From Alphaproteobacteria bacterium (GTDB taxonomy: Bacteria; Pseudomonadota; Alphaproteobacteria; Rs-D84; NBLK01): a stretch of DNA of 36,705 bases. Positions 1 to 36,705 of this stretch are shown here, piece by piece. Location: positions 1 through 36,705 of the forward strand of contig JAFGVS010000008.1 in assembly GCA_016937865.1 (NCBI GenBank), written 5' to 3'. The translations under genes and the position numbers were made by a program. The notes below the pieces were generated by a model that was given only the letters and a program-made list of their open reading frames with translations, was not told the origin of the DNA and did no database searches. The stretch's first letter is position 1. Every line of letters begins with the position of its first letter.

Positions 1-139
1 AAACCGGCAAATCTTTTTTAAGCCTTAAAACAGCTTTGCAGGCAAAAATATCCAGATCTTCAATTGTATTAAACCTAGCCAATTCTTCGGCATACGCATC
101 AAGCTGGCCTGCAGACAATTCACCCGTATTTTCCGTCAT
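1..139 (-). CDS. N-terminal part of a CDS truncated by the left window edge (MTENTGELSAGQLDAYAEELARFNTIEDLDIFACKAVLRLKKDLPV...)
   Basis: ATG at 139 on minus strand, open to window edge; AAGGAG 7 nt upstream. Not in the ORF track because it is short. Confidence 0.65.
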   Translation of the reverse strand, partial: MTENTGELSAGQLDAYAEELARFNTIEDLDIFACKAVLRLKKDLPV

Positions 140-299
140 GACAGCTCCTTGGGTTATATATAACAATCGGAGAACATCTGAAAGGAAAAGTCAAGATTTA
201 AAATGCCTTAATAAAGAACGGGTTGTAATATTTTGTAATATCTCTTTTCTAGATTTTGTGGCCTTAATCCCTTAAAGTTAGGGTGAAAACAGAGGAAAA

Positions 300-1145
300 A
301 TGATGCAAGTTGCAGAATTACACAAACAAATGAATGTACATAAAACAGCGATGATTCACCCAACCGCGGTAGTCTCATCTGATGCCAAAATCGCCGCAAA
401 CGTGAAGGTTGGGCCATATTGTGTCATCGGTGAAGGCGTTGAACTTGCCGAAAACGTGGAATTAAAATCACACGTAGTTATCGAAGGAACACATGGCGGA
501 ACCTATATTGGGGCTGGTACAAAAATATATTCTTTTGCCGTTATCGGTCAAATTTCTCAAGACATGAAATATTACCACTCGGAAGAAGCAACCGGATTAA
601 CGATCGGAAAAAATAATATTATCCGTGAACATGTCACCATTCACATGGGAACACCGGCCTCTGAAGGAACGCTTGTAGGGGATAATAATTTATTTATGGT
701 TGGCGTTCATATCGCCCATGATTGTGTGGTTGGAAACAATATTTATATTGCAAACAATGTGCCGCTCGCAGGGGAAGTTGAAGTAGACGACTACGCCATC
801 ATTGGCGGAAACTCTGCCGTGCAACAATTTGTTAAAATCGGAAAATATGCCATCGTTGGTGGAATGACAGGGGTAGACCAAGACGTTTTGCCGTACGGTC
901 TTGTTACAGGAAACCGCCCAATGTATTGGGAAGGCCTCAATTTGATAGGATTACGCCGTAAAGGATTTTCAAACAGTCAGATTGATACAATTAAAGAAGC
1001 ATACAAGATTTTATTCTCAGACGAATTATTCGTAAACCGCATGGCAACACTTGAAATGTTGGCAGAAGATTCTGCGGAAATTAAGGAAATCGTGAATGCG
1101 GTTAAAAACCGCTCAAAACATTCATTTACCAAACCAAAGCAATAA
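300..1145 (+). CDS. lpxA: acyl-ACP--UDP-N-acetylglucosamine O-acyltransferase (LpxA)
   Basis: Left-handed beta-helix hexapeptide repeats, IHMGT / HIAHDCVVG / GLNLIGLRRKGF motifs typical of LpxA; AGAGGA before ATG. Confidence 0.95.
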   Translation: MMQVAELHKQMNVHKTAMIHPTAVVSSDAKIAANVKVGPYCVIGEGVELAENVELKSHVVIEGTHGGTYIGAGTKIYSFAVIGQISQDMKYYHSEEATGLTIGKNNIIREHVTIHMGTPASEGTLVGDNNLFMVGVHIAHDCVVGNNIYIANNVPLAGEVEVDDYAIIGGNSAVQQFVKIGKYAIVGGMTGVDQDVLPYGLVTGNRPMYWEGLNLIGLRRKGFSNSQIDTIKEAYKILFSDELFVNRMATLEMLAEDSAEIKEIVNAVKNRSKHSFTKPKQ

Positions 1146-1146
1146 A

Positions 1147-1953
1147 ATGCACACACTTGAAAAAATGGGTATCATTGCCGGACGTGGAAATATTCCACGT
1201 CTGTTGCGTTTATATCTAATACATAAAAAAATACCACATTTTTTTCTAGGCCTAAAAAGCATAGCAGATCCTAAAATTTGTGATACGATGTTATCTATTG
1301 GACAACTGGGCAAAGCCGTTCAGACATTAAAAAAAGAAAAGATTTCAAAGCTGATTTTTATTGGCGGATTGGATCGTCCAGCGCTCGATGAAATTAAACC
1401 AGATTTCGGCGGATGGTTGTTTTTGCTCCGCAATGCATTTAAAATCAAAGGGGATAATTCATTATTGACGGCGTTGGCGCGTACATTTGAAAACAAAGGA
1501 TTAAAGGTTGTAGGAGTACATGAAATCATGCCGGATCTATTGGTGAAGAAAAAAACATACACAAAAAAGAAACCTTCTGCAAAAGACAAAAAAACAATTG
1601 AATATGGGGTTGATCTGGCAAAAAAGCTGGGTGAAATGGACGTGGGGCAATCTGTCGTGGTCCAAGGAAATCTATGCTTGGGACTTGAAGGGATAGAAGG
1701 AACTGAAGGACTCATTAAACGATGCGGCGCTTTAAAGCGGGGCACAAAAACAAAACCCATTTTGGTAAAAATGTGTAAACCAACACAAGACAAACGATTG
1801 GACATGCCAACAATTGGATTGGAAACAATTCAACAAGCGATCAAGGCTGGATATGGCGGGATTGTCGTGGAGGCCGGGGCCGTTCTTTTTCCAGATAATG
1901 AAAAAGCCATCCAAAAAGCAAACGAAGCTGGACTGTTTATCCAAGGAATTTAA
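1147..1953 (+). CDS. lpxI: UDP-2,3-diacylglucosamine pyrophosphatase LpxI family (DUF1009)
   Basis: MGIIAGRGNIPRLL N-terminus and C-terminal GLETIQQAIKAGYGGIVVEAGAVLFPD; immediately downstream of lpxA; start trimmed from 1096 to ATG 1147. Confidence 0.9.
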   Translation: MHTLEKMGIIAGRGNIPRLLRLYLIHKKIPHFFLGLKSIADPKICDTMLSIGQLGKAVQTLKKEKISKLIFIGGLDRPALDEIKPDFGGWLFLLRNAFKIKGDNSLLTALARTFENKGLKVVGVHEIMPDLLVKKKTYTKKKPSAKDKKTIEYGVDLAKKLGEMDVGQSVVVQGNLCLGLEGIEGTEGLIKRCGALKRGTKTKPILVKMCKPTQDKRLDMPTIGLETIQQAIKAGYGGIVVEAGAVLFPDNEKAIQKANEAGLFIQGI

Positions 1954-1972
1954 AAAAGACAAAAGGAAAAAA

Positions 1973-2275
1973 ATGAAGAAAATCATTTTAGGGTTAGGAG
2001 TGTTGCTCTTGGGCGGGTGCATGAATATGCCAACCAAAACGGGATATGCCCTTTTTGCAAATGTAAAAGAACCGCTTATGGCCACAGATGAAACCGGGAC
2101 AAAACGGGGCGAAGCCTGTTCTCGAAATTTATTTGGTATCATGATTACCGGCGATGCCTCGATTGAAACGGCCAAGAAAAATGGTGGCATTACAAAAGTG
2201 GCGTCGGTGGATACAGAAATTGGCAGTGTCTTTATGCTCTACGGCAGCTTTTGCACGATTGTTATGGGCGAATAA
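1973..2275 (+). CDS. TRL-like family lipoprotein
   Basis: ATG 1973 preceded by AAAAGGA; lipobox LLGGC; TGYALFANVKEPLMATDETGTKRGEAC resembles TRL-like proteins. Confidence 0.75.
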   Translation: MKKIILGLGVLLLGGCMNMPTKTGYALFANVKEPLMATDETGTKRGEACSRNLFGIMITGDASIETAKKNGGITKVASVDTEIGSVFMLYGSFCTIVMGE

Positions 2276-2304
2276 CACCATTTAAGGAAATAGATTTAAA
2301 ATAG

Positions 2305-2327
2305 ACCAGCAAACGCTGGTTTTTTTT
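2305..2327 (+). terminator. intrinsic terminator
   Basis: ACCAGC-AAAC-GCTGGT followed by T8. Confidence 0.85.
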
Positions 2328-2338
2328 ACATTTGAGTA

Positions 2339-2367
2339 TTGACATAAAGAAAAACAGACTTTACCAT
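2339..2367 (+). promoter_or_regulatory. sigma70-like promoter of ORFan gene 2411
   Basis: TTGACA-N17-TACCAT. Confidence 0.6.
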
Positions 2368-2410
2368 GATGCGCAATGCCTAATAATTAAATAACTTAAA
2401 ATTTATAGCA

Positions 2411-3043
2411 ATGAAAAAAATTAAAATTAAAATTATAATTTTGTTTGTTTTTAGCGTAACTGTTAATATTTCTTTCGCGCAAGGCTTAACAGCTTCAATG
2501 CCTTCTGGAGAAAATGTTGATGGAAACAGCATGGTAAACCAGGTTGTTTTATCATCATCGTATCTGCAAGGGGACACGGCAATCGTTTGCCCGAAATTAA
2601 AAAGGTCTTTTAAAAATGAAAAAATTGAAGCCCTTATTGAAAAAATAAAAGCAGATGAAAGCTATCATATCCATAAGAAACAAGACCGAGAAAATTATCA
2701 AGTGTCGATTCGATTGGATTATACCATTTCCTTAGGGAAAGGAACATTGACAGAACTTGAGAAAATTGGTATGTATGGAGAAAAAACAGGCGCTTTTGCG
2801 TATATTTACGAAGGAGAAAACGGCTCATCGCTATATACGACCTATGATGGACAGTATATTAAATTGGCAAACATCGGACCAATTTCATTCGATATGTCAG
2901 AGTATGAGAAAAAAATTGAATGTCCAACGAATGTATTAGAAGACCATAGTCCAGAAGAGATAGGGTACATTCAAAATATTCCAGTATGCAAGGGCCATGT
3001 CAAAGAAGACAAAGCTGTCTTCTCACTTGATTTGGGAAGATAA
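2411..3043 (+). CDS. secreted protein of unknown function (210 aa)
   Basis: Signal peptide MKKIKIKIIILFVFSVTVNISFAQG; no Shine-Dalgarno; followed by terminator. Confidence 0.75.
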   Translation: MKKIKIKIIILFVFSVTVNISFAQGLTASMPSGENVDGNSMVNQVVLSSSYLQGDTAIVCPKLKRSFKNEKIEALIEKIKADESYHIHKKQDRENYQVSIRLDYTISLGKGTLTELEKIGMYGEKTGAFAYIYEGENGSSLYTTYDGQYIKLANIGPISFDMSEYEKKIECPTNVLEDHSPEEIGYIQNIPVCKGHVKEDKAVFSLDLGR

Positions 3044-3071
3044 AAAAACTAAAAAACAAACACAAAAAAAG

Positions 3072-3094
3072 GACGCCAAAAGCGTCTTTTTTTT
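3072..3094 (+). terminator. intrinsic terminator
   Basis: GACGC-CAAAA-GCGTC then T-run. Confidence 0.8.
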
Positions 3095-3259
3095 GTATCC
3101 AAAAAGCAGAATAAGCTTCCTGAAAAAATTATTTGTTCAGGAAAAAAACGAGATCAACGGATTACAATGTCATTCGAACGGATTGAAATCCGTGTTTTTA
3201 CGAGACGGAAGACGTGATTTTAGCACAAAATAGGCCTTTTGGCGCCATTGCATGTGCGT

Positions 3260-3298
3260 AAAATCGCGTATAGCGTTCATAAAACGGATGACCAAGAT
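3260..3298 (+). repeat. 39-bp dispersed intergenic repeat, copy C (upstream of pilL-like gene)
   Basis: AAAATCGCGTATAGCGTTCATAAAACGGATGACCAAGAT; gapless alignment to copies at 5718, 22092, 30759. Confidence 0.5.
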
Positions 3299-3316
3299 TT
3301 GTGTGAAAGGTATAAT
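3288..3316 (+). promoter_or_regulatory. putative promoter of pilL-pilN operon
   Basis: ATGACC-N17-TATAAT, about 65 nt before GTG 3383. Confidence 0.55.
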
Positions 3317-3382
3317 TAAAAAAAGACTTGCACGAAGGCAAAAAACGCTTTAAAGTCAAAGTGAAGAAGAAGGATTTATAAC

Positions 3383-4084
3383 GTGAGAATTCATTTATTT
3401 TATGCATTGCTTTTTGTAAGTACTGCGGCTCTGGCGGATGGTATGGCCGAACCAAAACAAGCCCTACCTCCTGTGGCGTGGCCGGTTGCAAATTCTGTTT
3501 CATCATATCAAATGCCATTAGGCCGGGTGCAAGAACCACGCGATCCAATTGCGGATGGGGGCTGGACAGGCGGTGCATCATACACACCTCCAGGCGGTAT
3601 TCCTGTTGCACTCGAAGGCAAAGAAGCGCCTGCTGGAACAAAAATGCGATTGATACACAAAGATTTAATGATCGATGATGGCGGACAAACTGTTGCGGCA
3701 TCTGTCCCGCCGGTTGATCCAAATGCATATGGATATGGCTTGGCGGCTTTATTATCTAAAGGGATTTCAAAAGAACGTCTCAGTTTAAAAAGTGAAACAA
3801 CGGAACATGTGCCAAACGTTTCCCGCAAATGGATTGCCAAAGAAGGGCAAACATTAAAAGAAGTGCTGAAAGATTGGGCTTTGCATGAAGGGTGGGAAGT
3901 GGTTTGGAATACACATCGGTCTTATCCATTACGCGCAGGTGCTGTCTTTAACGGACGTTTCACAGACGTCTCTTCTGCATTAATCCGAACATTTGGACGT
4001 GCCGCACCACCACCGTATGCAAAGTTCTATTATGGAAACAAAGTGCTGGTACTTAGAACATTGGAAGATGAAAACGCAGATTAA
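3383..4084 (+). CDS. pilL: TcpQ/PilL C-terminal-domain type IVb pilus protein
   Basis: C-terminal WIAKEGQTLKEVLKDWALHEGWEVVWNTHRSYPLRAGAVFNGRFTDVSSALIRTFG typical of TcpQ/PilL; GTG start with GAAGGA; stop overlaps ATG of secretin gene. Confidence 0.8.
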   Translation: MRIHLFYALLFVSTAALADGMAEPKQALPPVAWPVANSVSSYQMPLGRVQEPRDPIADGGWTGGASYTPPGGIPVALEGKEAPAGTKMRLIHKDLMIDDGGQTVAASVPPVDPNAYGYGLAALLSKGISKERLSLKSETTEHVPNVSRKWIAKEGQTLKEVLKDWALHEGWEVVWNTHRSYPLRAGAVFNGRFTDVSSALIRTFGRAAPPPYAKFYYGNKVLVLRTLEDENAD

Positions 4085-5640
4085 TGAAAAAAATATCTAC
4101 CTCTTTACTTGCGGTTGCCATGCTTCTTTTTGTTTCGGCATGTAATGAAAAAGTGTCGCAATCTGTAAACACACAAGTCCGCCAAGAATATCGCGAGGCT
4201 TCTCAATCGTTCGAGCGCGCTAAAAATCCGCTAAAACGAACAACCGACGATACCGTTTCACGCAGCGCGGGTGTGTGGCTTGGTGATTCATCCGTTAAAC
4301 AAGAACACAAAGAACCGTTGCCAGCCATTTTGGAAACGCCAATGGGGATTACATTTATCGCGGACGAAGAAAAAACACTCAAAGAAATTACGGGGGAAAT
4401 TGAAAACCTCACAGGTATTCAAGTCATGATCGATGATTTGATTGAAGAACAAAGCTTGGAAAGAATCAAGCTAAAACATACCGGTCCGCTCAGTGAGTTG
4501 TTAACGACAATTGCAACAGAGCTCGGATTGTATTGGTTTCATGAAAATGAAAAAATCACATTTTATAAACAAGAAACAAAAACATTCACGCTTTATGCGC
4601 TGCCAACAGACACCAGCTATAATTCTGTCATCGGGAGTGATGAAGGGGAAAACCTTTCAATCCAAACCAGTGCAAATTTAAAAGAATGGGAAGAAATTGA
4701 AAATGCACTTAAAGGCATTGTGCAAACGGGAAATATCAGCATTTCACGTTCAACCGGAACAATCACGGTAACCTCTGGCCCATCAACCTTGGCACGCGTG
4801 GGGAAATATATCCGCGAACAAAATCGCCGCTTGTCTAAATTAGTAACGATTTCTGTGCGGGTTATTCAAGTCTCATTAGATGATGAAAATTCTGTCGGAA
4901 TTAATTGGAATGCCTTTTTTGCAAATGCCTCTGGGTTAAAATTGGCATCAGAAACCGTAAATCCTTTCTCTACAAATGAAGGTATTCAATCCATTAGTGT
5001 CGAGGTCGATCCGACGACAACCGGATCTCTTGCGGATGCGGCGGGCAGTAAATCGGCATTAAACGCACTGGCAAAACAAGGAAAAATTTCCGTGGTGACC
5101 AGTGCAACGGTAACCACTCGAAACAACCGAATCGCACCAGTAAACAGCACACAAACATTTAAATACGTGGACAGCTTTTCAACAAGTGCGCAAAGCGACA
5201 ACTTTAACACAACCGACTTTAAACCAGAAGAAGAAACGATTGGGTTTGGAATGCAGTTGCTACCAAACATTTTGGAAAATGGACGTGTCTTGGTGATGTT
5301 TAATATGTCATTGCGAGAATTATTATCTTGGGATGAACAAAGTTTTGGATCTGGAGATAATGCAATCAAAGTACGTATGCCACGTATTGACGAAAGATCA
5401 TTCCGCCAAGAGTTAGTTTTAAAATCAGGACAAACCTTAATTATGACTGGATTTGAAAAAACACGTAACGGTGACACGCGTTATGGGGTTGGGGATCCAA
5501 ACTTTATGGGATTAGGGGGTGGACGGGATACACAATCCAGCCGAGATATCCTGGTTGTGATGTTAACCCCACAAGTTTTGCAATCACCACTCGACCGCGA
5601 AGAACGCATGTCGAATCAATGGGGAACCCCACCATACTAG
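4084..5640 (+). CDS. pilN: type IVb pilus lipoprotein secretin (PilN family)
   Basis: Lipobox VSAC, secretin C-terminal region (MQLLPNILENGRVLVMFNMSLRELLS...SGQTLIMTGFEK...ILVVMLTPQVL). Confidence 0.9.
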   Translation: MKKISTSLLAVAMLLFVSACNEKVSQSVNTQVRQEYREASQSFERAKNPLKRTTDDTVSRSAGVWLGDSSVKQEHKEPLPAILETPMGITFIADEEKTLKEITGEIENLTGIQVMIDDLIEEQSLERIKLKHTGPLSELLTTIATELGLYWFHENEKITFYKQETKTFTLYALPTDTSYNSVIGSDEGENLSIQTSANLKEWEEIENALKGIVQTGNISISRSTGTITVTSGPSTLARVGKYIREQNRRLSKLVTISVRVIQVSLDDENSVGINWNAFFANASGLKLASETVNPFSTNEGIQSISVEVDPTTTGSLADAAGSKSALNALAKQGKISVVTSATVTTRNNRIAPVNSTQTFKYVDSFSTSAQSDNFNTTDFKPEEETIGFGMQLLPNILENGRVLVMFNMSLRELLSWDEQSFGSGDNAIKVRMPRIDERSFRQELVLKSGQTLIMTGFEKTRNGDTRYGVGDPNFMGLGGGRDTQSSRDILVVMLTPQVLQSPLDREERMSNQWGTPPY

Positions 5641-5688
5641 GGAGCGTAGCGTGGCAATGAAGTCGTATAAAAAGATCTCACACAAAAC

Positions 5689-5717
5689 AAAAACCCGCTT
5701 CCGCGGGTTTTCTTTTT
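5689..5717. terminator. bidirectional terminator between pilN and parC
   Basis: AAACCCGC-TTCC-GCGGGTTTT flanked by A-run/T-run. Confidence 0.85.
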
Positions 5718-5756
5718 AAAATAGTCTACCACATCGGTAGAATGCATTTCCAAGAA
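5718..5756 (+). repeat. 39-bp dispersed intergenic repeat, copy A (pilN/parC junction)
   Basis: 31/39 identity with copy B at 22092, including 17 identical consecutive nt AGAATGCATTTCCAAGA. Confidence 0.7.
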
Positions 5757-5757
5757 C

Positions 5758-8001
5758 TTATCCAATAAATTGATTCTTACGAGGAAAGCCTGTCGGCGGA
5801 GTTCTACCGACAGATGCACGTTTAGACAACCACAAACGGAAATCTTGTAAGGCGGTGCGTCCGCGTCCCGTTTCCCAATAAAGACCTTCACTTCCCGGAA
5901 AAGGAAGGATGTCCGCTACTTGTGTTTGTTCATCCCGGAATTTTTGCAAAATAACGCCTTTACCGCGCGAAACAAATGGGATTTCTTCAGTTTTAAAAAC
6001 AAGCAGTTTCCGATGGTTGCCAATGATGGCAATATGGTCATCTGTGTCGGCGAGAGTGTAAACACCAAAGCATTTCGAACCGTCCACTAAATTCATCACG
6101 GTTTTCCCACTGCGGGTTTGTGCCATAACATCACTGGCTTTCACACGGAAACCATAGCCATTATCAGCGACACAAAGTAGAGATGCGTTTTCATCATAAA
6201 TAAACAGATTTGTAAAATCGGAATCGTTATCTAAATCAACCATCATGCGCAGCGGTTCTCCGAACCCACGACCGCCGGGTAATGTGTTTGCGTCCAACGT
6301 AAAGAAGCGACCAGAGGTCGAAACCAAAATTAATTTATCGGTTGTCTGGCAATGTAGAGCGAATTTTTGTGAATCACCGTCTTTAAAGGTAAAGTCTTGG
6401 GATAAATCTTGATGTCCTTTCATAGAACGGATCCACCCACGGTTGGAAACTAAAATGGTAAGTGGTTCTTTTTCAATAAACGCATCCAGGTCTGAAACAG
6501 CCGGTGTTTCAAAAGAATCGACAAGAAGGGTACGACGAGCACCAATATCTGTTTTCTTTCCAAAAGTCGTAATTAAAGATTTGAACTCTGTTTTCAAAGT
6601 ATTGAATTGTTTTTTAGGATCGCCTAACAAGTCTTCTAATTTTTCTTTTTCGGCACGTAAATCAGAGTCTTCCTTTTTAATGCTCATTTCTTCTAATTTC
6701 CGCAAAGAGCGCAAGCGCATATTCAAAATAGAATCGGCTTGTAAATCCGTCAGATCAAACGCAGCGATTAATAGTGGTTTTGGTTCATCGTTCTCACGAA
6801 TGATGCGAATGACTTCATCCAGATTCAAATAGGCTTTTAAAAGCCCTTCCAAGACCTCTAGGCGGTGATTAATGTTACCAAGTCTAAATTGACTACGGCG
6901 TTGCAAAACGTTTTGTCTGTGGTCAATATAGGCCTGTAAGACTTCCAGCAAAGACATTTCACGTGGCGTGCGAGTGGCATCCAAGACATTCATATTCAAA
7001 TGAAATAAAACTTGGAAATCGGAAAGTTTAAATAAATGCCCCATAATCATTGCGGGATCCATAGAGCGATTTTTAGGTTCAATAACCACGCGAATATCTT
7101 CGGCAGACTCATCGCGAATATCGGTCACCATAGGCAGTTTTTTATCTTCAATCAAACTCGCAATTTTTTCAATAAGGCGCGACTTTTGAATTCCGAAAGG
7201 AATTTCGGTAATAACGATCTGATAATTACCATATTGTAAATCTTCTTTTTCCCATTTCGACCGTAAAGTAAACGATCCACGACCTGTTTCATAAGATTTT
7301 AGGATGGCTTCTTTATCATTTAACAAAACACCACCTGTTGGGAAATCAGGGCCTGGGATGAATTGGATCAAATCCGCAACGGAAGCATCCTTGTGGTCCA
7401 AGACATAAATTAAAGCATGGGCTAACTCTTCTAAATTATGTGGGGGAACATTGGTCGCCATACCAACGGCAATCCCTTGTGTCCCATTAGCGAGTAAATT
7501 CGGGAAGGAGGCGGGCATTAACATCGGTTCTGAATCAGTGCCATCATACGTACTTGCAAAATCAACGGTATCTTCATCCAACCCATCCATAAGGGCATCG
7601 CCGGCAAGCGTCAGACGGGCTTCAGTATATCGCATCGCGGCGTGGGAATCACCGTCAATATTTCCAAAGTTGCCTTGGCCATCGACCAGCGGATAACGCA
7701 CAGAAAAAGATTGAGACAAGCGAACCATGGCATCATAAACGGCAACATCCCCATGAGGGTGATATTTACCAATAACATCGCCAACCACACGGGCGCATTT
7801 TTTAAATCCAGAGGTCGGATTTAGTTTTAACTGACGCATCGCATACAACAAGCGTCTATGAACAGGCTTTAACCCATCTCGCACATCTGGCAAAGAACGC
7901 GATACAATCGAAGACAGCGCATATTCTAAATAACGTTTAGAAAGGGCATCTGCCAATTGTTCATCGCGAATTGCAGAAAGAGAAGGAGTTTTATCAGCCA
8001 T
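5758..8001 (-). CDS. parC: DNA topoisomerase IV subunit A
   Basis: [55 protein letters not shown]; approx. 747 aa. Confidence 0.95.
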
Positions 8002-8003
8002 AT

Positions 8004-8759
8004 TTATTGTACTTCCTTATGTAGGTTGTCTGTTGGAACACCAAGGTCTTCTAAGATAGCCGTTCCGTCTTTAATCATGGCGGGGCTGCCACAGAAATAA
8101 GCATGCGTGCCTAGACCGAAATCTTCGCCGAAAGCGGCCTGAATATCGCCGTCTTTCATAATTGTTGTCACACGACCTTTTGAACCAGTATAATCTTGTG
8201 ACGGGCTAGAAGCAATTGGAAAGAAGAAAAAGTTTTTCGGATATTTCTGAGCCAAGGCTTGAAGTTCGTCTGTATACCCAAAATCATCTTCGTGGCGCAC
8301 ACCATGTAAAAGCGCAATCTTGGTGGTTTTTAATAAATCTTCATGGGCGCGTAACATCCCACGGAAAGGGGCGAGCCCTGTTCCTGTAGCGACATACAAA
8401 ATCTGTTTCGCACCTTTGGCGAGCTTTGGGGTAAAATGCCCAACAGCGCGAGGTGCCATAAAAATGCGATCCCCTTCTTTAGCATTAAATAAAATAGGGG
8501 TAAGAGCCTTTGGCGTTTTTGTGGCATCAAACACGTCTGGGGTATATTTCAAAATAATATAAAAATGACGATCGCCATCTCCCGGGGCAGAAACGATAGA
8601 GTATGCGCGACGAATCATATTTCCTTCATCATCTTTTAACCCAATAAGGGCGAATTGGCCGGCTTCAAACGTTGGATCTCCGGCATCTAATTTAACAGTG
8701 AATTCACGAATTTTGTGATTCATCTCGACGATTTTTGTAATCGTTGCATTATATTCCAT
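8004..8759 (-). CDS. fpr: ferredoxin--NADP reductase
   Basis: [37 protein letters not shown]; start trimmed to ATG 8759 with AAGGA upstream. Confidence 0.9.
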
Positions 8760-8945
8760 AAGTTTATTTTCCTTCGGTTTCATCTAAAGACGCCTTATTG
8801 TATCATGATAAAAAAATTTTTCCAGTCTGAATTTTAGAATGTGTAAAAAATCTAAATTTGCGTTCAGGGAGGGATTTTGTTAGAATGAAAGAAGAAGCCT
8901 TTCGCTAAAATTATGGCGGTTAAAGGTAAACCAAAGGAGTCTAAA

Positions 8946-9143
8946 ATGTTGTTTAAGTGGGCAAATAAAAAAATTAAAGACTTTAGCTGGTGGCATATTT
9001 CTTTAATTAAACTCAGTACTGCTGCTTTTGTTCTAATGGTTGCAAAACTCTGGCCACCATTGCTGGACTGTACATGGTCAACATATTTAATGATCACATT
9101 AATCGCGGCCGCGCCAGTCTGTTATAAAATGTTCAAAAAATAA
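8946..9143 (+). CDS. small membrane protein of unknown function (65 aa)
   Basis: AAAGGAG SD before ATG 8946; two hydrophobic segments; followed by terminator. Confidence 0.7.
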   Translation: MLFKWANKKIKDFSWWHISLIKLSTAAFVLMVAKLWPPLLDCTWSTYLMITLIAAAPVCYKMFKK

Positions 9144-9150
9144 AAGCTTC

Positions 9151-9179
9151 AAAAGGCGTGAGACAATCACGCCTTTTTT
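9151..9179 (+). terminator. intrinsic terminator
   Basis: AAAAGGCGTG-AGACAAT-CACGCCTTTTTT. Confidence 0.9.
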
Positions 9180-9241
9180 CTTGGACAATGGGATAGATTA
9201 TGTTTTGACAGCGTTATGGTTCATGTGATAAAATCTACTCC

Positions 9242-9571
9242 ATGAAAATCAAAAAATTTATGCGTACCTTTTTTCAAAAAGAGATCCGAACCCAACAAGG
9301 GTTGGCTTTTTTTATCGCCCTTCTCTTATGTTTTTATTTTTTTATACAATTAATGTTTGGTCGCGCGAATGTCTGGCGTTATATTCGACTAAGTATGCAA
9401 GTCCAAGAAGAAAAACAGGTTCTGACCAACCTGGAAAAAGATTTGAAAGAACTGCATCATAAAATTGGGTTGATTGAAAATAAAGATAAAGATTATATCG
9501 ACGAACTTTTGCGTAAAAAATTAAATAAATTTCCACCGAATACATACCAGATAAAGGAGAATAATGAATGA
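9242..9571 (+). CDS. FtsB/DivIC-family septum formation initiator
   Basis: TM followed by short coiled coil, VQEEKQVLTNLEKDLKELHHKIGLIENKDKDYIDELLRKKL; promoter-like TTGACA..TAAAAT upstream. Confidence 0.75.
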   Translation: MKIKKFMRTFFQKEIRTQQGLAFFIALLLCFYFFIQLMFGRANVWRYIRLSMQVQEEKQVLTNLEKDLKELHHKIGLIENKDKDYIDELLRKKLNKFPPNTYQIKENNE

Positions 9572-10164
9572 CCGAAATAATCTGGATTATCGCGGCCTAC
9601 TTAATAGGTTCAATCCCATTTGGGCTGGTTTTATCGAAAATATTTTTAGGGGTAGATCTGCGAAAGATCGGATCGGGCAACATCGGGACAACAAATGTTT
9701 TTCGGACCGGCAGCAAAGTCCTTACACTATTAACATTAATCTGCGACATGGGCAAAGGCGTCTTGATGGTGGCACTGACAAATATCTATTTCCCATCTCT
9801 GGTTGCGGCAACGGCATTTGCGGTTTTGATCGGACATAATTTTCCAATCTTTTTGAAATTCAAAGGCGGCAAGGGATTTGCCACAACCTTTGGCTATTTT
9901 GCGTATTTTGCACCACCGGCCTTCTTTATGTTTGGGGCTTTGTGGATTTTAGTAGTGCTGACCTTTTCGTATTCAGCGTTGGGGGCCATCACAACATTAA
10001 TCCTAATGCCGTTCGTTTTTTGGTTTGGGACAAGTTTGCCACTTGGCATTAAAGTTTTTTTTATCCTAACGTCTGTTTTGGGGCTGGCCCGGCATCAATC
10101 TAATTTCAAACGCTTATTTAAAGGCACAGAAAGCAAGACTGATTTATCAAAGTTTATAAAATGA
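9568..10164 (+). CDS. plsY: glycerol-3-phosphate acyltransferase PlsY
   Basis: AYLIGSIPFGLVLSKI, GSGNIGTTNVFR, GHNFPIFLKFKGGKGFAT. Confidence 0.95.
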   Translation: MTEIIWIIAAYLIGSIPFGLVLSKIFLGVDLRKIGSGNIGTTNVFRTGSKVLTLLTLICDMGKGVLMVALTNIYFPSLVAATAFAVLIGHNFPIFLKFKGGKGFATTFGYFAYFAPPAFFMFGALWILVVLTFSYSALGAITTLILMPFVFWFGTSLPLGIKVFFILTSVLGLARHQSNFKRLFKGTESKTDLSKFIK

Positions 10165-11243
10165 TTTCGACGAAAGAACAAATAGCACGATTCCAATTAC
10201 TAAAAGCAACCGGCATTGGGCCTATGGCATTTCGATACATCTTAAAAACATTTGGCTCCGCCGTTACAGCCATGGAAAAATTACCAAACATGATGCGCCA
10301 AAAAGAGAAATGGGTTCTGTCATCACCGGCCGTTTCGGAACATATTTTAAAACAAGTCGAATTTCACAATCAAGAAATGGTCTGGCTAGATGAGGCGATG
10401 TATCCAAAACAACTACAAAGCATCGAAAGTGCCCCACCTGTATTGTTCTATCGGGGCACCTTAAAACAAATCAAAAACATCGGAATTGTTGGAACGCGGA
10501 ATGCGTCGTTGCCCGCACTATCCTTGACCGAAAAACTCAGCTCTGAAAGCGTACAAAAAGGATATGGGGTCATATCTGGGTTGGCCTATGGGATTGACAC
10601 CGCGGCGCATACAGGCGCCCTGAAAGGCAAAGGCTATACAATTGGGGTTTTGGCCGGAAGCGTCGAAAACATTTATCCATTACGCAATACAAAGCTGTAT
10701 AACAACATCTTGGAGAGTGGCGGGGCTATTATATCAGAACATCCCCCGGAAACACAGCCAGCAGCCCCTCTGTTTCCCAGCCGGAATCGTATTATCGCTG
10801 GATTATCTGATTTAACGCTTGTCATAGAAGCAAAACGTAAATCCGGATCGTTAATCACGGCGGATTATGCCAAAAAATACGGTCGACCAGTTGGCGCCGT
10901 CCCCGGATTTCCAACAGACGAACGGGCCGGCGGCCCAAACCATTTATTAAAAAATGAAGGGGCGCTATACATTGAATCGATAGATGATCTTGAAAAAGCA
11001 TTATTAAAAAAAAGAAATCATACGGAAATACTTTTTGAAATAAACGAAATAGCCGAAGATTTTATCGGAAAGGACATTGCCGAAGAAAATCTTTTATCAC
11101 TTTTATCAAAAACACCAGTTGCGATTAATCAATTGGTGGATCATTTAAAAACATCAAAAAAAAGCATCCTAGGAATGCTTTTGATTTTGGAATTAGAGCG
11201 TAAAGTAAAATTATTACCCGCGGGCTTTGTGATAAAGCTCTAA
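10161..11243 (+). CDS. dprA: DNA processing protein DprA
   Basis: IGIVGTRNAS, VISGLAYGIDTAAHTGAL, SRNRIIAGLSDLTLVIEA. Confidence 0.95.
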   Translation: MISTKEQIARFQLLKATGIGPMAFRYILKTFGSAVTAMEKLPNMMRQKEKWVLSSPAVSEHILKQVEFHNQEMVWLDEAMYPKQLQSIESAPPVLFYRGTLKQIKNIGIVGTRNASLPALSLTEKLSSESVQKGYGVISGLAYGIDTAAHTGALKGKGYTIGVLAGSVENIYPLRNTKLYNNILESGGAIISEHPPETQPAAPLFPSRNRIIAGLSDLTLVIEAKRKSGSLITADYAKKYGRPVGAVPGFPTDERAGGPNHLLKNEGALYIESIDDLEKALLKKRNHTEILFEINEIAEDFIGKDIAEENLLSLLSKTPVAINQLVDHLKTSKKSILGMLLILELERKVKLLPAGFVIKL

Positions 11244-11244
11244 A

Positions 11245-12495
11245 TTATTTAGGCGGAAGTTCTTCCTCTTCTTCTGGCTCTTCAGCACTCTCTTCAACAG
11301 CAGGGGTTTCTTCCTCAACCTCATCTGCAACAACAGGTTCTTTATCTTCTTTTTGAATAGGTGTAATGGTAACAGGTTTATAGGCTTCCTCCTCATTAGC
11401 GGCCTCTTCCGTGCCATCATCAACATCAGCACCACATTCGTCGTCATCTGAATCGCAATCCTCTTCAACAGAGTCTTCACTGTAAGGGGAGGTCGTGAAA
11501 TTACCTTCTGGGATAATAGAACCAACACCCATGCGCGTAGAAACTTGTCCTGGCTGTCTAAATTTCATTAAAACATATCCTGTGCCACCGGCCGCAGAAT
11601 CGCCAGAAAGGCCGATAGAGTAAAACGCCCCAATAATGCCATAGTCTAAATCAATATAATCAATGTTATACATCGCAAAAGCACTTGTCGGCATGCCAAA
11701 AGTAAAATCACATTGGAAATTATTATCGCGCATAATTAATTGTTGGGAAGAAATGGCTTCGATGGTGCTCATCGCCCCAGAACAACGGGTTTGAAGACCG
11801 TTTGCAAAAACATCATAACGAATGAATAGGTTCAAACGATTGAGGTTTGAAAGCGGTTGCATTTCAACCAAAGTGAAGGACGGAATTTGTACCAACGCCG
11901 GCGTGCTTCCAATATTGCCCCCAAAACGAATAGAATTGGCAAGACATGCGCGGGAGTGTGGATCGGCTTCGCATAGATCAACTTTCGTCATTTTATTATT
12001 AAGAAAAATTTGAATCAAAGAATTAAATAAAAATTGTTTTGTTATACGATCATTTAAACGAGTACAGCCAGCGCGACGACAAATAACGGCGGGACGAACT
12101 GCGCATCCTGTGCCAGGGCGACAGGCCGAAACAAAGCGGTTAATATCTTGCTCGTTTTCAAAACGTGTATGTTTTGAAAGCTGATAAGGATAATAAAGGT
12201 CTTCGCCATATAAAACAGGGGGAGGTGTCACTTGAGGGATAGCGTTTTTATCACGACGGACATGATAAGGGACAAAGTACGATTTTTCTGGATAAATGAC
12301 AGTGCCATTAGCAACAGTAACATCTGCAGGATTGTAATTTTGTACAGATGTAGGCGTGTAACCGCCTTCAGAGTAGAAAGATTCTTCTCTGTTCATGGTT
12401 GTTTCTTCTTGGTAAAAATCCGCCTGATCGTTATACTGCGCAAAACCAGAAATGGATATTAACAAAAAACCGAAGGTTAAAAATAGATTTCTCAA
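11245..12495 (-). CDS. secreted protein of unknown function with acidic C-terminal tail (416 aa)
   Basis: TTG start with AGGA upstream; signal peptide LFLTFGFLLISISGFAQ; Glu/Asp-rich C-terminus. Confidence 0.75.
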   Translation of the reverse strand: MRNLFLTFGFLLISISGFAQYNDQADFYQEETTMNREESFYSEGGYTPTSVQNYNPADVTVANGTVIYPEKSYFVPYHVRRDKNAIPQVTPPPVLYGEDLYYPYQLSKHTRFENEQDINRFVSACRPGTGCAVRPAVICRRAGCTRLNDRITKQFLFNSLIQIFLNNKMTKVDLCEADPHSRACLANSIRFGGNIGSTPALVQIPSFTLVEMQPLSNLNRLNLFIRYDVFANGLQTRCSGAMSTIEAISSQQLIMRDNNFQCDFTFGMPTSAFAMYNIDYIDLDYGIIGAFYSIGLSGDSAAGGTGYVLMKFRQPGQVSTRMGVGSIIPEGNFTTSPYSEDSVEEDCDSDDDECGADVDDGTEEAANEEEAYKPVTITPIQKEDKEPVVADEVEEETPAVEESAEEPEEEEELPPK

Positions 12496-12561
12496 AACAT
12501 TCCTCTTAAAAAGTCTCTCCTAATACAAGAAGATAACAGGACAAGATAAGGTTGGCAAGAT

Positions 12562-12606
12562 AAAAAAGCGGCATTAAAAGTTTAATATTTTAAGGCCGCT
12601 TTTTTA
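12562..12606 (-). terminator. hairpin terminator
   Basis: AAAAAAGCGGC ... GCCGCTTTTTT. Confidence 0.65.
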
Positions 12607-12617
12607 TACATTATATC

Positions 12618-14957
12618 TTAATGGGAACGTTCTTTCATACAAGTTGCACGATCTGTCTCTTCGTACTTCAAAGTATAACCGTCATCACATGCCGTAGGGA
12701 GTTTTTCAATGAGGCATTTTTTCTTTTCATAGAAGAAATCATCTTTAAATGTTTTTACATTTTTTGTAGACGATCTGCGACATGTTTTAACTTCTTCACA
12801 ACGCGCTTTATCCGTCCCGGCATATTTTAACTCAAAGCCTTTATGACATTTCTTTGGCAATTCAGGAAGCATGCAGTTGTCTTTTTCGTAATAGACATTT
12901 GTTTCTTTCTCCGCGGCATTTGCAACAGAAGGTCGTATCTTACAGTCAGGGGCTTTCTGACAGCGCGCTTTGCTTGTCCCTTTATCCTCTAAACTGTATT
13001 CTTTCGCACACTCTATTGGTGTTTCTACCAACCAACATTTGCCGGCGGCATCATAAACATTTTCAGCTGTTTTTGAAGATCCAGTTAAAACAGGTTGTGT
13101 TGAACAGTTTGGGGTCTTTTCACAACGTGTCTTATCGCTCTTTGGGTCTTTTAAAGTGTAGCCTACAGCACATTCTGTTGGATAAGGATCGGTAACCCAG
13201 CAATTATTTACAAAGAAATCATCCGTTGCAACTTTTGTTGAATTTGCCGTTAAAGGCTGTGGATTACAGGATCCAATTTTTAAGCAAGCTGCAGCTGGTG
13301 TATTTGCATTTTGAACACTGTATCCAGTTTTGCACTCAGTAGGGAGTTTTAAAATCCAGCATCTTCCACTCTCAGAATAATAAGTATCCGTTGTTTTTGT
13401 CGAGTTTGCCGTAGAAGGTTGCGTAGAGCAATTAGGCAATTTAGCACAAGCAGCTTTATCGGTGCCGGCCTGTGTTAGACTATAGCCGGTTTTACATGCC
13501 GTTGGCAGTGTTATAATTTTACAATTTCCAGCAGCATAATAAAAATTGGAGGAAGTTGCCGTTGAATTTGCAGTTGAGGGTTGTGTCGAGCAGTTGGAAA
13601 CAGCGATACAAGCGGCTTTGTAGGTGTTTGGATCAACAAGGTTAAAGCCGGTGTTACAGGTTAGGGGAACTTTATTTAACCAACAAGCCCCACCACTGTA
13701 ATAAACATCCGATTTATCTGTCGCAACATTCGCTGTCGAAGGTTGTGTTGCGCACATGATTTTATCACATCCGGTTTGGGCAGTATTTACTTTATATCCT
13801 GCATCACAAAATAAACAACTAGACCCGCTTAAATATTTTCCAGCAGGACAAGTAATGGCGGAACAAGAACTTGCTCCTGCAGCAGAGGTTTGTCCGGTTG
13901 GGCAGGCTGAACAAGTATTTGAAGTCGCAGTGGAATAAGCTCCAGCGGTACAGTCTAAACAACTTGATCCACTCAAATATTTTCCAGCGCCACAAGTAAT
14001 GGCGGAGCACGAACTTGCCCCTGCAGCAGAGGTTTGTCCGGTTGGGCAGGCTGAACAAGAGCTTGCTCCCGCAGCAGAATAGGTTCCGGCGGCACAAGTT
14101 AGACAAGTATCGCCACTTTTATATTGGCCTGCTGGACAAGAGGACGAAACACAGTGCTTTAAATGTGGAGCCTCTGATGTTAAAGTATATCCAGACTGAC
14201 ATCCAATGACTTCGTGTAAAAGACAGGGGGCGCCCATTCCAGTGTATAGATGCGTATTTGTCCCACTTTTATAAGATTGATCGGGTTGTGGAGAGCAGAT
14301 GTTCAAACTACAAGCGGCACTCGGCGTATTCGCATTTTGGAGTGCATATCCGGATTCACAAGTGGTTGGCAAAGAATTAATCGTACAATTGCCAGCAGAA
14401 TAATAAAAATTGGTTCGGACCGCCGTTGCGTGCGAAGTTGAAGGTTGTGTTGTACAAGCTGTTATCGCTTCAACACAGGCGGCATTTGGTGTGTTGGCAT
14501 TTTGTAAAGTGTATCCAGAAGCACAGGCTGTCGGCATATGCTTGATGGTGCAGTTTCCAGGTTCGTACAGATAAATTTGTGTTGCGGTTGAGTTTAACGT
14601 AGAGGGTTGTGTTGAGCAAAAAGTCAAAGTTAGCTGTTCAACACAGGCGGCATTTGGTGTGTTAGCATTTTTCAGTGTATAGCCAGAATTACAAGTTAAG
14701 GGGAGAATTCTAATGGTGCAGCTTCCGGCAGCATAATAAAAGTTCGTGCGTGTGGTTGCCGCATTTAAAGTACTGGGTTGAGGAAAACAATAAACAGTTT
14801 GTGGAGGATCGATGGGATCAACACACGAATCAGGGGAGATATATCCGGCTCGAGCCGCCTCCAAACACTGAACACTAGTTTGTTGCTCAAGAAGTCGGGC
14901 ATGAGCATTAAATGAAAAGGTTAAAAATGTAAAAAAAAGTAATAATAATATGCGCAT
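12618..14957 (-). CDS. large secreted Cys-rich repeat protein (779 aa), paralog A
   Basis: Signal peptide; about 11 copies of a ~54-aa four-Cys unit (CSTQPSTANSTATSSNFYYAAGNCKIITLPTACKTGYSLTQAGTDKAAC) plus GCC2/GCC3-like CPAGKYLSGSSC / CSACPTGQTSAAGASSC repeats; SD GGAG. Confidence 0.85.
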   Translation of the reverse strand: MRILLLLFFTFLTFSFNAHARLLEQQTSVQCLEAARAGYISPDSCVDPIDPPQTVYCFPQPSTLNAATTRTNFYYAAGSCTIRILPLTCNSGYTLKNANTPNAACVEQLTLTFCSTQPSTLNSTATQIYLYEPGNCTIKHMPTACASGYTLQNANTPNAACVEAITACTTQPSTSHATAVRTNFYYSAGNCTINSLPTTCESGYALQNANTPSAACSLNICSPQPDQSYKSGTNTHLYTGMGAPCLLHEVIGCQSGYTLTSEAPHLKHCVSSSCPAGQYKSGDTCLTCAAGTYSAAGASSCSACPTGQTSAAGASSCSAITCGAGKYLSGSSCLDCTAGAYSTATSNTCSACPTGQTSAAGASSCSAITCPAGKYLSGSSCLFCDAGYKVNTAQTGCDKIMCATQPSTANVATDKSDVYYSGGACWLNKVPLTCNTGFNLVDPNTYKAACIAVSNCSTQPSTANSTATSSNFYYAAGNCKIITLPTACKTGYSLTQAGTDKAACAKLPNCSTQPSTANSTKTTDTYYSESGRCWILKLPTECKTGYSVQNANTPAAACLKIGSCNPQPLTANSTKVATDDFFVNNCWVTDPYPTECAVGYTLKDPKSDKTRCEKTPNCSTQPVLTGSSKTAENVYDAAGKCWLVETPIECAKEYSLEDKGTSKARCQKAPDCKIRPSVANAAEKETNVYYEKDNCMLPELPKKCHKGFELKYAGTDKARCEEVKTCRRSSTKNVKTFKDDFFYEKKKCLIEKLPTACDDGYTLKYEETDRATCMKERSH

Positions 14958-15058
14958 AATTCTCTCCTTATTATATCGCGATAGATAGAGGATATCACAA
15001 ATTCAAGAAAGGGTCAATAAGACAGAAAAGATGAAACAGTTTGTATAGAAACAAAAAA

Positions 15059-15092
15059 CGGTGTTAAAACTTTGATCGTTTCAACACCGCTT
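15059..15092 (-). terminator. hairpin terminator of paralog B gene
   Basis: minus strand CGGTGTTG ... TAACACCG followed by T6. Confidence 0.65.
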
Positions 15093-15110
15093 ATTCTCTT
15101 ATATACAATT

Positions 15111-17189
15111 CTAATTTCGGCTAGAGCCTTTGCTTACTTTAGAACAGACGGCCTTATCTGTTTCAGGTCGTTGCAAAGCATAACCATCATCACATTCGAT
15201 AGGTAATTTTTCAATAAGGCATTCGCCTTTTTCATAGAAAAAATTATCCTTAAATGTCTTTACATTTGCTGTAGACAACCTGCGACATTTTTTGATTTCT
15301 TCACAACGGGCTTTATTGGTGCCTTCGTACTTTAACGTAAAGCCAGAATTACAGTCTGTTGGCATTTCCTTAATAAAGCACTTGCTCTTTGCATCATAAA
15401 TATTGGTTTCTTGCTTTGACGCATTTGATACAGAAGGTTGTATTGAACAGTTTGCAGCTTTTTCACAACGTGCCGTATTTTTTCCAGCATCTTTCAACGT
15501 ATGTCCAACAGCACATTCTGTCGGCGTTTTTTCCAACCAGCATTTTTCAGAAGCATCATAAACATTTTCAGCTGTTTTTGTCGATCCGGTCAAAACAGGT
15601 TGCGTCGAACAGCTTGGTGCCTTTTCACAACGTGCCGTATTTTTTCCAACATCTTTCAAGAGATACCCCGCATCACATTCTGTTGCATAAGAGCCGGTGA
15701 CCCAACAACCATCAATAAAAAAGTCATCCGGGGCAACTTTTGTTGAATTCGCGGTTGAAGGTTGAGGGCTACATGCAGCAGCTTTAGCGCAAACAGCTGT
15801 ATTTTTTCCACCATTTTCTAAAACAAATCCAGTCGTACAAGCTGTTGGCAATGCATCAATCCAACATTTTCCACCGCCATAATAGAAGTCTTTGGAGGTT
15901 GCTGTTGAATTCGCGGTTGAAGGTTGTACCGAACAATTTGGTAATTTAGAACAGACAGCTTTATCGGTGCCAGCATGTGTTAAACTATACCCTGTTTCAC
16001 AATCCGTTGGCATAGTCGTAACAGTACAGTTTCCACCAGCATAGAAAACATTGGAAGATGTTTTTGAAGCATTGGCCGTAGACGGTTGTGTTGAACATTT
16101 TGCCACAGCAGTACAAGCGGCTTTATCGGTATTTGGATTAACAAGGTTAAAGCCGGTATTGCAGGTTAAAGGAACTTTATTTAACCAACAAGCGCCACCG
16201 CTGTAATAAAAATCGGATTTATCTGTTGCAACATTCGCTGTCGAAGGTTGTGTCGCACACATGATTTTATCACATCCGGTTTTGGCAGTGTTTACTTTAT
16301 ATCCTGGATCACAAGATAAACAGCTAGATCCACTTAAATATTTTCCAGAAGGACAAGCAATTGCGGAACAAGAACTTGCTCCTGCAGCAGAAGTTTGTCC
16401 GGTTGGGCAGGCTGAACAAGTATTTGAGGTCGCGGTGGAATAAGTTCCGGCCGCGCAAGATAAACAGCTAGATCCACTTAAATATTTTCCAGCAGGACAA
16501 GTAATGGCGGAACAAGAACTTGCCTCTGCAGCAGAGGTTTGTCCGGTTGGGCAGGCGGAACAAGAGCTTGCTCCCGCAGCAGAATAGGTTCCAGCAGGAC
16601 AAGTTGCGCAATTATATCCATTTAAGTAATAACCAGCATTGCATGTCGCGGCTACTTTTCTAAAACAGTACTTTGACGTATCGACAAGTTTCGTTGTTTT
16701 TACAGCCGTTCCAACAGAGACGGGTGCATAAGTAGAGGTTGGACACATATGCTCTACACAACGTTGTGTCGTTTTTCCGGCGTCGACAAGGTCATATGAA
16801 TCGTCACATTGCAATAGAGTCCGGGCACATATCGCATTTGGCGTATTTGCATTTTTTAAAGTATAGTCACTTGCACAGGCTGTTGGCATATGTTTAATGG
16901 TACAATTTCCAGCGGCATAATAATATATTTTTGAAGCCGTTGAATTTAGAGTGGACGGTTGTGTCGCACAGAAAGTAAGAACCTTCGGATCAGATAGGAT
17001 TTTAGAATCAACGGGAGGTTTAATAGTGCGACAAACGCCGTTAACAAGCTCTTGGTCTACTGTGCATTTTTGGGGGAAGTCATCTATAATTTGAGAATCA
17101 CCCATAAAAATTTGTTTCTCGATAGGTGCTCGGGCAAATGAACTCGTTGATATGGCCAGTAAAGCCATAAGTGTAAATAAAAAACGCAT
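15111..17189 (-). CDS. large secreted Cys-rich repeat protein (692 aa), paralog B
   Basis: Same repeat architecture as 12618..14957, unit-by-unit correspondence in the C-terminal half; SD GAGGAG. Confidence 0.85.
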   Translation of the reverse strand: MRFLFTLMALLAISTSSFARAPIEKQIFMGDSQIIDDFPQKCTVDQELVNGVCRTIKPPVDSKILSDPKVLTFCATQPSTLNSTASKIYYYAAGNCTIKHMPTACASDYTLKNANTPNAICARTLLQCDDSYDLVDAGKTTQRCVEHMCPTSTYAPVSVGTAVKTTKLVDTSKYCFRKVAATCNAGYYLNGYNCATCPAGTYSAAGASSCSACPTGQTSAAEASSCSAITCPAGKYLSGSSCLSCAAGTYSTATSNTCSACPTGQTSAAGASSCSAIACPSGKYLSGSSCLSCDPGYKVNTAKTGCDKIMCATQPSTANVATDKSDFYYSGGACWLNKVPLTCNTGFNLVNPNTDKAACTAVAKCSTQPSTANASKTSSNVFYAGGNCTVTTMPTDCETGYSLTHAGTDKAVCSKLPNCSVQPSTANSTATSKDFYYGGGKCWIDALPTACTTGFVLENGGKNTAVCAKAAACSPQPSTANSTKVAPDDFFIDGCWVTGSYATECDAGYLLKDVGKNTARCEKAPSCSTQPVLTGSTKTAENVYDASEKCWLEKTPTECAVGHTLKDAGKNTARCEKAANCSIQPSVSNASKQETNIYDAKSKCFIKEMPTDCNSGFTLKYEGTNKARCEEIKKCRRLSTANVKTFKDNFFYEKGECLIEKLPIECDDGYALQRPETDKAVCSKVSKGSSRN

Positions 17190-17247
17190 TTATTCTCTCC
17201 TCATAAATTTGTGATATCGGCATCATAACATATAACAGGTTGATTCG

Positions 17248-18552
17248 TCAAGGAAGTAATGGAGACCAAGCTGGATCAGATGCTTCCATAGGTGTTTCAA
17301 CCTCATATTCGTGAAGCCCAGTCAAATCAACACTATGCAAACGTGTGCGATCATATCCTTTGGGATCTGGGGTTTGTTTAAAGTACATCAAGCGTCGACC
17401 GTTTGGCGCCCAGGTTGGACCCTCAACGGAAAAACCTTTGGCTAAAATACGCTCCCCCTCACCATCTGGTAACATAACACCAATGTAGAAACGATTGTTT
17501 TTTATTTTTGTGAATGCAACATAATCATTCTTCGGCGAATACACAGGTGTAAAGTAACGCCCTGCCCCAAAAGAGATGCGTTGCAAACCTGTGCCGTCGG
17601 CGTTCATTTTATAAATTTGCGCGCTACCACCACGATCAGAATTAAAAACAATTTCTTTCCCGTCCAGAGAATAAGAAGGGGAAGTATCAATGGCGGTGTT
17701 ATGCGTTAAGCGTTTACGTTCTTTGGTATCCAAGTCAACTTCAAAAATCTCCGAGTTTCCCTTTAGGTCCAAACTTAAAACCATTTTATTTTCTGTCGGA
17801 TGAAAAGAAGGGGCATAGGTCATGCCTGGGAAATTCCCAATTGTTTCTTGTTTACCCGTCTGCAAATCAAATAAATAAACACGCGGTGTGTCATTATAGT
17901 AAGACATAAAAGCAATCTTTTGCATGTTAGGGGCAAATGTTGGCGTTAAAACAATGACTTTGCCGTCGGTTAGGTATTTATGATTTTCACCATCATAATC
18001 CATAATCGCCAAGCGACGGATACGCTCTGTTATTTTTCCACTTTCGGCAACATAAACAATCCGTGTGTCGAAATAACCACTCTGTCCCGTTAAGGCGGTG
18101 TAAATCGCATCTGCGGTAATATGGGCGAGTCGTCGAACATTGGTTCTAAAAGACACAAGCGCTTCGGATTTAATTAATTTTTCAGCACCAACATCCCAAA
18201 GATAAAATTCCAAACGAACATTGTGTTCGTCTTCTTGGAATAAACGCCCTTGCAATAAAAGATGCGCCCCAATAACTTTCCAGTCTTTAAAGGATGGGAA
18301 TTTGCCAATACGTGTGCTGGAAATATGAGAATCGCGTTCAATAATACGAATAAGCCCAGTGTGCTTTAAATCATTTTCAATGACTTTATTCAAAAGACTG
18401 GCGGACTTAGAAAGCTCCTGGGTATCGGCTTCAATCAATTGAACGGCAAGCGGAATAAGGTTGAGCTGCCCCCCATTGACGTTCACGTAAAGTTTAGCCT
18501 GCACAGAAGACAGGCTGAAAAAAAATAAAAACAAAGCAGAAAAAAAACGCAT
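17248..18552 (-). CDS. tolB: Tol-Pal system beta-propeller protein TolB
   Basis: DxxGxNxxxLT and WSPDG-type repeats (PSYSLDGKEIVFNSDRGGSAQIYKMNADGTGLQRIS); start overlaps zapA stop. Confidence 0.93.
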   Translation of the reverse strand: MRFFSALFLFFFSLSSVQAKLYVNVNGGQLNLIPLAVQLIEADTQELSKSASLLNKVIENDLKHTGLIRIIERDSHISSTRIGKFPSFKDWKVIGAHLLLQGRLFQEDEHNVRLEFYLWDVGAEKLIKSEALVSFRTNVRRLAHITADAIYTALTGQSGYFDTRIVYVAESGKITERIRRLAIMDYDGENHKYLTDGKVIVLTPTFAPNMQKIAFMSYYNDTPRVYLFDLQTGKQETIGNFPGMTYAPSFHPTENKMVLSLDLKGNSEIFEVDLDTKERKRLTHNTAIDTSPSYSLDGKEIVFNSDRGGSAQIYKMNADGTGLQRISFGAGRYFTPVYSPKNDYVAFTKIKNNRFYIGVMLPDGEGERILAKGFSVEGPTWAPNGRRLMYFKQTPDPKGYDRTRLHSVDLTGLHEYEVETPMEASDPAWSPLLP

Positions 18553-18872
18553 TAGGAAATAGAATCCTTCAAAATTTTGACAAGTCGAATCATGTCGTGA
18601 ACTTCACTGTGCAGGGGAGATAAATCTATTTCTTCTGATGCAGCCGTGGTTGTGGTTTGTGGATTATTTTTGACACGGTCGAGCTCATCGGAAAGGGTCA
18701 CAATAATCATCACCAACAACATTTCATGTGAAATGCTGGCGCCCATAATATCCACAACCTCGTTTTCTTTTTTCGCGACAAGTTCCGCCAGTTTTTCCAA
18801 ACGCGGCTTTTGGGATTCGGGACATCCAATAGGATAATCTTTTTGATCAATTGTAAAAATAACTTGGCTCAT
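18552..18872 (-). CDS. zapA: cell division protein ZapA
   Basis: VIFTIDQKDYPIGCPESQKPRLEKLAELV; SD AAGGA. Confidence 0.85.
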   Translation of the reverse strand: MSQVIFTIDQKDYPIGCPESQKPRLEKLAELVAKKENEVVDIMGASISHEMLLVMIIVTLSDELDRVKNNPQTTTTAASEEIDLSPLHSEVHDMIRLVKILKDSIS

Positions 18873-18886
18873 ATTTTTTTCCTTTT

Positions 18887-19399
18887 TTAATAATTCACGG
18901 TTACTTGATAGCCAGATCCGCCTGTATTTGTTGAACGGTATATTCCCGCCGTTTCATTTCCTGTAAAATCAATAGTGCCGCCAATAGACCATATAAAAGA
19001 TCCACTTGCACCTAGATCATAATTAAAACTTTCCGTTTTGCCTGACCCAAGAAAGGGATCAAAAATAAGCTGATTTCCAGATCCGTCATCCAGAATAGCT
19101 GTTGAGCCTTCAACGCTTGCAGAAACAAGTTGATGTGGTGCGCCCGAGACAGTGGCAATACTTTGATTTACAGAGCCACTGCAAACATAAGATGGTGGGC
19201 AAGATGTAATTTGGCTAACATAAACTTCGATGGTTTGAGGGCCGGCAGATGGATCAATAGCAATTGTTCCAAAGCTCACTTCTCGGTCGATTGAAATAGA
19301 CAGAGGTGTCGTTAATTCCGCCTGCGCCTCACCCGCACCTGTTGCGGCAAAAGCATTCGTACTCAACATAAATCCAACTAAAAACAGAATTTTTTTCAC
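18887..19399 (-). CDS. DUF4402-like secreted protein
   Basis: signal peptide; ISIDREVSFGTIAI ... TAGIYRSTNTGGSGYQVTVNY; GTG start with AAGGA. Confidence 0.75.
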   Translation of the reverse strand: MKKILFLVGFMLSTNAFAATGAGEAQAELTTPLSISIDREVSFGTIAIDPSAGPQTIEVYVSQITSCPPSYVCSGSVNQSIATVSGAPHQLVSASVEGSTAILDDGSGNQLIFDPFLGSGKTESFNYDLGASGSFIWSIGGTIDFTGNETAGIYRSTNTGGSGYQVTVNY

Positions 19400-19405
19400 G
19401 ATAGG

Positions 19406-19621
19406 TTATTCCTTCAAGGCAGATTCTAATTTTTCAATCATAGAGGATACAACAATCATCGTGCGGTCCCGCATACGGCGCAACGCCTTTAATTCTGCTT
19501 TGTCAGCGTCAGAAAAAGAATCCCCGGAAGAACGGGGTTGTGTCTTCAGTGTCGTGACAGAAGTTTGCAGTTCGGTTAAAACACCGCGGAGTTCTTTTAA
19601 ACTTGATTTTAAATGATCCAT
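19406..19621 (-). CDS. small coiled-coil protein of the type found beside zapA (DUF4164-like)
   Basis: MDHLKSSLKELRGVLTELQTSVTTLK; start trimmed to ATG 19621 with AAAGGA upstream. Confidence 0.6.
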   Translation of the reverse strand: MDHLKSSLKELRGVLTELQTSVTTLKTQPRSSGDSFSDADKAELKALRRMRDRTMIVVSSMIEKLESALKE

Positions 19622-19695
19622 TTTGTATCGTCCTTTTCTCATAGGGGAGTTTATTTAAAAGACTCCGATTAGTCAATCAAAAAGGATAGAAAAAC

Positions 19696-20421
19696 ATGTC
19701 TCGCCCATCTAAGCGTGCAAACAATGAAATGCGTGAAGTTAAAATTGAAATCGATCATGATTCACACGCCGAAGGCGCGGTATGGGTGTCTTTCGGAGAC
19801 ACAAAAGTCTATTGCACGGCGACCGTTGAAAACAAAGTGCCGCGTTTTTTAAAAGGTACACGTACCGGTTGGGTTACGGCAGAATATGGGATGTTGCCAC
19901 GTTCAACACATTCACGGATGGATCGCGAAGCCAAACAAGGTTTAAAATCTCGCACACATGAAATTCAAAGATTAATTGGCCGCTCTATGCGAACCGCCGT
20001 TGATCTAAAGGCGCTGGGTGAGAGACAAGTCATCATTGATTGCGATGTGATCAAAGCCGATGGTGGTACACGCACCGCAAGTATTACGGGGGGATTCGTT
20101 GCACTTTCATTGGCATTTCGAAACATGATTGAAAACAGACAATTAACCGCAAGTCCAATTAAAAATGCGGTTGTCGCGGTTTCTGCGGGCATTTTTGAAA
20201 ATAACCCTGTGCTCGATTTAGATTATGCCGAAGATTCAAAAGCAGAGGTTGACACAAACTTTGTCTTTAACGATCAGGGACACTTAATTGAAGTGCAAGG
20301 AACAGGCGAAGCGCGTGCCTTCACAAAAGAAGAGTTCAACCAAATGTTGGAACTCGCCGAAAAAGGGGCTGGCGAATTGATCCGCTTGCAAAGAAAAATT
20401 TTAATGCCTAATATGGGATAA
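19696..20421 (+). CDS. rph: ribonuclease PH
   Basis: GWVTAEYGMLPRSTHSR, RLIGRSMRTAVDL, IDCDVIKADGGTRTASITG. Confidence 0.97.
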   Translation: MSRPSKRANNEMREVKIEIDHDSHAEGAVWVSFGDTKVYCTATVENKVPRFLKGTRTGWVTAEYGMLPRSTHSRMDREAKQGLKSRTHEIQRLIGRSMRTAVDLKALGERQVIIDCDVIKADGGTRTASITGGFVALSLAFRNMIENRQLTASPIKNAVVAVSAGIFENNPVLDLDYAEDSKAEVDTNFVFNDQGHLIEVQGTGEARAFTKEEFNQMLELAEKGAGELIRLQRKILMPNMG

Positions 20422-20449
20422 GTTTCAAAATAAAAAGGGAAGAATAGTA

Positions 20450-21991
20450 ATGAGGTTTACCGGAAGAAAATTTATTGTCGCAATCGCGATCATTTTATCA
20501 ATCATGTTGTCACTCCCAAATTTTGTCGGGGACAATATACGCAAACATTTACCAGAAAGTTTAAATCCTGTATCGCTGGGTCTTGATCTTAAGGGGGGGG
20601 CTTATTTGTTGATGGATATCGACATGGAGCAAGTGCAAGTCGATCGGATGGAACAACTTAAAAGCCTGACACGCGCGGCGTTGGTTGGCGAAAAAGGGAG
20701 CGACAAAATCCGTTTTAAATCCTTGCGTATTCAAGATCAAGCGGTTGTCTTTTCACTACGAGAAGACTCACAATCTGAAATGGCTGAAAAAAAACTCTAC
20801 ACACTTGGGGATGGAGTCGAAGTTGAAAAAGTAGGCGATTTATTCAAAGTTGCGTATACAAAAGCAGGATGGATCAAAATTGAAAAAGATGTTTTGTCGA
20901 AATCCATTGAAATTGTGCGCCGTCGTATTGACGCACTCGGCATGCGCGAACCATCTATTCAACAACAAGGCACACGTCGTATCGTTATTCAATTGCCAGG
21001 CGTAGACACACCAGAGCGAATTAAAGAATTGATTGGTAAAACGGCAAAAATGACATTCCACATGGTTGCGGAAGATGCTCGCTGTGCATCAACGAAAACA
21101 GTGATGTATAAAAACGGACAAGGATCTGTCGAAATTTGTAAAGACGTTGAACTATCTGGTGAATACTTGGCAGACTCTCAAGTGATTTATGATGAATCAG
21201 GACGCCCGGGTGTTTCCACAACCTTCATTGGTATTGGGGCACACCAATTTGAAACATTGACGGGGGAAAACATTGGAAAACGGTTTGCAATTGTCTTGGA
21301 CGGTGAGGTTTTATCTGCCCCACAAATTCAAGGACGTGTACCAGGGGGACATGGACAAATCACGGGAAATTTTGGTGTACAAGAAGCCCAAGAGCTTTCA
21401 ATGTTATTGCGCTCCGGGGCTCTGCCAGCACCATTAACGGTTGTTGAAGAACGCACCGTTGGGCCAGGTCTTGGGCATGATTCGATCGAAGCCGGAACGC
21501 TTGCGTGTATTGTTGGCTTGATTTTGGTGATGATTTCGATGATCATGATCTATGGTAAATGGGGATTGATCGTGGATGGTATCTTGGTCTTAAACATGTT
21601 GCTTTTATTAGGTATATTGAGTTTCTTCGGGGCAACGCTCACATTGCCAGGAATTGCGGGTATCGTATTAACGCTTGGAATGGCGGTGGATACCAATGTG
21701 CTGATCTTTGATCGTATGCGCGAAGAGGCCTCAAACGGATTATCTGCATTGCGCTCTGTGCAAGTGGCCTATGATCGTGCTTTCATTACAATTTTGGATG
21801 CCAACATTACAACATTGGTAGCGGCACTATTGCTCTTTCAATTTGGAACCGGACCAATTCGAGGATTTGCGGTAACCTTGGCGCTTGGAGTAGTAACATC
21901 TATGTTTTCTGGTGTATTTGTTTCTCGAACGATTTTTGAACCAATGGTCTATCGCACAAATAAAATGCCATTGTTTAGACGGAAGCAATAA
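20450..21991 (+). CDS. secD: protein translocase subunit SecD
   Basis: LGLDLKGGAYLLMDID, GMAVDTNVLIFDRMREE. Confidence 0.97.
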   Translation: MRFTGRKFIVAIAIILSIMLSLPNFVGDNIRKHLPESLNPVSLGLDLKGGAYLLMDIDMEQVQVDRMEQLKSLTRAALVGEKGSDKIRFKSLRIQDQAVVFSLREDSQSEMAEKKLYTLGDGVEVEKVGDLFKVAYTKAGWIKIEKDVLSKSIEIVRRRIDALGMREPSIQQQGTRRIVIQLPGVDTPERIKELIGKTAKMTFHMVAEDARCASTKTVMYKNGQGSVEICKDVELSGEYLADSQVIYDESGRPGVSTTFIGIGAHQFETLTGENIGKRFAIVLDGEVLSAPQIQGRVPGGHGQITGNFGVQEAQELSMLLRSGALPAPLTVVEERTVGPGLGHDSIEAGTLACIVGLILVMISMIMIYGKWGLIVDGILVLNMLLLLGILSFFGATLTLPGIAGIVLTLGMAVDTNVLIFDRMREEASNGLSALRSVQVAYDRAFITILDANITTLVAALLLFQFGTGPIRGFAVTLALGVVTSMFSGVFVSRTIFEPMVYRTNKMPLFRRKQ

Positions 21992-22067
21992 AAAATGAAA
22001 ACCTCGATATAGAGGTTACAACGAAATGAATTATGGGTGAGATAGAAGAGGTGATTTAAGGACGAAG

Positions 22068-22136
22068 ATGCACATGAAGTACATCGTCCGAAAAATTGCC
22101 TATAATATCGACAGAATGCATTTCCAAGAGAAATAA
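22068..22136 (+). CDS. candidate 22-aa small ORF/leader directly upstream of secF
   Basis: AAGGA-5nt-ATG; MHMKYIVRKIAYNIDRMHFQEK*; stop abuts secF SD; contains repeat copy B in frame. Confidence 0.4.
   Translation: MHMKYIVRKIAYNIDRMHFQEK
22092..22130 (+). repeat. 39-bp dispersed intergenic repeat, copy B (secD-secF)
   Basis: AAAATTGCCTATAATATCGACAGAATGCATTTCCAAGAG. Confidence 0.7.
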
Positions 22137-22148
22137 AGGATAATCAAA

Positions 22149-23024
22149 ATGAATTTAATACAACTAGTCCCAATTACGGCAAAATTTGAATTTTTAAAAC
22201 ATAAAGCTGTCACCTTTACGCTTTCAGCCATTTTAGTTATCGCGTCGCTAATAACGATGATGGTCAATGGAATGAATTTTGGGATTGATTTTACGGGTGG
22301 AATCGCCGTTGAGGTTGAAAAATCGGAAAAGATTAATGTGCCAAATTTGCGAAAATTGTTAAAAGATATGACTCCTGAAATCCAATCCGTTGGGGAAGGA
22401 AAAACGATTTCCATTCGTTTGCCAATCAAAGAAGAGGCCGAACAAAAACAACAGCTTGGTGAATTAAAAACAATATTAGGGGAAGGTGTCCAATATAGAT
22501 CTGTCGACATGGTTGGACCAAAGGTTGGGGGTGAATTGATTGAAAAAGGACTTTATGCACTTTTATTATCATTGCTGGCTATTGGATTTTACATTTGGAT
22601 TCGGTTTGAAATGACATTTGCGCTCGGCGCTTTAACGGCACTTTTCCATGACGTTATTTTAACACTCGGCTTATTTTCATTGACAGGTCTAGAGTTTAAT
22701 TTAACGGCCGTTGCTGCCATCCTAACGATTGCCGGGTATTCAGTAAATGACACGGTTGTGGTGTATGATCGTGTGCGTGAAAATTTACGGAAATACCGTA
22801 AAAAAGAATTGGGCGACTTGCTGAACCTTAGTTTAAATGAAACGTTCTCAAGGACAATTCTAACCAGTTTAACAACATTTTTAGCAGTGATTGCTTTGGC
22901 TATTTTTGGCGGCAGTGTCTTGGGGAGTTTTTCATATGCACTTTTATTTGGAGTCATTGTGGGAACCTATTCATCTATATATATCGCCGTCCCATTTTTA
23001 TTACGGGCAAAAGACTTGCGCTAA
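22149..23024 (+). CDS. secF: protein translocase subunit SecF
   Basis: MNFGIDFTGGIAVEVE, IAGYSVNDTVVVYDRVREN. Confidence 0.96.
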   Translation: MNLIQLVPITAKFEFLKHKAVTFTLSAILVIASLITMMVNGMNFGIDFTGGIAVEVEKSEKINVPNLRKLLKDMTPEIQSVGEGKTISIRLPIKEEAEQKQQLGELKTILGEGVQYRSVDMVGPKVGGELIEKGLYALLLSLLAIGFYIWIRFEMTFALGALTALFHDVILTLGLFSLTGLEFNLTAVAAILTIAGYSVNDTVVVYDRVRENLRKYRKKELGDLLNLSLNETFSRTILTSLTTFLAVIALAIFGGSVLGSFSYALLFGVIVGTYSSIYIAVPFLLRAKDLR

Positions 23025-23043
23025 GAAGATAGAATAAAAAAAG

Positions 23044-23068
23044 AAAAGAGCCGAAAGGCTCTTTTTTT
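23044..23068 (+). terminator. secF terminator
   Basis: AAAAGAGCC-GAAA-GGCTCTTTTTTT. Confidence 0.9.
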
Positions 23069-23074
23069 GGATAT

Positions 23075-23096
23075 AAAAAAACGTCCCTATGGACGC
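23075..23096 (-). terminator. terminator downstream of tRNA-Gly
   Basis: minus strand CGTCC-ATAG-GGACGTTTTTTT. Confidence 0.75.
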
Positions 23097-23104
23097 TTTA
23101 AAAT

Positions 23105-23178
23105 TGGAGCGGGTAGAGGGAATCGAACCCTCATAGCTAGCTTGGAAGGCTAGTGCTTTACCACTAAGCTATACCCGC
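23105..23178 (-). tRNA. tRNA-Gly (anticodon TCC), CCA encoded
   Basis: GCGGGTATAGCTTAGTGGTAAAGCACTAGCCTTCCAAGCTAGCTATGAGGGTTCGATTCCCTCTACCCGCTCCA; CTAGC-CTTCCAA-GCTAG anticodon arm and GGTTCGATTCC T-arm. Confidence 0.95.
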
Positions 23179-23255
23179 TTATAATGCGACTATTATAGAT
23201 GTTCATCCTACAAAATCAAGCCTTTTTTTGCCCTAAACAAGCAAGCAGAAACAAT

Positions 23256-25391
23256 TTAGTTCCCGCCCGCATCAATAATTTGGCGTCGCTTATGGTTTTC
23301 CACCAAAAAAGGTGGAAGGGTGTCTGCTGGAACAGGGCCGGAGCAGCCACGATCATAAACTTTTTTCTTAATGGTTTCATCTTGGTAGTGCAAAGGGGTA
23401 TCTGCTTCGATCGGAACATTTGGTCGACCTTCATAAATAATCAGCTGTTTTCCATAAGGCAAGGACATGATTTTTTTCTCTTTGTATAATTCCTCTTTAA
23501 TCAGCTTGTCGGCGCCGCCTTCAAAACTAATAATTCCTTTTGGGTTTTTATCGACAGTATCTTTCCACGCACTTTTTTTGCCAATCATTTCAGAAAAACG
23601 TTTCGCAGACAAATTATTGTTTTGACGTAAAATAATTTTGGCCGCCGTCGAAGAGAAAAGGGTTTCCACATGTTGTTCGCTGTATTTATGAATAATCTGG
23701 TTCATGTCTTGTGCAATTAAAAGGTAAGACACTTTCTGGCCACGACCAATATCTGGCCCCCGCATAACGGCATCCATCTTAGGCAAGACAGGAAATTCGT
23801 CAACCACAAACAAAGTCGGATATGGACCTAATTTTTCACCTTTATAAACATTTTCAGGTTTATTAGCAATTAAGAATAAGGACATCAACTCAATAAAGAT
23901 TCCGGTAATGGGTGCCAAGGCAACGGCGTGCACTTGATCAATACTAATATAAACCGTTACCGGTTTCATTTTCCTATCTCTTGGATCCCGCATACCCCGA
24001 AGGTCTTTAAAGTGGAAATCACTATGGGATGTTCTGGCACGCACGGCAGAATTGGTAAAAATATTCAGGTTTGTGGAAACGGTCGATAGAATAGATCCAC
24101 GTTCTTTGTCTGGTGTGTTGGCAAGATCGGTAAAAGAGGTAAGGGCTTTTTTGGCATAACCAAAACGCTGAACTTCTTTGACGGCGTTTGCGAAAACAGC
24201 CTTCATGCCGTCAGTCATCGCAGCCATTTGATCCCCTTGTTTTTTGCGTTCATCAATTTCACGGGACACGGCATTTTTGGCTTCGGTAAGCCAATCAATC
24301 ATCATCGGGATACAGGCTTCATGGCCAATCCAATTTTTGGGAATATCCTGCCAAGTTCCAACAGGAACATAATTTTCGGCCGTAATTTTACCATCGCGCA
24401 AAAGCTGTTGCGCCCCTTCAGCCAACGCATCTTCCATTTTTTCATAATAACCGTCCAGCAATCGAGCGTCTTCACTATCAAAAGTACCATCTTTTAAACG
24501 GTTAAAGAAATAATCATTCGCGCGGGCACGCTCGGTTTTGGAAACAATATAATGAATCATCCCGGCGAGGGCTTTTCGACCAGAATTAACCCAATGCGGA
24601 TCGGCGCTGCCTTTAGGTTCTTCGATTAAAATACTAATCATGCTATCAACATACAAATCGCGAGAAGGGCCAGAAGCGGGAATGGCATCCGGAGCTAAAG
24701 GATTCCAGCTGGGGTGATAAATGCCAGCCTCTGGATCGTCTTCGGCGCCCCAATTGAGGGTAAACGTAATCCCTTTTTGGGATCGGTATCCACTGGTCAT
24801 ATTGGCAACTTCAGGTTTTGGATCATGCACAATCATAGAAACATCATCACACTCTGTGATTGTTGGCACAACAATACCAGACGTTTTACCTGTTCCTGGG
24901 GGCGCAAAAGCCATCACAGAAAGAGTATCTTTTAATTTTAGGAACGTTCCTTCGAATTTCCCCAGCACAGTAATAAATCCTTTATGCAGCCCCCATTCTT
25001 CAACGTCTTCCATTTTCGCTTTGCGGGCAACACCGTCAATCTTTGGATACATATCATGTGGATTTGTGTTTAAAATAATAATCCGTGCATAGGGAAATGT
25101 CGCCATTGGGATAAAAGGAATCAAGTGGAAAATATCAGGGCCTTTTAAAATAGATTGCGGCAAATAATAGACGTAATATTTGACTAAAATAACACCATTG
25201 GTTTCCCAAACCTTCTGGATAAATTTTATAAAATAATCCCAGGATCCCGCGTGGAATCCATAGCGGAGCATTTGTTCTAATGGAACGGCAAGAACCATCG
25301 TCAAAAAGACGATCGCAAAATAGAAGGCCCATTGGCGTATAACCCAATAGGTTCCTCTGTTTTTTTCTCCAAATTCTTCGCTAAATCCCAT
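23256..25391 (-). CDS. VirD4/TraG-like type IV coupling protein
   Basis: N-terminal TM segments; Walker A APPGTGKTSGIVVPT; Walker B LFVVDEFPVL; LIAQDMNQI; HVETLFSSTAAKIILRQN. Confidence 0.88.
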   Translation of the reverse strand: MGFSEEFGEKNRGTYWVIRQWAFYFAIVFLTMVLAVPLEQMLRYGFHAGSWDYFIKFIQKVWETNGVILVKYYVYYLPQSILKGPDIFHLIPFIPMATFPYARIIILNTNPHDMYPKIDGVARKAKMEDVEEWGLHKGFITVLGKFEGTFLKLKDTLSVMAFAPPGTGKTSGIVVPTITECDDVSMIVHDPKPEVANMTSGYRSQKGITFTLNWGAEDDPEAGIYHPSWNPLAPDAIPASGPSRDLYVDSMISILIEEPKGSADPHWVNSGRKALAGMIHYIVSKTERARANDYFFNRLKDGTFDSEDARLLDGYYEKMEDALAEGAQQLLRDGKITAENYVPVGTWQDIPKNWIGHEACIPMMIDWLTEAKNAVSREIDERKKQGDQMAAMTDGMKAVFANAVKEVQRFGYAKKALTSFTDLANTPDKERGSILSTVSTNLNIFTNSAVRARTSHSDFHFKDLRGMRDPRDRKMKPVTVYISIDQVHAVALAPITGIFIELMSLFLIANKPENVYKGEKLGPYPTLFVVDEFPVLPKMDAVMRGPDIGRGQKVSYLLIAQDMNQIIHKYSEQHVETLFSSTAAKIILRQNNNLSAKRFSEMIGKKSAWKDTVDKNPKGIISFEGGADKLIKEELYKEKKIMSLPYGKQLIIYEGRPNVPIEADTPLHYQDETIKKKVYDRGCSGPVPADTLPPFLVENHKRRQIIDAGGN

Positions 25392-25458
25392 GTATGATTT
25401 CCTGAGCCTTTAATGATCAAAAGAAGTATAGCAAAAAACACCGGAAGAGTAAAGAATC

Positions 25459-25488
25459 TTGACGCAAAGATATTTTTTTTTATAAAAT
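25459..25488 (+). promoter_or_regulatory. putative serS promoter
   Basis: TTGACG with TATAAA (N16) or TAAAAT (N18). Confidence 0.6.
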
Positions 25489-25494
25489 GTAAAT

Positions 25495-25554
25495 ATGATA
25501 CACGTAAAAAAGCGTTTTATTGTTTCTTTTTCATCATCCGCCATGCGCGGATAG
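25495..25554 (+). promoter_or_regulatory. candidate Ser-codon leader peptide of serS (MIHVKKRFIVSFSSSAMRG*)
   Basis: ATG 6-8 nt downstream of -10; TCT TTT TCA TCA TCC run; hairpin 25536-25541/25547-25552 overlapping its end. Confidence 0.5.
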
Positions 25555-25650
25555 ACATTTCATTTTTATTTATATACACTAGCACCATATTTAAATTTTG
25601 CCCCCGGGTTTCATCCCCGCAGAGGCTTAGATGCATAAGGAAGAAAAACC

Positions 25651-26928
25651 ATGTTAGATAAAAACTACATTTTAGAAAACGTTGAAAAAATTGAAACCTC
25701 AGCTAAAAACAAAGGGTTCAAGGTTGACCTGAAAAAAATCATAACGCTCGGCGACGAAATCGCAGCGTTGAAAACAGAGCATCAAAAACACTTGGCGGAA
25801 AAAAACCAATTGTCTAAAAGCATTCAAAATGCGAGCGCAGATGAGCGTCCAGCCATGATTGAAAAGTCCAAAAAAGCCGGAGAAAATGCAAAAAAGATTG
25901 AATTGGACCTGGAAACAAAAGAGGTGGAATATACAGAACTGATGTTGCATGTGCCACAAGTGCATTTCGATGATGCTCCTATTGGCAAAGACGATACAGG
26001 GAATGTTGTAACGAAAACCGTCGGCGAAAAAACCAAATTCGATTTCGAGCCGAAAGACCACTACACATTGTTGGAAGAAAATGATTGGGCAAACTTTAAT
26101 ATCAGCGAAATCACAGGACCACGCGCATACTCTTTAAAAGGAAATGCTGCCCGCTTGGAACTCGCGATCCACCAATTCGTTTTGGATAAACTCATGGATA
26201 AAGGTTTTACGATGATGACGGTGCCGGCCTTGTGTAAACCACAGGCGATTTTGGACGCTGGACATTTTCCGGGCAGTGATATCGGCGCCTTAGAAAGCGA
26301 CGTGTATTTTTTAACCGGGACAGATTTATGTTTGGCGGGAACGTCAGAGATCGTGTTAAACAGCTTGCATCGTGGGGAGATCCTGGAAGAAAACCAATTG
26401 CCAAAACTCTATGCGGGATATTCACCGTGCTATCGGAAAGAGGCTGGTGCCGCTGGGAAAGATACCCGTGGATTGGTCCGTGTACATCAATTTTCAAAAG
26501 TTGAACAATTTGTGTATTGCAAGCCGGAGGAATCTCAAAAATATTTTGATAAGCTACTAACAACACTAGAAGAAATTATGATGGATTTAGAATTGTCGTA
26601 TCAATTGTTAGAGGCGTGTACCGGCGACATGGGATTTAATAAAATGCGAATGATCGATGTAGAGGCATGGGTGCCAACGCAAAATAAATACCGCGAATTG
26701 GGCAGCTGTTCAATGATTGGGGATTTTCAGGCACGTCGCACAAACACGCGGTACCGTGCGAATGCGGATGGCAAAGTCCATTATACACATACGTTGAATA
26801 ATACCGGGATAGCAACACCGCGTGTGTTGGTACCTCTGTTGGAAAACCACCAAACAAAGGACGGAGATGTCAAAATCCCAACCAAACTCCAACCGTATAT
26901 GCACGGCCTAAAAACCCTAAAAGCATAA
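25651..26928 (+). CDS. serS: seryl-tRNA synthetase
   Basis: coiled-coil N-domain, GTSEIVLNSLHRGEIL, CYRKEAGAAGKDTRGLVRVHQFSKVEQF, ELGSCSMIGDFQARRTNTRYR. Confidence 0.97.
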   Translation: MLDKNYILENVEKIETSAKNKGFKVDLKKIITLGDEIAALKTEHQKHLAEKNQLSKSIQNASADERPAMIEKSKKAGENAKKIELDLETKEVEYTELMLHVPQVHFDDAPIGKDDTGNVVTKTVGEKTKFDFEPKDHYTLLEENDWANFNISEITGPRAYSLKGNAARLELAIHQFVLDKLMDKGFTMMTVPALCKPQAILDAGHFPGSDIGALESDVYFLTGTDLCLAGTSEIVLNSLHRGEILEENQLPKLYAGYSPCYRKEAGAAGKDTRGLVRVHQFSKVEQFVYCKPEESQKYFDKLLTTLEEIMMDLELSYQLLEACTGDMGFNKMRMIDVEAWVPTQNKYRELGSCSMIGDFQARRTNTRYRANADGKVHYTHTLNNTGIATPRVLVPLLENHQTKDGDVKIPTKLQPYMHGLKTLKA

Positions 26929-26943
26929 TTAAAAATAAGCATG

Positions 26944-26973
26944 AAAAAAAATCCCCTCACGGGGATTTTTTTA
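26944..26973 (+). terminator. serS terminator
   Basis: AAAAAAAATCCCCTCACGGGGATTTTTTTA. Confidence 0.9.
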
Positions 26974-27051
26974 TACTTGCTTTTATGCTGTAGAGAAATT
27001 AGAATTTAACCTAAAATTGTATTAGTATTTAAAAACATAAAGGAGTAAGAA

Positions 27052-27330
27052 ATGCGAATTAATCTTAAAAAAGGCAATCATCTTGAGCAGGCTAAGGTTG
27101 GTTTTAGTTGGACAGTATTCTTTTTTGGTCCATTAGTGCCATTGTTTCGGGGGGATTTAAAATGGTTCGTCTTAACATTGGTGCTTGGTTTTCTTACGCT
27201 TGGGTTGGTCTTTTTTTACTTCATCTTTGCGTATAATATGATTTATATTAAAGGGCTTTTAAAACAAGGGTATAAACCAGCTGATAAATTTTCGACAGAC
27301 GTCCTTCGTAATAAGGGTGTTATATCTTAA
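27052..27330 (+). CDS. small membrane protein, DUF2628/HrgC-like
   Basis: AKVGFSWTVFFFGPLVPLFRGDLKWF; SD AAGGAG. Confidence 0.65.
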   Translation: MRINLKKGNHLEQAKVGFSWTVFFFGPLVPLFRGDLKWFVLTLVLGFLTLGLVFFYFIFAYNMIYIKGLLKQGYKPADKFSTDVLRNKGVIS

Positions 27331-27345
27331 TAAGAATATTGAAAT

Positions 27346-27375
27346 AAAAAAAATCCCCTCACGGGGATTTTTTTA
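27346..27375 (+). terminator. terminator identical to that of serS
   Basis: 30-nt sequence identical to 26944..26973. Confidence 0.9.
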
Positions 27376-27412
27376 ATACACGCAGGCATTATGTAAATAT
27401 AATAAACCAGCA

Positions 27413-27466
27413 TTGCTATTTTGAAAACGCTTTCCTACGGTTTAAATAAGAATTAAAAATTAAACA
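27413..27466 (+). repeat. 54-bp promoter/leader direct repeat, copy 1
   Basis: 50/54 identical to 27827..27880; TTGCTA-N17-TACGGT. Confidence 0.85.
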
Positions 27467-27481
27467 CTAAAAAGATTAAAA

Positions 27482-27727
27482 ATGACAGAAAAAAAAATAA
27501 GTGTTACGGTAAAAGCCGACAATATTATAATCTTGGCAAGGTTTTTTTCAAAAACAGTAGGCGTTGATTTTTTGGAAATGAAAAAAACGCTAACCGCTCT
27601 AGAAGAAGCTAAAAAAGAGCTTGGGCTTGGGAATTTGGGTAATATGAATATGTCTTCGGAAGATTTAAAAAAAGCCATAAAGCGGGTTGTAGAAGAAGAA
27701 AAACCGCCGCCACATCATTTTTATTAG
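27482..27727 (+). CDS. ORFan protein (81 aa)
   Basis: Repeat-derived promoter/leader upstream, no SD, hairpin downstream. Confidence 0.6.
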   Translation: MTEKKISVTVKADNIIILARFFSKTVGVDFLEMKKTLTALEEAKKELGLGNLGNMNMSSEDLKKAIKRVVEEEKPPPHHFY

Positions 27728-27826
27728 TTCCAAAAATAAAGGCTTCCTATCCGAAGTCTTTATTTGTATGTGATTTATATAACCATCTAAAAAATAATAG
27801 CTTTTTGTATATACGATAAAGGAATG

Positions 27827-27880
27827 TTGCTATTTTCAAAACGCTTTTCTAGGGTTTAAATAGGAATTAAAAATTAAACA
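27827..27880 (+). repeat. 54-bp promoter/leader direct repeat, copy 2
   Basis: 50/54 identical to 27413..27466; TTGCTA-N17-TAGGGT. Confidence 0.85.
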
Positions 27881-27881
27881 T

Positions 27882-28097
27882 ATGACAAAAATCCACCTCA
27901 GAACACTGGTTCCAGTATTGGCAGAAGAGTTTGCAATAATCGCCGATGCAGATAAAAGGGACATAAAAAAAAGACTCGAAAACATGAGATTGCTCAATAA
28001 GGTTTTAGGTCTAAGAAATACGGATATCATGACCCCCGAAGCATTCGATTTGGTAATCAAAAACAGGGTTGCAATTGTGAACGAAAAATTTTGTTAA
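27882..28097 (+). CDS. ORFan protein (71 aa)
   Basis: ATG one nt after repeat copy 2; hairpin downstream. Confidence 0.6.
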   Translation: MTKIHLRTLVPVLAEEFAIIADADKRDIKKRLENMRLLNKVLGLRNTDIMTPEAFDLVIKNRVAIVNEKFC

Positions 28098-28184
28098 TAT
28101 CAACAAAACAAAGACTTCAATTCTGAAGCCTTTGTTTATATATTCTCTCTAAATCCATATTTGCATTCAAATAATTAAACACAC

Positions 28185-28213
28185 TTGACATAAAGAAAAT
28201 TTTTTTGTAGAAT
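28185..28213 (+). promoter_or_regulatory. sigma70-like promoter
   Basis: TTGACA-N17-TAGAAT. Confidence 0.7.
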
Positions 28214-28241
28214 TCCCGCATAACTTTAAAAATTATAATCT

Positions 28242-28391
28242 ATGGAAAAACAAGAGGATCGCGATTACTCGATGAGGAGAGTTGCCTTCGTCGGGAATAT
28301 TTTCATGTCGTATACAGGCATGAAAGCCAAAGAAGTTGCCACGGCCTTAAAAAAGGTTGATGGAGCGGAGGCTCCAATGGCAAAAAAATAG
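28242..28391 (+). CDS. small ORFan protein (49 aa), MEKQEDRDYSMRRVAFVGNIFMSYTGMKAKEVATALKKVDGAEAPMAKK
   Basis: Strong promoter upstream, shared leader motif AACTTTAAAAATTA, terminator-like hairpin downstream; too short for the ORF track. Confidence 0.55.
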   Translation: MEKQEDRDYSMRRVAFVGNIFMSYTGMKAKEVATALKKVDGAEAPMAKK

Positions 28392-28448
28392 AAACCTTTT
28401 TAAAAAAACCAAAAATATTCAGGTTTTTTATCAAAAAATTCGCATAGA

Positions 28449-28475
28449 AAGGCATCTTCTTCGATGTCTTTTTTT
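28449..28475 (+). terminator. hairpin terminator
   Basis: AAAGGCATC-TTCTTC-GATGTCTTTTTTT. Confidence 0.65.
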
Positions 28476-28499
28476 GTTTTCCCTGCTCTTAAGGAATAT

Positions 28500-28528
28500 T
28501 TGACATAGGAGTCGATTCGTGGTAAAAT
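28500..28528 (+). promoter_or_regulatory. sigma70-like promoter
   Basis: TTGACA-N17-TAAAAT. Confidence 0.75.
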
Positions 28529-28568
28529 GTGGCTCAAATCTAAAATTTAACTTCTAAAATATACACCT

Positions 28569-28928
28569 ATGAAAAAAATTATAATAATAATATTCCTTCT
28601 AACGGGGATATTCGAAATAAAAGCTCAGCAGGCCTTCGGGATAGATTCTATCCGGAATGAAATGCTCATAGTCATTGCGGGTTCGCCCGCAAAAACGGTA
28701 AAAAATGTACCGTTTGACTGTTGCCAAATTGCTGGAATAGGTGCAGATAGCGCCTGGATCAGCGAAAAAATAACCGTGGTTAAGAAAGACAACAAGGTTT
28801 TTCTTAAAATTAACACATTGCTACCCATGGCGGCAAAAAATATTAAAAAAATAAATGGCGAGTTTGTTCACTGCCTTTATTTTTCGGAATCTAAGAGAAA
28901 AGCGGTATTTGAATATACCCGTATCTAA
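28569..28928 (+). CDS. secreted ORFan protein (119 aa)
   Basis: Signal peptide MKKIIIIIFLLTGIFEIKAQQ; promoter and shared leader; no SD. Confidence 0.7.
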   Translation: MKKIIIIIFLLTGIFEIKAQQAFGIDSIRNEMLIVIAGSPAKTVKNVPFDCCQIAGIGADSAWISEKITVVKKDNKVFLKINTLLPMAAKNIKKINGEFVHCLYFSESKRKAVFEYTRI

Positions 28929-28935
28929 ATAACAA

Positions 28936-28967
28936 AAAGGGCTTTTTTAATAAGCCTTTTTTTGTAT
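28936..28967 (+). terminator. intrinsic terminator
   Basis: AAAAAGGGCTT ... TAAGCCTTTTTTT. Confidence 0.75.
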
Positions 28968-28997
28968 CCAGTCCACAGGATCGTGGAAAATCAATCC

Positions 28998-30122
28998 TTA
29001 CATTTGAGCGGTAAGTTGTTCTTGCATTTCAAAGGTTCCAAACACAACCCATGCAATCATAACCGAGATCAACAAAATCGCAAAAGAGTTCAAAATACCG
29101 GCTGTTCCTTGGATGCGCAGAATCGCTTCATCCAAATAATCATTTCCGATTTTTTCAAGTGCGTCTTCAAAATTATCCAGCTCGGCATAAATTTCCAAAT
29201 CGCCAATCGTTTCTTGATCTGGGAAACCAAAGCCCGTGTGTTTCAGGGCTGCCCCAAGGTTTTCCCCTTCACTCATATAATCGAGTGTTTTATCAATCCG
29301 TTCTCGCAAATACCATGTCGCGTCATCGCGTAAACTCGCCATCCCTTGGGTGATAGGGGTTCCGGATTTTGTCAGCGCCGCCAAGGATAAAAGCCAGCTC
29401 ACCCCGGTAAACAAACGATATAAATTCCACGGTGGAAATTTATCAAAAGCAACCCGGAGGCGTCCCGTCCAAAAAGGTAAAGAAAGGGCCATCAAAGAAA
29501 TCGCACCAATCAGCCCGAGGGGAAACATCCACCAATAAACGGCAATGGCATCAGACACGGAGACCAGCGTGCCCGCAACCCCGCTCCAAACAATATCACG
29601 CCCGGCGGCTTCAACCAAAGGGGGAACCAAATACACGGCAACCATAATCAAAATTAAAAAAGTTAAAAACAACAAAAACAGAGGATACGCAATTGCGCCA
29701 ATCAGGGGGGCAATAATACGTTCTGACCCTTCGGCAACATGAATCACGTGGATCAGGGCCGTTTCCAACCGGGAAACATCTCCAACGGACAACATCAACC
29801 GTTCCCGCATAGGCACCCAACCACGCAAGGCGTGCGCAAAAGTTTCCCCATTTTCCAATCGACCCTGCCAAACAGAAATCGCAATAGCGAAAGGCTCATT
29901 CGTTTTTTTTCCGTCTTTGGACGCAACCATCCATAAACGATCCAACGCATCCATCAGTGTAAAATTATTCCGCAATAACGCGGAAAGTTTCCGATAGATT
30001 TTTAAACGATGGCGCCCCGAATGCTTTACAAGCAGCTTCGCAAACCATTTTTCTGTCGCACCAAAATTCCGATTGTCATTCCGCATGAACAAAAGGATAC
30101 CATATTTACGAAGAGACGGCAA
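28998..30122 (-). CDS. pilR: type IVb pilus inner-membrane platform protein (PilR / GspF family)
   Basis: T2SF-type hydrophobic segments, SLAALTKSGTPITQGMASLRDDATWYLRERIDKTLDYMSEGENLGAALKHTG; start may be TTG 30122 or ATG 30086. Confidence 0.82.
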   Translation of the reverse strand: MPSLRKYGILLFMRNDNRNFGATEKWFAKLLVKHSGRHRLKIYRKLSALLRNNFTLMDALDRLWMVASKDGKKTNEPFAIAISVWQGRLENGETFAHALRGWVPMRERLMLSVGDVSRLETALIHVIHVAEGSERIIAPLIGAIAYPLFLLFLTFLILIMVAVYLVPPLVEAAGRDIVWSGVAGTLVSVSDAIAVYWWMFPLGLIGAISLMALSLPFWTGRLRVAFDKFPPWNLYRLFTGVSWLLSLAALTKSGTPITQGMASLRDDATWYLRERIDKTLDYMSEGENLGAALKHTGFGFPDQETIGDLEIYAELDNFEDALEKIGNDYLDEAILRIQGTAGILNSFAILLISVMIAWVVFGTFEMQEQLTAQM

Positions 30123-30152
30123 TATACGTTTTTAAAAGAATAGAAATATGTG

Positions 30153-30181
30153 TTGACAATGTATTTGTATTGGTTTACAAT
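30153..30181 (+). promoter_or_regulatory. sigma70-like promoter
   Basis: TTGACA-N17-TACAAT. Confidence 0.7.
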
Positions 30182-30221
30182 GTGTCTAATTAAATTAAAT
30201 ATTCACTTAAAAATTAAAGAT

Positions 30222-30704
30222 ATGAATTCAAGACTATGGTTGGTTTCTGGAAAAGAAACAAAAGAACAGAAGATAAATTTAAATGTACTTTTACCTGTTT
30301 TAAAAACTTCAACGGATATTTTAGAATCCCTTGATGGTCTTCCTCTTGCAAAATTAAATGTGGAAATGTCATCAGATTGTTTTTTGTATTGCTCTTTTAA
30401 CGAAGACGGAACGATAGAAATATCTAGTACTCTTAAAGAAGAGGAAATAGAAGAAATCAAGAAAAAGGGAACAATTTTTTCTGGGGCCGTTGCAGAAGAC
30501 ACTTACATGAAGTTAGATGGAAATGGATATTCTGTTTCAGATATTCCTGAAAACGATAAGCTTTCAAGATGGGTGCATTCGACAGAATTTTCTCTTTTAA
30601 TTAAAAAAGGAAAATGGATAGATCTTTGTTTGTTGGATACGGATCCAAAAGTTCTTACGACAGAAAAAAGAAAAATCAATTGGATGAAAATTCACTTGAA
30701 ATAA
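30222..30704 (+). CDS. ORFan protein (160 aa) inserted between pilQ and pilR on the opposite strand
   Basis: Start chosen at ATG 30222 (MNSRLWLVSGKETKEQK) after promoter and AT-rich leader; terminator downstream. Confidence 0.7.
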   Translation: MNSRLWLVSGKETKEQKINLNVLLPVLKTSTDILESLDGLPLAKLNVEMSSDCFLYCSFNEDGTIEISSTLKEEEIEEIKKKGTIFSGAVAEDTYMKLDGNGYSVSDIPENDKLSRWVHSTEFSLLIKKGKWIDLCLLDTDPKVLTTEKRKINWMKIHLK

Positions 30705-30724
30705 AAGATAAAACCTAATGGTTC

Positions 30725-30750
30725 CCCAGCTTCGGCTGGGTTCTTTTTTA
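30725..30750 (+). terminator. intrinsic terminator
   Basis: CCCAGC-TTCG-GCTGGG then TTCTTTTTT. Confidence 0.85.
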
Positions 30751-30758
30751 TCAAAATG

Positions 30759-30797
30759 AAAATCGCGCATAGCGCCCATAGAATTAATTTCCCACAG
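30759..30797 (+). repeat. 39-bp dispersed intergenic repeat, copy D (3' of pilQ)
   Basis: AAAATCGCGCATAGCGCCCATAGAATTAATTTCCCACAG. Confidence 0.5.
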
Positions 30798-30812
30798 AAT
30801 ACGGTAAATTTG

Positions 30813-32492
30813 TTAATAAACGTCGGGTTCATTGATGAAGCCACACCACCGTTCGATTTCATCAATGCCAATGATTCCTTGCAGCATTTTTTCAACCGCG
30901 GCTTCGCGCAAGGTGCGACCATGTAAATGATTGATCCAATATGAAACGGCATCTTTCGTGCGACCTTCTAACATAATGGTTAAAAATTCGGTATCGGGTA
31001 AGATAACTTCAAAAGCGCCAACACGGCCAACAATCGCTTTCCCGCCACACGCTTTGCATCCTTCGCCTTTGATATAGGCAAGATCTACCGCTTCTTGGCC
31101 ATAGGCCTCTAAGAGTCGGTCGTGGATCGGGTTGTCTTTATTCTCAGAAAGCTTTTTACGGCACTCTGGGCAGAGTTTCTTAAACAGACGCTGTGAGATT
31201 AATCCTTTAATTAAAGAAGCATCGCGGAGCTTAAATTCTTCAACCCCCATGTCTTGTAAACGGGTTAGGATGGCCGGCGCGGTATTGGCATGAAGGGTCG
31301 TCCAAACATTATGCCCCGATAAGGCACCTTTAAAAGTCAGCTGGGCGGCAGAAAGAGTCCGGATTTCCCCAACCATCATCGCATCTGGATCAGATCGCAA
31401 GGCGGCAGCCAACGCAGCGGTAAAGGCCTTGTCTTTTTCTTCTTCGTTTTGGGTGTTGGTTACCGGCATTTGCTGGGCGCCATCAATCGGATATTCGGGT
31501 GGATCTTCCACCGTAATTAAATTAATTTCATAATGGTTTTCTTGCAATAATAAATTCATGTTTCCGGCCAAAGTCGTACTTTTACCAGATCCAGTTGGAC
31601 CAGCAATCACACAAAGACCTGTGGAAAAATGACGCATACGGTTAAAGCGGTCGGTTTCATATTTAGTGGCCCCTTTACTTTCCAAAGCCAGATCAGTTTC
31701 TTTGTTGGCGTATAAAAGTCGCATGACCAAATATTGAGATCCAAACGCGATAGGGTTAAATTGTAGACGGATCGCCAACACACTGGAAGGCAAATATAAA
31801 TCTTTCGAACCACGCAGGGGTGTTTCGCCTAATTTTTGGGCAGATTGGAATTCATTTTGGGCATAGTTACTATCAGAAATATCGGCACTGGCAAACACAG
31901 AGCGCACAAAGGCTTCGCCCCATTGTGAATCGTATTCATAGGTTTTTTGCATGGTTCCGTCAATGCGGAAAAATACACGGGTGGTTTCACCAACAATGAC
32001 ATGGACGTCGGATACGCCTTTCTCCGAAGCATTGGCAATAATATCGACATAATCTTTTTGAATTTCGTTATTAAAATCATCCCCGAAAGGCACATTAGAA
32101 TCACGCTTTTTCGCATTTTCTTTGTAAATCCCATTTAGGATTCCAAGGGAAGTATAAATGGGTTTTTTTAAAGGAAGGCCTCGCTGTCTAACCAAAGATT
32201 CAAAACTAAGAACCCGTCCGTCATAGCGATTCGACTGGGAAACGACAAAAGAACCATCAGAAAAATAAGCAAGTAAATTTCGGGTGTCGCGTGAAACAGA
32301 AAGGGTTTCACCTTCATCGGAAAGCAGTTTGTTGTTGTTGGAAAAAAGACGGGATAAAATATCTTTTTCGTCTAAGCCTTTCCAAGGATCAACAGAAGAT
32401 GGAGTGGATGTCTCCGGAGGCGTAACATCCTTTTTTTCAAGAGTGTTGTCTACGTCTTTTGCAGCAATGGCTTCAGAGGAAGGAATCTTCAT
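30813..32492 (-). CDS. pilQ: type IVb pilus assembly ATPase (PilQ / GspE family)
   Basis: Walker A AGPTGSGKSTTL, VEDPPEYPI, VGEIRTLSAAQLTFKGALSGHNVWTTLHANTA, CPEC..CKAC zinc motif. Confidence 0.92.
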   Translation of the reverse strand: MKIPSSEAIAAKDVDNTLEKKDVTPPETSTPSSVDPWKGLDEKDILSRLFSNNNKLLSDEGETLSVSRDTRNLLAYFSDGSFVVSQSNRYDGRVLSFESLVRQRGLPLKKPIYTSLGILNGIYKENAKKRDSNVPFGDDFNNEIQKDYVDIIANASEKGVSDVHVIVGETTRVFFRIDGTMQKTYEYDSQWGEAFVRSVFASADISDSNYAQNEFQSAQKLGETPLRGSKDLYLPSSVLAIRLQFNPIAFGSQYLVMRLLYANKETDLALESKGATKYETDRFNRMRHFSTGLCVIAGPTGSGKSTTLAGNMNLLLQENHYEINLITVEDPPEYPIDGAQQMPVTNTQNEEEKDKAFTAALAAALRSDPDAMMVGEIRTLSAAQLTFKGALSGHNVWTTLHANTAPAILTRLQDMGVEEFKLRDASLIKGLISQRLFKKLCPECRKKLSENKDNPIHDRLLEAYGQEAVDLAYIKGEGCKACGGKAIVGRVGAFEVILPDTEFLTIMLEGRTKDAVSYWINHLHGRTLREAAVEKMLQGIIGIDEIERWCGFINEPDVY

Positions 32493-33295
32493 TGAATTTC
32501 GATCTCTTCCGTTTCACCATCTTTTTCAATAGTAATCCCTTTTTTCGGCTGGATTTTACGAATAGTATAACCATCTACTTCCGTTCCGACTTTAACACGT
32601 GTTTTGGTATCGTTATCGTTATTAACCAAAACGGCAATCAATTTTTTACCAACCCCCATAATAGTTTTGATGGAATACATATCTCTAAATGTTCGGACAA
32701 CTTCTTCTTCCTGTGCATATGATGTCGGTTCAGGAGGAACATAATGCGAGGCTTCTTCTGACGTTGTTTGAGAGGCTTCTTTGGCATTAAGACTAACGTC
32801 GCCGTATTGTGCCAATTCTTTAGCCAATTTTAAACGCTGAAGCTTGATGCGATCTCTTTCCAGCTCCATTTTTTGTTCTTCCGTTTGAAGGTCCATTAAC
32901 ATTTTATTTTTTTCAAATTCAGCGAATTGATCAAAAATAGACCCAGTTGTTTCCAAAGATAACAGCGGATGGGTTGTCACAGGCGTTGTGATCGCAGACT
33001 CCAGGGTCATCGGATTTGCTTCAACACGTGCTTCTGCCGTTGGTTGTTCTTGAGAGTGTTGTGAAAAATCCTCATACGGGATTTCGCTCTCATCTATGGC
33101 AACTTCTTCAATATTACCAGACAAAGAAGGTGCTTCGATTGTTTCCTGGACAGCAGATTCAACCGGGTTTTCAACGACAATATCTTCGCTTGGAAAGGTT
33201 TCTGGCTGTAAAGAAACATCAACTTCCATAGGTTGAGCAAATGAAATCAGTGGTATTAAAAATAGTGTGAAACATAAAAATCTAAGGTTTAGCAT
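32489..33295 (-). CDS. pilP: type IV pilus biogenesis protein PilP-like
   Basis: signal peptide; C-terminal VNNDNDTKTRVKVGTEVDGYTIRKIQPKKGITIEKDGETEEIEI; between pilO and pilQ; AAAAGGA SD. Confidence 0.75.
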   Translation of the reverse strand: MLNLRFLCFTLFLIPLISFAQPMEVDVSLQPETFPSEDIVVENPVESAVQETIEAPSLSGNIEEVAIDESEIPYEDFSQHSQEQPTAEARVEANPMTLESAITTPVTTHPLLSLETTGSIFDQFAEFEKNKMLMDLQTEEQKMELERDRIKLQRLKLAKELAQYGDVSLNAKEASQTTSEEASHYVPPEPTSYAQEEEVVRTFRDMYSIKTIMGVGKKLIAVLVNNDNDTKTRVKVGTEVDGYTIRKIQPKKGITIEKDGETEEIEIQ

Positions 33296-34571
33296 AAATG
33301 ATTCCTTTTCCATCCCAGGCTTTTGTTTGAGTATTCCATTTCATTTCAGTCCATTGGATTGGACCCAAGGTGTACAAAATAGACGCCCATTCTCCTACAG
33401 CTATTTTAGAGGAAAAAGAAAAATTTACAACCTCAAAATCGCCAAGCTGTTCAGCTGTCTTTTTCGCCGACCCCAATAAAATATTTTGTTTGGTGCGCTG
33501 GGCAAACGTCATCAAGCGTTGTTCGATGTCCTTGGATTTTAAAAGAGGCTTTATAGAGCGTTTCGTAATTTTAGGTAAATCAAGTTTTAACCAAATGGTG
33601 CTACCCCGACCCTCGGTTTCCATTTTGGCTTGGGGAAAATAGGTTTGATACGCTGTCTCAAAAAAGTCCAAAGATCCGCCACGGCGTTCATAACGGGCAC
33701 GGAGTTCTTTGTCGTCGCAGCTAAGTTCAAACAAGGCCCATCCAGGAATAGATTGTCCGAAATAGCGCAAACCGTTCTGGCAAAAAGCGGCATGTTCCTT
33801 GAAATCCAACAAGCCTTCCCAAGTCATTTTTTTCTTTTCAATAGAGACAATGTGTTGAATCGCTTTTAGGGTTGATTCTGCCGCATCTACGGCCTGGCCC
33901 ATTTGATTTTTTTTTGGGAGCTTCTTTGGCGTAAATTTTGATTTTTTCTTCATTTCAGCCATGGTAGGTGGTTTTGGAAACAATAGAGGTTTCAAAAAAT
34001 ATCCGCCAACGACAAGCGCAATCAGGGCAAAAATTAACATCATGTGGTTTTTCGTGGCCAAAGGCTGCAGAGTAACGGGGCGCACGCGTTCTAATAAATT
34101 GCCGACTTCCATATCTTGTGTCCCATCAATGGACCAAGATGCCGGGGCGATTTTATAACCCCAATCCGGTAAAGACAGAAGGTCTTTAAAAGCTTTTTTC
34201 GCCTCGTCTTCATTGTCGAATAAAAAATCGTCTTCAGGCAAAAGGAGGTTGTTGCGTTGTACGACCATCCACCACCCTTCTTTAACTTTGAAAACGGCCA
34301 ACATAGAGGTTTTGTCTTTGAGTGCGGCGGCCACGGAAAGAGTTGCAACAGGTAGATTTTTTTTATGTCCTTTTTTGGTAAAGCCCAGCCCAAATTGAGG
34401 TGATCCTCCCGATTTAGTGCAGTAAAGTTGGGCACCGCCGATTAAAGAGCGTGCCGTACGTTCGACAAAGTGGAGCTTTTGACTACCGCCCGGTAAAGGC
34501 TGCCAAAAAAGACCGACGGCATACGTCTTTCCATTAACAGTAATGAGTTGTGGATAGGTGGTCTTTGGCAT
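33282..34571 (-). CDS. pilO: pilin accessory protein PilO-like (R64 family)
   Basis: YAVGLFWQPLPGGSQK N-terminus, central TM, position upstream of pilP; start trimmed to ATG 34571 with AGAGGA. Confidence 0.78.
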   Translation of the reverse strand: MPKTTYPQLITVNGKTYAVGLFWQPLPGGSQKLHFVERTARSLIGGAQLYCTKSGGSPQFGLGFTKKGHKKNLPVATLSVAAALKDKTSMLAVFKVKEGWWMVVQRNNLLLPEDDFLFDNEDEAKKAFKDLLSLPDWGYKIAPASWSIDGTQDMEVGNLLERVRPVTLQPLATKNHMMLIFALIALVVGGYFLKPLLFPKPPTMAEMKKKSKFTPKKLPKKNQMGQAVDAAESTLKAIQHIVSIEKKKMTWEGLLDFKEHAAFCQNGLRYFGQSIPGWALFELSCDDKELRARYERRGGSLDFFETAYQTYFPQAKMETEGRGSTIWLKLDLPKITKRSIKPLLKSKDIEQRLMTFAQRTKQNILLGSAKKTAEQLGDFEVVNFSFSSKIAVGEWASILYTLGPIQWTEMKWNTQTKAWDGKGIIYAKP

Positions 34572-34645
34572 ATATTTCTTTCCTCTAGGTCCTATACTAA
34601 TCAAAGGTTTAACACTTTGCAAGGGGGAAGAAAAAAGAAGTATAT

Positions 34646-34951
34646 TTATTCTCTTTGGTTGGTGTCAATATCCGACCATGTGAAATGATAATCGCCATTA
34701 ATCAGAAAAACAGTGTCACCTCCGTAAACAAATGTATCTCGGGAATCATCGGGTTCAATGCTTTTTAGGCGTTCCAACAATCCTTCTTTAACGGAATCGG
34801 GAAGATCATCAAGAGGATCTCTCGGAGGAAAAGTAACCGTAAAAGTATCGGGGGTCGCTGACTTCGCGGCATCATCCGTCAGACGGCTTGAATTTTCAGC
34901 ACAAGAATAAAGAATCGAAACCATCGAAACCATAAAAATAATTTTTTTCAT
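34646..34951 (-). CDS. small lipoprotein (101 aa)
   Basis: lipobox ILYSC; SD GAGGAG. Confidence 0.7.
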   Translation of the reverse strand: MKKIIFMVSMVSILYSCAENSSRLTDDAAKSATPDTFTVTFPPRDPLDDLPDSVKEGLLERLKSIEPDDSRDTFVYGGDTVFLINGDYHFTWSDIDTNQRE

Positions 34952-35143
34952 ATTGAGCTCCTCTGTTAATATTTAAAGCAATAAGTAAAGAAGATTTGCG
35001 CAAAAGTCAAGGATTCGAGAGGGTGGTGTGAATTTGGGAGGAGATAAAAAGTATTTTTTTCTCTTTCTGTTATTAAAACCGTTGCGAAGGATCTCGGGGT
35101 AGCGGAAAGAAATTTAAAAAAGATAGAAAAAGACTAACACTAT

Positions 35144-35170
35144 AAAAAAAGCCCAATTGGGCTTTTTTAA
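35144..35170. terminator. bidirectional terminator
   Basis: palindrome AAAAAAGCCCAATTGGGCTTTTTT. Confidence 0.85.
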
Positions 35171-36243
35171 TCCCCAACATAAATCCCAGCCGATTGGGCG
35201 GCTTGAACGATGGTATCTGATTTCTTTAAAAGGCGAGTAGAATCTGTTTCTAAATCCTTAATTGGAATAGAAATAAGTTTGTCATTCCGGATCGAAACCA
35301 TGCAATTAGGCTTTTTTTGATCCAACATATCCAAGGCATGGTTCGCCAATCGTAAGGCAAGCACACGATCATAAACGGACGGTTTGCCACCGCGTTGAAA
35401 ATGACCCGCAACCATGGCGCGGGAAGAGATAGAGGCGTTTTCCAACCAAGAAACAATTTCTTTAGATGCAGATTTAAAGGCCGGGTCTTTCGGTTTGACA
35501 CCTTCTGAAACAACAATAAGACCGGAAAAACGTTTTTCAGTATTCAAAATAGTTTGAATATGCTTAATAAGATTATCTTTAGAATAGTTAAATTCAGGAA
35601 CAATAATGGCATCAACGCCACCGGCTACCCCGCCATGCATCGCCAGGTGTCCGCTGCTGTTTCCCATCGTTTCAAGCACCATAATCCGATGATGAGAATA
35701 AGCGGTGGTGCGCAAATTATCTAATAAATGAACAACTTCTTGAATACCGGTATCAAAACCAATGGAACGATCAATACTCTTAATATCATTATCAATGGTC
35801 TTTGGAATACCAATCACAGGGAGATTGATGGGCAAACAAAGTTTTGCAATTTTTTGTAAGGAGTCATCACCACCCGTTAAAATTAAGGCATCGAGTTTTA
35901 GTTTTTTGATTTGTTTTTCGAAAACATCATCTAAAACGACAAAAGAGCGATCGGCGTTTACAACAATATATTTGCCTTTATAGGGCGACCAATCAGCAAT
36001 ATTGGCATCGCTTAGTTTCCGCAGATTAGACCCTAAGAAGGTTCCTGAAACCATATCAATAAACTGAGGAAAAGTCTCTGTCGTCAGATCAATAGAATCG
36101 ATTGGATTTTGAACCAAACCATGGGCGGCATTTTTAATACCAATAATATCCCAACCACGATACGCCGCACCTCTGACGAGCGTTTTTAAAACGACATTCA
36201 ATCCGGCGCAATCGCCACCCGCAGTCATAACACCAATACGCAT
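35167..36243 (-). CDS. 6-phosphofructokinase, predicted pyrophosphate-dependent
   Basis: MTAGGDCAGLN, LTGGDDSL, GIPKTIDNDI, GFDTGIQE; AAGGA SD. Confidence 0.9.
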   Translation of the reverse strand: MRIGVMTAGGDCAGLNVVLKTLVRGAAYRGWDIIGIKNAAHGLVQNPIDSIDLTTETFPQFIDMVSGTFLGSNLRKLSDANIADWSPYKGKYIVVNADRSFVVLDDVFEKQIKKLKLDALILTGGDDSLQKIAKLCLPINLPVIGIPKTIDNDIKSIDRSIGFDTGIQEVVHLLDNLRTTAYSHHRIMVLETMGNSSGHLAMHGGVAGGVDAIIVPEFNYSKDNLIKHIQTILNTEKRFSGLIVVSEGVKPKDPAFKSASKEIVSWLENASISSRAMVAGHFQRGGKPSVYDRVLALRLANHALDMLDQKKPNCMVSIRNDKLISIPIKDLETDSTRLLKKSDTIVQAAQSAGIYVGD

Positions 36244-36302
36244 ATTTATAATCCTTCTTTTCTATGATCAAAAAACGAGTCTATCCAAGCATCAAGCTGA
36301 AA

Positions 36303-36705
36303 TCAAGAAATAACAGGCATGGTTTTGAATCGGGATCGTAGATCGTCCAGAAAAACAGCCCACTGTTTCGGGGGAGTCGTTGCGGTTAACAACAAAAAAC
36401 TATGAACACTTTTTAAATGTTCTAAAAAAGAAAAGAACTGTTTTTCAGATTCAGAGGCCATGGGCATAGAAAAAACATCCGCCGCACATTGTTCATTTTG
36501 TTTAAAAAAAGCATCCACGTTTTCAAAAATATACAGTGATTTCGGCCGGATTTTAACGTCAAGCGTCGTTAAATAGGTCGCGTTGTGGGTCTGTGCAAAA
36601 TGGCGGATCAAATTGGTGTGCTCACCCGTTAAAATCAAGACAGGCTCTGCCCATGGAAAATCCATCACCTGTTTAAACGTTTCAGGGTTTCCATTTTTTA
36701 AAACA
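36303..36705 (-). CDS. Hda/DnaA-like protein, N-terminus cut off by window edge
   Basis: Frame stays open upstream of the listed GTG 36668 to the window end (..VLKNGNPETFKQVMDFPWAEPVLILTGEHTNLIRHFAQTHNATYL..); ends PPKQWAVFLDDLRSRF like Hda. Confidence 0.6.
   Translation of the reverse strand, partial: VLKNGNPETFKQVMDFPWAEPVLILTGEHTNLIRHFAQTHNATYLTTLDVKIRPKSLYIFENVDAFFKQNEQCAADVFSMPMASESEKQFFSFLEHLKSVHSFLLLTATTPPKQWAVFLDDLRSRFKTMPVIS

Follow-up and report, generated by a model that had tools for sequence, protein, structure and literature searches.

Leader peptides are known for few amino acids and few synthetase genes. In the E. coli pheST attenuator, a leader peptide rich in Phe codons and led by a Shine-Dalgarno site controls the synthetase operon by means of a classical terminator, and the T-box reads uncharged tRNA directly, without translation. 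The upstream ORF uORFC-8-2, found before cysS in Rhodobacterales, carries tandem Cys codons (positions 14-15) in its first stem, is followed by a second, terminator stem with a U-run and has been proposed to sense tRNA charging (PMC8632094). The leader peptide trpL of Sinorhizobium meliloti is leaderless, its transcript starting at the ATG, and contains consecutive cognate codons (PMC7298713). No mention of serS is made in the comparative surveys PMC1262725 and PMC2965389, and no Ser/serS leader peptide was found in the literature searched; the synthetase-attenuation survey of Lopatovskaya et al. 2010 (cited in PMC4833913) lay outside that literature and a prior mention is possible.

Here we describe a candidate Ser-codon leader in front of serS of an alphaproteobacterium. 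The nearest described element is uORFC-8-2, which is likewise a short upstream ORF of an alphaproteobacterial synthetase gene with tandem cognate codons in the first stem (at serS the stem starts inside the last cognate codon or beside it); however, it concerns Cys and cysS rather than Ser and serS, its U-run terminator stem is absent at serS and no leaderless start is stated for it. S. meliloti trpL is similar in being an alphaproteobacterial leaderless leader peptide, the transcript start at serS being predicted from promoter spacing, but it serves a biosynthetic operon and uses a terminator/antiterminator pair that serS does not have. The pheST leader shares the cognate codons at a synthetase gene and differs in its amino acid, its Shine-Dalgarno-led start and its classical terminator, whereas the T-box (RF00230) also senses tRNA charging at synthetase genes but has no translation step, and none is present at serS.

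Results

The serS locus and its candidate leader

The window, i.e. the whole 36,705-nt stretch of DNA that was analysed, corresponds to contig C38 in a genome of 852 kb, and the closest named relatives of its serS come from MAGs of uncultured Alphaproteobacteria. The features around serS are collected in Table 1. The original prediction had placed a probably leaderless Ser-rich leader peptide before this gene, and all of its coordinates (promoter, ORF and stem) were found to be correct when the sequence was read again. The codons of the leader ORF are ATG ATA CAC GTA AAA AAG CGT TTT ATT GTT TCT TTT TCA TCA TCC GCC ATG CGC GGA TAG. Since the ATG sits 6 nt past the -10 box, a transcript from that promoter has no room for a Shine-Dalgarno site ahead of it, and this spacing suggests that the serS message begins with the leader ATG or beside it, i.e. 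that it is leaderless.

Table 1. Positions in the window of the serS leader and of neighbouring features.
Feature	Position	Strand	Basis
Sigma-70-type promoter, TTGACG / 18-nt spacer / TAAAAT	25459..25488	+	promoter scan, 10/12 matches
Promoter boxes TTGACG; TAAAAT	25459-25464; 25483-25488	+	read from sequence and promoter scan
Leader ORF MIHVKKRFIVSFSSSAMRG and stop, predicted leaderless, 19 codons	25495..25554	+	sequence; in-frame homologues at 38 other serS
Conserved Ser pair TCA TCC (codons 14-15), proposed stall site	25534..25539	+	leader comparison
Hairpin ATCCGC (25536-25541) / GCGGAT (25547-25552), loop CATGC	25536..25552	+	folding
UTR, leader stop to serS Shine-Dalgarno site	25555..25636	+	without conserved structure
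serS Shine-Dalgarno site AAGGAAG	25637..25643	+	read from sequence
serS, seryl-tRNA synthetase	25651..26928	+	TIGR00414, 418.9 bits, E 2.3e-125
Long gene divergent from the serS leader	23256..25391	-	translation
tRNA gene between secDF-like genes and the divergent gene	23108..23178	-	RF00005, 77.7 bits

The hairpin, which had been noted to overlap the end of the Ser run, was significant in comparison with shuffles (-8.8 kcal/mol, z -2.8), and it begins with the final nucleotide of the first Ser codon in the pair. Taken in full, the 186-nt leader folded no better than shuffles (z -0.81), the significance being limited to the small hairpin. A scan of the + strand downstream of the leader revealed no U-tract terminator, in agreement with the original prediction. 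Rfam gave no match in 25400-25650, and hence no T-box (RF00230) with its specifier loop and antiterminator, and no serS was found in viral contigs. Judged from their translations only, the minus-strand products of 23256-25391, 28998-30122 and 30813-32492 (coupling-protein-like, inner-membrane-platform-like and ATPase-like) resemble components of type IV secretion or pilus machinery.

Conservation of the leader in relatives

serS was detected in 76 of 79 relatives, and the upstream regions of 75 serS genes of the order, whose genomes measure about 0.5-1.1 Mb, were read. The Ser leader element was present at 39 of these 75 in one layout: a start codon 6-12 nt past a -10-like box, 11-15 codons leading in frame to a nearly invariant Ser-Ser pair, a GC hairpin that starts at the last Ser codon, and a stop; with this spacing all 39 are predicted to be leaderless, as had been proposed for the window. 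The distance from the ATG to the Ser-Ser pair was 33 nt (n=29), 36 nt (n=5), 39 nt (n=2) or 45 nt (n=2), so that every change in leader length preserves the frame; the 39th leader (G003) is weaker and keeps a single Ser at the position of the pair. About half of the serS genes of the order have no leader, and many of those follow another gene or have a short UTR.

The expectation that the Ser codons would be conserved was borne out. The pair was written TCA TCC in all 29 leaders that have the most frequent length and TCG TCC in two other genera. Examples of the element are the leaders of the only congener, G001 (MIIGKFKFNSFLSSAMGG), and of G004 (MEINLSLFVVSRMSSPVLG), G026 (MKFVFLSLRHSSSPFGVRI) and G035 (MKFSFVFFSSFSSSPLGE). 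Additional Ser codons (TCT, TCA, AGT, TCG, TCC and AGC) are concentrated at codons 7, 9, 10 and 11, and the Ser at codon 9 is written as AGT, AGC, TCA or TCG. Ahead of the invariant pair, 1.92 in-frame Ser per leader were counted against 0.82 expected from shuffling, with 0.61 and 0.39 in the other two frames, so the enrichment of Ser codons (UCN and AGY) is confined to the reading frame. The coding signal in the leader body is weak (codon-position differences 113/105/128), and near-invariance is restricted to the codons adjoining the hairpin.

The 39 leaders share ancestry and their counts are thus not independent, the serS statistics being further limited by draft genomes and a single congener; the arguments from frame, from spacing and from comparison between genes carry most weight, being the least affected by how many related sequences are counted. 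On these comparisons, the Ser leader before serS is beyond chance, and it is well supported that the sensor would be a ribosome that reads the Ser codons at the 5' end of the serS mRNA.

Among 29 other members of the class, one (G109, from another family) has a Ser leader, MLKAFFNIAVSSKSSPSGV followed by a stop, at its serS (L214). No clear leader was seen upstream of the other 28 serS genes, many of which lie downstream of a tatC-like gene; in L213, among these other class members, the start is poorly placed. As G109 falls outside the order by its kinship label, the element may predate the order. A covariance model (R1) run across 290 genomes of the class gave matches in this order only; its filters were so strict that the copy in the window itself was missed, and absence elsewhere is therefore unproven.

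Cognate leaders at other synthetase genes

For 15 different synthetase genes, the upstream sequence was read in up to eight genomes, and the own genome was examined in the stretches around its synthetase genes. Promoter-proximal ORFs rich in cognate codons, and leaderless by position, were found in the order before thrS, hisS, trpS, valS, ileS, metG and lysS; the own genome has cognate leaders at serS, trpS, ileS and lysS. Examples are MNNICVFFTTTTTTPAGV and, in G001, MLILDKILFTSTTTPMGL for thrS; MCNKNVFFVIFHHARAGEY for hisS; MVKTKKTFSKFTWWRF (own genome, spotted by eye, its -10 box having failed the automatic filter) and MINISSYFSFLVWWRR (G010) for trpS; MTHSYTVFVVVNVVA (G004) for valS; MFNQKIIYRIPCGGQ (own genome) and MKQTTIIIIK (G035) for ileS; MRMYK for metG; and MSLKRKQLKKFFAA (own genome) for lysS. 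Thr leaders occurred in 7 of 7 thrS upstream regions left whole by contig ends.

A blind test was carried out in which each amino acid was scored in promoter-proximal short ORFs and the cognates were permuted. The mean z was 1.31 and none of 100,000 permutations was as good, with thrS and serS as the largest contributors; argS, pheS, proS, glyS and tyrS gave no signal in up to eight genomes. Control by Ser-tRNA charging, which the original prediction had inferred at serS, is the natural reading of the leader and is strengthened by the parallel Thr, His, Trp, Val, Ile, Met and Lys leaders.

Several further features were seen at these genes. In thrS of L143, L153, L163 and L189-L192, four to six Thr codons adjoin an ACCCC/GGGGT hairpin. 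The ileS and metG genes of the f6 genomes (L150, L152, L170, L172, L197-L200) have Ile leaders ending in IIIIK before the stop and very short Met leaders (MRMYK and stop), some of them directly 3' of a tRNA gene. T-box-like leaders also occur in the order, at tyrS of the own genome (L138, C14; RF00230, 38.5 bits) and of G004 (L206; 90.4 bits) and at aspS of G035 (L180; 37.3 bits), all scoring below the gathering score of 93. In the T-box-like leaders at aspS of G012 and G026 (L178, L179), a GGGTGGCACCGCG motif was seen by eye only.

Two hairpin architectures

In one architecture, seen at serS, thrS, hisS, trpS, valS and ileS of the own genome, a GC hairpin starts within or adjoining the last cognate codon and lacks a U-tract behind it. 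In 57 leaders of these six genes the mean stem energy was -8.2 kcal/mol, compared with -1.6 kcal/mol in control segments, and about 4 of the 8 nt after the stem were T. The serS hairpin as an ordinary terminator was rejected by contrast with true terminators of the same genomes and by the T content after the stem. The stems vary by gene (CCCC/GGGG, CGCCC/GGGCG, GGCG/CGCC, GTCGC/GCGAC) while their position is constant, and this provides the best evidence for selection on the hairpin itself; relatives have a hairpin in the position seen in the window, and so do five other synthetase genes. Covariation in the serS hairpin was uninformative, since there is too little variation; in addition, the G000/G001 stem is out of register in the alignment. 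By the comparisons made, the hairpin adjoining the last cognate codon is the sole conserved structure of the serS leader.

In the other architecture, at lysS, f6 ileS and metG, GC hairpins come after the cognate codons and mostly have a U-tract. The own lysS leader (L181, C58) can form an antiterminator, TGCGATGTT/AACATCGCA, against a terminator, CATCGC-AATA-GCGGTG, with eight T behind it; by sequence it is a textbook attenuator, which argues that ribosome-mediated control exists in the organism.

Discussion

We propose, with a probability of roughly 60%, that serS is controlled by a cis-acting sensor of Ser-tRNA charging in which a ribosome on the leader occludes the hairpin. Transcription would begin with the leader ATG or beside it, and the 19-codon leaderless ORF would be translated by a ribosome. 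Under a shortage of charged Ser-tRNA, this ribosome would presumably stall at the last Ser codons and, with one of them in the A site, it would cover the 5' arm and the loop, as expected from the usual ribosome footprint. The last Ser codons lie at the 5' foot of the hairpin, so a waiting ribosome would keep the hairpin open, and serS would then be expressed, the direction of this effect being the one we infer. When Ser-tRNA is plentiful, the ribosome would leave at the stop just past the hairpin, the hairpin would close and serS expression would fall. The near-invariance of only the codons adjoining the hairpin matches what occlusion requires. As for the readout, early arrest or termination of transcription at or just past the hairpin, without a U-tract and possibly assisted by Rho (the UTRs have more C than G, 407 vs 242), is what we prefer as most likely, with mRNA decay as its main rival.

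Other explanations place the switch in the UTR. In the original prediction, a stall at the Ser codons would switch the 3' arm of the hairpin (25544-25552) to pairing with 25613-25621; read as classical transcription attenuation, this would prevent a competing downstream structure or terminator. This 9-nt pairing and the competing fold with 25605-25608 can both be drawn in the window and the own lysS leader follows such a plan by sequence, but neither has comparative support: the 25613-25621 segment is missing from G001, G004 and the f6 genomes, the competing element is missing from G001 and G004, and G001 and G004 have 61 and 69 AU-rich nt between leader stop and serS. Across 39 serS UTRs, which are AU-rich, no conserved structure was detected relative to shuffles (mean z -0.37). 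The comparison of upstream regions thus bore out the Ser codons and the local hairpin of the original prediction and not its long-range paired segments; with the U-tract terminator also absent, we regard classical attenuation as decidedly improbable. Only slightly less improbable is a translational attenuator, in which the U/C-rich leader would pair with the serS Shine-Dalgarno site and a stalled ribosome would release it. Such pairing appears in many minimum-energy folds, and masking the ribosome site raised the mean accessibility of the Shine-Dalgarno region from 0.46 to 0.55; however, cognate pairs had no advantage over swapped ones (p 0.38), and shuffling the codons gave equally good pairing. 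A second promoter or hairpin in the UTR, where some relatives have TTGCGAA..TTCGCAA palindromes, was also rejected, there being no general signal and shuffles doing as well in 58% of serS cases. Palindromes of the type TTGCGAA-N4-TTCGCA lie between leader and serS or thrS in some f6 genomes (for example L024, L105, L118, L016, L143, L189), and some of these are spaced from a TATAAT like a -35 box.

It is also conceivable, though rather unlikely, that serS is set by mRNA decay, a stalled 5'-proximal ribosome or the closed hairpin altering the access of ribonucleases. That conservation is limited to the 5'-proximal ORF and the hairpin, in front of an AU-rich, unstructured UTR, would fit this explanation, which does not account for a hairpin adjoining the last cognate codon. 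The inverted repeat might finally not be read by a ribosome at all and act as a DNA operator or an RNA site for a protein, with an incidental ORF. Its stem core CCCC/GGGG is indeed nearly invariant within one family, but the ATG spacing keeps the frame, Ser is enriched in frame only, and thrS, hisS, trpS and valS show equal geometry with their own cognate codons and different stems, which makes this explanation highly improbable.

As Shine-Dalgarno pairing, UTR structure and a terminator all fail and the hairpin remains, direct occlusion of the hairpin by the leader ribosome is the simplest reading; with neither a terminator nor a conserved UTR structure, the effector step is missing from this occlusion model. 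Mutually exclusive terminator and antiterminator structures, as in attenuators of the trp/phe type, lie before the own lysS and not before serS, and a sequestered Shine-Dalgarno site released by stalling, as in the erm type, was not found at serS by the swap comparison. Tandem cognate codons in the first stem, as in uORFC-8-2, are present at serS, without the U-run second stem and at a gene other than cysS. Lacking the terminator/antiterminator pair and the Shine-Dalgarno sequestration, the serS leader would be a variant of ribosome-mediated attenuation that belongs to neither type.

More tentatively, and with somewhat more doubt than confidence, we suggest that serS, thrS, hisS, trpS, valS and ileS share a separate class of attenuator in which the occluded hairpin is the whole switch, and that an order-wide system of leaderless peptides and T-boxes sets synthetase levels amino acid by amino acid. 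This six-gene class would work without an antiterminator, a U-tract terminator or Shine-Dalgarno sequestration. The occlusion idea lends itself to direct tests by reporters, since several genes share the geometry although their codons and stems differ.

The Ser leader is one of a group of leaders that together serve eight or more synthetase genes in an alphaproteobacterial order whose members are mostly uncultured and have genomes of about 0.5-1.1 Mb. If the reading is true, a one-hairpin architecture may suffice for attenuation, and leaderless ORFs shorter than 25 codons would let lineages with reduced genomes retain feedback that is specific to each amino acid. To judge from these leaders, such bacteria probably tune each synthetase by the rate at which its amino acid is used in translation.
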